A DNA stretch of 64,000 nt, taken from positions 251,518-315,517 of the forward strand of contig CAUYUJ010003891.1 of the NCBI GenBank assembly GCA_963575745.1, written 5' to 3'. The notes beneath the pieces were generated by a model. That model made no database searches. It worked only from the letters and a program-made list of their open reading frames with translations, and had not been told where the DNA came from. The stretch's first letter is position 1; every line of letters begins with the position of its first letter. This DNA is from Prorocentrum cordatum (taxonomy: Eukaryota; Sar; Dinophyceae; Prorocentrales; Prorocentraceae). The position numbers and the translations under genes were made by a program. Shown one piece after another: positions 1-64,000 of this stretch.

Positions 1-1630
1 TGAGAGCACCACGCAGCACGCAGCACGAGCGTAACTTTCCCCCGCGAGTGCCACAGCGTCCCTGCGAGCGCAAGCAACAACATGCCTCTGAACACCACGG
101 TAGCCAGCCTGCGAGCGGCACAGGACGTCCGCGGTCGCCACCAGACGACCGCCGCGACGTGACCACAGGGGGGGGGGGGCGGGGCCGATCACGCGCGTAA
201 TCGCCGGGGTCTTTTCCGAGCGGGCTCCTGGGAACGCCGCGCAGGATGAAGACGCGAGACGTCTCATACGCTTCTGGGGTGCCGCTTGCGAGGCCTCCTG
301 GGACCTGGGAGCCTCCTAGAAGCATTTAGGGAGCCTCTTGGGGCCGGTCTCTTGGGGAATCCGGGGGGCGTGTTCGAGGTCTCGCCGGGGAAGCTCGTCC
401 AGAACCTTGTGTTTTCGCAGCATTTCAACACAATGGCTTCAGCAGCAAGCGAAGGTCCAATGGGCTCCTCCTCCCGATGAAGTCTTGGTGGCGATGGTCT
501 CTGTTACTCCTTTGATCAATGGCTGGTCCGCGCAGGGTGGCCGGCGGCTGAGGCAGGAGGCCGCAGGATTGGCACGCCAGACTGCAGCGGCATGGAGCGG
601 GACGCGTGGTCGAAAGCAGTCCTCGGGCAGCCCACCACGCTGAATACCGGCTTGCCGTCCACGACGAGGGCCACGCTTATGGTGTACTCCTTTTGTCGGC
701 CGCCGGCGACAGCGAACGGGGGGGCAGAAAACCCCCGAGGACAGACGGAGGGGCATAGATCCAGCAAAGAATAGAGGAGACTGAATAATTCCCTGTCCTT
801 CGTGGCTTGACGACTTCTGATGACCATCGACTCGCGCTGGATCTCCCACGAATTCTTCAAATTCATGTGGATATCTGCGGATTTATATAAACATATCAAT
901 ATATCTGGATGTGCACCGCTTTACGCGTATCATTACGGCAAATCGATTGGAGAAGCGTCGTCCAGTCTTTGGGTCCTTGGAAACCCTCCCTGGAGGTCCC
1001 AAAATTGGAAGGCAGAAAAACCACCCGCGAAATAAACACCCCTATGGCCGTGACCTCTAGAAAACGCGATTCCGATGGAGGAACCGGAGACGGGCCGGGG
1101 GCGTTCAGTAAGGGGGCAAGGGCACTCTGAACAGACGCAACTCGTGGCGATCGGAGTGTCCCCCCCTCCCCCGCCTTAGGGCGTCATGCCTGGTGCCCTC
1201 CGCTAACACTTTCCGGAAAGAGCAGGAGAAGCTGACTCATGCTGAGGCCCTGGACCCTGGAGGCGCTGGAGGCACTGGCCTGCAACCCCGGCGGGCACCA
1301 GCAAAAGAGAACGCCAGGGGGGTGCTGGGCGCTCTGATTGCAAAATTGGTACTGCAGATCCAAAGATCTGGTGGCAGTCTGCTCTGTGGGCTCAAAGGTC
1401 ACCAGTCTGGGGCTGGGGACAATTCTACAAGGTCCCGAGCCTGTCCCTCGAGTCGAGTGGCTTGCGATGCTGATAACTAGGTCAGTTCGGATGGGTCCGC
1501 TTCAGCTGTCAGGACGTTCCACTTCATCGTCTGTGGCGCTGGTCGTCGGCACAGGGATAACCCCGCTCCCCAGACTCCCGGCGGCATGATTCTCTACTAA
1601 CGTCGATCACCAAAGGCATGGACCCATTCC
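1..1630. other. Intergenic stretch, no gene recognised
   Basis: No reading frame here has protein-like composition. The short open frames overlap each other on both strands and none carries a recognisable motif. Around 285-350 there are loose GAGCCTCTT/GGAGCCTCC-type repeats like those at 49.3-50.9 kb. Confidence 0.5.
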
Positions 1631-1639
1631 TTGAGGGCG

Positions 1640-1790
1640 GCTGTGATAGTTTGCAAAGGGGTTTCCTGCTTTGGAATTCCTGTATAAGCCTCGCAAGGCC
1701 AACTTGCAACAAAGGGCTTGTTGCAAAACCGCGGTTTTGCAACAAAAGGCCTTTTTGCAACACCCCAGTTTTGCAACATCTCCGTTTTGG
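1640..1790 (+). repeat. Dispersed palindromic element, copy 1
   Basis: This segment is present in inverted orientation at about 21945-22075. Its core at 1720-1743 is a perfect 24-bp palindrome with half-site GTTGCAAAACCG. Further TTGCAAC/GTTGCAA words flank it (CTTGCAACAAAGG, TTTTTGCAACACCCC). The outer parts of the two copies (GGAATTCC...TTGCAAAC and GGAATCC...TTGCAAAC) also align, so this is a dispersed MITE-sized repeat and not a chance palindrome. Confidence 0.7.
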
Positions 1791-1809
1791 ACATCCCAGC
1801 GATCTTGTT

Positions 1810-2085
1810 GAATCAAGACGATTCTGACCCAACTCGGAAAAGGTGCCGAAACGTTGATTCTAAGCGAAATGGGAAGATCTAATATCTTGTTGCATCAAGA
1901 CGATTGTGGCCCAACTCGGAAAAAAGGTGCCGACACGTCATGTTTCGGCACATTTTCCGATCTGCTCCCTTCGTTTAGGATCCACGCCACGTTTCAAACG
2001 TGGCGTGGATCCTAAGCGAAGGAGGCAGGTTTGCTGCATCAAGACAAGAGTGGCCCAACTCGGAAAAGGTGCCGAATTGGGCAAG
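1810..2085 (+). repeat. Triple direct repeat bracketing a 51-nt hairpin
   Basis: A unit reading roughly ATCAAGACGA..GGCCCAACTCGG then AAAAGGTGCCGA occurs at about 1817, 1890 and 2037, and a piece appears inverted near 1945 (TCGGCACATTTTCCGA). Between the second and third copies lies a hairpin at 1970-2020. Its 25-nt arms begin TTCGTTTAGGATCCACG and are mirrored exactly apart from one T:G pair, around a single central C at 1995. I know no gene function for it. Confidence 0.75.
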
Positions 2086-2690
2086 CCCATCGCAGTGCAG
2101 GACAGGACGCCCCTATGCAAAGTACCAGAGCCGCTTGAAAAAAAAACCTCGCCTTCCTGTATTCCTCCTCCCTCCCCCCCTTTCCGACCGACAACGACGA
2201 CGACGACGACGTGTGTCCAGATCGGGCACCCCAGCCAAACCTTCAGGTACGGGAGGGGGCCGAACAGCATTGCACGTAGGCACCAGATGGCCCAAAAGGG
2301 CCCAACCAGAGCACCAGAGGGGTGCAGCCCCACGCCCAGGCCCACCCCAAGACAGGTGGCGGAGAGGCGAGAGCCTGAGGCAACAAAAAAATCCGCGGCC
2401 GTCGCCGCCGCCCCCGTCGTTGTCGCAAACACGCGGCTCACTTGATCATTGAATCCTTGATCATGTTGCGCGCTTCCGACGGCGACGACGGCGACGACGA
2501 CCGCGACGAGGGAGAAGGCGGGGAAAGGGACGATGATGAGGAGTTGGATGGGGCCACTTCCAAGTGCCCCGAGTGGCAATCGGCGGTTGCCACTCGCTCT
2601 TAAAAGGCTGCACTGCAGGGCGCAAGTCGCCCTGTCCAGCGCGGCAGACGGAGACTTGGAGCGGGGGCTGAGGTCGGTAAAACGATGGGT
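2086..2690. other. Low-complexity intergenic sequence
   Basis: Contains a GAC-type triplet tract near 2190-2215 and CGACGG-type repeats near 2475-2510. Open frames crossing it are biased to Val/Ala or Arg/Pro and look like by-products of the repeats. No gene is supported. Confidence 0.45.
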
Positions 2691-2694
2691 ATTG

Positions 2695-2822
2695 TTAGCT
2701 GGGGTCGGTCAGTATAATTGGTTGTCTGCTGAGGTTTGAAGGTCTTGGTATGTGAGCTGAAGTCGATAAGTGGATTCGTATGTTAACTGAGGTCGGCTGT
2801 ATGTTAGCTGAGGTCGGTTAGA
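2695..2822 (+). repeat. Short degenerate repeat just past the stop of the first gene
   Basis: TATGTTAGCTGAGGTCGGT-like words recur at about 2730-2818 (GCTGAGGT, GCTGAAGTCG, AACTGAGGTCGG, AGCTGAGGTCGG). It lies directly downstream of the minus-strand gene ending at 2852, so it would be in that gene's 3' flank or UTR. Confidence 0.5.
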
Positions 2823-2851
2823 GAGGAAAGATTGTGACAGCGGCCAGCCAC

Positions 2852-3645
2852 CTAGCCCTTCTTGGGAGCGGTAGCTGTCTTGGCCCTCTTGGCGCTCGGG
2901 GCGGGGCCAGTGAGTTCGGCGGCCTTGGCCTTGTGAGCCGCGGCCACTGCCTGCTCGACGAATGCCGCCAAGCCAGCAGGAAGGGAAGTGGTCGCGCGCT
3001 GCGCTTGTTCCGCAGTCGCGCCGAGAGTCGCAACCGACGATCGAACAGCTGGCGAAAAAAGCGCCTGCGAGGCAACTAACGAGTCGATCCACTCCACGGC
3101 CTTGCTCTTCCATGGCCCATGGGCGGCCGCTCCGCCCCCCAGGTCGGCCGCTGGCTTCCCCGCCAGGCGGCCCACGAGATCCATGACGGTGTTCGTCATC
3201 TTGAAGACGGTCTTGTACGAGCTGTAAAGCTCCGCTGCCTCGGGGGTCGAGGAAGCAGTAAGCACCTTGGGGTAGTCCGCATCCGTGAGCTCCTTCTTGC
3301 AGGCCGATGCGTACATGTCGACGAGCCCCTCATTGGCATTCCACTTGGCCGCCCAGGCTGCGGTGGAGTCCCCAACGAACTGCGAGCACGCATCGACCGT
3401 GGCCGAGTCCAGCGCCTCTCGCATTTTGGTGAAGGCATCCGCTGCATATCGCACCAGCGGAGCTCGAACGCCTTTCTCCTCAGGGGAGATGGCTAGGAGC
3501 AACATGATAAGGGCGGGGGTGGGGAGGGGGGAGGCGAGGGCGGGGGAGGGGGGGCCTCCTCCGCCCTCACCCCTCGCGCTCCTCCGCGTCGTCGTCGTCG
3601 TCGCCGTCGGCATCGTCGTCGTCGTCGTCGTCATCGTCGTCGTAA

Positions 3646-3692
<47 letters not shown>

Positions 3693-6600
3693 TCATCCCG
3701 CCCTCATCCCCCAGAAGAGTTCGGACCCCGCCAGTCCGACATGCGCTCGGCGAGCGCCGTGAGCTCCGCCGCCCCCTTCGCGAACCCGATGCTGCGCTGC
3801 CAGCGCTCGGTGCACTCCTCGGCGAGGCCGTCGCTGATGATGCGCGCGTCCTGGTACTTCATGTCAGAGGCCTTGGCGACCGTGACCATCCTGGGGAACG
3901 AAACCACATGGAAGACGTTGGTTGTCTCCCGAACCTTCTGCTTCTTGGCTTGCAATGCGAGAGCTGCCTGCATGAAGTCATCAGGGGGCCATTCCACCAA
4001 ACTCGAAAAGAATCTTTCGTCGTCGATCGCCAGCTGCATCTTGAGGTACTGAACGAACTCCTTCCACTTGGCATCGTTGGCACAAATTTCGTCGAGGTCA
4101 TACTTCCACGAGGCTAGGGCCGCAGCGGCGTGACTCTGAGACAGCTTCGCTCGCGCGGAGTTTAACACGTGCCCCTGGAGCTCGCGCACAAAGTCAGTCA
4201 CGAATGGAAAATCATCGTCCCCGACAGGGGCGCACCGAAACAGATGCTCCCGAAACGGTTGGAAGGTCGACGATGCCACGTCGTACTTGCCCTTGCTGTC
4301 CGCGGCGGTGAAGGACGGAAAGTGGTTGCTCAAGTGGGCGGTCAAGGCCTCCAAACACTCTGCCTGCTCCTTGATGCGGAGCACTCTGGGGTCGTCATCC
4401 TTCGCAACGGCCGCCAACTGCTTGCCGATCTCAGCCGAAGTCTTCGCGATGACCTCAGCGGGCGAGCCACTGCCAATCAGCGACGCGGCCGCGCATTCCT
4501 TGTCGACGCCATGGGAGGCCAGCTGCGCCTTCAAGGTATCCACCGCTGGCCCCAGGGCACCATGGACAGCTTGTACGAACGCAACGGCCAGTAGCTTGAC
4601 TGCCAAGTCCACGTGGTACCGAACCTTGGCAATATTAACCTTGTTCGCCTGCTTGAACGGGTCCTTGCTGGCATCGAACTTACAAAGGTGTGCGAACAGG
4701 CCCTTCCACTGCTTGGCCTTTTGCAGCGTGAGGGCGCCATCGTTGAGCTTCGCCTCCTTGCCAATCTCGCCAATCAACTGCATGGCCGCGTTCAGCTCCG
4801 AGGCGCCCTGGGTATCAGCGAGCATCTGGAGAATCGCATTCCCGACCGTCTGCGCGATGTGCAGCCCCGTGGCCCGCGTCCCCAACATGTACCCCACGTA
4901 AGTCCGCTTCCTGCTCTGTAGCGCCTTCAACTCGGGCAACTCCATCGGCTCGCCTTCACCAATACTCGCCAGCGCGAGCTTCTTCAAATCATCGAGCTCC
5001 ACCCTCAAACCGTCGGCGAGAATCTTCAATGTGTCAATGGAAGTAAGGAAGCTGATAACATTCTTCCTATTGCCTTTTTCACTCATCAGGGCATCAAGGT
5101 CACTGCAGATGCGCTTGCGCTGGATGGTCTCCTGAAGTGTCTCCGGCATCGCGTTAATCCCATGGCTGCAAATCATTGGGCCCCCATGAGGGTCCAGCGA
5201 GGCAACGTACTCAGGCGTCCCGAACGTCGCGCCGTTCAACGCCGCGTGCACCACCCTGTGGAGCCCGACCCCGCTACCCCCCTTCCCTCCCTAGAGCTCC
5301 TCCCACCCCGCCTCCCCCATCCTCCTCATCATGCCCCCCACCCGCCCCCCACCCCCTCCTCCTCCTTGTCCTCCTCCTCCTCCTCCTCCTGCTCCTCCTC
5401 CTCCTCCTCCCCCTGCTCCTCCCCCTCCCCATCCTCATATCCCTCATCCTCCTCCTCCTCACCGCCGCCATCGCCGCCATCATGATCGCCCTCCTCCTCC
5501 TCCTCCCTCTCCTCCTCCTCCTCCTCCTCCCCCTCCTCCCCCCCTCCTCCTCCCCCTCCTCCCCCCTCCTCCGCCAAGCCGGCCTGGAACGGCGCGACGG
5601 GTGCATCTGAACGCCCAGGCGCTCGCACTCCTCGATGGCGGAGGCCACTGCGTCTGGGTCTGGCGGAAGCGCGTCCGAGCGCAAGGCGTGCTCCATCACC
5701 GACTGCAGCTTGGACTCCAACCCTTTGAGGTCCGAGAAGATGCGCATGCCGTGCGAGTCCGAGTCCGCCTCGCCAGGCACCATGCCAGCACTGTAGATTG
5801 CAGACATATCTGGGCCTAAGCGCTTCTGGACCGCGTCAAGCTGCTTCTTGGACTCAGCCTGCATGTTGCCCACGCCGTCGTAGAGCTCGCGGTCGCTCAG
5901 GGCGCGGATGTACTGCGTGGCTGTCAGCGCCACGGCCTCACTGGCGTTCAACTGCTTGGCGCCTGCACCCGACGCGGGCGCCCGAACTCTGGTGGAAGAC
6001 GCAGTCGCCAGGGACTGGGACTGCGACGACGAGGCAGCGGAATGGCTTCTCCTTCCCTGCGCCGTCACGGATGATGACCCGTCCGACGCAGGCTCAAAGA
6101 GGGCGTCCAGCATGCTAAAATCGTCGCCTTTCTTCGTGGACATGTTGAGTTTGTTTGCCAATACGGGGGCCTCATCTGTGCCGATGTTGACATGGCTATG
6201 CCTGGCAAATTTGCGCTTCTTGGCGGCATTCCAAACTTCGTCGACATCTTCTTGGTCCATGTGCTTGGAGTCGGCGATGTTGCCAACCATCCTGAGCTCG
6301 TTCACGAGCTCGTCCGTCAACGTGTAAGTGCCGATGGGCTCCCCGTACGACTTGTCCCGAACAGCGCCGACAATCACGCCGTCGGAAGTCGGCAAACGCT
6401 GCAACTCCTTGGGGTGGCACTCTGGCAGGGAGTGCTTCTCAGCGTACTCGTTCCACATTAGCTTCGGCCAGAAAACGCCAAGATTCTTGGATATGCCGAG
6501 CTTCTTCCCCTGAGTCGCCTGAACCATGCGACGAGCGCCGCATTCGTGTTGCTCCCTCCGTCTTGACCGCTGCGCCTCGCCTCGCATGCCCTTCTCGTAG

Positions 6601-6950
6601 CTGTCAAGAGTGTCATCGTAGTCGCCCTGGTCCAGCTGACCGCTCTGGAGCTTCTGTTGGACTGGCTTCGCGGTCTCCGTGGGGTAATTGTTGTAGACGT
6701 TCTGGACGCATGGGGAACAATGGTTGCTCCTCTCGGACCGCCGAGGCAAATTGGGGACCAACCCTCTCTTCTTTTCGCTAGGGTTGGGCGACCCCCAGCT
6801 GCGGAGACAAATGTCGCAGCCCAGCCCAGAACCCCGCGCAACCTTCTCGCCAAGCGAGCACATCAAAACCGAGCCAAGCGCGAGGACCGTGAGCTTGAAA
6901 TATGGATGATATGGACGATATGGAATAGCAGCAGAGCTGCCGCTGAACAT
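2852..6950 (-). CDS. Three-exon gene of unknown function with an N-terminal CxxC..CxxC motif
   Basis: I do not recognise a named family. Inferred exons on the minus strand are 6950-5599, 5255-3727 and 3492-2852. Intron 1 reads GTCGCG...CCACAG followed by G, intron 2 GTCCGA...TCCTAG. The three exons sum to 3522 bases, exactly 1174 codons including the stop, which supports the model. Residues about 45-81 hold C45-x2-C48 (GCDICLRSW) and C78-x2-C81 (HCSPCV), a likely zinc-binding pair. The middle is alpha-helical and charged (NIADSKHMDQEDVDEVW). Exon 2 is Ala/Leu/Lys-rich helical sequence without transmembrane segments. The C terminus is basic (PSAKRAKTATAPKKG), possibly a nuclear-localisation tail. 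The ATG at 6950 is a guess: the first 40 residues are not protein-like and another 5' exon may exist. The family is probably dinoflagellate-specific. Confidence 0.72.
3493..3726 (-). other. Intron 2 of the three-exon gene, filled with a (GAC)n-type repeat
   Basis: The proposed donor is GT at 3726-3725 (TGGCGGG|GTCCGAAC) and the acceptor AG at 3494-3493 (GCTCCTAG|CC). Joining makes a GCC Ala codon and continues into ISPEEKGVRAP. The core at 3585-3695 is a GTC/CGT triplet microsatellite on the plus strand. The acceptor is not followed by G, so its exact position is less certain than for intron 1. Confidence 0.6.
5256..5598 (-). other. Intron 1 of the three-exon gene, filled with a triplet repeat
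   Basis: The donor GT lies at 5598-5597 (coding strand CACCC|GTCGCG) and the acceptor AG at 5257-5256 (CCACAG|G). Joining leaves CC+G, a Pro codon, and keeps the frame. From about 5340 to 5575 the plus strand is CCTCCTCCT-like, so the intron RNA is a long GGA/GAG purine tract. The G after the acceptor AG fits the AG|G habit reported for dinoflagellate introns. Confidence 0.7.
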
Positions 6951-7767
6951 GTAAATGGAACTGTGACCTGTGATCTGAGATCAGCACTCTGAAAGTCGTA
7001 GCCTAAAACTGTTATGGAGGAGGAGTAGGTGGAGTGGAGTGGATGGAATGGAGTGGATGAGGAGGCGAGTGGAGTGGAGGCGGGATGGAGGTGGAGTGGA
7101 CGAGGAGGTGGAGTGGAGTGGAGTGGGGGCGGGATGGAGGAGGAGGATGTGGAGTGGAGTGGAGGCGGGATGGAGGTGGAGTGGATGAGGAGGGGCTCCG
7201 CCCCCTCAGGCAATGATCGCATCATGACGAGCTTCGGCCCTCATGGGGCGCTGGAATCCCCAGACACTGGAGCCCCTTGGAGACCATGGAGGGACCCTGG
7301 GCGCTTTGGAGACCTGAAGGCCTCCATAGACTCTCGGATATCATGGAGACTACGAAAGCCTTATGAGACTGGAGACTCTGGAGACCCTGTGCCCTTGAAG
7401 CCCCTAGGGGGGCTATGGGGATACGCTAGAACCATTGAGACCTGAAGACCTCCAGAAGCCCTGGGGACTAGGAGGATCGAAGCCCGAAGAGGCCCGAAAG
7501 ACTCTGGAGACAAGCGCATCTAAAACCCCTAGGCCCTGGGGGTCTGGATGCACCAAGCCGCAGGAGCCCCCGACCCCAGGACCCCGCACGGGCGCGGACC
7601 TCATGACGGGAGCGGACCCAATGACCCCAAAGGTTAGGTGAAGGGCATGTTTGCCTTCTCACCGACCGTCGCTCACAGCATCGGCATCGGTCTTACTAAA
7701 ATAAACATTTCGCCGTTCGGGGTCGCACTCCCAACTGGCGGGAGAATCATACGCTCAGACTGGCAAT
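6951..7767. repeat. GGAGTGGA minisatellite and degenerate repeats
   Basis: From 7015 to 7195 the plus strand is built of GGAGTGGAGTGGA-type words interrupted by GGAGGCGGGATGGAGGT, an internally duplicated block (about 7060 to 7190). From 7230 to 7600 looser CTGGAGACC/GGAGCC words recur. No protein-like reading frame is seen. Confidence 0.6.
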
Positions 7768-8183
7768 CTAATAGGGCGACCACCCTGGCGGCGGCTGGCC
7801 CATGAAAGCAGACTTTGGAATGCCTGGCCCTGGCCCTGGCGGTTTCGTCATGGCCAAAACCTGGGTAGCGTGGGCCCTAGTGTTGGAACCATCGAGCAGA
7901 TGCACTGGTGGTGGAAGCGAAGGAGGCTTCGGGAAGTGCGCCAGGGGCGGAGTCCTGGGGGTCCCAGTGCAGCCGCCCGTCGTGCCCGTCGCGTCCACCG
8001 CACTGCCCTTGCCGCCAAGAGGAATGTAGGAATCGCTGCCCTGCCCGCCAACAGGAATGACGTCGTTGCCGCCCATGCCCCAGGACATCGGGGGGGCGAC
8101 CATGGGCATGGCCTTCGCCTTCGGCTGGAGGCTGGCCATAGCCATACCATCGCCGCCCATGCCACCCGTGCCGTGCACCACGT

Positions 8184-8218
<35 letters not shown>

Positions 8219-8655
8219 GTGAACTGCGAGCTTCTGCCGTCCATCGCCATCGTGGGGCGCACCACGGAGGTCGGCGTGGCGGTGAAACCGCGCCCACCCA
8301 TGCCGCCAATGCCGCCCGTGCCGCCCATGCCGCCACCGCCACACCCATCACGGTGGCCGCCCATGTCGTCGTCGCGCATCAGCACCACCATGCCGTAGCC
8401 GCAGCCGCCCTTGCCGCCGCCAACGTTCTGGTAGATCCCGCAGCCACCTGGAATTGCGCCCTCGAACCGCTCGCCGCCGTGCTGCCCATGCCCAACTGCG
8501 AAGACATTCCGCACCATCGCTTGGTTGTCACTCGGCGGTGGCGTCGCATTCCCAGCAGGGGGCCGCTGTAGCGCACCATGCACATCATGGGTCGGCGTCG
8601 GCGGTGGCGCATCAAGCGCCTGGATCGGCGTCGGCGCGGCATGCGCATGGGCTCA
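7768..8655 (-). CDS. Gly/Met-rich protein, probable terminal exon
   Basis: The minus-strand frame is open from 8652 to the stop at 7768, with an in-frame TGA at 8655-8653, so a splice acceptor is expected upstream or near 8650. The product is about 290 residues: a Pro-rich start (IQALDAPPPTPTHD), then Gly-rich sequence with repeated GGMGGMGG and GMGGTGG, then a Pro-rich tail (PPGPGPGIPKSAFMGQPPPG). There is no folded domain or signal peptide. Such Gly/Met tails occur on RNA-binding proteins, but the partner domain is not visible here, so function is left open. The upstream GGC/GGA tract could be exon or intron. Confidence 0.5.
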
Positions 8656-9527
8656 CGTGGCGCAGCCCCCGTCGCCTCCGCCTCCCGTCGCCTCGCCGCC
8701 TCCGCCGCCTCCGCCGCCTCCCCCGCCGCCTCTGCCGCCTCCCCCGCCGCCTCCGTCGACGTCTCCCGTAGGCCCTGCAGGATGTGGAAACCCCCTTGAC
8801 TCCGTTGTGCTGGATGATGGGCCAGGGATGCAAAATCTGGTTGCGCCGTCTGGGTGTGAATAGTATCCGCCTCGGCGCCCCCGCCGCCGAACTTGGAAGT
8901 GCAGACTATTAAGGGGTTGAGGGGGGGGAAGGGGAGCGTCAACTATTGAGGGGTGGACTGGACGAGGGAGGAGGGGGGGGGGGGTCTAAACTATTAAGGG
9001 GTGGAGGGGAGTGTCAACCATTGAGGGGTGGAAGGGGAGGGGAGGGGTGAATGAGCAGAGGGCGAGGGGAGGGGAGGGGAGGGGAGGGCCGGATTCCGGA
9101 TTGCGGACAATGAACCGAAGGCATTTGAATAGGAGGCCCGAAATTGTCGTGCTTTCGTGAACTCGCCACGGCTGGCCACTCACTGACTTGACCATCTGGG
9201 TGAGGGCAGATATGAAATTTCCACTGAGACGCGCCATGAGTGCATAAGTTATCAGGAGAGACTGAGACTGCGTCAACATAATGAAATGTCTGAACGTAAA
9301 TTGCTGCAAGATTGATGCGGATAAGAAGCTCGGTCATTACATATGGGCCCAAACCAACGAAGCATTGCATTGCTGACACCAAACACCGCTGGCCCCAAAC
9401 AGACCTCCACGGACGCTACTAAACGTTGGAAGTGCATGCTACGTGATGTCAGGCATGTCGTGTTAGCATATGGGCAAAACTGAGGCTCGATGTGGGGGGG
9501 GTATCTGTTTCGGGCGCAGCCCAAACT
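8656..9527. other. Triplet and AGGGG-rich sequence without a gene
   Basis: 8690-8770 is CCGCCTCCGCCG-type triplet repeat, possibly the upstream part of the Gly-rich gene. 8910-9095 is made of (A)GGGG blocks, including two versions of CTATTGAGGGGTGGA. From 9100 to 9525 the sequence is unique-looking, AT-richer, and has no supported coding frame. Confidence 0.45.
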
Positions 9528-10665
9528 TTTCCCAGCCATCCTGTGGTGTTGGGTCCTCGTTTTGAAGAGACAGCGCCCCGCGTTCCTCTCCTTTCCTTCC
9601 TCCTCCTCCTCCTCCTCCTCCTCTTCCTCCTCCCTCCTCCGTCCTCCCCGTCCTCCCTTCTCCCAGTCCTTGCCCCTGCCTTCACGATGTCCCTGTTTCG
9701 GCAAGCCCATCACACGTTTCGTGGCCCCATAGGAAGGTCCACCTAAGGCCCCAGTGGCGCAGATCGCATGGCGGCGCCGCCCCATTTTGGCACAGCCCTC
9801 ATACGCTTCGGCCCTATAGGGAGCCCCACCTAAGGTCCCAGTGGCGCAGTTCGCATGGCGGCGCCGCCCCATTTGGGCACACACGCTTCGTGGTCCCATC
9901 GGGGGCTCCTCCTAAGGTTCCAGTGGCGCAGTTCGCATGGCGGCGCCGCCCCATTTTGGCACACCCCTCACACGTTTCGCGACCCCATAGGGAGCTCCAC
10001 CGAAGGTCCCAATGGCGCAGTTCGCATGGCGGCATTCTTGGCGCACCCCTCACACATTTCGTGGCCCCATAGGGAGCTCCACCTCAAGTCAAAGTGGTGC
10101 AGATCGCATGGCGGCGCCGCCCCATTTTGGCACGCCCCTCACATGTTCCGTGGGACCATCGGGAGCCCCACCGAGAAGGTCCAAATGGCGCAATTCGCGT
10201 GGTGCCGCCGCCCCATTTCAGGCATACCCCCCGCGCGTTTCGCTGCCCCAGAGGGAACCCCACCTAAGGTCCCAATGGCGCAGTTCGCATGGCGGCGCCG
10301 CCCCGTTTTGGCACACCCATTGCACGCTTCGTGGCCCCATAGGAGCTCCACCTAAGGTCACAGTGGCGCAGTTCGCATGGCGGCGCCGCCCAATTTTGAC
10401 ACACCCCTTCACACGCTTCGCGGCCCAAGAGGGAGCTCCACCTAAGGTCTCAGCGGCGCAATTCGCATGGCGGCGCCGCCCCATGTTGGCGCACCCCTCA
10501 CACGTTTCGCGGCCCCATAGCGAGCCCCACCCAAGGTCGCGGTGGCGCAGCTCTCATGGCGCCGCCGCCCCATTTTGGCACACCCCTCGCACGCTTCGCG
10601 GCCCCGTAGGGGGGTTCCACCTAAGGCCCCAGTGGCGCAGTTCGCATAGCACCGCGCCCCATGTT
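9528..10665 (+). mobile_element. Composite repeat: conserved header, CT tract, about 11 units of a 90-bp-type satellite
   Basis: The block starts with the same 55-bp header found at 28430 (CCATCCTGTGGTGTTGGG then TCCTCGTTTTGAAGAGAC), followed by a CCT tract and then units beginning TTTCGTGGCCCCATAGGGAG. Unit starts are near 9718, 9805, 9886, 9978, 10059, 10147, 10239, 10329, 10420, 10508 and 10598, so the period drifts between 80 and 92 bp. Units carry GTGGCGCAGTTCGCATGG and GGCACACCCCTCACACG. The conserved tail of the element is not seen here, so this copy looks truncated or rearranged. Confidence 0.75.
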
Positions 10666-10675
10666 GGCACGCCCG

Positions 10676-10890
10676 CCTGGTCGGAGGTGAATGGCTCGGG
10701 CCCCGTCAGTTCTTGGTAGGAGGTGAGTCGTTCGGGCCCCGCAATTGTCGGTCGAAAGTGAATCGCTCGGGACACCCAGTTCTGGGTCGGAGGTGAGTCG
10801 GTCGGGCCCTTCGGTTTTCGGTCGGGGGTGAATCGCTCGGGCCCCTCAGTTCTCGGTCGGAGGCGAGTCGTTCGGCCCCCTATTTCTTTG
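10676..10890 (+). repeat. 35-bp tandem repeat
   Basis: Six units start at AGGTGA-like words at 10685, 10721, 10756, 10791, 10826 and 10861, giving a 35-36 bp period. The consensus is GGTCGGAGGTGAGTCG followed by TTCGGGCCCCTCAGTTCTC. The reverse complement of this array lies at 12655-12830. Confidence 0.8.
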
Positions 10891-11260
10891 TCATCGGGGG
10901 GCCCACCTAAGGCTCAAGTGGCGCAGTCCGCATGGCGACGCCGCCCCTTTTTGGCACACCCATCACGCGCTTCGTGGCCCCATCGGGAGCTCCACCTAAG
11001 GCCCCAGTGGCGCAATCCGCATGGCGCCGCCGCTTTATTCTGACACACTCCTCCTCGCACGTTTCGCGGTCCCATTGGGAGCCCCACCCAAGGCCCCACC
11101 CTTTCACATGCTGCGTTGCCAAAGGGTGAACTCCGCACCAGGCCCCAGTGGCGCAGTCCGCATGGCCGTGCCGCCACATTTTGGCACACCCATCGCGCGC
11201 TTTGGTTGCCCCATGGGGAGCTCAACCGAATGCCAAAGCGGCAGGGTTCGCACGGCGCGC
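10891..11260 (+). repeat. Further units of the 90-bp satellite
   Basis: About four degenerate units (near 10895, 10973, 11060 and 11205) carry GTGGCGCAGTCCGCATGG and CGTGGCCCCATCGGGAGC. They continue the family of 9528-10665 after the 35-bp array. Confidence 0.65.
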
Positions 11261-11269
11261 GGCCAACGG

Positions 11270-11372
11270 GTTGGGCGAGTGGGGGAGGGGAGAGGGGGGG
11301 GAAAGGAGCGGGGGGGGGGTACTTAGCGCGCGCGGCCCAAGGGTGAAAGGGCGAGTGGCGTTGGTGGCGGTG

Positions 11373-11404
<32 letters not shown>

Positions 11405-11640
11405 TGGTGGTGGGGGGAGGGGGGCGGGAGGGGGGGGGTACTTAGCGCGCGCGGCCAAGGGGGTGCATGGGGGGTGGGGTACTTAGCGCGCGGGGCCCCA
11501 GGCGGTTGCCCTGGGGCGAAGGGGCGGGGTGGGCGGGGGGGGGGGAGGGGGGGGGGGGGGGGGGGGAGGGGGGGGGGAAGGGGGGGGGGGGGGGGGGGCA
11601 CTCAGCGCGCGGCCCAGCGCAAGCGAGCGGGCGGGTCGCG
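11270..11640 (+). repeat. Poly-G and GGN low-complexity block
   Basis: Runs of G up to about 20 bases, GGTGGC repeats, and three copies of TACTTAGCGCGCG-type words at about 11320, 11440 and 11481 plus CACTCAGCGCGCG at 11600. Long guanine runs could form G-quadruplexes. No gene is supported. Confidence 0.6.
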
Positions 11641-11643
11641 ACG

Positions 11644-12060
11644 GCGTTGCGAAATTGTTGCGGAACTGTTGCGAAATTGTTCCGGAACTGGGCTGGTGTT
11701 GCGAAACTGTTGCGAAACTGTTGCGAAACTGGGCTGGTGTTGCGAAACTGTTGCGAAACTGTTGCGACACTGTTGCGAAACTGTTGCGAAACCGTCGCGT
11801 GCCGACATGGGCGATGCGGCATCGAATTGTATCAAAAAGCACAGGAAAACGCAACGCTGCTGCAACGCTGACACCGCGTTGCGAAACTGTTGCGAAACTG
11901 TTGCGAAACTGTTGCGAAACTGGGCTGGTGTTGCGAAACTGTTGCGAAACTGTTGCGAAACTGTTGCGAAACTGTTGCGAAACTGTTGCGAAACTGGGCT
12001 GGTGTTGCGAAACTGTTGCGGAACTGTTGCGAAACTTGGTTGGTGTTGCGAACTCGTCGC
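11644..12060 (+). repeat. 11-bp tandem repeat GTTGCGAAACT
   Basis: Two blocks (about 11644-11800 and 11876-12055) consist of runs of two to five GTTGCGAAACT monomers separated by GGGCTGGT. They are split by about 75 bp of other sequence. The monomer resembles the TTGCAAAAC words of the elements at 1640 and 21945, and GTTGCGAAACTGGGGTGTTGC at 21940 joins both forms, so the array may have grown from such an element. Confidence 0.8.
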
Positions 12061-12654
12061 GGCGCCTCTGCGCGCGGTAAAATTGAGCGGTGTTGGGGGG
12101 TCGAAATGGATGCGGGGCGGCGCCAACGCGCGACCGCCAACTCCCCGCCGACAACGTGCCGCCCGCAAACATGCGAACCCGCCCGACCACTCCCTCCAAT
12201 CCACTGCGATGCGCTCATTACGACGATCCGAACCCCGACATGCACTCGCTTCCACATGCTGCAAGAAAGAGAAGCAAGGTTGGCCTCGTAATTGAACGCG
12301 AAGCCGAACTCGTTCAATGATACGACCCGCAGTCGCGATGCCAAAGAAGCGACGCGGCAAGCTCGACGGCCCATCACCTAACGACGATGCTGCGCCAGCG
12401 AGACGCGACATTATCATGGCGAAGGGCACAACCATATGCAGTTCTGAGTAACACAACTGTGGGACCTGTATTCGGGGGAGCTCCCTATGCGGCCACGAAG
12501 CGTGTGACGGGCGGGCCAAGATGGGGGCGACGCCCACATGTCAGCACTGCCACTTGGGCCTTAGGTGGGGCCCCCCAGGTGGTGCCATGAAAAATTAGCC
12601 TGGCGAAGGACCCAACCATATGCAGTTGTAAACGCCGTCGTTGTTAGTATCGCG
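12061..12654 (-). mobile_element. Inverted partial copies of the composite element (two tails)
   Basis: The conserved tail occurs twice in inverted orientation. At about 12408 it reads ATTATCATGGCGAAGG and continues GCACAACCATATGCAG. At 12593 it reads ATTAGCCTGGCGAAGG and continues ACCCAACCATATGCAG. After the first tail one satellite unit follows (12470-12585, CCACGAAGCGTGTGACGG). 12061-12400 carries no recognised gene. Confidence 0.6.
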
Positions 12655-12910
12655 TTCGGTGGATTCACCCCCGACCGAGAACCGACGGGGCCCGAACGAC
12701 TCACCCCCGACCAAGACCTGAGGGGCCCGAACGACTCACCCCCGAACGAAAACTGAGGGGCCCGAGCGACTCACTTCCGACAGGGAAGCGAGGGGGCCGA
12801 ACGACTCACCCCCGACCGAAAACTGAGGGGCGGCGCCGCCAAGCGGACTGCGCCACTGGGACTTTCGGTGGAGCCCCCCGTGGGGCCACGAAGCGTGTGA
12901 GGAGCGTGCC
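12655..12910 (-). repeat. Inverted 35-bp array plus one 90-bp satellite unit
   Basis: CCCGAACGACTCACCCCCGA-type units, five or six in number, are the reverse complement of the array at 10676-10890. They are followed at 12830-12910 by a satellite unit (GGGGCCACGAAGCGTGTGAG). The order mirrors 10676-10960. Confidence 0.7.
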
Positions 12911-12914
12911 AACA

Positions 12915-15020
12915 TTACAGCCCCAGAGCGCCCCAGCCGAGCAACCAGCCGCAGCCGACCCCAGCCCAGCGGCAGCAGGAGACATCCCAGCCGAGGCCCC
13001 CCCCAGACGGGGCCCCTCCAGATACACAAGACCGCCCCACCGCAGAGACACCAGAGGACGGCGGCCGACTGGCGTCGGTGTTGGCGGAAGCCTCGATATG
13101 GGCATTGCGACTGTGAGCTAATATGAGTTCGATTGGATGTGCGCATGAGTGGGTCTGAGTATGAGTAAGTCCGAGTGTAAATGAGGCTGAGTGTGGGCGA
13201 GCCCGAGTATGATCCAGCCTGAACTTGAATGAGTCGGAATGTGGATCTGACTATGATGGATGATTGAGTCTGAAAGTGGCCGAGTGTGAATGCGAATGAA
13301 ACTGAAAGGCTGAAAGCGTGCTGCCCGCATGCCAGGTCCCCCAAACGGAGTGAGACGGCTCGACAGATCCGCCAGCCCTGGTTCAACGGCAGGCTGGCCA
13401 AGTTCCTGCCGAGGTGGTAAGACCAAATCCGCCAGCCCTGGTTCAACGACAGGTGGGCCAAGTTCCTGTCGAGGTAATGAGGCACCATATCCGCCAGCCC
13501 TGGTTCAACGACAGGTGGGCCAAGTTCCTGTCGAGGTAATAAGACACGCACGGCGAGCACTTGACTGAGCACGGCCCTCATGGCCCCCTCCTGAGAGGCC
13601 CAGGCCCCAGGACCTCGGGGGCCCCAGCCTCGCCCTTGCGGGCAGGCACACCCCAGAGCGCCCCAGCCGAGCAACCAGCCGCAGCCGACCCCAGCCCAGC
13701 GGCAGCAGGAGCCATCCCAGCCGAGGCCCCCCCAGACGGGACCCCTCCAGATACCCAAGACCGCCCCACCGCAGAGACACCAGAGGGCGGCGGCCGACTG
13801 GCGTCGGTGTTGGCGGAACCCTCGATATGGGCACTGCGACTGTGAGCTAATATGAGTTCGATTGGATGTGAGCATGAGTGGGTCTGAGTATGAGTAAGTC
13901 CGAGTGTAAATGAGGCTGAGTGCGGGTGAGCCCGAGTATGATCCAGTCTGAACTTGAATGAGTCGGAATGTGGATCTGATTATGATGGATGGCTGAGTCT
14001 GAAAGTGGCCGAGTGTGAATGCGAGTGAAACTGAAAGGCTGAAAGCGTGCTGCCCGCATGCCAGGTCCCCCAAACGGAGTGAGACGGCTCGACAGATCCG
14101 CCAGCTTTGGTTCAACGGCAGGCTGGCCAAGTTCCTGCCGAGGTGGTAAGACCAAATCCGCCAGCCCTGGTTCAACGACAGGTGGGCCAAGTTCCTGTCG
14201 AGGTAATGAGGCACCATATCCGCCAGCCCTGGTTCAACGACAGGTGGGCCAAGTTCCTGCCGAGGTAATAAGACACGCACGGCGAGCACTTGACTGAGCA
14301 CGGCCCTCATGGCCCCCTCCTGAGAGGCCCATGCCCCAGGACCTCGGGGGCCCCAGCCTCGCCCTTGCGGGCAGGCGCACCCCAGAGCGCCCCAGCCCAG
14401 CAACCAGCCGCAGCCGACCCCATCCCAGCGGCAGCAGGAGCCATCCCAGCCGAGGCCCCCCCAGACGGGACCCCTCCAGATACCCAAGACCGCCCCGCCG
14501 CAGAGACAGAGGACGGCGGCCGATTGGTGTCGTTGTTGGCGGAAGCCTCGATATGGGCACTGCGACTGTGAGCTAATATGAGTTCGATTGGATGTGAGCA
14601 TGCGTGGGTCTGAGTATGAGTAAGTCCGAGTGTAAGTGGGGCTGAGTGTGGGTGGGCCCGAGTATGATCCAGCCTGAACTTGAATGAGTCGGAATGTGGA
14701 TCTGACTATGATGGATGATTGAGTCTGAAAGTGGCCGAGTGTGAATGCGAGTGAAACTGAAAGGCTGAAAGCGTGCTGCCCGCATGCCAGGTCTCCCAAA
14801 CGGAGTGAGACGGCTCGACAGATCCGCCCACCTTGGTTCAACGACAGGCGGGCCAAGTTCCTGCCGAGGAAATCAGACACCAAATCCGCCAGCCCTGGTT
14901 CAACGACAGGTGGGCCAAGTTCCTGTCGAGGTAATGAGGCACCATATCCGCCAGCCCTGGTTCAACGACAGGTGGGCAAAGTTCCTGCCGAGGTAATAAG
15001 ACACGCACGACGAACACTTG
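12915..15020 (+). repeat. 730-bp higher-order repeat, three copies
   Basis: CCCCAGAGCGCCCCAGCC occurs at 12921, 13651 and 14380, so copies are spaced 730 and 729 bp. Each copy has a CAGCCGCAGCCGACCCCAGC block, a stretch of degenerate TGAGTCTGAGTATGAG words (about 13110-13320 in copy 1), and two or three 60-70 bp subunits with CCGCCAGCCCTGGTTCAACG. A minus-strand frame stays open over most of the array because 729 is divisible by three. Its product repeats with the DNA and I do not call it a gene. Confidence 0.8.
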
Positions 15021-15790
15021 ACTGAGCACGAGAGCCCAGGGCGACCCTCCAAGGCCCCCTTCCTCTCCAGCCAGGCCCCGGGCCCACGATGAACTGCTAA
15101 GAAGGCCCCGAGACGGTCCAATATGGCACCCTATGCGGCTACGATGGCCCAGGATGGCCTCCAAGACGGCCCCAATAGGAATTTGGGAAGTATTGGCCCC
15201 AGCATGCCTCCCAAGCGGCATGAGACCAAGGTCGGTCCACGACGGCTCAATGTAGCCCCGATATCGTTCGACCTTTTTTTGCCGTAGGTCAGTCAGTCAC
15301 AAGGTCTTCTTGCGCACAGTCATGCCAAAGGACTGGCGAATTCGGACGCTCTCTTGATAGTGCTCCTCGTGGGACATCCCAGGGCCCAAAGCGAGCCACT
15401 CCAAGGAACGTGAAACAACGGCGCCTGGTGCCCTCAACTGAACGCCATGCCTGTTGACGATCCGCGCCCGATTCGGGCATGCTGCATGCTGGCATGCTTG
15501 TTATGTTCATCCTCACCATCCTCCGCCGCCTCCTCCTTCGCCCTCCCCCATCACCCCTCCCCATCCTCATCGTGACCCTCATCCGCATCCTGATGCTCCT
15601 CCTCATCCTGCGCCCCCTCCTCTTCCCCAGTCCCTTCATCATCGTCACCCCCGTCGCTTATCGCCATCTGCTCCCCCCCCCCCCCCCCTGAAGTAGCGCG
15701 CTAGCGCCTGAACTCTAACATGACTTAGTGTAGCCCTGGCCGCAAGGCCCCTGAGGGCCATGCAAACTCCGAGTGCGCACCCCCAGGGCA
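15021..15790. other. Unassigned sequence downstream of the large minus-strand gene
   Basis: 15100-15450 looks unique but has no coding frame I can support. 15510-15685 is pyrimidine-rich (CCTCATCCTC-type words, then a run of 15 C). The stop of the neighbouring gene is at 15794. Confidence 0.4.
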
Positions 15791-15793
15791 GTC

Positions 15794-17574
15794 TCAGTGA
15801 TGCACCCTCGCGGGGAGGTGTAGGAGGGGGGCGGACGCGGCGCCAACCGTTCCGACGTCTATCCACAATGCACATTTTCGACCGTGGCACCCACCAAATG
15901 CTTTGAAGCCCGTGTCGCCTATATCGTACAAAGCCCCGACTGAAACGCCAGTGGAGTTCTCGAAAGCGGTGCCTTTACCGACGGGCTGAGGCGTTCTGGT
16001 AAGCCCAAGCCGCTGTATCGTCGCATCCACGTCTCCAATCACGAGGTAGCTGGGGAGCGCGCCATGCGCCCCCGAGGACGAGGACGAGGACGAGGACGAG
16101 GCTGAGGCCATGCCAACAGGGAGGCCCATCTCCACGGGCTGCGGCTCCACGTTGGACGGATCATCGAACATCGCGCCGTCTCGCTCCTCGTGGCCCCCCC
16201 ACTCCTGCACCTCGGACTTGAGCAACTGCGTCGCCTCGCGATCAAGCCTCTTGAGCTCGTCTACATGCTCGAAGCCAGAAGCGTCAATGAGTGCGATTGG
16301 GACGTTCCCGATGAGAGTGTCAGGCTCGTTCTCCATGGCATCAGATGCGGTAACTTCGATGACGGCAGGTTGCTGGCTTGCGCAAGTCGCAGCAGGGCCA
16401 CACTTCTTATGTTTCTTGCTCTGCTTCACCTCCGCGAGCCGATCTGCGAGAAAGCTGAACGCGCCGTCGCCGCCGCCATCGGCAGCGGCGCCGTCGCCGC
16501 CGCCGCCGCCATCACCTGGAACATCGGCGCCTCCTGGCCCATCGGCCTCCATCGTCGCATGAATGGTATACTCCCCATAATCAACATGGACGCCAACAAC
16601 AACAATAGCATCAGGCTCATCCGGTTGCGGGTCAAATCGCCATTCCAATGGGGCGTGCACGATGCGTTCAACTGCAGCGTCGGAGTCATTCCACACGTCG
16701 GTGCACAGCAGTGTGGTGAGCTCATCGTCGTCGAATACTTCCAGCCTGCCATGGGCACCCTCATCCAGCGGCACGGGCACGTCGCTTTTAACACGTGGCT
16801 CGACAAACAGCGTGCGACCAGGGCGCAGTTGACAACCAACATACCGACGATTGAAATAGAAAGCCTCCTCCCGCACGTCTGCCATGTGAAGAACGTTGAA
16901 CATCACCATTGCAGGGTGAATGAAATATGCGTCTTTAGCAGCAATCCAAGCCCCCCACACAAGCCGAGGGGTTGGCGACGCCGCTGCCCAAACTTCAAGC
17001 ACGACCACGGCGTCTGCGACTGGCAACAATGCTAGTTTGCGGTCAGGGCTCACTGCTCGCCCGAACTCTCGGAAGGATGCAGACAATCTTCGCTTAAAGT
17101 CCAACATGTCAGGGCCAGTGTTGGTCTCGCAAGAGGAGCGACAGGCAGGCTCATACTTGACCGTCGCTGGGAACGAGGCCACCTTTGACATCGGCGGCGT
17201 GTGCGCCACGCGAGCCTTGAAAGAGGACTCCGCATCTGAGAAGCGAACCGCTTTGCCACCGACGTGCCCGTTGAAATATGCTGAAAGCCGCTCGTGCAGC
17301 GGCGCCCCACGGCCGACCTGCCGCAAATCTGGAAATTCAACCAACGGCTTGCCCCCAGCACCCTGCGCCCTATCTAGGAGCCAATCGTCGACAGCAAGGG
17401 CTGCCCCAGGGACGGGCGACAGCGGCGTGAACTCTGCCGAAGTCTCTCCTGCACGACGACCGCGCGGGCCAAGCTCCCCAGCAGCGACAACCTTTGGCGG
17501 GGCGCGCGAAGGGCGGGGCGCCCAAGCGCGGCAGGGTCGCTGCTTCCCAAAGCCATAAAGACGCACACATTGCC
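15794..17574 (-). CDS. 3' exon of a large multi-exon gene, unknown family
   Basis: The frame is open and protein-like from a likely acceptor at 17576-17575 (CTACTCTCGTTAG|GG, with a good pyrimidine tract) to the stop at 15794, about 593 residues. Segments include VDDWLLDRAQGAGG, an aromatic-rich block (DAYFIHPAMVMFNVLHMADV), an acidic Gly/Asp-rich linker, and FSFLADRLAEVKQSKKHKK. The word FLADRL also opens the 5' exon of the same gene, hinting at an internal duplication. The last 100 residues are Ser- and Gly-rich. I see no enzyme motif. Assignment to the same gene as 18555-21319 rests on strand, spacing and an intervening repeat-filled stretch. The donor that would pair with this acceptor in frame is not resolved. 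Confidence 0.62.
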
Positions 17575-18206
17575 CTAACGAGAGTAGGGGAGCGATGGGG
17601 GGGGGGGGCGAAGCAGGGAGGGAGGGAACCGAAAGAGAGCCTACGGAGTCCAGGGGTCCCCCATTAAAGTTGGCCCCCGCTGGGCGGCCAAAAGGTCTCG
17701 GGGGCACCCCCAAGAGGGTCGAGGGGCGGCGTCGGGGCGCCCCGCGCGGGCCCCGAGAAAGCCCCAAGATGCCCAAGATCGCCCACGGTGGGGTGCACTG
17801 GAATCCAATGCATTGTTTTTTTCTGGTCCTGGAGGGGTCCAATATGGCCTCGGGACGCCCCGCGTGGGGCCCAAGAACGCCCAAAGTTCCCCAAGACCGC
17901 CCGCGGTGGGGCGCACTGGAATCCAGTGCGCTGTTTCTGGTCCTGGAAGGGCCCAAGGCGGCAGCATGACCTCCAGGACGACCCACTACATCAGCAGATT
18001 GCTATGCTGCGTTGTTTCCAAGATGCCCCCAGGGTGCCCATGGGCTCCTCCAGGCAGGCCTCAAGCGGCCGCGCGGCCTCCCCTCTGGACGCCCCATATC
18101 ATCATCATCACCACCATCGTCGTCATCACCATCACCATCAGCATCGCCGTCATCATCATGGCCTCGTCGGCATCATCACCATCAGCATCACCTCGTCGCC
18201 ATCATC

Positions 18207-18255
<49 letters not shown>

Positions 18256-18550
18256 CCAGCATCGCCATCAGCACCAGCATCCTCACCGTCATCATCACCA
18301 TATCCGTGGCCATCGTAGCGGGCATCATCGTAAACGTCGTCGTCGTCATCGTCACCATCACCGCCGTCATCGGCACCACCGCGTATCCGCCATGGCAATG
18401 GTCACTGACATCGGACATCGTCGTCATCATCATCAACATGATTCCACTCTCCTGCCACCCGTCTTCTCAATACTCATCCACCTAGTCCTTCCTCGTATCC
18501 TCTTCGTCCTCCTCCCCGTGAAGCGTTCCCATCCATCTGCTAATCGTCCT
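17575..18550 (-). other. Probable intron with triplet and 118-bp repeats
   Basis: 18080-18470 is a CATCATCAC/TCATCATCA microsatellite of the kind filling introns elsewhere in the window. 17770-17970 holds two copies of a roughly 118-bp unit containing GGTGGGGTGCACTGGAATCC and CTGGTCCTGGA. A frame stays open through 17575-17986 but its product is repeat-like, so I treat it as intron. Confidence 0.55.
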
Positions 18551-18554
18551 GACC

Positions 18555-18940
18555 TCCTATGGCCCCTCTCCCCCAGCTCAGTGCCCTGCTCTTTCCAATG
18601 GCCCGCGACCCCCATGCCAGCGTCGAGCGCCTGGGCATCGCCAATCGCGAGCTGGCCCAGCGAGTGCTCGGTGGCCGCGACATGCTTCGCGGCAACAGAC
18701 CGCGCCTCTAGGATGGCACGGTCGGCCTCGGGTAACTGACCGAACGCTTGGTTGCATTCGTCCCACCCCTGGTGCCCAGCGTAGCAGTTGCCCAGGGCGC
18801 GCTGATCGGCAAGCCACTGTTTCCGAAAAATCTGCTTGGCGCTTTTGCCCGATCTTCTTGGGCAAGCGCGCTTGCTCCGCAGCGCGTGCAGCGACAGCGC
18901 CGCCACAGCCAGCGGCGCTGGCGACCTGGTCGCCGACGGC
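18555..18940 (-). CDS. Middle exon of the large gene, helical Gln/Ala-rich segment
   Basis: One minus-strand frame gives convincing sequence: GKSAKQIFRKQWLADQRAL, GWDECNQAFGQLPEADRAIL, then VAAKHVAATEHSLGQLAIGD. A donor GT at 18553-18552 (CATAGGAG|GTCAGG) is plausible at its 3' end, though its phase does not match the best downstream acceptor. The frame differs by one from the 5' exon, so a short intron or an indel must lie between about 18850 and 19010. GAG|GTCAAC near 18980 is a candidate donor. Confidence 0.55.
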
Positions 18941-18979
18941 CCCGCGGTGCCTGGCGCTCGCGTTGACCTCGGCCCCGAC

Positions 18980-21319
18980 GAAGTCGGCGGCGAAACGATG
19001 CCAAGCCACCTGGGGGCAGCTGGAGCGCCTGTTCCGAGCGCGCAGTCTCTCGATGCAGTGGAGCGACAAGCACGCGAACCAAGCAATAGTGTACATCATC
19101 ACAGCCACGGCAAAATCTTTGAAGTTTAACTTCGCCAGGGTACGAGATAACCCATCTGGCAAACAACAAGGATTCGAATCTTTGAAAGCAGAGATCATGC
19201 TGTCGCGCTCCTCAACCGGCCGCCGAGGGTCGCAAAACGTCCAACATCGCCACGGTGCTGCGGCATACTTGCGAACGTGTCGCATCTCGATCTGGCCGAT
19301 CTGGCGCATCAGCAGTCGTCGTGCAAGGCGCGCCTCCGTCGGGCAGGTCGTGACCCAGACTGCGCGCGAGGCACGCTGTCTTTGCAATAGTCTGCACCGC
19401 GTGGTATCACCTCTAACACATGAGGAAAGGTACTGCAGGCACCATATCAAGGGGCCCGCTGGCTCATACAACAAATCCATCAATGGCGGATACCCAGCGA
19501 ACGACCGAACTTTATTAGATGCTGCCATGAACCACAAAGTGGGGCACCTCGTAGGTTCCATTGCAACGCACAAACAAACGAACACATAATTCAACCAAGA
19601 ATCGCTGACAACGCGATCCGCTCGCTTGCACCTGGTGCCCTGGGTGGCCACCCATTGGAACGACTCGCGCAGCGACGGGTCGATCTTCGCGATCTCATGC
19701 TCGGGGGCTGAACTGGTTTCTCGAAATTCTGCCGCGTCGAAGGATGAGTGCATTATCGAGGACAGTATGCCGCCGAACACAAACGACTTCACGAAGAAGG
19801 CAAGGGCGGGGTACAGTTTCTCCCACTTCCCCTGGGAGGGCACCGCGGGCAGATGCGGGAAGAGCATGTTCAGAACAGCGGTGGCACCTGTGTTGACAAC
19901 ATCCTCCCTGGAGAGGCGCCCGCCGTCATCGAACACTTCCAGGATGCCCCGAAGCCAGAGCCGACCGTTGAACAGACTGAAAAACGAATCGTACTGCTGC
20001 CTCAAGGCGGCCAAGGCCTTCTCTGATCGAGAGGAGGACTGGGTGAACCGATAATCGCATTCCAAGAACGACCGAAATGCGGCCGCATACGAGCGGGCCT
20101 CTGGTGGAGGAGGGCCGACGCGAATCAATACCATATCATCGACTGCCTTCCTGACGCTGCAAATCAGCCGAAGGAAGTGGCCTTGCGATCGGAAGAAGAG
20201 AATTGCACTGTAGAGGTCGTTCAATCCGTTCAAAGACTTGGAACCAAGACGCTCGTACATCGATATGGCGACGGATTGCATCTCTCCGAGGTGGTTGGCG
20301 TGATTGCCGCAGAGCAAATGCGCGCTGCTCACATCCCGTACGTGCGCAAACATTTTCTCGTTCGCCGTGGCAGCATCACTTTCGTAAATCTTGAACACAT
20401 GTTTTGAAAGGCGTGCCAACTCTTCCATGAATCGATGTGCCGCTGCAGTCAGCGCGTGAAAGAACAGGCCGCTGTAAATATGAGGCGCAGCATTGGAAAT
20501 CAAGGGAATGGGCGGCATGACGGGCTCGTAGCTCATGACGGGGTGCTGGGAGGTCGGGCGCCCAGGGGAAAACCAACCCCAAGCGAAACGAATGCGCGAG
20601 ACAAGCACTTGCCACGTCGCCATTTGGCTGGAGCTCCCCAGTTCCGCGACGGGTGCCAACACCAGGCGCTGACCAGTCTCGTCCCATAAACAACTCCGCA
20701 CGCACCAATCTGGAGGCCTCGCCCGAAGACAATTAAGAAGCCACCCCCACATCATAACCTCTGTCGCTAAGTACGCCTCAGCCACGACGTCTCTCACTCG
20801 CCTCGCGGTCCTGGGGTCGCAAGACCAAGTGCGGGCGAGAGCTTTGTGGCATGGCGTCTTCTCCAAAAGCAATTCCGTCATTTGCTTAACAGTGAAACGC
20901 TGCCGACCTTTCAAAGCCAAACCAATCACAATACTCAAATCGCCCTGCTTGTTGCTGCTCTGAAAATTTATGGCCGCCCTCACATTGACCTGGGAATGGT
21001 TAAGAATAGACGTAACATTTTCTACGTGTCTGTCCACAGCCCGTTGGGTGATACTTTTGGCCCTCCGCAAATGCATCATCTGGCTATAGCGCCTCCACTC
21101 CTCGTGGGTCCGTCGAGACGGGTGCTTGAAACGCTGATTCTTTGAATGATTCGGGATGCGAACCGCAGCCTTTTTCACAGGAATCGTTTTCTGTCTCTGC
21201 GGGTCATTGGCCCTGGCCCTGGCTGGAACGCGTGAACAAGCAACAATTCTGCTTTCAACATCTGGCGCGGGCACGCCGGCGACGGCCTCGTCGCCGAGGC
21301 GATCTGCAAGGAAACTCAT
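18980..21319 (-). CDS. 5' exon of the large gene, possible DDE/hAT-like transposase relative
   Basis: The start is the ATG at 21319-21317 (MSFLADRLGDEAVAGVPAPD). Upstream sequence is repeat. A roughly 780-residue frame follows. The N-terminal 110 residues are basic (PNHSKNQRFKHPSRRTHEEW). Residues about 150-185 read like a DNA-binding helical segment (ARTWSCDPRTARRVRDVV). Further on are D213 in CLWDETGQ, D315 in YESDAATANEK, and C337-x2-H340 in LLCGNHANH. An Asp followed after about 20 residues by CxxH is a feature of hAT, MULE, P and Kolobok transposases, so I propose distant kinship; the catalytic Glu is not identified. The sequence is rich in Trp, Cys and aromatics and has hydrophobic stretches near the end (VAVMMYTIAWFACLSLHCI), which could be a membrane helix. 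Confidence 0.7.
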
Positions 21320-21344
21320 GCATGTGCAGCCGCAAATTATTCGT

Positions 21345-21615
21345 GCCGAGTGTCTATAGCTGTTCGACCAATGGACAGGGACAGGACGCAATACGTCTCC
21401 AAGACGGCCCAAGAAGGCGCCAAGACTGCCCAATACGTCTCCAAGACGGCCCAAGACGGCCCAATACGTCTCCAAGACGGCCTCCAAGACGGCCCAATAC
21501 GTCTCCGAGACGGCCCAAGAGGCCCAATACGCTCCAGACGGTTAATGATGATGATGATGATGATGATGATGCTGATGATGATGATGATGATGATGATAAT
21601 GATGATGATGTATGC
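21345..21615 (+). repeat. Minisatellite CCAAGACGGCCCAATACGTCT and (GAT)n
   Basis: 21385-21540 repeats CCCAATACGTCTCCAAGACGG six or so times with deletions, similar in style to the CAAGATGGC repeats at 49.8-50.3 kb. 21545-21610 is a GAT microsatellite with one GCT interruption. Both lie directly upstream of the minus-strand gene start at 21319. Confidence 0.75.
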
Positions 21616-21944
21616 TACGTACGTCGATTGCTCGATCGGGATACGGGCGAGCGGGATAAACAACCCGTCAATGACTTCATGACGCTATGATGCGGGGATA
21701 CGTCGCCACGGCCGCGGGGGGAGGGGGGCAGCCGTTGCGACTGAGCCTGAGGAAGGAGGAAGAAGGAGTGGGAGGAGGAAAAAATGAGGAGGGCAACTTG
21801 ATTTTATCAGAACGTACTTAACGTACTTACAAGAGCCCCTCGTCCGACGTGGCGTTTTGGCCCGCATTGGCCGCATTTCGACTCATGCTCTCATATCATC
21901 AAGATAGCAACATAACGGGGAAGTGCAAATTCTACGTGTTGCGA
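21616..21944. other. Unassigned sequence
   Basis: Contains a GGAGGAAGAAGGAG purine tract at 21750-21795 and a short direct repeat GTACTTAACGTACTTA near 21813. No gene is seen. Confidence 0.4.
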
Positions 21945-22075
21945 AACTGGGGTGTTGCAAAAAGGCTGTTTGTTGCAAAACAGCGGTTTTGCAACAAGCC
22001 CTTTGTTGCAAGTTGGCCTTGTTGCCATTACAATAGGAATCCTTTATTCATTGCAAACCACGATATTCTATCATC
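21945..22075 (-). repeat. Dispersed palindromic element, copy 2 (inverted to 1640-1790)
   Basis: The core at 21972-21995 is the same palindrome with one mismatched pair (GTTGCAAAACAG / CGGTTTTGCAAC). Flanks GGGGTGTTGCAAAAAGG and CAAGCCCTTTGTTGC match the reverse complement of copy 1. The left edge reads GTTGCGAAACTGGGG, identical to the satellite monomer of 11644-12060. Confidence 0.7.
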
Positions 22076-22089
22076 TGCGCCACCCTCAA

Positions 22090-22222
22090 CCCATTCCCGG
22101 GGACCAGTCTTTCATCCCGAGTCGTTTTTCGACGGTCTCGAGGCCCAGCAAGGGCCCCCAGAGGCCGAAAATATGGAACAACCTCCCGTCGTGACCTTTC
22201 CATGGCCCGAGGGGGGTCTGGG
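22090..22222 (+). mobile_element. Diverged 3' part of the CCCAGACC MITE family
   Basis: CATTCCCGGGGACCAG, GAGTCGTTTTTCGACGGTCT and CCTCCCGTCGTGACC align in order with the three good copies at 54.3-55.9 kb. It ends in GAGGGGGGTCTGGG at 22222. The left terminus is missing. Confidence 0.6.
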
Positions 22223-23515
22223 TCCTGACGTCCCTCTTCGGAGTGGGGCGGAACATCGACTTGGAAACGGCCATACGTTAATTACAGCTCGGCGATCGGC
22301 ACCTTCGCGTCGAAGCGTTGTCTTGAGAGCTCCGCTCTCCCCGCACCTCCGTCGCCGCACTCGATCTTGACCCGGTCCCCTGGGGATCTCGACCCCCTCA
22401 CCTTCTCATCCCCAGCCGTTTCTTGACCGTCCCCGGGAGACGTTATCGAGAATATGTGAGGTCTGGCGGCTCTGGAGGATGTGGGATGTATCGGGCGCCG
22501 CTGCCTTCTCGGAGCGTTCCGGAACGGATTCATCGTCGTCCTGGCCCCGCCCGAGACATGCCCGGCCTCTTGACGCCGACAACGTCCAGAAACCGGCCGT
22601 CGCAGTTTCCCCCCCGATTCGGGCCGTTCTGTGTTCCGGCTTCGCTGAGCAGGTTTTTGCTGGGCGCTGTCATCTGCGAGGGCCAGCTTCTCGGCAGCGG
22701 TATAAACGGCTCTGCAAGTTCCAGGGCCCACCACAGTCGGGGCCGTCCACAAGAGCCCCAACCCTGAGACCCCAGGACGTCCATTCGTCTTTGGTGTGGG
22801 AGCGCCACGCTTTCCATAGCAAAGCCATCGAAACCCAAGAAGCCCAGGGCACCCTGGAGGCAAGCAGGGTGTTTCTTGGCATGGGCCCCCATTGTAGGCC
22901 CCAGAGCTCCCGTCCCTCTCCCTGGGGCAACTCTGCGCCCCAGACCCCATGTCTGGTGGTCCCAGAAGGCCCGGAAGCAGGCCTCTCGGAGGCCGGCTAC
23001 AGCAGGCCACACCGTCAGAGGGCCAGGCCTGCGGGCCAGAACTCAGGTCTCCAGCGGCTGGTCGGAAGGATGCGGACACCCCCAGAGCGCTCTCAGCGAG
23101 GCGCAGCCGCTGGCGAGCACCCCGAGGCTGGAAAACCGCCAGGAGCTGACTACAACATCCGAACACCTCGGTCCTGCAAAAACATCCACATGCAACGTGG
23201 GCCCCTGGAGGTCTCGACCCATTCCATGGGACCGACTTCTCATCCCGAACGTTTTTTACGGTCCCGGGGCCGAGCGAGGGCTGCCCGGGGCCGAAGACGA
23301 CCAGACACCTCCCGTCGTGTTTTTTTGTTGCTTCTACGACGCGAGCATGTCTGGGGGAGGGTCCTGGTCTTTGCGCGGAACGTATCCATGGTCTCCACTG
23401 GCGCGAACGCCGGTGGACACCAGGCACACGATCCAGGGAAGAGGCGCCGCGGGAGGAGCCGCGCGCGCGGGGACTCCCGCCCTGCCGGCAGCCCCCCATG
23501 CCCTGGCCCAGCAAA
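22223..23515. mobile_element. Unassigned sequence with two further MITE relics
   Basis: About 22365-22480 (GGATCTCGACCCCCTCACC ... TTTCTTGACCGTCCC ... TGAGGTCTGG) and 23205-23355 (GAGGTCTCGACCCATTCC ... TTTTTTACGGTCCCGGGG ... CTCCCGTCGTG ... TGTCTGGGG) are degenerate copies of the same MITE. The sequence between them (22480-23200) has long frames on both strands with no protein-like features. I call no gene. Confidence 0.45.
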
Positions 23516-23519
23516 GCCC

Positions 23520-24114
23520 CGAAGCCGGGGCAGAGGCGAAGAAGAGGAGGACGAGGAGGAGGAGGAGGAGGATCAGGAGGATAATGAGGAGAAGGAGGAG
23601 GATGAGGAGCAGGAGCAGGAGGAGGAGGAGGAGGAGGAGCAGGAGAAAAAAGAGAAATTTGTTACCCGCCGAGAGAAAAAAGGGGGTGGGGTCAAAACAA
23701 AAGACCTCCAGAGGTTACAAAAGGTCAGAGCGCGCCTGCTGTCGAAGCTGAGCGGGGCGGCGCTGGGCGAGGAACGACGGGCTCAAGGCGAGAGGAGGAG
23801 GAGGAGGAGGAGGAGGAGGAGGAGGAGGAGGAGGAAGATGAGGAGGAGGAGGAGGAGGAAGAGTTGGATTGTTCCTGGGATCGGCTGTGTCCTTGTCCGC
23901 GCGGAACGTGTCCAGGGTGTCCACCGGCGCGAGCACCCAATAGCGGCCCGGCGGTGGGCCGCCCCCCGTCCTGGTGGCGTAGCTGCCGCAGGCGGAGGCC
24001 CACGAGGCAGCGTCCCCAGGCGCCACCTCCTCCTGGTCCTCGAGCACCTCAAGGGGGGGGATAGAGGAGGTGGAGGAGCCTCCTCCTCCTCCTCCTGCTC
24101 CTACTCCTGCTCCT

Positions 24115-24174
<60 letters not shown>

Positions 24175-24235
24175 CCTCCTCCTCCTCCTCCTCCTCCTCC
24201 TCCTCCTCCTCCTCCTCCTCCTCCTCCCCTCGCGG
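23520..24235 (+). repeat. GAG/GGA and CTC/CTG triplet and hexamer tracts
   Basis: Three purine tracts (23535-23660, 23790-23865) and one pyrimidine tract (24060-24232, CTCCTGCTCCTG then CCTCCTCCT) face each other, so the transcript could fold on itself. Between them 23870-24055 is ordinary-looking GC-rich sequence. Open frames through the tracts are Arg/Glu/Ser artefacts. Confidence 0.7.
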
Positions 24236-24850
24236 CCTAGAATCGTCCCAGAAAAAAAGCATGCACAGAAACTTTCCACGATCCCCGTTGATTTCTTGGA
24301 TACACGCTGGGCCCCCTTCCCTGGCGCGCGGAGCGCACCAGAGGCGGCGCCGGAGGCGCCGCCAGGAGGGCTCCAGCGCAGATCCAAGAAATTCGCGCAG
24401 AGCTCCGACGGTTTATGTTCACACGGCTCTCGTGCTTCGAACCCTCCATTACTCCGCCCTCCTGCGTGGAGGAAGTGCTGTCTTCCTCCTCTGCGTCTCG
24501 CTGTGCCAGCGCGCGCCCGCGCGCCTCCTGGCGGAGCACGCGGGCGCCCCCTTCCAGGTTTGCGCCCGGCGGCGGGAGCGCCGCTGGCGCTCGTGACCCG
24601 AGAGGCCCGCGCTGTGCTCGCGCGCGCTCGCGCGCCGGCCACACGCGCGCGGCCCACGCGCGCGCGGTGCCCGTGTGGCCCGAGAGGCCCTCGCCGGCTC
24701 GGGGGCGGCATTCTGCGCTCGCGCGCGCGCGTGTGCCGAGGGGAGGCGGGCTTGCCCCCTCACTGCGAACATCATGAGCGGCCCACGAGCCCCGAAAGGG
24801 ATGTAGAACTCCGTGGCGTGGCTACGTTTCTAGGACAGGTTGGGCGACAG
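24236..24850. other. GC-rich sequence, no gene
   Basis: Contains a short perfect palindrome at 24343-24363 (GGCGGCGCC GGA GGCGCCGCC) and a CG/CA-alternating stretch at 24610-24735 (CGCGCGCTCGCGCGC), which is Z-DNA-prone. No coding support. Confidence 0.4.
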
Positions 24851-24854
24851 TCAG

Positions 24855-25290
24855 CTAGACATGCTGAAAGTATCCGTCGTGATGTGCCGGGCCAAAGATT
24901 GTGCTGTGCTGTGCTGGAGTCAGCAGTGCCAAGCCGCAATGAATTTCGTTGTGTTCTATAAGGGTGTGGATCAAGTCGCCCTTGGCATCCGAATCCTAAC
25001 CAGACTGATCTGGATCTTAAGCTCGAGCTGCCTGAGCGCATGCTGGCTCAGAGCTGGTTGAATCCGAAACGTGTGAGACGCTCAATCAGCTCGAGCTCAG
25101 GATCCGCCTTCGTTCCAAGGCGGGAAGAGGCGACACGGGGCGCAAGGCGCATGGACGCGCCACGGAGAGTCCCGAGGGCGCACTAGGGGATGCGCCAGCC
25201 AGGGGACAAGCCAAGGAACGCGACGGGGGACAAGCCAAGGGACGCGCCGACGGGGGAGGAGCATACGCCGTTCCGCTCTGGGTCGTTGGG
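24855..25290 (+). repeat. Leader of the 42-bp array, copy 1
   Basis: Sequence from about 24855 to 25290 matches 27245-27740: both share GTGTGGATCAAGTCGCC, CAGACTGATCTGGATC, TTAAGCTCGAGCTGCC, CAATCAGCTCGAGCTCAGG and GACACGGGGCGCAAGGCG. It ends in 15-20 bp GGGACGCGCCA-type repeats and GGAGCATACGCCGTTCCGC, then the 42-bp array starts. A conserved leader plus array suggests one mobile or amplifying unit. Confidence 0.7.
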
Positions 25291-26330
25291 AACCTATATG
25301 TTTTCACGCTTGCCCCGCCCTGGGGGCGTTAGACACCCACGTGTTATCACGGTTGTCTCCCTCCGGGGCGCTAGAAACCCATACTCCGAGTTTCTTAATA
25401 AACGTCGGGGGGGGCGTCACCCCCGCCGACAGCCCCACATCGACCCCCGTCGCGGGCAGCCACCGCTCGCCAAAGGCGCTCCGACCCCCGTCGCGGCGCG
25501 ACGACGAGGCGAGGTTGACCCCCGTCGGGGGTGTACCCCCCCGCGCTTACTAAGAAATCCAAAGTATGTTTCACGTGTCCCGCTCTGGGGAGCTAGGAAC
25601 CTATATGGTTTCACGCTTGTCCCGCTCTTGGGCGCCAGGAACCATGTAATTTCACCTTTGTCACACTCTGGGGCGTTGGGAACCTACGTGTTTTCACGCT
25701 TGCCCAGCCCTTGGGCGTTAGGAACTCATGTGGTTTCACGCTTGTCCTGCTCTGGGGCGTTCAGGACCCACGTGTTTTCACGCTTGTCCCGCTCTGGGGC
25801 GTTAGGAGCCCACGTGTCTTCACGTCAAGAACCATATGTGTTCCCGTTTGCCCCGCCCTGGGGCGTTAGAAACTTAGATGTGTTCACGCTTGTTCTGCTC
25901 TAGGGCGTTAGGCACCCACTTGTTTTCACGCTTGCCCCGCCCTAAGGCGTTAGGAACCCAAATGCTTTCACGCTCTTCCCGCCCAAGAACGTCAAGAACC
26001 CGTATGTTGTCACGTTTGTCCCGCATGAGGGCGTTAGAAACTCATTCTGTTCACGCGTATACCGCTCGGGGGCGTTAGCAACCCACGTGTTGTCACGCGT
26101 GTCCCGCTCTGGTGTGTTAGGACCCTTTCTGTCTTCACACTTGTCCCGCCCAGGAACGAAATGTCCTGCTCTGGGGTGTTAGGGACCACGTGTTTTCACA
26201 CTTGTCCCGCCCTGGGGTGTTAGGAACTTGGGGCGTCAGGAAATCACATGTTTTCACTCTTGCCCCGCCCTGCGGCGTTAGGAACTTACGTGTTTTCACG
26301 CTTGTCCCGCATTGAAGCGCTAGCGACCCG
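25291..26330 (+). repeat. 42-bp tandem array, block 1
   Basis: Units read GTTTTCACGCTTGTCCCG then CTCTGGGGCGTTAGGAACCCACGT. Period is about 42 bp but broken at 25380-25570 by an insert with CACCCCCGCCGACAGCCCC. Because 42 is a multiple of three, a 14-residue repeat stays open in one frame; it is not treated as a protein. Confidence 0.8.
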
Positions 26331-27244
26331 CCTAAACGCAAAAGATCCGAGCCCCAGGATAAGAGCAATCTAGAGGACAAAACAAAATTTCGCTCGACAA
26401 ATTCTGCAACAGAAGCGTTTCGCTCGGGACATCCGCAACACACGAACATGGTCACTTCACCCTGTGTTTTGTTAATCGGAAGTCCCCCAACCAGCGTTCG
26501 CCCGGGGCATCCTCGAATAAATCATTTGCCGGCCAAATAAACCCTCTGTCCCTACGCAAGGTCAGGCCCCGCACAGTGAAACACTACAGTAGGTTCGTGC
26601 GGCGTCGGCGCGCGCAAAGGTTATTAACGCCGCGTCGATCGGTCCACCTTGAACCGATCGCGGCCCCTATCGTTCAAGGTCGAATTCCGTCGGTTCCCCA
26701 GGCGTTGCCATGCCCCTCTCGGTGCTTCCGCGTCGTTCCATCATGCGGAAATCAACCTGGAACGCCTTCGCTGGCGTCGCCGGCGCTCCATCGCCCCGTG
26801 AACCTACCGCACTAAACGAGAACCCTGGGCCTAGGCTCTTTCTGGGGAACAACGCGACGGAGGGTTTCTGTGGGGGTTGTCTGCCTCCCGAGGCCCTCGC
26901 CCAGCCCCCCGGGCCGCCACCTCGCCCCGCAGAGAATCCTGGCAGCAGCAAGAGCACGGCCATGCGCACACTGGTGAAGTTGCTGCATGTCGGGGGTTGC
27001 TAGAAGCTCCCCTGGCCCAGGGTGCCCCCGGGATTTCCACGCAGGCCTCCACGGGCTCCAGAGCAACCCTCACGAGGCCCAGGGGGGCCCAGGAATCCAA
27101 AACGGAGCGAAGATCTCGGGGCAATTTGACCCGAGCATGGGATCGTGGCCGATTGGACCAAACATGATCGACACACGAACCCGAACATGAATTTGGAAAC
27201 GCGAGGCATGGCCAGGTTTTAAGACACCTGATTGTGCGACAGGC
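26331..27244. other. Unassigned unique-looking sequence
   Basis: No repeat family seen elsewhere in the window and no convincing coding frame. 26670-26850 includes CGCGTCGATCGGTCC / GAACCGATCGCGGCC, a small inverted pair near 26632-26665. 27000-27190 is moderately GC-rich. I see nothing I can name. Confidence 0.35.
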
Positions 27245-28429
27245 AGTAGCAATGCTCAATCGATCGCTCGTGATTTACTGAGCCAAATATTGTGCTGCAC
27301 TGTGGCTTGCGGAGATGAGATGCGTCAAACCGTGATGAATTTCGTGGTGCTCTATAGTGGTGTGGATCAAGTCGCCTTTGGCATCCGAATCCTGACCAGA
27401 CTGATCTGGATCTTAAGCTCGAGCTGCCTGAGCGCATAGCTGACCCAAAGCTGGTTGCAATCAAAACGTGTCGGACGCTCAATCAGCTCGAGCTCAGGAT
27501 CTGACTTAGTTCCGAACCCAAACAAAACGACACGGGGCGCAAGGCGCATGGACGCGACAGGGAATGTGCCAGGGACGCAGGGGATGCGCCAGGGGACGCG
27601 TAAGAGGACGTGGCAAAGGACGCGCCACGGAACGGGCAGGGAAAACACAAGGGTACAAGCCAGGGAACGCGACAGAGGACGAGCCAAGGGACGCGCCGAC
27701 GGGGGAGGGGCATACGCCGTTCCGCTGTGGGGTGTTTGGAGCCAGCGTGATTTCACGGTTGTCCCGCCCTGGGGCGTTCGACACCCACGTGTTTACCACG
27801 TGTTGTCACGCGTGTCCCGCTCTGGGGCGTCAGGGACCCACGTGTTTTCACGCTTGTCTAGCTCTAGGGCGTTCGGGACCCATGTGTTTTCACGCTTGCC
27901 CCGCTCTACGGCGTTAGGAACCCAAGTGTTTTCACGCGTGTCCCCCTCTGGGGCGTTAGCAACCCAAATGGTTTCACGCTTGTTCCGCTCTCGGGCGTTT
28001 GGATACCATCTGCTTTCACGCTTGTCGCGCTCTGGGGCGTTCGGAACACATTTGCCTGCACGCTTGTCCAGCTCTGGGGCGTCAGGAACCCATGTGTTTT
28101 CACGCCTGTCCAGCCCTGGAGCGTTAGGAACCAATGTGTTTTCACGCTTGCCCCGCTCTAAGGCATTAGGAACCCAAGGGTTTTCACGCTTGTCCCGTTC
28201 TGGGGCGTTAGCAACCCAAGTGTTTTCACGCTTGTCCCGTTCTGGGGCGTTTGGATACCATTTGATTGCACGCGTGTCGCGCTCTGGGGCGTTGGGAACC
28301 CACGTATTTTCACGCGTGTCCCGCTCAGGGGCGTTAGGAACCATGTGTTTTCACACGTGTCCCAATCTGGAGCGTTAGGAGCCCACGTATTTTCACGCGT
28401 GTCCCGCCCTGGGGAGTTTGAAACCTATT
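27245..28429 (+). repeat. Leader copy 2 (to 27740) and 42-bp array, block 2
   Basis: 27245-27740 repeats the leader of 24855-25290, with an extra run of GGGGATGCGCCAGGGGACGCG words. From 27745 the 42-bp array runs to 28429; CACGC occurs at 28101, 28143 and 28185, an exact 42-bp spacing. The block is interrupted at 28430 by the composite element and resumes at 30073. Confidence 0.85.
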
Positions 28430-30072
28430 TGTTCCCAACCATCCTGTGGTGTTGGGTCCTCGTTTTGAAGAGACGGTGCCCCGCGTCTCCTTCCCCCTCC
28501 TCTCCTCCTCCGCCTCCTCTCCTCTCCTCCTCTCCTCCCCTCCTCTCATCCTCTCCTCTTCACCCACCCAATACACCGCTTCGTGGCTCCATAGGGAGCT
28601 CCGCCGAAGGCCCCAGTGCCCGCGCCCGCATGCGTCACCCACACCCATTTCGGCACACCCCTCACACGTTTCGTGGCTCCATAGGGAGCTCCACCGAAGG
28701 CCCCAGTGCCCGCGCCCGCATGCGTCACCCACACCCATTTCGGCACACCCCTCACACGTTTCGTGGCTCCATAGGGAGCTCCACCGAAGGCCCCAGTGCC
28801 CGCGCCCGCATGCGTCACCCACACCCATTTCGGCACACCCCTCACACGTTTCGTGGCTCCATAGGGAGCTCCACCGAAGGCCCCAGTGCCCGCGCCGCAT
28901 GCGTCACCCACACCCATTTCGGCACACCCCTCACACGTTTCGTGGCTCCATAGGGAGCTCCACCGAAGGCCCAAGTGCCCGCGCCCGCATGCGTCACCCA
29001 CACCCATTTCGGCACACCCCTCACACGTTTTCGTGGCTCCATAGGGAAGCTCCACCGAAGGCCCCAGTGCTGCCGCCCGCATGCGTCACCCACACCCAAT
29101 TCGGCACACCCCTCACACGTTTCGTGGCCCCATAGGGAAGCTCCGCCGAAGGCCCCAGTGCTGCCGCCCGCATGCGTCACCCACACCCAATTCGGCACAC
29201 CCCTCGCAAGTTTGGTGGCCCCATAGGAGCTCCGCCGAAGGCCCCAGCGCTGCCGCCCGCATGCGTCACGCACACCCAATTCGGCACACCCCTCACACGC
29301 TTCGTGGCCCCATAGGGAGCTCCGCCGAAGGCCCCAGTGCTGCCGCCCGCATGCGCCACGCACACCCACTTCGGCACACCCCTCACACGTTTCGTGGCCC
29401 CATAGGGAGCTCCGCCGAAGGCCCCAGTGCTGCCGCCCGCATGCGTCACCCACACCCCATTCGGCACACCCCTCACACGTTTCGTGGCCCCATAGGGAGC
29501 TCCGCCGAAGGCCCCAGTGCTGCCGCCCGCATTCGTCCCGCACACACATTTCGGCAGACCCCTTACACGGTTCGTGGCCCCATAGGGAACTTTACCGAAG
29601 GCCCCAGTGCTGCCGCCCGCATGCGTCACGCACACCCACTTCGGCACACCCTCACACGTTTCGTGGCCCCAAAGGGAGCTCCGCCAAAGGCCCCCGTGCT
29701 GCCGCCCGCATGCGTCACGCACACCCACTTCGGCACACCCTCACACGTTTCGTGGCCCCAAAGGGAGCTCCACCGAAGGCCCCAGTGCTGCCGCCCGCAT
29801 GCGCCCCGCACATTCATTTCGGCACACCCCTCGCACGCTTCGCGGCCCCACAGGGAGCTCCACCGAAGGCCCCAGAATGCTGCAGCCCGCATGCGTCCCG
29901 CACACCCATTTCGGCACACCCCTCACGCGCTTCGCGGACCCATATGGAATGCGTCCCGCACACCCATTTCGGCACAACCCTCGTACGTTTCGTGGCCCCG
30001 TAGGGGGCTCCACCGAAAAAGATATTCACAGTTGCGGTATTCACACTTTCATACGGTTGGGTCCTTCGCCAG
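28430..30072 (+). mobile_element. Composite element with an internal 90-bp array of about 16 units, inserted in the 42-bp array
   Basis: It opens with the 55-bp header (CCCAACCATCCTGTGGTG ... TTTTGAAGAGACGG), then a CTCCTCC tract, then units of exactly 90 bp at 28581, 28671, 28761 and 28851, later drifting by 1-2 bp. Units read TCGTGGCTCCATAGGGAG, GCCCGCATGCGTCACCC and GGCACACCCCTCACACG. It closes with ATACGGTTGGGTCCTTCG then CCAGGATAAT. The same tail appears inverted at 12408, 12593 and 36601. Array sequence of the 42-bp family stops at 28430 (AACCTATTTGTT) and restarts at 30073 (TTTCACGCTTGTCCCG). An uninterrupted equivalent (AACCTATTTGTGTTCACGC) lies at 30150, which shows insertion. No protein is encoded; open frames follow the period. 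Confidence 0.85.
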
Positions 30073-30405
30073 GATAATTTTCACGCTTGTCCCGCTCTGG
30101 AACGTTAGGGGCCCACGTGTTTTCACGCTTGTCCCGCCCTGGGGAATTTGAAACCTATTTGTGTTCACGCTTGTCCCGCTCTGGAGCGTTAGGAACGCAT
30201 GTGATGTCACACTGGTCCCGCTCGGGGGCATTAAAACCGAAACAATGTCACACTTGTCCTGCGCTGGGGCGTCAAGAGCTCAATTGTGTTCATGGTTATG
30301 CCGCTCTGGGGCGTTAAGAACCCACATAGTTTCACGCGTGTTCCGCTCTTGGGCATTCGGAACCTATGTGGGTTCACGCTTGCCGTTAGGAACCCACGTG
30401 CTTTC
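30073..30405 (+). repeat. 42-bp tandem array, block 3
   Basis: Continuation of the 42-bp family beyond the inserted element (TTTTCACGCTTGTCCCGC ... GCGTTAGGAACGC), about seven units, ending near 30405 at CCACGTGCTTTCTCGC. Confidence 0.8.
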
Positions 30406-31071
30406 TCGCTACCATGGCCACGGTCCTTCGTAAATGACGGTCCCACCAGACAATCTGAAATGACTCTGGTAGGTCATATCGCATCCAATTCCATGTCGAA
30501 GGAATACGATATGGGGTGTGGATGGGTAAGATAGGAGAAAATCGACGTATCGGTCTTTCCAGCGAATACCAATTCAGGTATCCGGGCAAATAGGGCGCGC
30601 GTGCCTTGAGCCATAAGGCAGCGACGCGCAGGCTACACTCCCGTTTACACATAAAATATCCCAAAGAGCTACCCTTAAAGTCGGGAGGGGAAGAGACGGA
30701 GAGTAGAGCCGCACAGTCGCTAGGCTCTCGACAGGCGCGCGCGACAGCTTGCACGGAAAACAATACGCGCAGTCTGGTCTACCACCAGACTGAAGGGCGA
30801 GATTATTCGCAGGCGAGTTTCCTCACAAAAATCTTTCCACGCATTCGCAAGATAGCCCCTTCGATGGCCAAGGGCTGTCGGCCCGGCTAGAGGTAGGCCA
30901 AACAGGCTAGTCCCCTCCGGGCAAAAGGTATTAAGGCAACGAGCCTGAACCAAGCTGAGCAGGCTCGTTGCCAAGCGTGAAAAGTATGGCTCGTCTCCGA
31001 GCAAGCACGAGGGCGCCTTCATAATAGGCGCCCGTGCTGGCAAACTGGACCGCAGGGGCAACAAGGACAGA
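30406..31071 (-). other. 3' flank of the copia element with three strong hairpins
   Basis: No coding frame. Three inverted repeats stand out: 30770-30792 (CAGTCTGGT, loop CTACC, ACCAGACTG); 30935-30972 (GGCAACGAGCCTG, 12-nt loop, CAGGCTCGTTGCC, 13 perfect pairs); and 31005-31037 (GCACGAGGGCGCCT, loop, AGGCGCCCGTGC with a 2-nt bulge). They lie immediately past the stop of the minus-strand pol, so they would fall in its 3' UTR or LTR. The matching 5' LTR would lie beyond the assembly gap. Confidence 0.6.
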
Positions 31072-32178
31072 CTAAAAATGATTCGACTTAGGCTTTGTTT
31101 TGTCCTCAGGGCCCCGAAAGGGAACAAACTGCTTCACGTCATACTTAAACGACTGAGTACCTGACATTCTTTCCAGAAGCAGCTCCCGATCGATACTCCC
31201 CTTTGCATGCCCATCTGCGGTCATGTCCCTAGTATCGCACCACTGCACGTTGTGCACTATACCTATATCCATGAGCTCACGCATCCAACTGATATGTCCT
31301 AGCAAAGTACGTTCCGTCGGTCTCTTGAGATCTTTGCTAGATAATGACTTATATACAGACTCGGCGTCTATCGTAAGAGACACCTTGATAGCTAGGCCTC
31401 CAACTTCACGCATATCCCGTAGTTGTCGCGGGGCAAGAGCCCCGGCTTTGAGCTCGTGGAGGGTGATGAGCGTGGGGTAGCATTCATCAAGGTTGTGTGC
31501 AGATGCGAGTGCCTCCGCGGCGTAGCTGGATCTCACCTGCAGTCGGTGTGACTTGCATAGTCCGTCGCAAAGGTGAACGACGGATTTGCCTTGGGGCGAA
31601 TTTCCTCGCCTTAGTACGTTAGCCCCGCGAATGCCGTAGCCCTTGGTTTCATCGCCCTCCTCCCCGGTGAGTTTCCGATACCCTGAATCACTGTGTATAT
31701 CTACCTCATCAGTCGGTTTCATCCGGGGGAAGGTGATGCGTTTCGGGCTGCTGATCAGCTTTCGCGCCACAGCGTTCAGTCGTCTGACTTGTAAGTTGGT
31801 AGGCTCTTGGATATTCTGGAGGGACACCACGTACACCATGAGCCGAACTTGAGTAAGGAGGGCGTAGGCGAGAGCTCCTCGCAGGCTAACGAAAATGTCG
31901 GTAATGAGTTTGGTAGCCTTGGCGTCTGCCGCCGCTCCCGTGAGTTCAGGATGTGTGATAAGACGTAGTTGTTTTATGTATTCGGCCTGGTCCATGATCA
32001 CATCCCCTTGTTCGTTCTTCGCGTAGCGGACGGCGCAGTTAGTGTAGGAGTGTTTGTGGAGCTTGCACTTACCATGCACCTTTTCGACGCGTTGAACGTA
32101 GTCATCTACGTTTTTCTCTAGGCCTTTCATATTAATATCGTCGACGTGTTTCTGTTCATAAGCCCTGACTGAATTCAA
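31072..32178 (-). pseudogene. Copia reverse transcriptase C-terminal half and RNase H
   Basis: KHVDDINMKG is the catalytic HVDD/YVDD loop with both Asp intact. It is followed by HKHSYTNCAVRYAKNEQGD (the metal-like CxxH region seen in this group) and FVSLRGALAYALLTQ, the conserved helix after the palm. RNase H is recognisable: DIHSDSGYRKLTG (first Asp), RSSYAAEALASAHNLDE (Glu) and TIDAESVYKSLSSKD (Asp), then WCDTRDMTADGHAKG near the end. The stop is at 31072. The C terminus is complete (GPEDKTKPKSNHF). Function if intact: cDNA synthesis and template RNA removal in virus-like particles. Confidence 0.82.
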
Positions 32179-32680
32179 ATTCAGGATCGTAACTTGTCGG
32201 TGAAAGGCCTATAGCTTGAGTGGTCGTGCGTAGCTTGAGAGAGAACGCTCTTGGGGCGTCCTTCGCACCAGTCCCTGCCTTCAGGCACCTGAGGCAGTGT
32301 CGGCTTTCATCATAAGAAGAGAAGCCTGGAAGGGTGCGAAGCACCTGGGCGCTTCCTGGTGGAAAAGTGAAGCAAACCATGCGAGTCTCCTCGCCGGTGG
32401 CATGAGCAAGTTCCTCGTGTGTCAGGCCTTTGATGAACGCATTGTCAATGTCCATAGGTGCCAACGTCCATTCTGGATGACACGCAGCTTCACTTGCTAG
32501 AAGCCTCTGGGACTGTCGACGGGGAGTTCCCGAGAAGGTTTCCACATCGAAAGCCTCCGTGTCCATGAATCCACGGAGGACAAGTCTGAGACGGATGGTT
32601 TTAACATTCTCGGTGCCCACTTCTACAAACTTCCACTTGCATATGTATCTTGATGTCATAAGTGTGGGAAGCTTTTGACC
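32168..32680 (-). pseudogene. Copia reverse transcriptase, N-terminal half
   Basis: MTSRYICKWKFVEVGTENV and TIRLRLVLRGFMDTEAFDVE match the copia RT entry (SRWVxRWK ... R.VARGF). GTPRRQSQRLLASEA and MDIDNAFIKG carry the first catalytic Asp region (here DIDNAF). LKAGTGAKDAPRAFSLKL is the YGLKDAPRAW motif with an unusual GTGAKDAP. The frame runs into a stop at 32156 just after DPEFEFS and continues in another frame at 32178. A one-base change at 32165-32175 explains the break. Confidence 0.8.
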
Positions 32681-34075
32681 GGTCGTACATGTCGAAACAT
32701 CGGTTGTCAAGCCAGATCTTGAGTTCGGTGTGCAAAGATTCACTAACCTCTTTGGGATGTGCTGCTATGTCGGCTTTGGTGAGTAGGTCATCTTCCGTAA
32801 CTACCGCAGCACGTTTAGCAGCCGATGATACGTATACTCTCACCGTTGCGACCATGTTTGGCTCGAGCTGTGCAAGTTGGGCCTGCTCCAGTACGATCTT
32901 TGCCATTACTGGCGTAAAACACAATTCGGCGCATGGGCCATGTTCATCACTGTCAAGAGAGTAGTCCTCGTCAGGTGTGGTCGAGCATAAGGAGGCAAGA
33001 CAAGGCTCTTGGTGTTCAGACTCGTCTCCGAGCGTCTCCGACACAACAATATCTTCCTCGTCCAATAATGCTGAGACCAAGACACATTGGTCAGGCAGCA
33101 TAGTTGTTGGGACGCAATAGAGACAGTGGTCGGTAACTGTCGTGGGATGAAGGTCCATGCGCAGTTCATCGTACCACTCTTCCATCATCATGTCCTCGAT
33201 GGCGTGTTCCTCGCTTTCCTCGTAGATTGTAGACAGGCGACCTTCACTTGGTGATGAAGCACCTGGGGTGTCTGGAGAAGGCCTGTCTCCAGGCTGGTCA
33301 GGTCTTTCAGACGGTGTGTCCAAGTGCTGATACTTGACAAGGTCGTCATGAAATCCTGGGGAAGGAGCTTGTGACGTCAGGCGCTGGATGAGTCTGGAGT
33401 GAGTGCTACCAGTGATTCGAGAGATGTTCAAGCCGGTGCCTACACACCCGTAGTAGTGGAAGGCTGGGTTGACATCGTTGTCGTAGTGGATCAGTGTAGA
33501 CCCGCTGGCGTACTTGACTGAAGGTAGATTGGGTACGCTCTTGGCCAGTCTCAGGGCTACTACGCGCTTAACCCTGAAATAATTTCGCACGAGATACTGT
33601 AGTGCTAAGTGTACGCGCGGGTGGATCTTGCTGTCGTCGGAAAGGTTGAGGTTTCCGTTGTAGTCTGGGATGTAGCCGAACACTTTGGCAGGTTTCCCTG
33701 CGCCCGGGTGTGCCACGCACGTAAGGACGGTTTTCATGGCCACGTTATCCATGCCAAGTTCCCTGGTGAGAAGGCATTCAATATATAGCGTGTGGCGAGC
33801 ATCGGGATACACTGCAATTACCTCACGCAATCCAGCCTTGACGACTACGTGTCCGCGTTCGGGCGCGCTACGGATCACAGGGAACGGGCCATTCCAGCCT
33901 CCATCATCGTCCTTAGTGGCCGTAGGTCGGTGATAGTCGACCAAGTCCCCAGCAGAGCATAGACGAGCACCATCTGGCGCCGTCTTGGCCCTGAGAGCAC
34001 GGTTCGTCTTCGCTACTGCCGTGGCTTGAGTTATTGCTTCCAGGCTAACTTCCCCCACGCGACGCTCGCGTTCGT
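32660..34075 (-). pseudogene. Copia polyprotein: integrase C-terminal region and linker
   Basis: The frame enters from the gap (TERERRVGEVSLEAITQATA). GDLVDYHRPTATKDDDGGW then GPFPVIRSAPERGHVVV is the small beta-barrel that follows the integrase core in these elements. A roughly 300-residue Ser/Pro/Asp/Glu-rich linker follows (SPDTPGASSPSEGRLSTIYE), then KADIAAHPKEVSESLHTELK, IWLDNRCFDM and DRSKASHTY, which in copia proteins lies just before the RT. The frame ends at 32601 but homology is lost at about 32665, where the RT resumes one frame over. The DDE core of the integrase is absent from the window. Confidence 0.75.
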
Positions 34076-34175
34076 NNNNNNNNNNNNNNNNNNNNNNNNN
34101 NNNNNNNNNNNNNNNNNNNNNNNNNNNNNNNNNNNNNNNNNNNNNNNNNNNNNNNNNNNNNNNNNNNNNNNNNNN
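34076..34175. other. Assembly gap (100 N)
   Basis: Exactly 100 N, the usual placeholder for a gap of unknown length. Left of it is copia coding sequence. Right of it is an 80-bp satellite with no coding potential. Confidence 0.99.
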
Positions 34176-34665
34176 GACGACGCCGAGGATAAAGTGGTCG
34201 GGGCGAAAGGGGCGGCGCGCTGGGCTGCTGGGGCGAGGGGTAGGGGGGGGGGGGCGACGACGACGCCGAAATAAAGTGGTCGGGGCGGAGGGGGCAGCGC
34301 GCTGGGCTGCTGAGGAAAGGGGGGGGGGAGCGACGACGACGCCGAAATAAAGTGGTCGGGGCGGAGGGGGCGGTGCGGTGGGGTGCTTGGGAGCGACACA
34401 TAGCGACACATGTCGGCACATATCGACATATAGAGACATGTATCGACACACACACACATATCGACGCATAGCGACACACAGCGACACATAGCGACGCACA
34501 CATGGAGACGCATAGCGACACACAGCGACACAGACACATATAGCGACACATATAGCGGCACATGAAGGGCACAAGGCACACAGCGACACATATAGCGACC
34601 CATGAAGGGCACAAGGCAGCTGGGGGGAGCGACGACGACGCCGAAATAAAGTGGTCGGAGCTCTA
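34176..34665 (+). repeat. 80-bp tandem repeat and AGCGACACAT minisatellite
   Basis: Three units of about 80 bp begin GACGACGCCGAAATAAAG (near 34176, 34258 and 34333) and a fourth partial one is at 34630. Between 34390 and 34615 the sequence is built from AGCGACACAT/CACATATCGAC decamers plus two copies of CATGAAGGGCACAAGGCA. Confidence 0.8.
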
Positions 34666-34698
34666 GACACCCTGTGCAAGAGTATAAACTTTTTCGCT

Positions 34699-34802
34699 GT
34701 CGGGGGCGCCTGTCCCTGGGCGGCTGGAAAGTTTATACCCCTACGGTGCCACCGTAAAGGGAAAAAAAACTTTCCAGCCGCCCTGGGACAAGCGCCCCCG
34801 AC
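34699..34802 (+). repeat. 104-bp foldback with 36-bp arms
   Basis: The left arm at 34699-34734 (GTCGGGGGCGCCTGTCCC...) and the right arm at 34767-34802 (...GGGACAAGCGCCCCCGAC) pair at 34 of 36 positions. The loop contains a second small stem, TACGGT at 34742-34747 with ACCGTA at 34751-34756. The shape fits a foldback MITE or a small-RNA precursor. No clear target-site duplication was seen. Confidence 0.85.
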
Positions 34803-36600
34803 AACTCACTTGGCGCCCTCACGCCCCGCGGAACGCACTCTCTCCATCGCGCCTTCGCGCGCCGACCCTCCTGAGGAGGACGGCCGCTCTGGAGTCCAGA
34901 CCGTGACACGCGAAGCGCGACCACCTTCGGGTTCCTCCTCCTCCTCTGAAGGGGCCCCAGGACACAAATAAATACACACAAATAAAAAGGCTCCCCATAT
35001 TTTCCCATATTTTCTGGGTTTTTGTCTTCCCCCCACTTACCATACTTTCCATATTTTCAGGGGAATCGACGATTAATTGTGTCTGTGTGTTGCTTTCCCT
35101 CCTGATCCTCCTCCTCCTCCCCACCACCTTCGAGCCCCCACCTTCGGGCCCCCACAAATGTGAAGCGTGAAGGGGGACCGGCTCAGGCGGGGAAACATTC
35201 GCTTGGCATCGGCGACGCGCCGCCGACGGATCGGCGACCCGCCCACCGACAGCAGAACCCCACGGCCCTGGGCGGGGCGGGCCCTCGGGCCACCCTCGGC
35301 GATCCAGGGGCGATTGGAGGTCGGTGCGCCCCCCCTGCGCCCATCCCCCCCCGAACGCCGCTTCTGCGCCCCTCTACGCGCCGACGCCCGGGCGCTCGTT
35401 GGCGCGCGCGGGGCGCTCAGCCGCCAAGTGGCCGCCTTGAAGCGGGGCGCCCCGGCGGCGGGTGCGGGCGCGGGTCGGCCGGCGGCGGCGCTGGGAGGGC
35501 ATCGGGCCGACGTCTGCCGCGAGAGGTCTTTCCTCGCGTCGGGCGGATCCTCGGGGCTTTCGGCAGATCCTCGCCGGCCTTCCAGGTTCGGGGCGCTTTG
35601 CAGCAGCTGTCCCTCGCCGAAAGCTTTCCATTCGTGCCCGGCTCGTCCCGAACGGCCGCCAGAGACCCAGGCTACGACCCATGCATCGAACCAACGTTCG
35701 CCAAGAAGGCTACCCAGATCTCCGATGATGTGTTTTTCCCCATCCTGGCGTTGCTCCTCGATTCCTGGCTTCGAGGCCTTCGTCGGGCCCCGGGACCAGC
35801 ACTGCTGGATCCAGGGTGAGGACCTGGCACCGGGGAAGGGACGTGACCTGCTTGAGGCCGCGCATTGAGGACAGCATCGTCGGATCTGAGGAGGGCATCG
35901 GGCCGAGGTTCGCCAAGACGGGGAGGAGAATCTGTTGTTGGTTGTGTCCTCCTTCTTCCGCTCCTCAATCGAAGCTTTTCGGGCGCTTTCTTTATTTTTG
36001 ATGCCTCCAGGGGGCTCCTGGTGGTAGGGTTCCCCTCTGAGTTCTGGTCGGAACGCACCTGGGAGAAGGTGCTATTTTCCAACGAAGGGCTAGATGATGA
36101 GACGCCGTTTTCCAATTTTCACCCCTTCGGCGTCTGATTGATCTTCGGGACCTTTCACAGCCAGCAACTCGTGGCAGGTCGACGCTGTGTTGCCGCATTT
36201 AAAGGCATCGGAGGGGAAAGAGAGGAAGGAGGGACATCGAGAGGATAAGGACGGGAAGGTAGGTTTTGGGGGGGAAGGAAGGATACGAAGGAGGTGGAGG
36301 AAGGGGGAGAAGGAAGAGGAACGCAGCTGCTTCGGCAGAATTCGTCATCACAGGACGCCTTGGGCGGCAATCGATCTTCGGGCTGTCTGTCAGATATTCG
36401 GGCATGAGCTAGCGTGTGAAATCGAGAAGGCCGCCCCTGTCGAGCCCGTTGCACGTGTGGTGAGCAGTGCACGTGGTATCGCATAGGCCGGCAACAGAGA
36501 TGAGCTGAGCAGCGCGATTTGGCCGACGGCGGGGGCGGAGGCGAACGTTGGAAGAAGGAGGGAGAAACGAGTGAAAAACAAATCAAAGCAGGGGCATATA
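34803..36600. other. Unassigned sequence, no gene recognised
   Basis: 34970-35050 is AT-rich (AAATAAATACACACAAATAAAA, CCCATATTTTCCC twice). 35160-35900 has overlapping Arg/Ala/Pro-rich frames on both strands without domain features. GAGGGCATCGGGCCGA occurs at about 35497 and 35892, a short direct repeat. 36235-36330 is a GGAAGGA purine tract. Confidence 0.4.
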
Positions 36601-37190
36601 GATTAGCCTGGCGAAGGACCCAACCATATGCAGCTGCGAATGACACAATCATGTGCGTCGTCGTCGGTGGAAATCCGAATGAGGCCACGAGATGTGTGAG
36701 GAATGTACCGGCATGGGCGCGGCGAGCGTATGCGAAAGAAGCCACGGGGCCTTCGGTGGGGCTCCCTATGGGGCCACGAAGCGCGTGAAGGGAACGCCGA
36801 AATGGTTGGGGCGGACGCACGCGAACACCGTCACTGGAGCCTTCAATTGAACTCCTTATGGGGCCGCGAAGCATGTGAAGGATGTATTGAAATGGTCGGG
36901 GTGGACGCATGCAAACACCGCCACTAGAGCCTTCGGTAGCGCTCCCTACGGGGCCACGAAGCGTGCGAGGGGTGTGCCGAAAATTGGCTGGGCGGACGCA
37001 TGCGAGCACTGCCACCAGAGCTTCGGTGGAACTCCTTGTGGAGCCTCGAAGCGTGTGAGGGGTACGCCGCACTGGGCGCGGCAGGCGCATGCGAACGCAA
37101 CCATTGGGGCCGTCGCTGGCGCCCCCTATGGGGCCACGAACCGTGTGAGAGGTGTACCGAAATGCGTGCTGCGGGTGCACGCGAACGCAA
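36601..37190 (-). mobile_element. Inverted truncated copy of the composite element
   Basis: It starts with the conserved tail in inverted form (TTAGCCTGGCGAAGGACCC then AACCATATGCAGCTGCGAATG at about 36603) and continues with about six 85-90 bp satellite units carrying GGGGCCACGAAGCGTGTGAG. The header end is replaced at about 37195 by the hairpin array. Confidence 0.7.
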
Positions 37191-37194
37191 AGAC

Positions 37195-39530
37195 CATCCG
37201 CCGCGGACGGAGCTCTCGGGGAGCCCCCCGACGGACCCTGTCCGCGGCGGGGTGTCTCCCGTGGAGAATCTGGCCCCGATTCCCCACGGGAGACCATCCG
37301 CCGCGGACGGGGCCCTCGGGGGGCCCTCCAACGGGCCGCGTCCGCGGCGGGGTGTCTCCCGTGGAGAATCTCGCCCCGATTCCCCACGGAAAACCATCCG
37401 CCGTGGACGGGAGCTTCGGGGCTCTCCGGGAACCACCCCACATGCTCTGTCCGCGGCGGGGGGTCTCCCGTGGAGAATCTGGCCCCGATTCCCCACGGGA
37501 GACCACCCGCCGCGGACGGAGGCGTCGGGGCCGTCGGGGGGCCACCCCAAAAAATGCTCTGTCCGCGGCGGGGTGTCTCCCGTGGAGAATCTGGCCCCGA
37601 TGCCTCGGGGCTCTCGGGGAGCCCCCCCAAATGCTCTGTCCGCGGCGGGTGGTCTCCCGTGGAGATTCTGGCCCGATTTCCCGCGGGAGACCATCCGCCG
37701 CGGACGGAGCGTTTATTGACGCCTCCCCCAATGGCGCCCCCTGGGCCCGACACCATGCGAAACGGGACCTCCCGAGAGAAGCCTCAAAAGGCCCGACACC
37801 ATACGAAACGGGACCTCCCGGGGCGGGTTTTCGGGCGCCCGACACCATGCCAAACGGGACCTCCCGGGACTAGGTTTTCGGGGCGTGACACCATGCCAAA
37901 CGGGACCTCCGAGGAAGGCGCTCATGGGCCCGACACCATGCCAAACGGGACCTCCGGCGAGAAGCGCCCATGGGCCCGAACGGGACCCTGCCGCCGCGGA
38001 CGGAGCCCTCGGTGCCTTCGGGGAGCCCCCCATCGGGCCCTGTCCCCGGCGGGGTGTGTCTCCCGTGGAGAATCTGGCCTCGATTCCCTTCGGGAAACCA
38101 TCCGCCGCGGACGGGGCCCCCAGGGGGGCCCCCAACGGACCCTGTCCGCGGCGGGGTGTCTTTCGTGGAGAATCTGGCCCCGATTCCCCGCAGGAGACCA
38201 TCCGCAGCGGACGCGGCTCTCGGGGGCCCCCCCAACGGGCCGTGTCCGCAGCGGGGTGTCTCCCGTCGAGAATCCAGCACCGATTCCGCACGGGAGATCA
38301 TCGGCTGCGGACGGTGGCCTCGGGGAGCCCCCAACAAGCCCTGTCCGCGGCGGGGTGTCTCCCGTGGAGATTCTGGCCCCGATTCCCCACGGGAGACCAT
38401 CCGCCGCGGACGATGCTCTCGGGGAGCCCCCCAACGGGCCCTGTCCGCGGCGCAAGCTCTCCCGTGGAGAATCCAGCCCCGATTCCGCACGGGAAATCAT
38501 CGGCCGCGGACGGTGGCCTCGGGAAGCCCCCCGACGGACCCTGTCCGCGGCGGGGTGTCTTTCGTGGAGAACCTGGCCCCCACAGGAGACCATCCGCCGC
38601 GGACGGGGCCCTCGGGGGGCCCTCCAACGGGCCGCGTCCGCGGCGGGGTGTCTCCCGTGGAGAATTTGGCCCCGATTCCCCACGGGAGACCATCCGCCGT
38701 GGACGGGAGCCTCGGAGCTCTCCGGGAACCACCCCGCATGCTCTGTCCGCGGCGGGGGGTCTCCCGTGGAGAATCTAGCCCCGATTCCCCACGGGAGACC
38801 ATCCGCCGCGGACGGGGGCCCCGGGGCTCTCGGGGAGTCAACCCAAATGCTCTGTCCCCGAGTCCCCACGGGAGACCATCGGCCGCGGACGGGGGCCTCG
38901 CGGCCCTCGGGGAGCCACCCCAAATGCTCTCTCCGCGGCGGGGGGTCTCCCGTGGAGATTCTGGCCCCGATTTCCCACGGGGGACCATCCGCCGCGGACG
39001 GGGGCCCTCGCGGCCCTCGCAGAGCTACCCCAAATGCTCTGTCCGCGGCGGGGGGGTCTCCCGTGGAGAATCTGGCCCCGATTCCCGACGGGAGACCATC
39101 CGCCGCGGACGGGTGCCTCGGGGCTCTCGGGGAGCCACCCCAAATGCTCTGTCCGCGGCGGGTGGTCTCCCGTGGAGAATCTGGCGCCGATTCCCTACGA
39201 GAGACCATCCGCCGCGGACGGAGCGGTTATTGACGCCCCTCCGGTGGCGCCCCCTGGGCCCGACAGCATGCCAAACGGGACCTCCCGGGGCGGGTTTTCG
39301 GGGGCCCGACACCATGCCAGACGGGACCTCCCGGGGCCAAGTTTTCGGTGCGTGACACCATGCCAAACGGGACCTCCGGGGAAGGCGCCCATGGGCCCGA
39401 CACCATGCCAAACGGGACCTCCGGCGAGAAGCGCCCATGGGCCCGACACCATGCCAAACGGGGCCTCCCCGCCGCGGACGGAGCCCTCGGGGCCTTCGGG
39501 GAGCCCCCCAGGGGCCTGTCCGCGGCAGAA
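37195..39530 (+). repeat. Array of hairpin-forming units in a higher-order repeat of about 1.5 kb
   Basis: About 17 units (starts near 37240, 37340, 37449, 37561, 37638, 38040, 38143, 38244, 38342, 38442, 38542, 38635, 38743, 38930, 39040 and 39147) each form a roughly 69-bp inverted repeat. GTCCGCGGCGG pairs with CCGCCGCGGAC, and inside it TCTCCCGTGG pairs with CCACGGGAGA. Two blocks are closed by a second repeat, five copies of a 48-bp unit with GACACCATGCCAAACGGGAC, at 37740-37985 and 39255-39470. Both blocks have GCGGTTATTGACGCC-like junctions at 37707 and 39220, so the whole module is duplicated. Open frames here follow the repeat. Confidence 0.85.
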
Positions 39531-39534
39531 ATAG

Positions 39535-40025
39535 CGTCTGCGCTCGGAATAGCGTCTGCGCCGGGAATAGCATCTGCGCCGGGAATACGGTCTGCACCGG
39601 GAATAGCGTCTGCGCCGGGAATAGCGTCTGCGCCGGGAGTAGCGTCTGCGCCGGGAATAGCGTCTGCGCCACAAATAGCGCCTGCGCCGGGAATAGCGTC
39701 TGCGCCGGGAATAGCGTCTGCGCCGGGAATAGCGTCTGCGCAGGGAATAGCGTCTGCGCCAGGAATAGCGTCTGCGCTGGGAATAGCGTCTGCGCCAGGA
39801 ATAGCGGCTGCGCCGGGAACGCAATGCATCAGGCCCTCGGCAGCAAGACCAACAGGCGGAACAGCGTCTGCGCCGGGAATAACGTCTTCAAGCACATTTG
39901 CGTCTTCAAACGGAATTGCGTCTTCAAGCGCCTTTGCGTCTTCACCCTTTGGTTGCGCAGTTGCGTCTTCAAAGCGTTTAGCGTCTTCACCCGCTCGACC
40001 GCCCCTGGCCAATAGAGTCTTCAAC
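39535..40025 (-). repeat. 18-bp tandem repeat, possible hexapeptide-coding array
   Basis: About 17 copies of GGGAATAGCGTCTGCGCC run from 39540 to 39835, then GTCTTCAA-type 15-18 bp units to 40015. On the minus strand one frame from 40024 reads KTLLARGGRAGEDAKRFED, then EDAKALEDAIPFEDANVLED, then (GADAIP)n. On the plus strand it reads (GIASAP)n. The minus-strand version looks more protein-like, but no start, splice site or conserved neighbour supports a gene. Confidence 0.65.
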
Positions 40026-40073
40026 TAATGTCTTCGTCTTCAAGCCGAATGGGGAACCCCGTGTGCCACCTCA

Positions 40074-40078
<5 letters not shown>

Positions 40079-40114
<36 letters not shown>
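40079..40114. repeat. (TA)18 microsatellite
   Basis: Thirty-six bases of alternating TA lie directly against the outer end of the B2 repeat of the retroelement at 40115. Confidence 0.97.
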
Positions 40115-40119
<5 letters not shown>

Positions 40120-40338
40120 CCCCTGGGAAACGTGCTTCGGCCCAGACGCAGCACTACTAAATCCAGATCCTGCCTTGAACCTCAGACGACGAAGACAGCA
40201 AACGTCGACGCGAGGGCGCTTATTTTCTGAGCCGGCTCGTGGACACCGCGAGGAGTGCCTGAGGGGCAGCAGCGCCCCGAAAATTGCCGGAGAAGAGCTG
40301 ACCTCAACTCCGGCCTTTAATAGATTTGCCAAAATACT
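40115..40338 (-). repeat. B2 repeat, outer 3' end of the retroelement
   Basis: Copy of B1 differing at about 20 of 225 positions (for example CAGACGCAGC versus CAGACACAGC). It borders the (TA)18 tract, which may be the target or an insertion-associated expansion. Confidence 0.75.
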
Positions 40339-40446
40339 GGACCCCAGCAGCGCACAGGAGGCAAGTGTAGGTCAGCGGCGCAACATCGTCGAGGACACAC
40401 ATGCAAAGGGAAGGAGACGGATGAAAGAGGGAAGGAAGAGGGGGGA

Positions 40447-40732
40447 GAGGGGCGAGCAAATAACAGCAGAAACACTTAGATGAGGGATAAACCGCGCAGA
40501 CACATATCACATCCCCTGGGAAACGTGCTTCGGCCCAGACACAGCACTACTAAATCCAGATCCTGCCTTTCGCCTCAGACGACGAAGACAGCAGACGTCG
40601 ACGCGAGGGCGCTCATTTTCTGAGCCGGCTCGTGGACACCGCGAGGAGTGCCTGAGGGGCAGCAGCGCCCCGAAGATCGCCAGAGAAGAACTGGCCTCAA
40701 CTCCAGCCTTTGATAAATTTGCCAGGATTCCC
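40447..40732 (-). repeat. B1 and A2 repeats at the 3' end of the retroelement
   Basis: B1 is 40508-40732 and A2 follows at 40447-40507 on the minus strand. The two abut at CACATATCAC|ATCCCCTGGG. A 109-bp unique segment (40339-40446) with a GGAAGGA-rich purine tract separates A2 from B2. Confidence 0.75.
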
Positions 40733-40734
40733 GG

Positions 40735-41800
40735 CACGCCGAGCAGCAGCGAGGGCCTCACTGACCACCTGCAGCGCGCGCGCTCTGAGAGCTTCGCCCG
40801 GATGCGCGCCGCCTGCCGCAGGAGAGCATCCGAGATCCGAGACTCGGGCCAGCGAGCGCCCAAGCTGGCTGGCATCGTCTGACTGCGCAGCTCGCGAGCG
40901 ACGCCCGCCGACTTCGCTGCTGGATGTCCTCAAACGACGTCTTGTGCCCAAGGAGTCGCGGCTAGGCCCGGCATGGACAGACCGGGGGCGACCGTCGGGC
41001 AGTCCAGGGCCTGGCTCATCTCACTGTAGAGCCGATCCAGGCTGCGCAGCGGGAGGGCTCGGAAGAGGAGCTCTTCTGCTGGGGGGTCGCGGACGAGCAG
41101 CTCCAGCAGGTCAGGGGCCCAGGCCCTGTCGTGGGCCCCAAGCACCACGCTGGCGTCGAACCGTCTGTTCTTGGCTGGCGGGGCGCCGCGGGGGGCGATC
41201 GTCAGAGCCCAGCCCTGGGCGGCGGCCCCTCGGCGCGGCCGGCGGGCCGCCGCGCCCGCCAGCGCCGGCCCTTCTGAGGGCCGGCGGTCGCAGTCCACGC
41301 TGGCCCAAGCGCGAGCCGCCGCCATGGCGCACAGGAGCCGGTCGTGGCCCCCGGCGCGGTTGACGAAGTAGTCGATGGCCAGGTAGACCTGCCCCACGCG
41401 CGGCGGGCCCCTGCAATGCTCGGGCGAGGAGCGAGCGAAACCCAGCAGAGCCGGCCTCGAGCGAGGCAGGAGGGAGGGATCCCTCCGAGGCCACCCATTG
41501 ACGAAGGCGGCCCCGTGGAAGGCGCACCGCGCGACGGCGACGCGGCCCGCCGCCAGGTAGAGCGTCTCGACGTAGTCCTCGAAGGCGCGGCCCCAAGCAT
41601 CCAAGCTCTTGCCGCTCGGAGCGTCGCGACCCAGGGAGCGAACCACGTCGCCGTAGGCGGCCTCGTAGCGCTTGCGGTTGACGGGGGTGGCCGTGAGCCT
41701 CTTGAAGAAACCGAGCTGCTCGGCTTCGTGCTGACGATGGCGCTGTCCACGCCGACGGCCACGAGCATCCACCTCGGTGAGCAGGGAAAATGCCCCGCTC
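40735..41800 (-). pseudogene. Tyrosine-recombinase-like domain in the retroelement
   Basis: ATPVNRKRYEAAYGDVVRSL, WGRAFEDYVETLYLAAG and LPRSRPALLGFARSSPEHCR form the N-terminal helical part. DCDRRPSEGPALAG supplies an RxxE-like box (first catalytic Arg). ALTIAPRGAPPAKNRRFDAS supplies a Lys-containing strand. After a one-base frame change at about 40985-40995 the neighbouring frame gives PRSVHAGPSRDSLGTRRRL, comparable to the RH(x)G box II, then EVGGRRSRAAQSDDASQ in the place of the final W/H...Y region. The terminal Tyr is not identified. A tyrosine recombinase fits the split direct repeats that bracket the element. Confidence 0.6.
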
Positions 41801-41929
41801 CTCGTCCAGGTCGGCCCCGCCCCTGGAGCGGCCCGCCTGCCCCCAGCCGAGCGAGGCCCGGCGCGGGAGGGACGGGGGCGCCACCGCGGCTCCTGAGCTG
41901 GTTCTGGACTCCCCGGCCGCGCGCCTGAG

Positions 41930-42766
41930 CTCGTCCTCCCACGAGGGCGCCAGGAGCTGCTCGCCGGCGCTGCCGAAGGCGCTCGGCGGGGCGGCCTCCC
42001 CCAGCACCCAGGCCAGAGCACGACAAGGAGGTGGGGGGTACGCCGCTGCATACGAAGTCTGCCACCGCCATCCATCGCCCTCGACGAAGACCCAGCCCTG
42101 CCGAATGATGCGTCCCTAGCAGCCTGGGCAGCGGCGGACAGCCTCGGGAAAGTTGGGGAAGTTGCTGCACAGGCCAGCGGGCTTCTTCCAGGCGGCGCCG
42201 TAGGCGCACATGTGGATCTCGTGGCGCTCGCCGCCGCATCGCCGAAGTTGCTTCCCAAGCGGCTGCCAGCCCCAGAGGCCAGAGGACCAGGGGTTCCCCA
42301 GCACCACGAACACCTGGTGACCGAAGCACTCCTGGAAGATCCGCGCGGTGAATCGAGCACTCTCCAGGCCGTCCTTCTCGGTGCTGCCCGACGGCTCCGA
42401 CTGTCGGGCAGAGCTCCAGCGGGCGCACGGAGTGCCGAGGGCCACGGCCCAGAAGCGGCCGCTCCGGACCCAGCCGACGACGGCCGCCGCCACAGCGGGC
42501 AAGACGACGCTGGATTGCCCCCCGTTCGCGGTGTCGAACGGCACGGCCACGGCGAGCCCCGCGAGCGCCACCGCAGCGGAGAGCCGCAAGCACCCGGCGA
42601 AGACCTCCAGGAATGCCTTCCCCCATCGCTGCACGCCCGGCCGAGCGCGGACCTCTGGCCTGGGCTCCCGCACAGGCCGGGGCGGGCGCCCCAACCGAGG
42701 GCCCCTGTCGGCGGCGCCGAACGCGGCCCCCGCGGCTGAAAGGTCCTCGCCTCGCGCCTCCGCCAC
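41930..42766 (-). pseudogene. Cytosine-methyltransferase-like domain in the retroelement
   Basis: One frame reads AFLEVFAGCLRLSAAVALAG (42616-42557), like the SAM-binding motif I of C5 methyltransferases (xFxGxG). Then come AVALGTPCARWSSARQ, with the Pro-Cys dipeptide in the place of the catalytic motif IV, VVLGNPWSSGLWGW in the place of the ENP/ENV motif, and IHMCAYGAAWKKPAGL. After an in-frame TAG at 42118-42116 the same frame continues with GWVFVEGDGWRWQTSYAAAY. The motif order fits a Dnmt-like Rossmann fold, but the target-recognition region is not evident and motif VI lacks Glu, so activity is uncertain. Capture of cytosine methyltransferases by retrotransposons has been reported in dinoflagellates. 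Confidence 0.65.
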
Positions 42767-42879
42767 CCGGGCCGTCGGCGTCGCGGCCGCGGCTCCAGCG
42801 CGGGGGAGTGCGCCGCCGCCCTCGGCGGCCGGCCGGAAGAGAGGCGGCCTTCGTCAAGGCCCTCCGCACCTCGGCCTCG

Positions 42880-45085
42880 GCGTTCCTCGCCCGGCCGAAG
42901 GCGCGACAGGCGCAGGCCGTAGTCGCTGGGGTTGCGTTCCGTCTCGATGCGCTGGCGGGCCCAGCGGGCGTTCGCGGCTGCTTGCAGAGCGGCCGCCCTC
43001 CGCGCGAAGGCCGGCAGCTCCCCGCAGCGAGCCCGCCCGCCGCCCACGGCAAAGACCTCGGACATGTTGTCCCCGAGCGAGAGCAGCACGCGAGAATGGT
43101 TGGCAGGATCATTGCAGAAGTCCTCGAGGCCCATGAGGGCTGCTCGGGCCTCGAGGTGGTGGATCTAGGCTGCGAAGGCGTCGGTGAGCACTGCGCCCGC
43201 GGCGCCAGGCGCCAGCGCGCCTCGCAGATCGTCTCGTCGATCATCGAGTGGCGGTGAAGGGTCCGCCTCCATGAGCCTCCACCTCTCATGTTATGGGGCG
43301 GCGGCCCAGGCCTCGCGCGGGTCGGTGTCCCTGGCGTGGAACGCGAAGCCCCGCGCGCTGGAGTCCGAGCAGCACGCCACTGTGGCGATGCCTCTCCCGA
43401 GCACCGACGCAGCCAGCGCCAGCACGCCCTGCGCCACCCGCAGCCCCACGACCACGGCGGTGTCCAGCACGCGCGGCGGCCCCAGCCCGTCGCCCACGAT
43501 CTGGTAGGCCGAGCCCAGGCAGTAGAGGAGCTCCCTCCTGACGCTGAAGTGGCCCACCAGGTGGCCGATGATGTTGCGCAGCTGGGCGGGCGAGATAGGC
43601 CGAACCTGGCAAGCCTCGTCAGGGGCCAGCCGCGGCCGCCGCATCCGCCGCGGCCTCGGGATGAGGCAGCGCCGCCGCCCGCGGATCTGGCGCCCGACGG
43701 ACTCGCGGTCCGAGGCGGGCCCCGCCCCCTCGTGGAGCAGGAAGTCGATGCAGGTGAGCTCCTCGCACAGCGCGTGGAAGAGCCTGAGCGCGGCCTCGGG
43801 GCTGCCGCCGACGAAGTTGCCGTTGTCGACGAGGGGGGCGACGAGGGCGGCGGCCCTGCCGGACAGCGGCGGAGGCCCCCACTCCTTAAGGGCGGCTTCG
43901 GGCCCCCCCCGCCGCCGCAAAGCTCGGCGCGACGCCGCCTCCAGGCTGCCGTGGCAGAAGAACATCGTCCGGCTCCAACCCATCGGCCAGCCTCTAAAAC
44001 GCGCCCAGAGGAGCTCGTGACCTTCTCCGGGGTCGACGGCGTGCTGAACGTTATCGTAAACCTCAGCGACACCGATGTCCAAGGTCGCCGACGACGCGCC
44101 CCCTGGGAACCCCGACGCGGCGCTGTCCGCGCGGAACTGGTAGACGCCATCCTTGAGGTCCATGCCCGCGCCCGACAGGTCGAGCACGTCGACGCCCTCG
44201 GCGCCTTGGCCGCGCGCGGGGAGGCCCCCTGCCGACAGTCGGCACCACTCCCCCGACAGCGCGAGGTTGGAGAGCGCCCCCGGCGAGGCGAGGTCGGACT
44301 TCGGCGGCCGCCCGTGGTGCTGGTTGGTCGGCCTGCAGTCCAGGACGAGCCTGAGCGCGTCGCCCTTCTGTTTGACGAAGACAGCCCCGACCAGGCAGCG
44401 CCCCCGTCTCTTCCACGAGATGAGGCCCACTCGGTCGAGACGGCGCACAAGGTCCCGGCGCGCCTCCAGCGAGCCGACGAGCTCGGGGTCCCAATGCGGC
44501 ACCGCGGGGTCCACGATCGACGCCAGTCCCTCCGGCAGCAGCACGATGAAGGAGACGGGATCCTCGAGGTACGGACGCCGCTCGTCAACCACAAGGTCCA
44601 GGGCATTAACAGGATCGCCAGACCGATGCAGGGCCGCCAGCTTGCTCGGGTCGCACGCCGCCGCGGAACAATCGTCGTCCACGTCGTAGATCGACCTACG
44701 CTTGATGATCTCCTGGAGAGCCCCCTCCGCAAACTCGGCGTTGAGGTCCGGCGGGGGGAGGAAGTGCGCCACTGCGCGACCGATGTTGTTGAGCACCCCG
44801 CCCAGCGCGGCGCCGATGCTCTGGGGAGAAACTCGGCTGGGCGACTCGAGCACGAGTGCCCGTCCCGGCTGACAGCTAGCCGCTAGCCAGGGCGTCAAGA
44901 GACGCCGCGGCCCCTTCCACCAACTCTTCAGATCGAGCCTGCCGGCGCCGCCGCCGGGCCAGGTGGCGGGCGCCGCCTCCGCTCTCCGCCGCCTCGGGAA
45001 GGCGTAGGGGTATCGGAAAAAAGCCAGCCCCGACCACCATGATGACAGGGTCGGCGCCAGCCCCGAGCGACCGAAGCAGGCTGCC
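42880..45085 (-). pseudogene. Reverse transcriptase and RNase H domains
   Basis: RT motifs in order: FVKQKGDALRLVLDCRPTNQ (fingers), VDVLDLSGAGMDLKDGVYQF (first catalytic Asp region), RGWPMGWSRTMFFCHGSLEA, and APLVDNGNFVGGSPEA, where the usual YxDD is VDN, a form I associate with this dinoflagellate group. Further on HLVGHFSVRRELLYCLGSAY precedes the RNase H-like ACCSDSSARGFAFHARD (43372-43335). The same frame continues through a TAA at 43293-43291 and a TAG at 43167-43165 into HSRVLLSLGDNMSEVFAVGG and ETERNPSDYGLRLSR, the end of the RNase H region. Two nonsense codons in one otherwise intact frame point to decay rather than splicing. Confidence 0.85.
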
Positions 45086-45089
45086 TCAG

Positions 45090-46581
45090 TCACTTGTCCT
45101 TTTCTTTGCCGCCTATGGGGCCCTTGTCCCCAGGTCCCTTGCACTTGTCCTCCTCCTCCTGGTACAACTTCGCCTGCTTCTGGGGGAAGGCCCGCGACTC
45201 CTGCCCGTCCGCCATGCACCCTGCGACCTTCTCCGTGAGGACGCCGCCGGTGGAGTCCAGCGAGCTCATCACCATAAGTAAGCCGCCCTGGAAGACGGGG
45301 TTCGCGGGCGAGCGGGCCACCGCCCGGTGGATCTGGAGAAGCAGGCGGGCGCACCTCTCCGCGCTGGCCAGCTGGCCGGCGCTCAGCAGGAAGGTCATCT
45401 CGGCGAGCGCATCCTTGAGCTTGGCGAAGCGGGGCCGGTCGAGGTCCCGCTGGATGGGGGGGGTGTGGGCGTCCTGGCCGCGGCCACTCGTCTTCTCCTC
45501 GCGCCACTCCACCACGTCCTGGACGCCGACCTGCACCGCAAAGGTCCAGAAGCGGTACCCATGCTCCTCGATCTCGGCCAGGACCGCGCCCCCCTTGGTC
45601 ACCATCCTGAGAGCAATGCGTGTGATCTCGAGTGGCATAATCTCCCCGAACATGTCGTGCGCTGTGCCCGCGACCCTCCACTCCATCGTCAGCGCGGCGG
45701 CCGCTGCTGCGGGACCCGCCGCCCCAGCTTCCGCTGGGTAAAGCACAGCCGCCACAGCCGCCGCCTCCTGACGGGCCATCTGCAGCGCCGCCTCGTCGAA
45801 CTGGTCGGTGATGTAGATGTCGCGCGCCACGTGCGCTGGGTACGGAGCAGCTCGAGCGAACGGCACCACGAGGTGCCTGGAGATGACGACGACCAGCACC
45901 TCCGCGTCGGGCGAGAACGCGATCCAGCACAGGTCGTCCAGTCGATGCGCCTCGGCGAGCAGGTGACATCTAAAATGATCGTCCTCGAAGTTGATGGCCA
46001 CCATGGTCTCGTGGATGTCGGGCGCTCTCGCCCTGGTGCCAGGCTAACCCCGACCTGGCCCTCAGCGGGTCCTCCGCGAACGCCAAGGGGTTGGCTCGCC
46101 CGTCGAAGGGTCCCCAGCAGCCGAGCCCGAAGGCACAGACGGCGACGAGGAGGCGCTGGCTCGCGCCGCCGCAACGAGCTCGGGCAGCCCGAGCGGGGGG
46201 GGCCGGGAGCGCCCGCTTCCAGCGCCCGCTGCGGCGTTCTCGGGCGGCGCTCTGGCCGCCGGCCTCCGGCCGTCAGCCTGGCCTGCGAGGCACGCGAGCG
46301 GCAGCAGGCCCCCGATGCTGCACGCCAGCGAGAGCGACCAGCCCCCACCAGAGGGCGCCAAGGCCGCTGGCCACGCGGGCGCCGCGAGCCCAGCTGGCGT
46401 GCTCTGGCCCGCCACCGCCAGGCACTCCGCCGCGCGCTCCGGGCACGCCGCACAACCCCGCGAGCAGGCCGGCCACTCGAGCCGTGGCTCGCAGACACGC
46501 GGCGGCGCCGCAGGCGCCAGGGCTTGCGCGACCCACCCGCCGCCAATGCCGCCAGAAGTTCTCGTACGAAGATGGAGACAT
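45090..46581 (-). CDS. Gag-like N-terminal protein of the retroelement
   Basis: The best-supported part is 46004-45090, about 304 residues: FEDDHFRCHLLAEAHRLDDL, WIAFSPDAEVLVVVISRH, a mid region with MEWRVAGTAHDMFGEIMPLE, then PRFAKLKDALAEMTFLLSAG and a basic, Lys/Asp/Gly-rich end (CKGPGDKGPIGGKEKDK). I recognise this layout as the domain preceding RT in related dinoflagellate polyproteins. Upstream, a start at 46581 (MSPSSYENFWRHWRRVG) and hydrophobic Ala/Leu/Gly-rich segments (SLACSIGGLLPLACLAG) are present but in more than one frame. Role if intact: particle or RNA binding. The following RT frame is -1 relative to this one. Confidence 0.65.
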
Positions 46582-46611
46582 GATGGCTACCCCTGGCCCT
46601 GAAGGCCTGCG

Positions 46612-46674
46612 GCTCGAGAAAAGAATTGCAAAAGCACTTAGATGAGGGATAAGCTGTGCAGACACATATCATAT
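46612..46674 (-). repeat. A1 repeat at the 5' end of the retroelement
   Basis: It matches A2 at 40447-40507. The plus-strand core is CACTTAGATGAGGGATAA, then GCAGACACATATCAT. Homology stops at its outer side (TATGTTCCGTGCAGCG beyond 46674), consistent with the element boundary. The first candidate ATG of the polyprotein is at 46581. Confidence 0.7.
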
Positions 46675-46676
46675 GT

Positions 46677-47400
46677 TCCGTGCAGCGTGGATATCGCCTG
46701 CTCTTGCTCATCTATATCATCGTTATGTCTTTCTCCCCCGCATGTAATGTGTCGGATAATCGCGCACGCATTGCTGATGCATCGGCGAATATGAGATGGA
46801 GAAGAACGGGCTCCGAATCGCGCCACAACGCCGATGCATCGGTACATCGGCAATGCGGCTTGATCCTTCGGCCGCATCTGCTCTGGCACATTTTGGAAGG
46901 CCTGGACCCCTCCCTGGACATCCCGCGATGTGATCTTGTTCCATGCGCGGCCCCAAAGGTCTTGACCACTTCTCCTAGGGTAGCTTTTCGTCCCCAGTCA
47001 AATGTTTGATAGCCCAAGGGCCCGATAAAAAGGCTCCATGGGTCGAAAGCGAGGAAACACGCCGGGATCGAGAAAGCCTCCTCCTCCTCATCATGCCCGC
47101 GGCCCCCTCCGAGCCTGCGGCATGGCCCACCGACATCAGCTGGGCGCCCCCTGCGAGGCACGGATGGCGTCGATCTTGGCCTTCTGCCTCCGCTTCTTCT
47201 CGTCCTGCGCTCCCGCAGGGGGCGGTGCCGCGCCTACCGTGTCTTATCATGCCTCGTTGGCTTCTATCGTCTCCATGTCGGTGTACGTTTTTTCCGTTGG
47301 TGCCAGCACGACTACAATCCAAGGAACTCTACACAAAGAACGAAGCCCCCAACTCGGTCCAAAAAGCGCTCGGGTGCACGAGGAGCGCCAGAGGAGCAAC
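46677..47400. other. Unassigned sequence beyond the retroelement
   Basis: Open frames on both strands lack domain features. 47090-47230 is GC-rich. CGATGCATCGG occurs at 46831 and similar TGATGCATCGGCG at 46773, minor repeats. No gene is called. Confidence 0.4.
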
Positions 47401-47403
47401 CAC

Positions 47404-48130
47404 GGAAGGACCTGGGGAACAACGAGCCCCTTCTAAACCCAAACCCTCCATGCGTCCGGTCGCACACCGCCGATCGTCACCGTCGTCCTCCTCCTCCTAG
47501 GCGGTCGACGTAACCATGGAAGGACCTGGGGAACAACGGGCCCCTTCTAAACCCAAAAACCCTCCATGCGTCCGGTCGCACACCGCCGATCGTCACCGTC
47601 GTCCTCCTCCTCCTAGGCGGTCGACGTAACCATGGAAGGACCTGGGGAACAACGGGCCCCTTCTAAACCCAAAAACCCTCCATGCGTCCGGTCGCACACC
47701 GCCGATCGTCACCGTCGTCCTCCTCCTCCTAGGCGGTCGACGTAACCATGGAAGGACCTGGGGAACAACGGGCCCCTTCTAAACCCAAAAACCCTCCATG
47801 CGTCCGGTCGCAAACCGCCGATCGTCACCGTCGTCCTCCTCCTCCTAGGCGGTCGACGTAACCATGGAAGGACCTGGGGAACAACGGGCCCCTTCTAAAC
47901 CCAAAAACCCTCCATGCGTCCGGTCGCACACCGCCGATCGTCACCGTCGTCCTCCTCCTCCTAGGCGGTCGACGTAACCATGGAAGGACCTGGGGAACAA
48001 CGGGCCCCTTCTAAACCCAAACCCTCCATGCGTCTGGTCGTACACCGCCGATCGCCACCGTCGTCCTCCTCCTCCTGGGCGGTCGACGTAACCATGGAAG
48101 GACCTGGGGAACAACGGGCCCCTTCGGGGA
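47404..48130 (+). repeat. 116-bp tandem repeat, seven units
   Basis: GGAAGGACCTGGGGAACAAC starts units at 47404, 47518, 47634, 47750, 47866, 47982 and 48096 (114-116 bp). Each has GGGCCCCTTCTAAACCC, CCTCCATGCGTCCGGTCGC and CCGTCGTCCTCCTCCTCC then GCGGTCGACG. Inner units are almost identical, implying recent expansion. The last unit turns into different sequence at 48125. Confidence 0.92.
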
Positions 48131-49330
48131 TGGACAGACCCCCCTTTAGTAAAACGTGGTTTAGTGAAGACGACCTGAGGCCCAACCCTGGCGGGCGCAA
48201 GCCTGGAAAATAACGGCCGCGGCGAACTCTCGAGAACCGAAAACGGACAATTCACTAATCGACGTGTCACTGTTGGCCCCCGACCCCTTCTAAACCGGTC
48301 GCACACCGCCGATCGCCACCGCCGCCCTCCTCCCCCCCGGGCGGTCGACGCGCGATCCCCCCCCCCGCCGCGGGGCACAGGTGGCAGAAGTCGCAGTCCA
48401 CGGCCAGCGAGCAGCCCTTCGGCTTCCAGAAGAAGGCGCAGGGGTGGCACTCTGCGGGGTGGCCTCACGGGCGTTCGGGGCGTGCCTGTACCTCCTTGCT
48501 TCCACTGCTCCTCCTCCGTCCCTGCTCCTGACAGGCAGCCCCTCGTCGTCAGACCTCCAGACGTGTCCGCATGGCGGGCGGAGGCTTCGCCTGATATTCC
48601 TTCTCTGTGACCATGGAACTTGGGAGCGGGCGCCTTCTGTGAACGCTTGGAAGGGGGGAGCGAGGTTCGAACTCCTCGGCCCCCCCCCCCGTCGGATCCA
48701 ACGGGGGGGGGGTTCGAACCTCCCCCCCGCCCTCTCCGGATCCGAAGGGGGGGTCGAACCGCATGTCGGACCAATCCCAAACGACCAATACCAATTACAA
48801 CCGACCTGGCCACTTGTCAACCGGCCCAAAAAAGAACTGGTACCAATTACATCCGGCCGTCCTAGGATTCTTGTGTATGGCATTGAAAAGCCATAGAGAA
48901 AGCAAGTGAACGTATCAAGGGTTCTGGGAGTCAACATGAATGCTTCGGTTGGAGCTGGTACAAGTTTATTGTTTGGGATATGTGAGCTGTGTTGTTTTGC
49001 TACAGCAGTTCGCAACAACACATATCACCACAAAACAACAACGTATAGCCAACACAAAAAAAAACAGATCTTCACGACGCATACTTATACTTTCACAACA
49101 ACCCAAGTCGAAAACCCGATGTATCATCGTCGTTGTCCTCGGCGGTTCCTTCCTTCCTCCTTTCCTGTTTCTTCCCTCCTCCTCTTCCTCCTCCTCCTTC
49201 TCGTCTTCCTCCAGGAGTCTCCAGGTTGTCTCAGAAATCCTTCGGACATCTTTCAAACATGCACCAACACCCCTATAGAAATCCTTCGGCACTCCTCCTA
49301 CAATCAATTTCTCCAAACATGCGCCAAACA
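48131..49330. other. Unassigned sequence
   Basis: 48290-48360 holds another fragment of the 116-bp unit (GGTCGCACACCGCCGATCGC). 48680-48760 has facing poly-C/poly-G with TTCGAAC between (GGGGGGTTCGAACCTCCCCCC), a strong inverted repeat. 48790-48870 has CCAATACCAATTACAACCG-like words. 48890-49330 is AT-richer with no coding support. Confidence 0.4.
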
Positions 49331-50350
49331 TCCTTACACATTCCTCTCAGGTGCCTCTAAAGAGCCTTTACGGACCTCCCAAGGAGTTCTACGGAACCTC
49401 TCAGGAGCTTCTGAAGAACTGCTGAAGGGCCTCTACGGAATCTGGAAGGAGCTGCTAAGGAGCCTGCGAGGAGCTTCTAAGGCGCCTGGAGTCATTCTTA
49501 AGGAAACGCTAAGGAGCCTGCAAGGAACTTCTAAGGAGCCTCGAACAAAGTTTGTAAGGGGCTTCTAGGAGCTTTTCAGGAGCCTCCCAGGAGTTTGTAT
49601 GGAGCTTCTAAGGAGTCCCACCAGCCCTCTGGGCGTAGGTGGTCTAGAGCAGATCCTCTTCCACCCCTCCCTCTTCCCCCTTGGGGAGGGGTTTACCCCT
49701 CCCCCTACCCCCTCCCCTGGACCTGGAAGGGGGGGGCCGCGGGTAGTTAGAGCGTCCCAGATGGCCCAAGACGGCTCCAAGAGCGCCTCAGAGAACCCAA
49801 GATGAGCTCCAAGATGGCTCAAGATAGCGCAAGATCGCTCGAGATGGCTCCTAAGATGGTTCCAAGAAGCCCAAAGACGGCCCCAAGATAACTCCAAGTG
49901 GCCAAACAGCTCCCCAAGGAGGCCCCGAAGAGGCCAAAATCGTCCCAAAACCTAAGGAAAATCAATGATTTTTGCTTTCTCGCCTTTTCGCTTCCGATGG
50001 CCATCCGAGGCCTGGAGATGGCTCCAAGATGGCCCAAGAGGGCCCCAAGAGAGCCCCAAAAGAGCCCCAAGACGGCCCCAAGAGCGCCCAAGAGCACTCC
50101 AAGAGCGTTCCAAGAGGGGTCCAAGAGGCGATTTTAGGGGCTTCCGAGGGGGGACGCTAATTAAACCCCCCCTCTTGTTTGATCGACTCCCTCCAAGATG
50201 GCCCCAAAAGCGCCCCGAAGGCTCCCCATAGCGCTCCAAGAAGCCCCAAGACCGCCCCAAGATGGTTCCAAGAGGCCCCAAGAAGCGCCCAAGAGACCTC
50301 CAAGAGGCTTCCCAGAGAACCCTAAGAAGCCTCAAGAGGATCTCCGAAAT
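49331..50350 (+). repeat. Degenerate GGAGCTTCTAAGGAGCC and CAAGATGGCCC repeats
   Basis: 49350-49620 repeats GGAGCTTCTAAGGAGCCT-like 30-36 bp units. 49750-49940 and 50010-50340 repeat CCAAGATGGCCCCAAGAG-like 10-20 bp units. Two related AT-richer blocks (AAAATCAATGATTTTTGC at 49957 and its neighbourhood) sit between. Frames through these are repetitive and not called. Confidence 0.65.
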
Positions 50351-51180
50351 GCATTTAAGACGCTTCTGTCTCTTCGGTTCGCCGTCCTCTTCAATTTCTC
50401 CTCCACCTCTTCCTCCTCCTCCTTCTCCTCCTTCTCCTCCCTCTGCTCCTTCTCCTCCTTCTCGTCCTCCTCGTCCTCGCCCTACTCCATATCCTCCTCA
50501 TTATCATCCTCCTCCTCCTCCTCGTCCCCTTCCTCCTCCTCCTCTTCCTCCGACGACGATTCCTCTTCCATCCTCCCCCTCTCGGGGTATGTGACAGTTC
50601 CCCGCCCTTTGTTATTCTGCATGCTCCCCGACTTCCCTGATCACCTCAACTCCCCTGGGCATGGTTTCCGGATGGGCTGGTGGGGATACGCGAAGCGTCA
50701 ACAATTTCTATGGACCCTCTGGGGAGCTTCTACGGAGCCTTTAAGGAGCTTCTGAGGAGCCTCTCAGGAGCGTTTAGGGGGCTTCTCAAAAGGTTCTAAG
50801 GGACTCCTGGGGAGCTTCTAAAGAAGCCTCTGAGAAGCTTCTACGGACCCCCCAAGAACATTTTTTGGGGGAACCTGTCAAAAACTTGGACAGCGACTGA
50901 AATTGGTACCAATTGGCTTGGATTGAGGCCGACATGGTTCGAATCCGTCCTAATTGGTTGCGAATTCTCCCATTTTCGGTTCGTGCCCCCCCCTTCTCCA
51001 GCGACGCGGTTCCGAAGATGTCTCGAGCGGCGGCCCTGCGAGTGTGAGGACGTCTCGAGCGGCGGCGCCGCGGCTGAGAGGATGCCTCGGGCGGCGGCGC
51101 CGAAGGTGCGAGGGCGTCTCGAGCACTCACGCCGCGGTTGTGCGGACGTCTCGAGCGCCCGTGCCGAGGCGGTGCGGATG
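50351..51180. repeat. CTC/TCC triplet tract and flanks
   Basis: 50400-50570 is TCCTCCTCC-type repeat. 50700-50860 again carries GGAGCTTCTACGGAGCC units like those at 49.35 kb. 50990-51180 repeats GGATGTCTCGAGCGGCGGC-like 40-bp units, five or six of them. Confidence 0.6.
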
Positions 51181-52030
51181 CCTGGGGCCCCCTGGGTCGT
51201 GGTCTCGTTCTCTCGGACCCTGGGTCGTGGTGTCGTCTTCTTGGGCCCTGGTTCGTCTTCTTGGGCCCGTCCACGACGACGACCCCGTCCGCCCCCTCGT
51301 TCCTGCTTGCTCTGCGCTGCCTCTGCCGCTCCCCTCCCTCCTCCTGTCCTGGTCGGCGTTCGTTCGCAATGCTTTTTCTTCTTGCCCCTCCTCCTCCTCC
51401 TCCTCCTCCTCCTCCTGCGCCTCCCTGCGCAAAGAGGAAGCAGACGGCAGCCGCAGTTGCGCTGGAACCTGCCTCCCTCTCGTGACAGAGCAGCCTGGTG
51501 TTTTGCCAATTCAGGTTAGGAATGCGTGAGCATTCCTTTTGTAGTTTGTATGTCGCCTGCCTGGTGCCCTCAGGCCGCGGCCGCGCGAGAGCGGAGCATC
51601 GGCACCGCGTGCCCCAGCACGGGCAGTTGCGTTTTCCTCTTGGACGCAGAGCATTTAAGGATTTGGAAGAGGAAGCAGGTTCGTGGTCTCGCTTTCTCGG
51701 CCCCTGGATCGTGGTCTCGCTTTCTCGGGCGCTGGTTCGTTACCTCGTTTTTTTTTGCTCGGCCCCTGGGTCGTGGTCTCGTTCTCTCGGACCCTGACTC
51801 GTTGTCTCGTTTTCTCGGCCCGATGGGTCGTGGTCTCGTTCTCTCGGACCCTGGCTCGTTTTCTCGTTGCCTTGTTCTCTCGGCCCCTATGGGCCGTGGC
51901 GTCGTTCTCTCGGACCCTGGCTCGTTCTCGCTCTCTCCGCCCCATGGGTCGTGATCTTCGTCTCCTGGGGCCCTGGTTCGCTCTCTCGTCTTCGTGGCCC
52001 CTGGGTCGTGGTGTCGTTTTCGCTCACTCT
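51181..52030 (+). repeat. GGTCGTGGTCTCGTTCTCTCGG minisatellite
   Basis: TCGTGGTCTCGTTCTCTCGG followed by ACCCTGG recurs from 51205 to 51260 and again, in more than ten units, from 51680 to 52030. 51370-51430 is a CTCCTCCTC tract. The roughly 29-bp units vary in length by added CGGCCCCTGG/GCTCGTT pieces. Confidence 0.7.
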
Positions 52031-52880
52031 GGCTCGTGCTCTCGCGCTCCGCAGCCTGGCTCGGGGCCGCGAGCGGCCCCCTCCTCGGGGTCTCATGCGC
52101 TCACAGGAGGCGCCCGACGCTGCGGGCCCCGTCCCCGACCCCGGGCCGCGCGCCACCGCGCCACCGCGCCCCCCGGCTGCCCCGGCGCTCCCGCTCCCGG
52201 CGGCGCCCCTGCGCATGGCGCCCCGCCCGGCCTCGCCATGGCTCGGACGTCCATTCCCTGTGCTTTTTTCGGTTTCGTGCGTGGTTTTTTCGCCAAATCA
52301 TCAAGGATGCTCCTCGATGGTCCTCGCCGAAAGAAAAATACACACGTCCGAGCGATGCCAAGTGGCCCGGTACACGGACCCTGCGGGGCGGCACCTGGTC
52401 GGGGGCCCACGCTCCAGGAATCCCACGGATCGGGTGGAGTGCGGAGGAAGTCCTGACCCAGGGTGCTGGTCTCGTCCTCAGAACGTTCGCGGCCTGCGGG
52501 CCTGCGAACATTCTCAGAGACCTGGCGCTGACGCACTTTCTCAGAACACCGACGATCCAAACGGAACCCCCGAGGGAGCGGCTCCCAGCCAGTCAGTGGG
52601 GCTCGGCCGCCACATCCTCGCCTGTGACAGCGACGATCGAGGCAGCGGCCCGACAGGGCGGGGACCCCAGGGGGAGCCCAGAGGAATCCCAGAAGAAGCG
52701 GCCGAACCCACCGAGGTAATTGCTCGACCCTGCCACGGCCGCCACGGACACCTCTTCGGACCCGAGAACGGAAACCCCCCCAAGACGCCGAGGAGCAGGC
52801 GGACCCGAGAACGGAAACCCCCAAGACGCCGAGCAGCATAGAAGGGCGAGGAGGAGAAGGAGACGGAGGCCCCCCTCCAG
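52031..52880. other. Unassigned GC-rich sequence
   Basis: No coding frame is convincing. 52745-52830 has two copies of GGACCCGAGAACGGAAACCC about 49 bp apart. It precedes the 155-bp satellite. Confidence 0.4.
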
Positions 52881-54025
52881 GACGGCGGATGCCCTCCGTG
52901 CGCTGCGGGAACCCCTCCCCCAAGTCCCGCCGGCTGCAGGGAGGGCGGAAGCAGACCCTGTCGCTGCACCAGTTCGGTGCGGCCCCGCTGCCAGGGCGAT
53001 GGGAGGGAGGGAAGGACACAGAGGAACCCCTCACGTCAGCGGATGCTCTCCCTGCGCCGCGGGATTCCCTCCCCCAGGGGTCCCGCCGGCTGCAAGGAGA
53101 ACAGAGACTAACTCCGTCGATGCACCAGTTCGGTGCGACCCTTTGGCTAGCACAGAAGGGCGAGGAGGAGAACGGAGGCAACCCTCAGGACTGCGGACGC
53201 CCTCCGTGCGCAGACCCCCTCCCCCGAGGGTCCCGCCGGCCGCAGGGAGGACGGATGTCGAGTTCGGTGCGACCCTACTGCCGGGGGGGAGGGAGGAAGT
53301 GAAGGAACTGGAGGACCCCTTCAGGTCGGCGGACGCCCTCCGAACGCAACGGGGAACCCTCCCCCCAAAGTCCCGCTGGCCGCTGGGAGTACGGGTGACC
53401 ACATCTTCGATGCACCAGTTCGGTGCGACCCTGGCGTCACGGAGGTGGGGGGAGGGGAAGGATACCGAGGGCCCCCTTCAGGGCCGAGGATGCCCTCCGT
53501 ACGCCGCGGGACCCCCTCCCCCAAGGGTCCCGCTGGCAGCAGGGAGGGCGGATCACGGCACCGTCGCTGCACCAGCTCGGTGCGGCCCCGTGGCCGGAGA
53601 CGACGCAGGGAGGGAGGGAGAGGACCCATCCAGGCCAGCGAACGCCCTTCCTGCACCGCGGGGCGCCCCCTCCCCCACGGGTCCCGCTGGCTGCAGGGAG
53701 TGCGGATGACGACACCGCTCACGCGCCAGATCGGTGCGCCCGCGATGCCAAGGATGAGGGCGGGGAGGACGGAGGGTAGGGACCCCCTCGGGACAGGGGA
53801 CGCCCTCCGTGCGCCACGGGACCCCCTCCCCCAAGGGTCCCGCCAACTGCAGGGAGGGCGGAGGACACGGTGCGATCTTGTCGGCTGGGAGGAGGCCCCC
53901 TTCAGGCCGGCCGAGGCCCTGCGGGTGCCGTGGGGCTTCCTCCCCCCGCCGTCCCGCCCGCCGCAGGGAGTGCGAGTGGGGACACCATCCATGCACCAAT
54001 TCGGTGCGGCCTTGCTGCCGGAGAT
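52881..54025 (+). repeat. About 155-bp satellite, eight units
   Basis: Units contain GGACGCCCTCCGTGCGCC, GGGACCCCCTCCCCCAAGGG, TCCCGCCGGCTGCAGGGAGG and ATGCACCAGTTCGGTGC. Starts lie near 52885, 53040, 53199, 53330, 53486, 53638, 53800 and 53915. GCACCAGTTCGGTGC is a 5-bp stem with a 5-nt loop and is among the most conserved parts. Further units are at 54560-54985. Confidence 0.85.
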
Positions 54026-54355
54026 GAGGAAGGAACGGAGGGTCAGGGTAACCCAGGGGCCGACGACATGGCGCCGCCAGAGTGCGGAGAGGGAAGCAAA
54101 ACCCTCGTCTTTACCCATCGCCCCTTGACCCCTGGCGAAGGGCTCCCGAGGGGTCCCAGTCCCCACCGAGACCCGAGGGTCCAACCCGAAAGCAACCATC
54201 CCCGACGTCCCGCGTGCGCCCGCTCCCGCCGACCACCCTCTCGTGAACCTCGGCGCTGCACACTGGCTACCTCGATGCTTTTGGGATCGGCCCAAGACGT
54301 GGCGGCGACTGCCGAAGCCGCGGGTGCCCCGGGTTCCAGCGCCGAGGCTGACAGT

Positions 54356-54540
54356 CCCAGACCCCCGACGTCATGATTTTTTCATGACGTCGACCCCCCG
54401 AGGTCTCGACCCATTCCCCAGGACCAGTTTTTCGTCCTGAGTCGTTTTTTGACGGTCCCGAGGGCCGGTAAGGGCCCCCAAAGACCAAAAATAATGAAAA
54501 ACCTTCCGTCGTGATTTTTCATGACTCGAGGAGGTCTGGG
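54356..54540 (+). mobile_element. MITE family A, copy 1 (185 bp)
   Basis: The left end is CCCAGACCCCCGACGTCATG and the right end CATGACTCGAGGAGGTCTGGG, giving terminal inverted repeats CCCAGACC/GGTCTGGG with further imperfect pairing (ATTTTTTCATGACG against CGTCGTGATTTTTCATGAC). Flanking dinucleotides are GT on both sides (ACAGT|CCC ... GGG|GTGG), a possible 2-bp duplication. It encodes nothing. Confidence 0.85.
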
Positions 54541-55346
54541 GTGGGGGGAGGGGCCCCCACGATCACACCGCTGAGAGCCCCCAGCCCTGCCAGAGTCCTC
54601 CGGGCGCCGCGGCGCTCCCTCGCCCAAGCGGCCCGCCGGCCGCTGCGGGGGCGGAAGCCGGCACTTTCGAGGACGCCCTCCGGTCAGCGGACGCCCTCCG
54701 GGCGCCACGGGACCCCCTCCCCCGAGGGTCCCGAAGGCTGCCGGGAGGGCGGGCAGTAGCACTGTCCATGCACCAGTTCGGTACGGCCCTGCCGCCCGCA
54801 CCGACGGGGGAGGCGAAGGGGGCGGAGAAGCCTGCCAGGTCAGCGGGCGCCCTCTGTGCGCCCTGGGGCCCCCTCCCCCAAGGGCCCTGCCAGCCGCGGG
54901 GAGGGCGGACGCGACGATGCCGTCAACGCACCAGTTCGGTGCGACCCTGCTGCCAGGGGCGGGGGGAGGAAGGGAAGGAAGCGGAGGATCACGGCGGATC
55001 AGCGGCTGCCCGCCAGGCGCCGTGGAAATCCTCCCCGGGAGGCGGGGAGTCGGCTATACGCAAGAGTGACCCTGGGTAAGAGTGACCTTTGGTGCGCGAC
55101 TTTCTTGGGGGCCGCGGGGGGACCAAACCTGGGCGCGCAAGCAGCTGCTACTGCTTCGTTTTCAGCCATCTGGGGACCCATGGGTGCCCGCACCAAAGGT
55201 CACTCCGGCGAAAGGTCACTCTTACGTCTAGTCCAGGGAGGGAGGCGGAAGATCATGGCGGGCCCGCGGGAGCCCGCCGGGCGCCGTGGAAGCCCCCGCC
55301 ACTGGGCGTTCCGCCGGCCGCCGGGGGGGCCCCTCCGACCCCACTC
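54541..55346 (+). repeat. Further 155-bp satellite units and flank
   Basis: Units near 54560, 54688 and 54843 (GCGCCACGGGACCCCCTCCC; ATGCACCAGTTCGGTACGGC). 55065-55225 has two reverse-complementary or similar AGAGTGACCTTTGGTGC pieces (AAAGGTCACTC at 55195 and 55212). No gene. Confidence 0.55.
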
Positions 55347-55534
55347 CCCAGACCCCCGACGTCCTGATTTTTTCATGACGTCGACCCCCCGAGGTCTCGA
55401 CCCATTCCCCAGGACCAGTTTTTCGTCCTGAGTCGTTTTTTGACGGCCCCGAGGGCCGGTGAGGGCCCCCAAAAAGACCAAAAAGAATGAAAAACCTTCC
55501 GTCGTGATCTTTTCATGACCCGAGGAGGTCTGGG
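55347..55534 (+). mobile_element. MITE family A, copy 2 (188 bp)
   Basis: Almost identical to copy 1 through GACCCCCCGAGGTCTCGACC, CAGTTTTTCGTCCTGAGTCG and CCTTCCGTCGTGATC, with ends CCCAGACC and GGTCTGGG. A clean target duplication is not obvious (TC on the left, CC on the right). Confidence 0.85.
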
Positions 55535-55716
55535 CCGACCCCGCTCGTGGCACCACCTCGGTGCGCCCCCGCCGCGCAGGCACAGGGGGGCCGGAGGACC
55601 TCCTCGGCGCGCGGCGTGCCCCCCCCGCCCGGCGGCGTCGGGCCGCCCTGCGCCCCAGGGGCTCCGCCGATCGCGGGACGGCGAAGAACCAGCTGCAAGT
55701 GGCCAAGTTGCCGGGC

Positions 55717-56081
55717 TACAGTCGGGGGCTTGACCTGAGGAACCCTAAATAACCCAGACCTCCTCGAGTCGTGAAAAAATCACGACGGAAGGTTTTTCCT
55801 TATTTTTGGTCTTTGGGGGCCCTTACCGGCCCTCGGGACCGTCAAAAAACGACTCAGGACGAAAAACTGGTCCTGGGGAATGGGTCGAGACCTCGGGGGG
55901 TCGACGTCATGAAAAAATCAGGACGTCGGGGGTCTGGGAAGGAACGAGGCCCTTTTTTTCCATCAGTTAAAACTCGGTTTCCTGTCGGAAACACAAGGAA
56001 ACCCTGAGGCAAGCTGTGAAACAACTAAGGAACACGGAGCCCCTCCCCACCGGAAAGGGTTCCTTCAGCGCCCCGACTGTA
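55717..56081 (+). mobile_element. MITE family B, copy 1, carrying a nested family-A MITE
   Basis: Ends are TACAGTCGGGG at 55717 and CCCCGACTGTA at 56081. The 365-bp element equals the 180-bp copy at 58026-58205 plus a 186-bp insertion (55753-55938). CAGTCGGGG ends flanked by TA fit the Tc1/mariner style of terminus (CAGT..., TA duplication). Interior similarity to copy 2 includes AAGGAACGAGGCCC, AAGGAACACGGAGCC and CAGCGCCCCGACTGTA. Confidence 0.88.
55753..55938 (-). mobile_element. MITE family A, copy 3 (inverted, nested in family B)
   Basis: Reverse complement of copies 1 and 2, with ends CCCAGACC and GGTCTGGG. The empty site in the second family-B copy reads CCCTAAAGAAGGAACG. Here it is CCCTAAATAA|element|AAGGAACG, so AA appears duplicated. 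Confidence 0.88.
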
Positions 56082-56201
56082 CCCCAGCTCGAAGGCGTGC
56101 CGGATTCCCGCCCGGGTCGCAGCGCGAGTGGCTCCGCCGGGCGCCACTGGGCAGGCCCCCTCCCCAGCGCGAGGGAGAACCCCCCGACAGCGGTGGGCCC
56201 A

Positions 56202-56372
56202 GGTAGGGCGACGAGATCTATGCATATCCACTGCTCCCGGCCAGGCCCATCCTGGGCCCAGGAGCGGTGTATATGCCTCCCTGGCCAAGCCAGGAGGGCG
56301 TATACACAGCTCTTGGGCCCAGGATTGGCCTGGCCGGGAGCAGTGGATATGTATAGACATCGTCGCCCTACC
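56202..56372 (+). repeat. Long foldback 1, about 83-bp arms
   Basis: GGTAGGGCGACGAGATCTATG on the left pairs with CATCGTCGCCCTACC on the right, and pairing continues through CATATCCACTGCTCCCGGCC / GGCCGGGAGCAGTGGATATG and CATCCTGGGCCCAGGAGC to the centre at CCTGGCCAAGCCAGG. Only scattered mismatches are present. The transcript would be one long hairpin. Confidence 0.9.
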
Positions 56373-56626
56373 AGGGACGGGCTGGACCGCGAGCCCAGCG
56401 GGACAGGAGGAGCCTCGAGGATCGGGCACGAGCGGCCGCGACCACTCCCCGGTCGTCGTCCCAGGACCCCGCCCGAGGGCCCAGGAGTCGATCGGCCGAC
56501 CGCCCTCCCCTGCTCGCTCTCCCTTCGCCCCCCTCCCCTCCCAGCCCTTAGCTCGAAGGCCCTGACACTCGGACCAGAGACGAAATCTCGGGCACACGCC
56601 CATCTGCGGGCAACAAGGGCAGAGGA

Positions 56627-56779
56627 AAGAGAACTATGCACATACACCGATTCTGGCCAGGCCCATCCTGAGCCCAGGATCGGTGCATACGCCCTCCTAC
56701 CTTGCTCGGGAAGGCATATGCACCGATCCTGGGTCAAGGATGGGCCTTGCAAGGATCGGTGCATGTGCATAGTTCTCTT
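56627..56779 (+). repeat. Long foldback 2, about 72-bp arms
   Basis: AAGAGAACTATGCACATACACC pairs with the right-end segment GGTGCATGTGCATAGTTCTC. Inside, GGCCCATCCTGAGCCCAGGA faces TCCTGGGTCAAGGATGGGCC. Arm sequence is related to foldback 1 (GCCAGGCCCATCCTG...CCCAGGA), so both belong to one family, 255 bp apart. Confidence 0.9.
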
Positions 56780-57020
56780 CGCCCGAAAGGGGCAGACTGG
56801 CCCACGCGAAGGAAACGACGGCCTTGCCGCCGCCGACAACCACACTGGCACTCACGCCAGCCTGCGAAGCCCCCTGCGCACCGCACCCCTTCGCCCGCCC
56901 CACGGAGGGGGCTACGCAGGCCGCCCACTCGCCCAACACACCCGTGGACAGACACGGCAACCGCCTTAGCCCAACGCCAATCCAAGCGGACCGCACCAAC
57001 GCTGGCCAAGACCAAGCGCT

Positions 57021-58025
57021 GGAAGGCGGGCGCGACGGGGGACCCGGTTCACGACGCTCTGACCTCCAGCTCGCCAACCTCCGAGATTCACTCGAATACG
57101 CCCTTGCTGGAAACTGCCAAGGTGGAGCTCCTGACGGCACTCTCCCAGGTCGCCCAGACCTGGGACCAGTTTGGAGGGAGGTCCAATGGCCCCACGGATC
57201 CATGGCCACGCTGGACACAGTGTTCACCGCCTGGTCCCGTCACGGGCTCGACGCCCTGGTCGGGAACGGGGGGTGGGTGCTGGCCCCGTTCCAGCTCCTG
57301 GCTCTCCACTACGCTGCATTGCGGGCTGCAGCAGAGACTGAACCCATCCCCCAGACAATCCTGTACCATGGGCAAGGCCAAGGAGCTTGGCCACGATCAA
57401 CCTCCTCGCCGCAGCCCGCGCAGCGGCGCGACGCAACTTCGGAGCCCGACCTCTCCTCGACGGAAACATCGACCTTAGAACAAGCAGGCACGACAACGGG
57501 GTACACGCCACCCCTCGCGACGAGCGCACCACAAGCGTGCTGGTGAACAGAATGCTCCGCGACTGGGATCAAGGCCCGGTTCGGTTCCCCAATCTCGACA
57601 CCGTTTTCCGCCGGGCCCACAGTCAAGCTGGGGCGTCTCAACGCGTCCCGCAAGGGCCGAACGAGCCACTTCAGAACCGAGACAGGGCCAATGACGACAA
57701 CCCCAATCACCACCACCCGTGGCCCGCCAGACCACCACCTCCAGCTGCGCTACGTGGCGACTTCTTCTCGCCCGCCGCGCGATGCCAAACCTGCGGAACG
57801 CGGGCGATGCGCGACCCGACCCCCGGCGCATGCAGTGCGCGCATGTGCCCAAGACATCCCTTTGGGGAACGGGGAAGGAGGCCCCAACCCCGACGATGAG
57901 CATGCAGCCACGGCCCTCCAGGAGAACCAAGACCCCCAGCACACGACCTAGACCAGCTCGGCGACGACGTTCTCTACTACCTGACCGACGCCGCGAGCAG
58001 ATACGCACCCAGCGGCCACTCCCTT
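57021..58025 (+). pseudogene. Decayed coding sequence, middle part with a Cys-rich motif
   Basis: Three stretches look coding but need different frames. 57060-57390 gives LANLRDSLEYALAGNCQGG, HGSMATLDTVFTAWSRHGLD and VLAPFQLLALHYAALRAAAE. 57387-57897 gives ATINLLAAARAAARRNFGAR, TTSVLVNRMLRDWDQGPVRF and a zinc-finger-like CQTCGTRAMRDPTPGACSAR followed by MCPRHPF. After a TGA at 57897-57899 the same frame continues HDLDQLGDDVLYYLTDAASR to YAPSGHSLY at the MITE. No family is recognised; a gag or ORF1-type protein of a retroelement is one possibility. Confidence 0.5.
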
Positions 58026-58205
58026 TACAGTCGGGGCGTTGATCTAAGGAACCCTAAAGAAGGAACGAGGCCCCTATTTTCCATAAATTGAACTTCGATT
58101 TCCTATCGGAAACCTAAGGAAAATCCAAGGCAAACTGCGAAACAATTAAGGAACACGGAGCCACTCCCCAACGAAGAGGGTTTTTTCTTCAGGGCCCCGA
58201 CTGTA
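58026..58205 (+). mobile_element. MITE family B, copy 2 (180 bp, empty)
   Basis: Terminal inverted repeats are TACAGTCGGGGC / GCCCCGACTGTA (12 bp). Flanks CCCTT and CACC leave TA on each side, consistent with TA duplication. Interior AGGAACCCTAAAGAAGGAACG is the uninterrupted version of the site where copy 1 holds the nested MITE. Confidence 0.9.
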
Positions 58206-59640
58206 CACCATAACTTTGCCAGTCGGAGAACAACTCCGCGCTTGGCGGGCGGACCTTGGCAGCGCCCAATTACGACCCCCTGCGCTCGAGGGACCCCCCC
58301 CGGCTGTAGGGCAGCGAACTCATTCGCGAGAACAGGAGGGCTCTCGGGGTGGCGCGCGCTGCCAACCTATGCCTGGCCAGGAGGGCCGGGGTCGACACCG
58401 CCACTGGACTGGCCGCACGGCTGCCAAACGACGTCCTGGGCAGAACGCCACACAACTGGTCCCAACAAAAGCCCAGCGCCATGGAAGACGACGAGCCCTC
58501 CGAACCCCCAGCACATAAACGGCCCAGGGGTAGGAAGATTTGGCTGCAGCGATGCGGGGGTGGAGCGGCTCTGCCTATACGGACGGCAGGGCCCCAGCGG
58601 ACACCTACAGTGGCGAGCTGGACCAAACCGCGCTAGGTGGCCAAGCTCACGACATCACGGCGGTGGAGAGGGCCACCGCCAGAGACACTCGAAGGGCTTG
58701 CCGTGCTCGCGCACGAGCTCCCCAAGCCAGCTCGGCGACTGGTGCCCAACGACCCCGTCGGCAACGCCATGATACACATGATCGTGCAGCGAATTAGGAC
58801 AGACAGCGCTGCCCCTGGCCCCCACACCAATCCCAGCACCACCGCTGTACCAGTCGCGCCAGCACCAGAAGACCAGCAACCGGCCCAGCCACTCACTCCC
58901 CTTGATCCCAGCAGCCACTCGGATGAGCGCATCCGAGGCTCCCCACGAAGCAGCGCTGTGGATGGAACCGACACGGCCAGCACAGGGCAACTCAGGACTA
59001 GGCGACTACAGGCCTTCGCTGACGGTACCAGGAGGGTGAGGCACGCGCCCATGAACCACGCCCCCCCTCCCACGCTGCATTGGGAGCGCATTCGAAGCAC
59101 CCTCATCTGGGACTCCGCCACCCCGCTGTCCAGACAGGCACTCCAGCGCACCATGTCTGACTCACACGTGGCGCTCAATGGGCTCAACACACTCGTGGCC
59201 TGGTGGAGGCAGCACCGCGAAAACACCATAGCCCGCGCCATCGACGTTCTGCGACGCGAAGCCGCGACCCTAGCCGGGGAAGCCACCACAACCATAGGAG
59301 TCACTCACCCACCGCCCCGAATCCCAACCGTACTCCCTCCTGCACCCAGCTCTCCAGGACAGAATCATTCGGGCCACCGATACCGAGGGACAGCTGGCCC
59401 ACGCCATAGCAACCGGACGCCCTGCCGCACCGTGGTGCCCACCCAGTGGTTGGAGATCCGACTCCTCCTCCTCCTCCGCCCCCTCGTCCTCCTCCTCCTC
59501 CCCCCCCCCCATGCCGATGGTTTCCGCAGCCCCTGGGGGCGGTCGTTGTGCAGGACGCATGGGGCGCCGGTAAGGGCGTGCGCAAGGCGTGCGCCCGGCG
59601 AGCACCTGCACAATGCCCCCTGGGGTTAGGAAACCGGGGC
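58206..59640 (+). pseudogene. Decayed coding sequence, C-terminal part
   Basis: It resumes right after the MITE as TITLPVGEQLRAWRADLGSA, in frame with the part before it if the MITE and one TA are ignored. From 58637 another frame is open for 330 codons: LEGLAVLAHELPKPARRLV, HWERIRSTLIWDSATPLSRQ, LNGLNTLVAWWRQHRENTIA and DVLRREAATLAGEATTTIG. It then changes frame near 59330 to LHPALQDRIIRATDTEGQLA. 59455-59510 is a CTCCTCCTC tract. Helical and Arg-rich overall, no catalytic motif seen. Confidence 0.5.
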
Positions 59641-60510
59641 GACACCGGCACAAAAGGCACTTACGGTACCTCAATCTTGGCACAGCCCGGCGGCACGGCC
59701 GGAGGTCTTGCGCACCTCGAAGTCTTCGCCTCAGTGGCTTCACTTCGGGTCAATACCCCGAGGGTTTCACTCCGAGGTCGTTCACCTCGAGTTCTTTACT
59801 TCGTTGGCTGTAGGCACACGCGGGCATATGCTACGCATGGCTCCTCGTACGCAGGCGAAGGCCAGCGGCAGTGCCAGATTTCGCGCACCCACTGATTATG
59901 CACGCAAGTCGCGAGGCATTCGCCTCAAGAACACAGCCCGGCGGCAAAGCCGGCGGTCCTGCACAATCTAACTCTCTCCGCTTAACATGGCCTCCTCTTA
60001 GACGGTGGCCAACGGCCGTGCCAGCTGTCGTGCACCGCGGATGCTGCACACATGTCGCGAGGCATTCGCCTCAAGGACACAGCCCGGCGGCAAGGCCGGC
60101 AGTCCTGCTTTATACTTTTTCGTCCAGCTACCATGGTTGTCTCCTTCGTGCAATCGCAGTTAAGTCGCGAGGCATTCGCCTCAGGGACACAGCTCGGCGG
60201 CAAGGCCAGCAGTCCTGCACAGTCTCCTATTCGACGATGGCCAATCAGGGCCAGCTTTCGTGCGTCCACAGATTATGAACGCACGTCGCGAGGCAGTGGC
60301 CTCAAGGACACAGCCCGGCGTCAAGGCCGGCAGTCCTGCACAATCGCACTCTGCTACCATGGTTATCTCCTGGCCAGCTTCAGTTTCAGCTTTCGTGCAT
60401 CCTCAGAGTAACTACGCGAGCACGTCGCGAGGCATATGCCTCAAGGACGCAGTTTGGCGGCAAGGCCGACCGTCCTGCATGGTCTCATTCTGTCCGGCTA
60501 ACATGGCTCA
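59641..60510 (+). repeat. Tandem repeat with a conserved hairpin, five units
   Basis: TCGCGAGGCATTCGCCTCA or close variants occur at 59909, 60056, 60164, 60286 and 60427, so units are 108-147 bp. Each unit has a small hairpin (GAGGCATTCGCCTC) and then AGGACACAGCCCGGCGGCAA with GGCCGGCAGTCCTGC, which can pair AGGAC with GTCCT around CCGGC/GCCGG. A header-like relative lies at 59680 (GCACAGCCCGGCGGCACGGC). Confidence 0.75.
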
Positions 60511-61435
60511 TCTCCTGTTAGACGCTGGGCAGCGTCCGGGTCAGCTATCGCGCATACACAGATTATGCTCACGCAACGGGCTGGCAAGGGGGTCCCCCAG
60601 ACGCCAGGCCCACGGCGATAACGCCCCTCGTGCTGCGCGGGCCTCGCGGCCCGCTCATGCGCGCGCCGCTCTCGCCTTAACCCCTTAAACTTCTCCTCTC
60701 TCCTCCTGCCCCCCCTCGTCGCCCTTGGAGGATGCGGGGGATTCTCGCACGTTTCGCGCGCCCAGCGCGCTGAGGCGCGTCAGTCGCGAGCGGGCGAAAG
60801 CATGCGTATCCTGCCAGGATGCACTGTGGCTGGCGGCTCTGCGGCGCATTCCTTCCCACTGCGTCCGAGGCGCCAGAGCGGTGCCCAATGTAGATTTTGT
60901 ACCACGATGTTTGCGTCACCTGAGCTGTTCCGCCTTCTTGTGCGGCCGGGTGCTGGGGCCATGTGGGGAAACGCGGCCGCGTTTCCCCGCGTGGTCCGGT
61001 GTCCCGGGGCTGCCCCTGGCGACGTCCCGGGCGCGCTCCGGGGGCGGCCCCGGGCGTTTCCTGGGCGGCCCCGCGCCGTCTTGGCCACGCCGCCGGGTGC
61101 TGGAACCATGCGGGGAAACGCGGCTGTGTTTCCCCGCATGGCTCCGGCGTCCTGGGGCTGCCTCTGGGGGGCTCTGGGGGCCCTTTGGGTGCCTCCGGGC
61201 TTTATCCGGGGCCTTCCCGGTTCCCCCGGGGCGTCATTGGGCCCCCCCCCCTGGGCTGGGTTCGGCGCCCGACGCGCTGAGGCAGCGGAGCCAGCTCGGC
61301 GCAGCCCTGGCATTTGTAAGAACTGAATTTATGTAGGTCATCCGCATTATGCTACTGGGGCCCCTCAATCGTACAAACCCATTGCTACTCATTCGCCTCA
61401 GTCCCCCCGCGCCGAGTCGCGATGGTAATGGTTGC
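60511..61435. other. GC-rich sequence with two palindromic hairpins, no gene
   Basis: 60965-60988 is a perfect 24-bp palindrome (half-site GGGGAAACGCGG). At 61107-61140 CATGCGGGGAAAC pairs with GTTTCCCCGCATG. The surrounding 140 bp (GGTGCTGGGGCCATG ... GTGTCCCGGGGCTGCC and GGTGCTGGAACCATG ... GCGTCCTGGGGCTGCC) is duplicated, so the two hairpins belong to a tandem repeat. 60690-60800 is otherwise unassigned. Confidence 0.6.
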
Positions 61436-61499
61436 CGCAAATCATCGGCTCGAGCTTCTGCAGCCTCCAGTCTGACACCCTGTTCCCCTACGTAAACTC

Positions 61500-62109
61500 A
61501 CCAGCTGACCAGTCTGCACACGTGGCCGACAGCACGATCCGCCCAGGCAGCCCATGCCTGGTCCTGGGATGCAGTGGGCGCCTCTGCGGAGGACCAGAAC
61601 TCCATTGCAGCAGGGGCTCGTTATGCGGAACGACCCTTGCCCGCCGGATCCCGTGGCAGCCGATCCAGCGTAACAAGACAGCTGGCCCGTCGCCAGGACC
61701 CACCTCGGCACCTGGCGCGGGGAAGGGGAAGGCTGAGTGGCAGCGTCGCGGAAAAGGCCAAGACGCCAAATGGGCCAGGATGGAACCCTATCCTGCACAG
61801 GCCCACTGCGCGGCCAAGCGGCCTGGCAAAAGAAGTCATTACTAGGCTCCCGGCAACAACCTGGACGACGCTACCAACCGCCAAACAGCCCAGGCCGATC
61901 CACGGAACTCTGGCGCCTGGGGCCCCGCTGGCCCCACGAAGAAACCGAGGTGCCCCTCAGCAGCGCAAGCGCACCCCGCCGGCACCTACGTCAGCAGTGG
62001 TGGCTGTGCGCCTGCTCCGGGACTCAAGCGCCCGCCCCAGCAGGACGGCCGCTCGCCTCCAGGGAAGGCCCCCAAGGTCGAGCCAAGCAAACCCCTGTCT
62101 AAGATTGCC
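61500..62109 (+). pseudogene. LINE ORF1, N-terminal part, frameshifted
   Basis: Protein-like pieces occur in more than one frame: AHAWSWDAVGASAEDQNSIA and ARYAERPLPAG at about 61545-61655, PGAGKGKAEWQRRGKGQDAK at about 61710-61770, and HLRQQWWLCACSGTQAPAPA at about 61985-62045, the last resembling a half zinc finger (WWxCxC). The frame of the downstream coiled-coil part enters at about 62075 (KVEPSKPLSKIALAQAEVEF). Confidence 0.45.
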
Positions 62110-62886
62110 TTGGCGCAGGCCGAAGTCGAGTTCTGGCAAGACCATGCCGACCAGGGTTCGGCGGGGGCTGCTCCCAATCTCCTCGCGGCTCAGGAGCGCC
62201 TAGAGACCTTCCGGCGCGACGAGTTCCTGTCACTGGGCCCCATTGAGCAGGCCTCCAAGCTCCGAGGCAAACTCGATAAAGAAGAGGCGCAGCTCTCCGA
62301 CGACACCTCCGCCCTGCAAGGGATTGAGAAAGAGATCGACGCCCTCTGCGACATCCACTTCGAGCTTGGGGGGGCCATACAGGCGCGCATCACGGACATT
62401 CGCTCCCTTCGAGAGCAACTGCGGCTCGCAGAGGCCACGATCTCCGCTCAGACGGAATCCATTCCTGCGGAGCCCAAGGCGCCCACCTTCCAGGACACAG
62501 TCGACTTCATGAAGGCCCACCCCGATGTCGACATAAAGAGCTTGGAGCCAGAGGAGAGCGCGTCTCGCATCATCGCCTTCATTCACAGCCGGGACAACCC
62601 CGCCCCGCAGGCGGCCAACTCGCCGAAACTCGGTCCACAAGCATCTTTTGCCCCCAAGATCGGAAGGGTTAACGAAATCTCCACCAAGGTCGAGGAGGCG
62701 TTGAAGGAGCCTGCCAAGGAACCAAGTGCGGCTGAATCCGCAGCCGCGCCAGGTGGCCTGCAGGACCAGTCCGCGGCCCCTGCGGCGGCCGCTGCCCCAG
62801 CGGGGGAAACGCCGACTGAGCTCGCTGCGCCAGCGGCCGAGGAGGCGGCCGCCGGCCTGGCAGCGGGCGGCCGGTCGCCGGGGTAA
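62075..62886 (+). CDS. LINE ORF1 protein, coiled-coil part
   Basis: The frame reads through SKIALAQAEVEFWQDHADQG and LLAAQERLETFRRDEFLSLG, then a long heptad-like helix (QASKLRGKLDKEEAQLSDD, LQGIEKEIDALCDIHFELGG, IRSLREQLRLAEATISAQTE), a Pro/Glu-rich linker and an Ala-rich tail ending at 62886. An internal ATG lies at 62110; the true start is further upstream. ORF1 proteins of LINEs trimerise by such coiled coils and bind element RNA; no RNA-binding fold is evident here, so the role is by analogy. Confidence 0.65.
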
Positions 62887-64000
62887 TACCCGCAGCTCTG
62901 TAGATGCAGTCGGCCCGCGACCTTCAGTTTTGTCAGCCCTCGTGCTCCCGCACAGCCAGCCCTTCGAGCTGTGTACTTTTAATGGAGACGCCTGGGCCAC
63001 CGGCCGGCCTCTATTGGGGCAGGGCAAATTTAGTAGGTTCAAGGCTGTAATGCTGCAGGAAACTCTATTGTGCGAGTCCCATGACATCAAACTTGCTTCA
63101 AGAGCGTGCATTCGCTTGGGGTGGTACCCAGTGTTCACGCCAGCAGTGCGCTCGGAAGGCAACCGTCCCATAGGGGGCGTTGCCATTTTGGTCCGGCGCA
63201 CTCAGGACACGGGCGTATCACCTTTACCTCGGCATCTCTCGCCCTCCCCTGACGCTTCCCGCTTGCTCGGGGTCAAGCTCGACCTTCCTGGCTTCGACCC
63301 CGTAATTCCTGTCACCCTCTATCTCCACCCCGTTGTGATACTGAGTATTGAAAACAAGGCGTTGCTGGCGCATCTCGGCATCATGCAGCACCAGAGTGGC
63401 ATGCCACTCATAGTCGGTGGCAATTTCAATATCCCCCCTTCTGTCCTCACTCATACTGACTTCCTTGAGCGTAGCGGCGTCAGAATTGTTGCCCCTACTG
63501 AGCATACTTATTTTTCCAAGGAATCGATCTGGTGTCGCGGAGTTTGCATCCTCTCATCTCTTGCGTCACCTCCCACACCTCTTTCAATGTGGCAGCGCTG
63601 GCTGGCCACCGACCCGTCGGTCTGGTCGTGGACCTCGATCGCGAGGTGTTGGTGTCCAGGCTCCGGCCCCCTTTCAAGTTCCCCGCCGCTGCCCACTTTG
63701 GGCCCCGGCCTGCCTTCGAGAGTTGTGCCCCACTTAAGGAAGCAGGCCAATTGCTGCTAGCCCAACTCCAATCCCATCTTTGCCATGGGGCGAAGCAGCG
63801 TCTACTCGACATATTCCATGCCGCCATGAACCGCTCCTTCAAGAAATCACTAGGCACAATCACCGGCTGCATTCCCCCGTGCCCAGACAAGAGGCCAGGG
63901 GAAGGCACCGCGATTAGATGGGTCGCCCCTCCACCCCAGAGCCAATTTGAATCTTGGCACTCGAGGGCCGAGCCTTTGAAGTGGGGATACCAGGCGATAG
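62887..64000 (+). pseudogene. LINE ORF2, endonuclease domain, partial
   Basis: Motifs in order: CTFNGDAWATG (first Asn), KAVMLQETLL (LQE, catalytic Glu), GWYPVFTPAVRSEG, GGVAILVRR, and PLIVGGNFNIPP at about 63401-63436, which should read GGDFN: the Asp is Asn here through a single G-to-A change. TEHTYFSKES then breaks off; one frame over the domain resumes as IDLVSRSLHPLI (63523-63558) and NVAALAGHRPVGLVVDLD, matching the expected (S/T)..ID.. and D/G-HRPV ends. The frame stays open to the window end (LKWGYQAI). The single-base frameshift at about 63525 and the Asp change make this copy probably inactive. Confidence 0.75.

Follow-up and report, generated by a model that had tools for sequence, protein, structure and literature searches.

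The split direct repeats of tyrosine-recombinase (YR) retroelements have been the subject of published models (PMC6681497). By the published definitions, in the portions that treat these groups, Ngaro elements have no methyltransferase (MT) domain, and the PAT group combines an MT domain with split direct repeats (PMC4157794; PMC3266345). Dinoflagellate retroelements with a Dnmt3 have already been reported: SymbioDIRS-Dnmt3, published in 2018, is described, in the parts of the account devoted to it, as carrying a reverse transcriptase (RT), RNase H, a C5 methyltransferase, a YR, and A–coding–B–A–B repeats, and the same parts give the RTs of Symbiodinium DIRS elements as too diverged for Pfam (PMC5890265). 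The element analyzed here lies on the minus strand of a 64-kb stretch of Prorocentrum cordatum DNA (the window) and spans ~6.55 kb in the order A1–gag–RT–RNase H–methyltransferase–YR–B1–A2–B2. It is very probably a PAT-like YR retrotransposon copy that is dead and fairly old, with a compact phage-type C5 MT in its pol protein. A preliminary description of this DNA had filed it as Ngaro and had known of no account of its domain combination together with its termini. The filing is not supported, the MT at 41762-42640 being a domain that Ngaro lacks by the published definitions as far as these extend, and the claim of novelty is contradicted by the available description of SymbioDIRS-Dnmt3. What looks new is the methyltransferase itself, which on sequence comparison appears closest to short phage C5 methylases and goes unrecognized by the Pfam DNA_methylase model.

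Layout and termini of the element

The block boundaries were set by tblastn with homologous proteins, and the features are the following.

46615..46674, minus strand: A1, 5' terminal repeat, 83% identical to A2
45093..46031, minus strand: gag-like ORF, matched in tblastn by P0005 (48%) and P0006 (43% and 51%), both of P. cordatum
43168..44880, minus strand: RT together with the first RNase H half, 74% identical to homolog P0003 over 571 aa
43822..43833, minus strand: RT motif C, LVDN in this copy and YxDN in homologs with a readable site
42841..43164, minus strand: remaining half of RNase H, 78% identical to P0003 over 108 aa
41762..42640, minus strand: C5-like methyltransferase domain, 70% identical to P0003 over 293 aa
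40777..41735, minus strand: tyrosine recombinase region, 50-75% identity to P0004 and P0005, with the tblastn block at 41712-40777
40508..40724, minus strand: B1 repeat, 93-94% identical to B2
40453..40507, minus strand: A2 repeat, directly adjoining B1, 83% identical to A1
40115..40331, minus strand: B2, 3' terminal repeat and element end, 93-94% identical to B1, the similarity ending at GGGGATGTG
40079..40114, unstranded: (TA)18 microsatellite next to the element, called by Tandem Repeats Finder with 18 copies at 100% match

Homologs and repeat scores confirm the layout first proposed, with gag-like, RT, RNase H, MT, and YR blocks between A1 and B1-A2-B2, and the coordinates given for it prove correct to within a few bases; the homologs and the repeats also support reading it as a YR retroelement of a dinoflagellate that has split direct repeats and carries an MT domain. 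A1 (46615-46674) aligns with A2 (40453-40512) over 60 nt at 83% identity, and B1 (40504-40724) with B2 (40110-40331) over 222 columns at 93% identity. The direct-repeat scores of these pairs, 64.4 bits for A and 330 bits for B, compare with 31.0 for the next best pair in the sequence and with 35.6 bits for the best direct match in 100 first-order Markov simulations of the same 6.8-kb sequence, so both are far above chance. The ends are clean: on the minus strand, the 5' flank ...ACATATG is followed by ATATGTGTCTGC of A1, the internal junction of B1 with A2 reads GGGGATGTG and then ATATGTGTCTGC, and at the 3' boundary GGGGATGTG of B2 is followed by the flank TATATA. As defined in this one copy, the element ends at A1 and B2, the element proper probably starting at 46669, inside A1; the internal pair is positioned 3' of the YR. 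No target-site duplication was seen by eye at the flanks, and the target site may include the (TA)18 tract. An origin of B1 and B2 by tandem duplication was rejected because it leaves A1, six kilobases away, unexplained. No second copy of the element or of its repeats was found within the window.

The copy is decayed, with frame shifts between and within domains, an RNase H that is partly gone, an in-frame stop in the MT, and altered motif residues in both RT and MT. In the RNase H, the adjoining matches stop at residue 632 of P0003 and resume at 691, leaving 58 residues missing. In the mechanism that we propose, transcription of the ancestor would have been followed by cDNA synthesis with the element's own RT and RNase H. 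The duplicated A and B repeats would have helped to close the cDNA into a circle, which the tyrosine recombinase would then have inserted, without target-site duplication, at a short core (ATRTG or shorter). Prior to integration, the compact C5-type MT probably methylated cytosines of the cDNA or of the circle. Within this scheme, we infer circle formation, the core, catalysis by each enzyme, and the substrate and purpose of methylation. The A pair is more diverged than the B pair (10/60 versus 15/222 differences; Fisher p 0.037), which counts against the model because both pairs are expected to be alike at insertion.

Reverse transcriptase, gag, and recombinase

None of six long window frames has a Pfam or NCBIfam match at E 1, and the domain names therefore depend on homologs and motifs; eight more window frames, one of which (45689-46711) overlaps the element, gave no Pfam match at E 0.01. 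A regex scan of three frames of 45080-46720 in this one decayed copy found no CCHC zinc knuckle pattern. The named RT homologs are from P. cordatum. Among the homologs scanned with RVT_1 (P0013 fell outside the scan through a residue limit), P0003, P0004, P0006, and P0014 were not matched, and P0009, P0010, and P0012 reached E 0.019, 0.031, and 0.18, short of its cut-off. The RT family profile, built from 8 of the 16 homologs (P0002, P0004, P0005, P0008, P0011, P0015, P0016, and P0017, incomplete or without RT, were omitted), has four PDB matches at E 0.1, namely, a polymerase, two entries named POL protein, and a maturase reverse transcriptase (E 0.013-0.064). Motif C is YxDN rather than YxDD, the N standing in the last place in 11/11 readable homologs (11 of the 16 are readable there); this provides a natural test of whether an RT functions without the second aspartate.

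The frame of the YR is broken in its C-terminal part, and one reading extends to a stop near 40697, inside B1. The YR-type motifs RPSE, HGLRHAGPS, and RGRW occur in P0004, where the catalytic R, HxxR, and W are visible; the Y is visible only in the distant P0016 (RGKW...SVQRY). At the likely tyrosine position, the window has Cys, and the gene models of P0004 and P0006 appear to skip that site. One of five YR members matches the integrase family phrog_1 (E 3e-4), and the YR alignment found no PDB chain at E 1 and no Pfam match. YR and RT share one orientation, all blocks lying on the minus strand. RT, RNase H, MT, and YR follow the element's order in P0004, P0006, and P0007 of P. cordatum; the YR precedes the MT in P0015 and P0016, and an MT is missing from the gene model of P0005, which comprises gag, RT, and YR, so domain order and content are not universal. 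Relatives were found neither in viral contigs scanned with P0003, the MT alignment, P0009, P0014, and P0010 nor in genome contigs scanned with P0003.

The compact C5-like methyltransferase

The MT alignment comprises 13 of the 16 homologs, leaving out P0005, which has no MT, and P0015 and P0016, whose MTs are truncated; P0006 and P0007 lost some C-terminal sequence to trimming, and the window's decayed domain was excluded. It displays the C5 motifs I (FxG), IV (PC, within GxPC), and VI (EN), the last in the form ENP, not ENV. The motif IV C and the motif VI E are each kept in 12/13 domains, and the motif VI N and P in 13/13; the departures are PR for PC in P0004 and GNP for ENP in P0006 and in the window, whose domain also has an in-frame TAG at 42116-42118. 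As in short phage enzymes, the target-recognition domain and motif VIII (QxRxR) are absent from these 13 domains. None of the 13 is listed for Pfam DNA_methylase (PF00145) at E 1, a threshold at which the HMMER filters drop most matches above 0.1.

In profile comparisons, the MT family matched eight short phage C5 methylases with an E of 1.8e-10 and a probability of 96.9; for six canonical C5 enzymes the values were 2.7e-6 and 88.5. Escherichia coli Dcm alone gave E 1e-5, and E. coli Dam reached a probability of 0.9. The eight phage enzymes were picked for diversity from 116 phage records that had been found using a family member, and their set is thus biased toward a good fit; the canonical set, picked in the same way, consists of five of 877 Dcm-matching records plus E. 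coli Dcm. These comparisons support the earlier assignment of the MT to the C5 kind rather than to Dam. The PHROG DNA methyltransferase families 2882 and 757 (262 and 247 profile positions) match 10 and 8 of the 13 domains, and the longer family 363 (327 positions) matches 7; the window's own domain has no PHROG match at E 0.1. Searched against a phage collection that includes the 877 Dcm-matching records, the P0014 domain retrieved only short-type matches at E 0.1 (6 records of 3 phages), and the P0003 domain had no tblastn match in phages at that threshold. Against the PDB, the MT profile matched DNMT2 (E 0.0016, profile positions 8-80), and the eight rows at E 5 include DNMT2 and a cytosine-specific methyltransferase but no DNMT3; the first row, recA (E 0.001), was set aside because no single stretch passes by itself. 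An AlphaFold2 model of the P0003 domain has a mean pLDDT of 82.5. The MT is conserved about as well as the RT: across eight proteins, MT distances (0.14-0.74) agree with RT distances (0.13-0.77) at a Mantel r of 0.97, a value reached in 2 of 20,000 permutations.

Rival readings and relation to known elements

Some features of the MT would suit a noncatalytic remnant or a domain acting on RNA: it has neither a target-recognition region nor the arginines that canonical C5 enzymes carry in motif VIII, the departures PR and GNP occur in P0004, P0006, and the window, and its PDB matches include DNMT2, which acts on RNA. We consider this unlikely, given the near-invariant residues of motifs IV and VI and MT distances that resemble those of the RT. 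RT and RNase H alone would also be compatible with an LTR-type element whose integrase is of the DDE kind, in place of the YR, but this is scarcely credible in the face of split A/B repeats that are not LTRs, flanks without a visible target-site duplication, and the YR motifs of P0004.

The element could also simply be SymbioDIRS-Dnmt3, its MT being a fast-evolving Dnmt3. Host group, A-coding-B-A-B layout, and enzymes are all alike, and, as far as the published description goes, the RTs are too divergent for Pfam in both (PMC5890265). That family, compared here through the available description, was found with PF00145, whereas none of the 13 domains is listed for it at E 1 (subject to the same HMMER filtering); moreover, DNMT3 is missing from PDB rows in which DNMT2 and a cytosine-specific methyltransferase appear, and ENP, KPT, and small size are held in common with short phage enzymes, so that this identity is rather improbable. 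Still less probable is an Ngaro element that captured an MT independently. Its layout, A1-ORF-B1-A2-B2, is the one seen here, but the MT lies in the pol protein behind the RNase H, as the accessible account describes for DIRS1 (PMC3266345), and the agreement of RT and MT distances across eight distant proteins implies that the MT is no recent gain.

Beyond the PAT-like reading of this copy, we see about an even chance that a small phage-type C5 MT entered the YR retroelements of dinoflagellates in a separate and old event, independent of the published Dnmt3 captures. Overlooked because Pfam does not recognize it, this MT would have been kept and spread with the YxDN RT through dinoflagellates (Prorocentrum; Polarella, where RNase H and MT are seen; and Symbiodinium, by name labels), and some DIRS elements listed without a methyltransferase would therefore carry one. 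If so, a second distinct C5 enzyme occupies the same place, and methylation of an element's own cDNA would be useful enough for repeated gain from different sources; surveys based on PF00145 would then undercount methyltransferases in dinoflagellate genomes.

Among described elements, the repeats (A1 ... B1-A2-B2), the MT after the RNase H in pol (C5, not Dam), the same-strand YR, and a gag without a zinc finger make this element PAT-like. The MT domain, same-strand YR, and split direct repeats are reported for algal Toc3 and for Pat1 in its echinoderm form, and the missing gag zinc finger for Toc3, in the relevant parts of that account (PMC4157794); by contrast, the MT of DIRS elements is described, where these sources touch on it, as Dam-like (PMC5890265; PMC6338049). 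Ngaro and VIPER have the A1-ORF-B1-A2-B2 repeats, RT, RNase H, and YR and, as far as their descriptions extend, differ in having no MT domain. The YxDN of the RT recalls the motif C of Cer7-Cer12 of Caenorhabditis elegans, YVDN, but these are given, in the passages concerned, as LTR retrotransposons of the Pao/BEL family (PMC554778), and the two motifs presumably arose separately. SymbioDIRS-Dnmt3 is likewise a dinoflagellate YR retroelement with a divergent RT, RNase H, a C5-type MT in pol, a YR, and A-coding-B-A-B repeats, and two domain orders are reported there, as here; it differs, within the published description, in a Dnmt3 found with PF00145 (PMC5890265), a model for which the MT domains here are not listed at E 1. 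The best fit of the present MT is to the short phage C5 methylases (for example, those of Lactococcus phage CHPC129 and Streptococcus phages; PHROG 757 and 2882), which are likewise small (~210-260 aa), lack a target-recognition region, and have the PC, ENP, and KPT motifs; those are free-standing proteins, whereas here the MT is a domain of a retroelement pol protein.

Direct repeats and termini

Two families of direct repeats, in the order A1 ... B1-A2-B2, delimit the element:

46674 to 40115, minus strand: split-direct-repeat retroelement, now decayed

A1 and A2 are 83% identical over 60 nt, and B1 and B2 are 93% identical over 222 columns. Among direct matches in the 6.8 kb, repeats A and B score 64.4 and 330 bits and the next pair 31.0 bits; in 100 sequences generated by a first-order Markov model of that region, the top direct match reached 35.6 bits. 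With both pairs far over the best simulated match, and with homologs for its coding blocks, the retroelement recognized in the preliminary description is real. Similarity breaks cleanly (at the slash) at A1 (flank ACATATG/ATATGTGTCTGC), at the B1-A2 joint (GGGGATGTG/ATATGTGTCTGC), and at the end of B2 (GGGGATGTG/TATATA). ATRTG is common to all three joints, as expected of a recombinase core, which would be ATRTG or shorter. In such elements, a circle is integrated by the tyrosine recombinase (YR). Inspection of this one copy by eye found no target-site duplication at its ends, and on the right it is flanked by a (TA)18 run.

The accessible part of one account has annealing between the repeats serving reverse transcription of split-direct-repeat elements, so that A1/A2 and B1/B2 are expected to be nearly identical when the element inserts (PMC6681497). 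Against that expectation, A shows an excess of differences (10/60, against 15/222 columns in B; Fisher p 0.037).

The window also contains other repeats:

28580-29948: satellite-like array of a 90-nt unit (15.2 copies, 92% matches)
47398-48125: satellite-like array of a 116-nt unit (6.3 copies, 98% matches)
13367-13545, 14096-14274, and 14822-15004: three spaced blocks, each with three copies of a 60-62-nt unit of nearly the same consensus

The last three lie mostly within one long reading frame (12736-14961, minus strand) and suggest a tandem gene array.

Coding blocks, their association, and decay of the copy

None of six long window frames matched Pfam or NCBIfam at E 1; the blocks were identified through database homologs. 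One of these, P0003, is an unbroken protein of 1170 aa combining RT, RNase H, and methyltransferase (MT) domains, and its identity to the window is 74% over RT and the first half of RNase H, 78% over the second half of RNase H, and 70% over the MT. YR is added by P0004, P0005, P0006, and P0007, all named Prorocentrum cordatum, with gag also present in P0005 and P0006. Judged by these homologs, the host would be P. cordatum or a close relative. The order RT-RNase H-MT-YR occurs in P0004, P0006, and P0007, and YR precedes the MT in P0015 and P0016; the window's MT/YR order is matched in three of the five proteins where both are readable. The P0005 gene model has YR and no MT. In P0010, P0013, and P0014, the stretch from RNase H to the MT resembles, by eye and at the protein level, coding sequence translated in a different frame, which would fit a YR gene overlapping pol there, the arrangement described for DIRS1. 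Upstream of the gag-like ORF, at window positions 46278-46541, a cysteine-rich segment leads into a hydrophobic one; P0005 contains a counterpart (61%).

The window's copy is dead. Its reading frames shift both between and inside domains, 58 residues of P0003 are missing from its RNase H, an in-frame stop interrupts its MT, where GNP also replaces ENP, LVDN stands at RT motif C, and the frame is broken at the YR C-terminus.

The YR motifs LRPSEG, HGLRHAGPSHD, and RGRW of P0004 and RPGE, HGLRHGGAS, RGKW, and SVQRY of P0016 presumably represent the YR-site residues R, HxxR, W, and Y (up to the W in P0004). The integrase family phrog_1 matches one of five YR members (E 3e-4); the YR region has no match in Pfam or PDB, and the site's tyrosine was not seen in the window's own subfamily.

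Across the eight proteins with both domains, the distance matrix of the RT correlates with that of the MT at 0.97, a value reached in 2 of 20,000 permutations, and the two trees agree in their main groups, disagreeing in the placement of P0013/P0014 and the order among P0003, P0006, and P0007. This correlation and agreement speak for a single, old pairing of RT and MT over recurrent exchange. Motif C of the RT is YxDN, not YxDD, with asparagine in place of the second catalytic aspartate, in all 11 of the 16 homologs with a readable site (P0003, P0004, P0006, P0007, P0009, P0010, and P0012-P0016; window site 43822-43833). YVDN is known in Cer7-Cer12 of C. elegans, where its activity is described by the authors as untested (PMC554778, accessible part).

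The methyltransferase

The aligned MT domains of 13 homologs retain LExFxG, GxPC, ENPxxS, and a KPT-like stretch. The motif IV cysteine is present in 12 (R in P0004), the motif VI glutamate in 12 (G in P0006), and NP in all 13. PHROG DNA methyltransferase families 2882, 757, and 363 match 10, 8, and 7 of the 13 (best E 1.2e-5, 2.9e-6, and 7.5e-5); the window's own domain has no PHROG match at E 0.1. Pfam DNA_methylase is listed for none of the 13 at E 1, where HMMER filters drop most matches above 0.1. AlphaFold2 predicts a confident alpha/beta model for the P0003 domain (mean pLDDT 82.5, pTM 0.83).

Profile comparison bears out the C5 type named in the preliminary description. The closest match is to eight short phage C5 methylases taken together (probability 96.9, E 1.8e-10), ahead of six canonical C5 enzymes (88.5, E 2.7e-6), the sets being unequal in depth and the phage set, found with family member P0014, biased toward a good fit. 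Compared singly, E. coli Dcm (82.3, E 1e-5) and one short phage enzyme (82.4, E 1e-5) score alike, against 0.9 (E 0.064) for E. coli Dam. The P0014 domain retrieved from the phage collection, at E 0.1, short-type enzymes only (6 records) even though Dcm matches 877 there, which counts against a bias from set choice; the P0003 domain had no match there at E 0.1. One member of the phage set is barely over the PF00145 cut-off (22.7 vs 22 bits). Judged by its sequence, the element's enzyme appears to be a novel variant.

The MT may methylate the cDNA or the circle. Methylation of cDNA might protect the DNA or let it pass as the host's own, an argument made, in the part of PMC5890265 available, for Dnmt3 and SymbioLINE types of enzyme, unlike that of the element. 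A relative of the MT domain occurs in P0017 of Symbiodinium sp. CCMP2592 (E 5e-5; 1634 aa, no RT motif C), perhaps a captured or host copy.

Relation to described elements

In the accessible parts of the published definitions, PAT elements are the members of the MT-bearing DIRS group that have split direct repeats, and absence of the MT defines Ngaro and VIPER (PMC4157794, PMC3266345). Judged by its repeats, MT, and gag against these definitions, the window element therefore has the PAT layout, and its first assignment to Ngaro is not supported. In layout it is nearest to Toc3, known from algae and with a gag lacking a zinc finger. Nor is the combination undescribed, as had been supposed, since the part of PMC5890265 available already reports elements of dinoflagellates that have these parts and termini. 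Among the matches listed by broader queries of freely accessible papers, including the available parts of PMC12344493, PMC6338049, and PMC11453091, none described YR retroelements with a C5 enzyme of the phage type. The SymbioDIRS methyltransferases, as far as the same part of PMC5890265 describes them, were searched for by means of PF00145, a profile that does not pick up the element's MT family, and would by that description be distinct from it. With the short phage C5 methylases, the element's MT has in common ENP, KPT, small size, and a missing target-recognition region.
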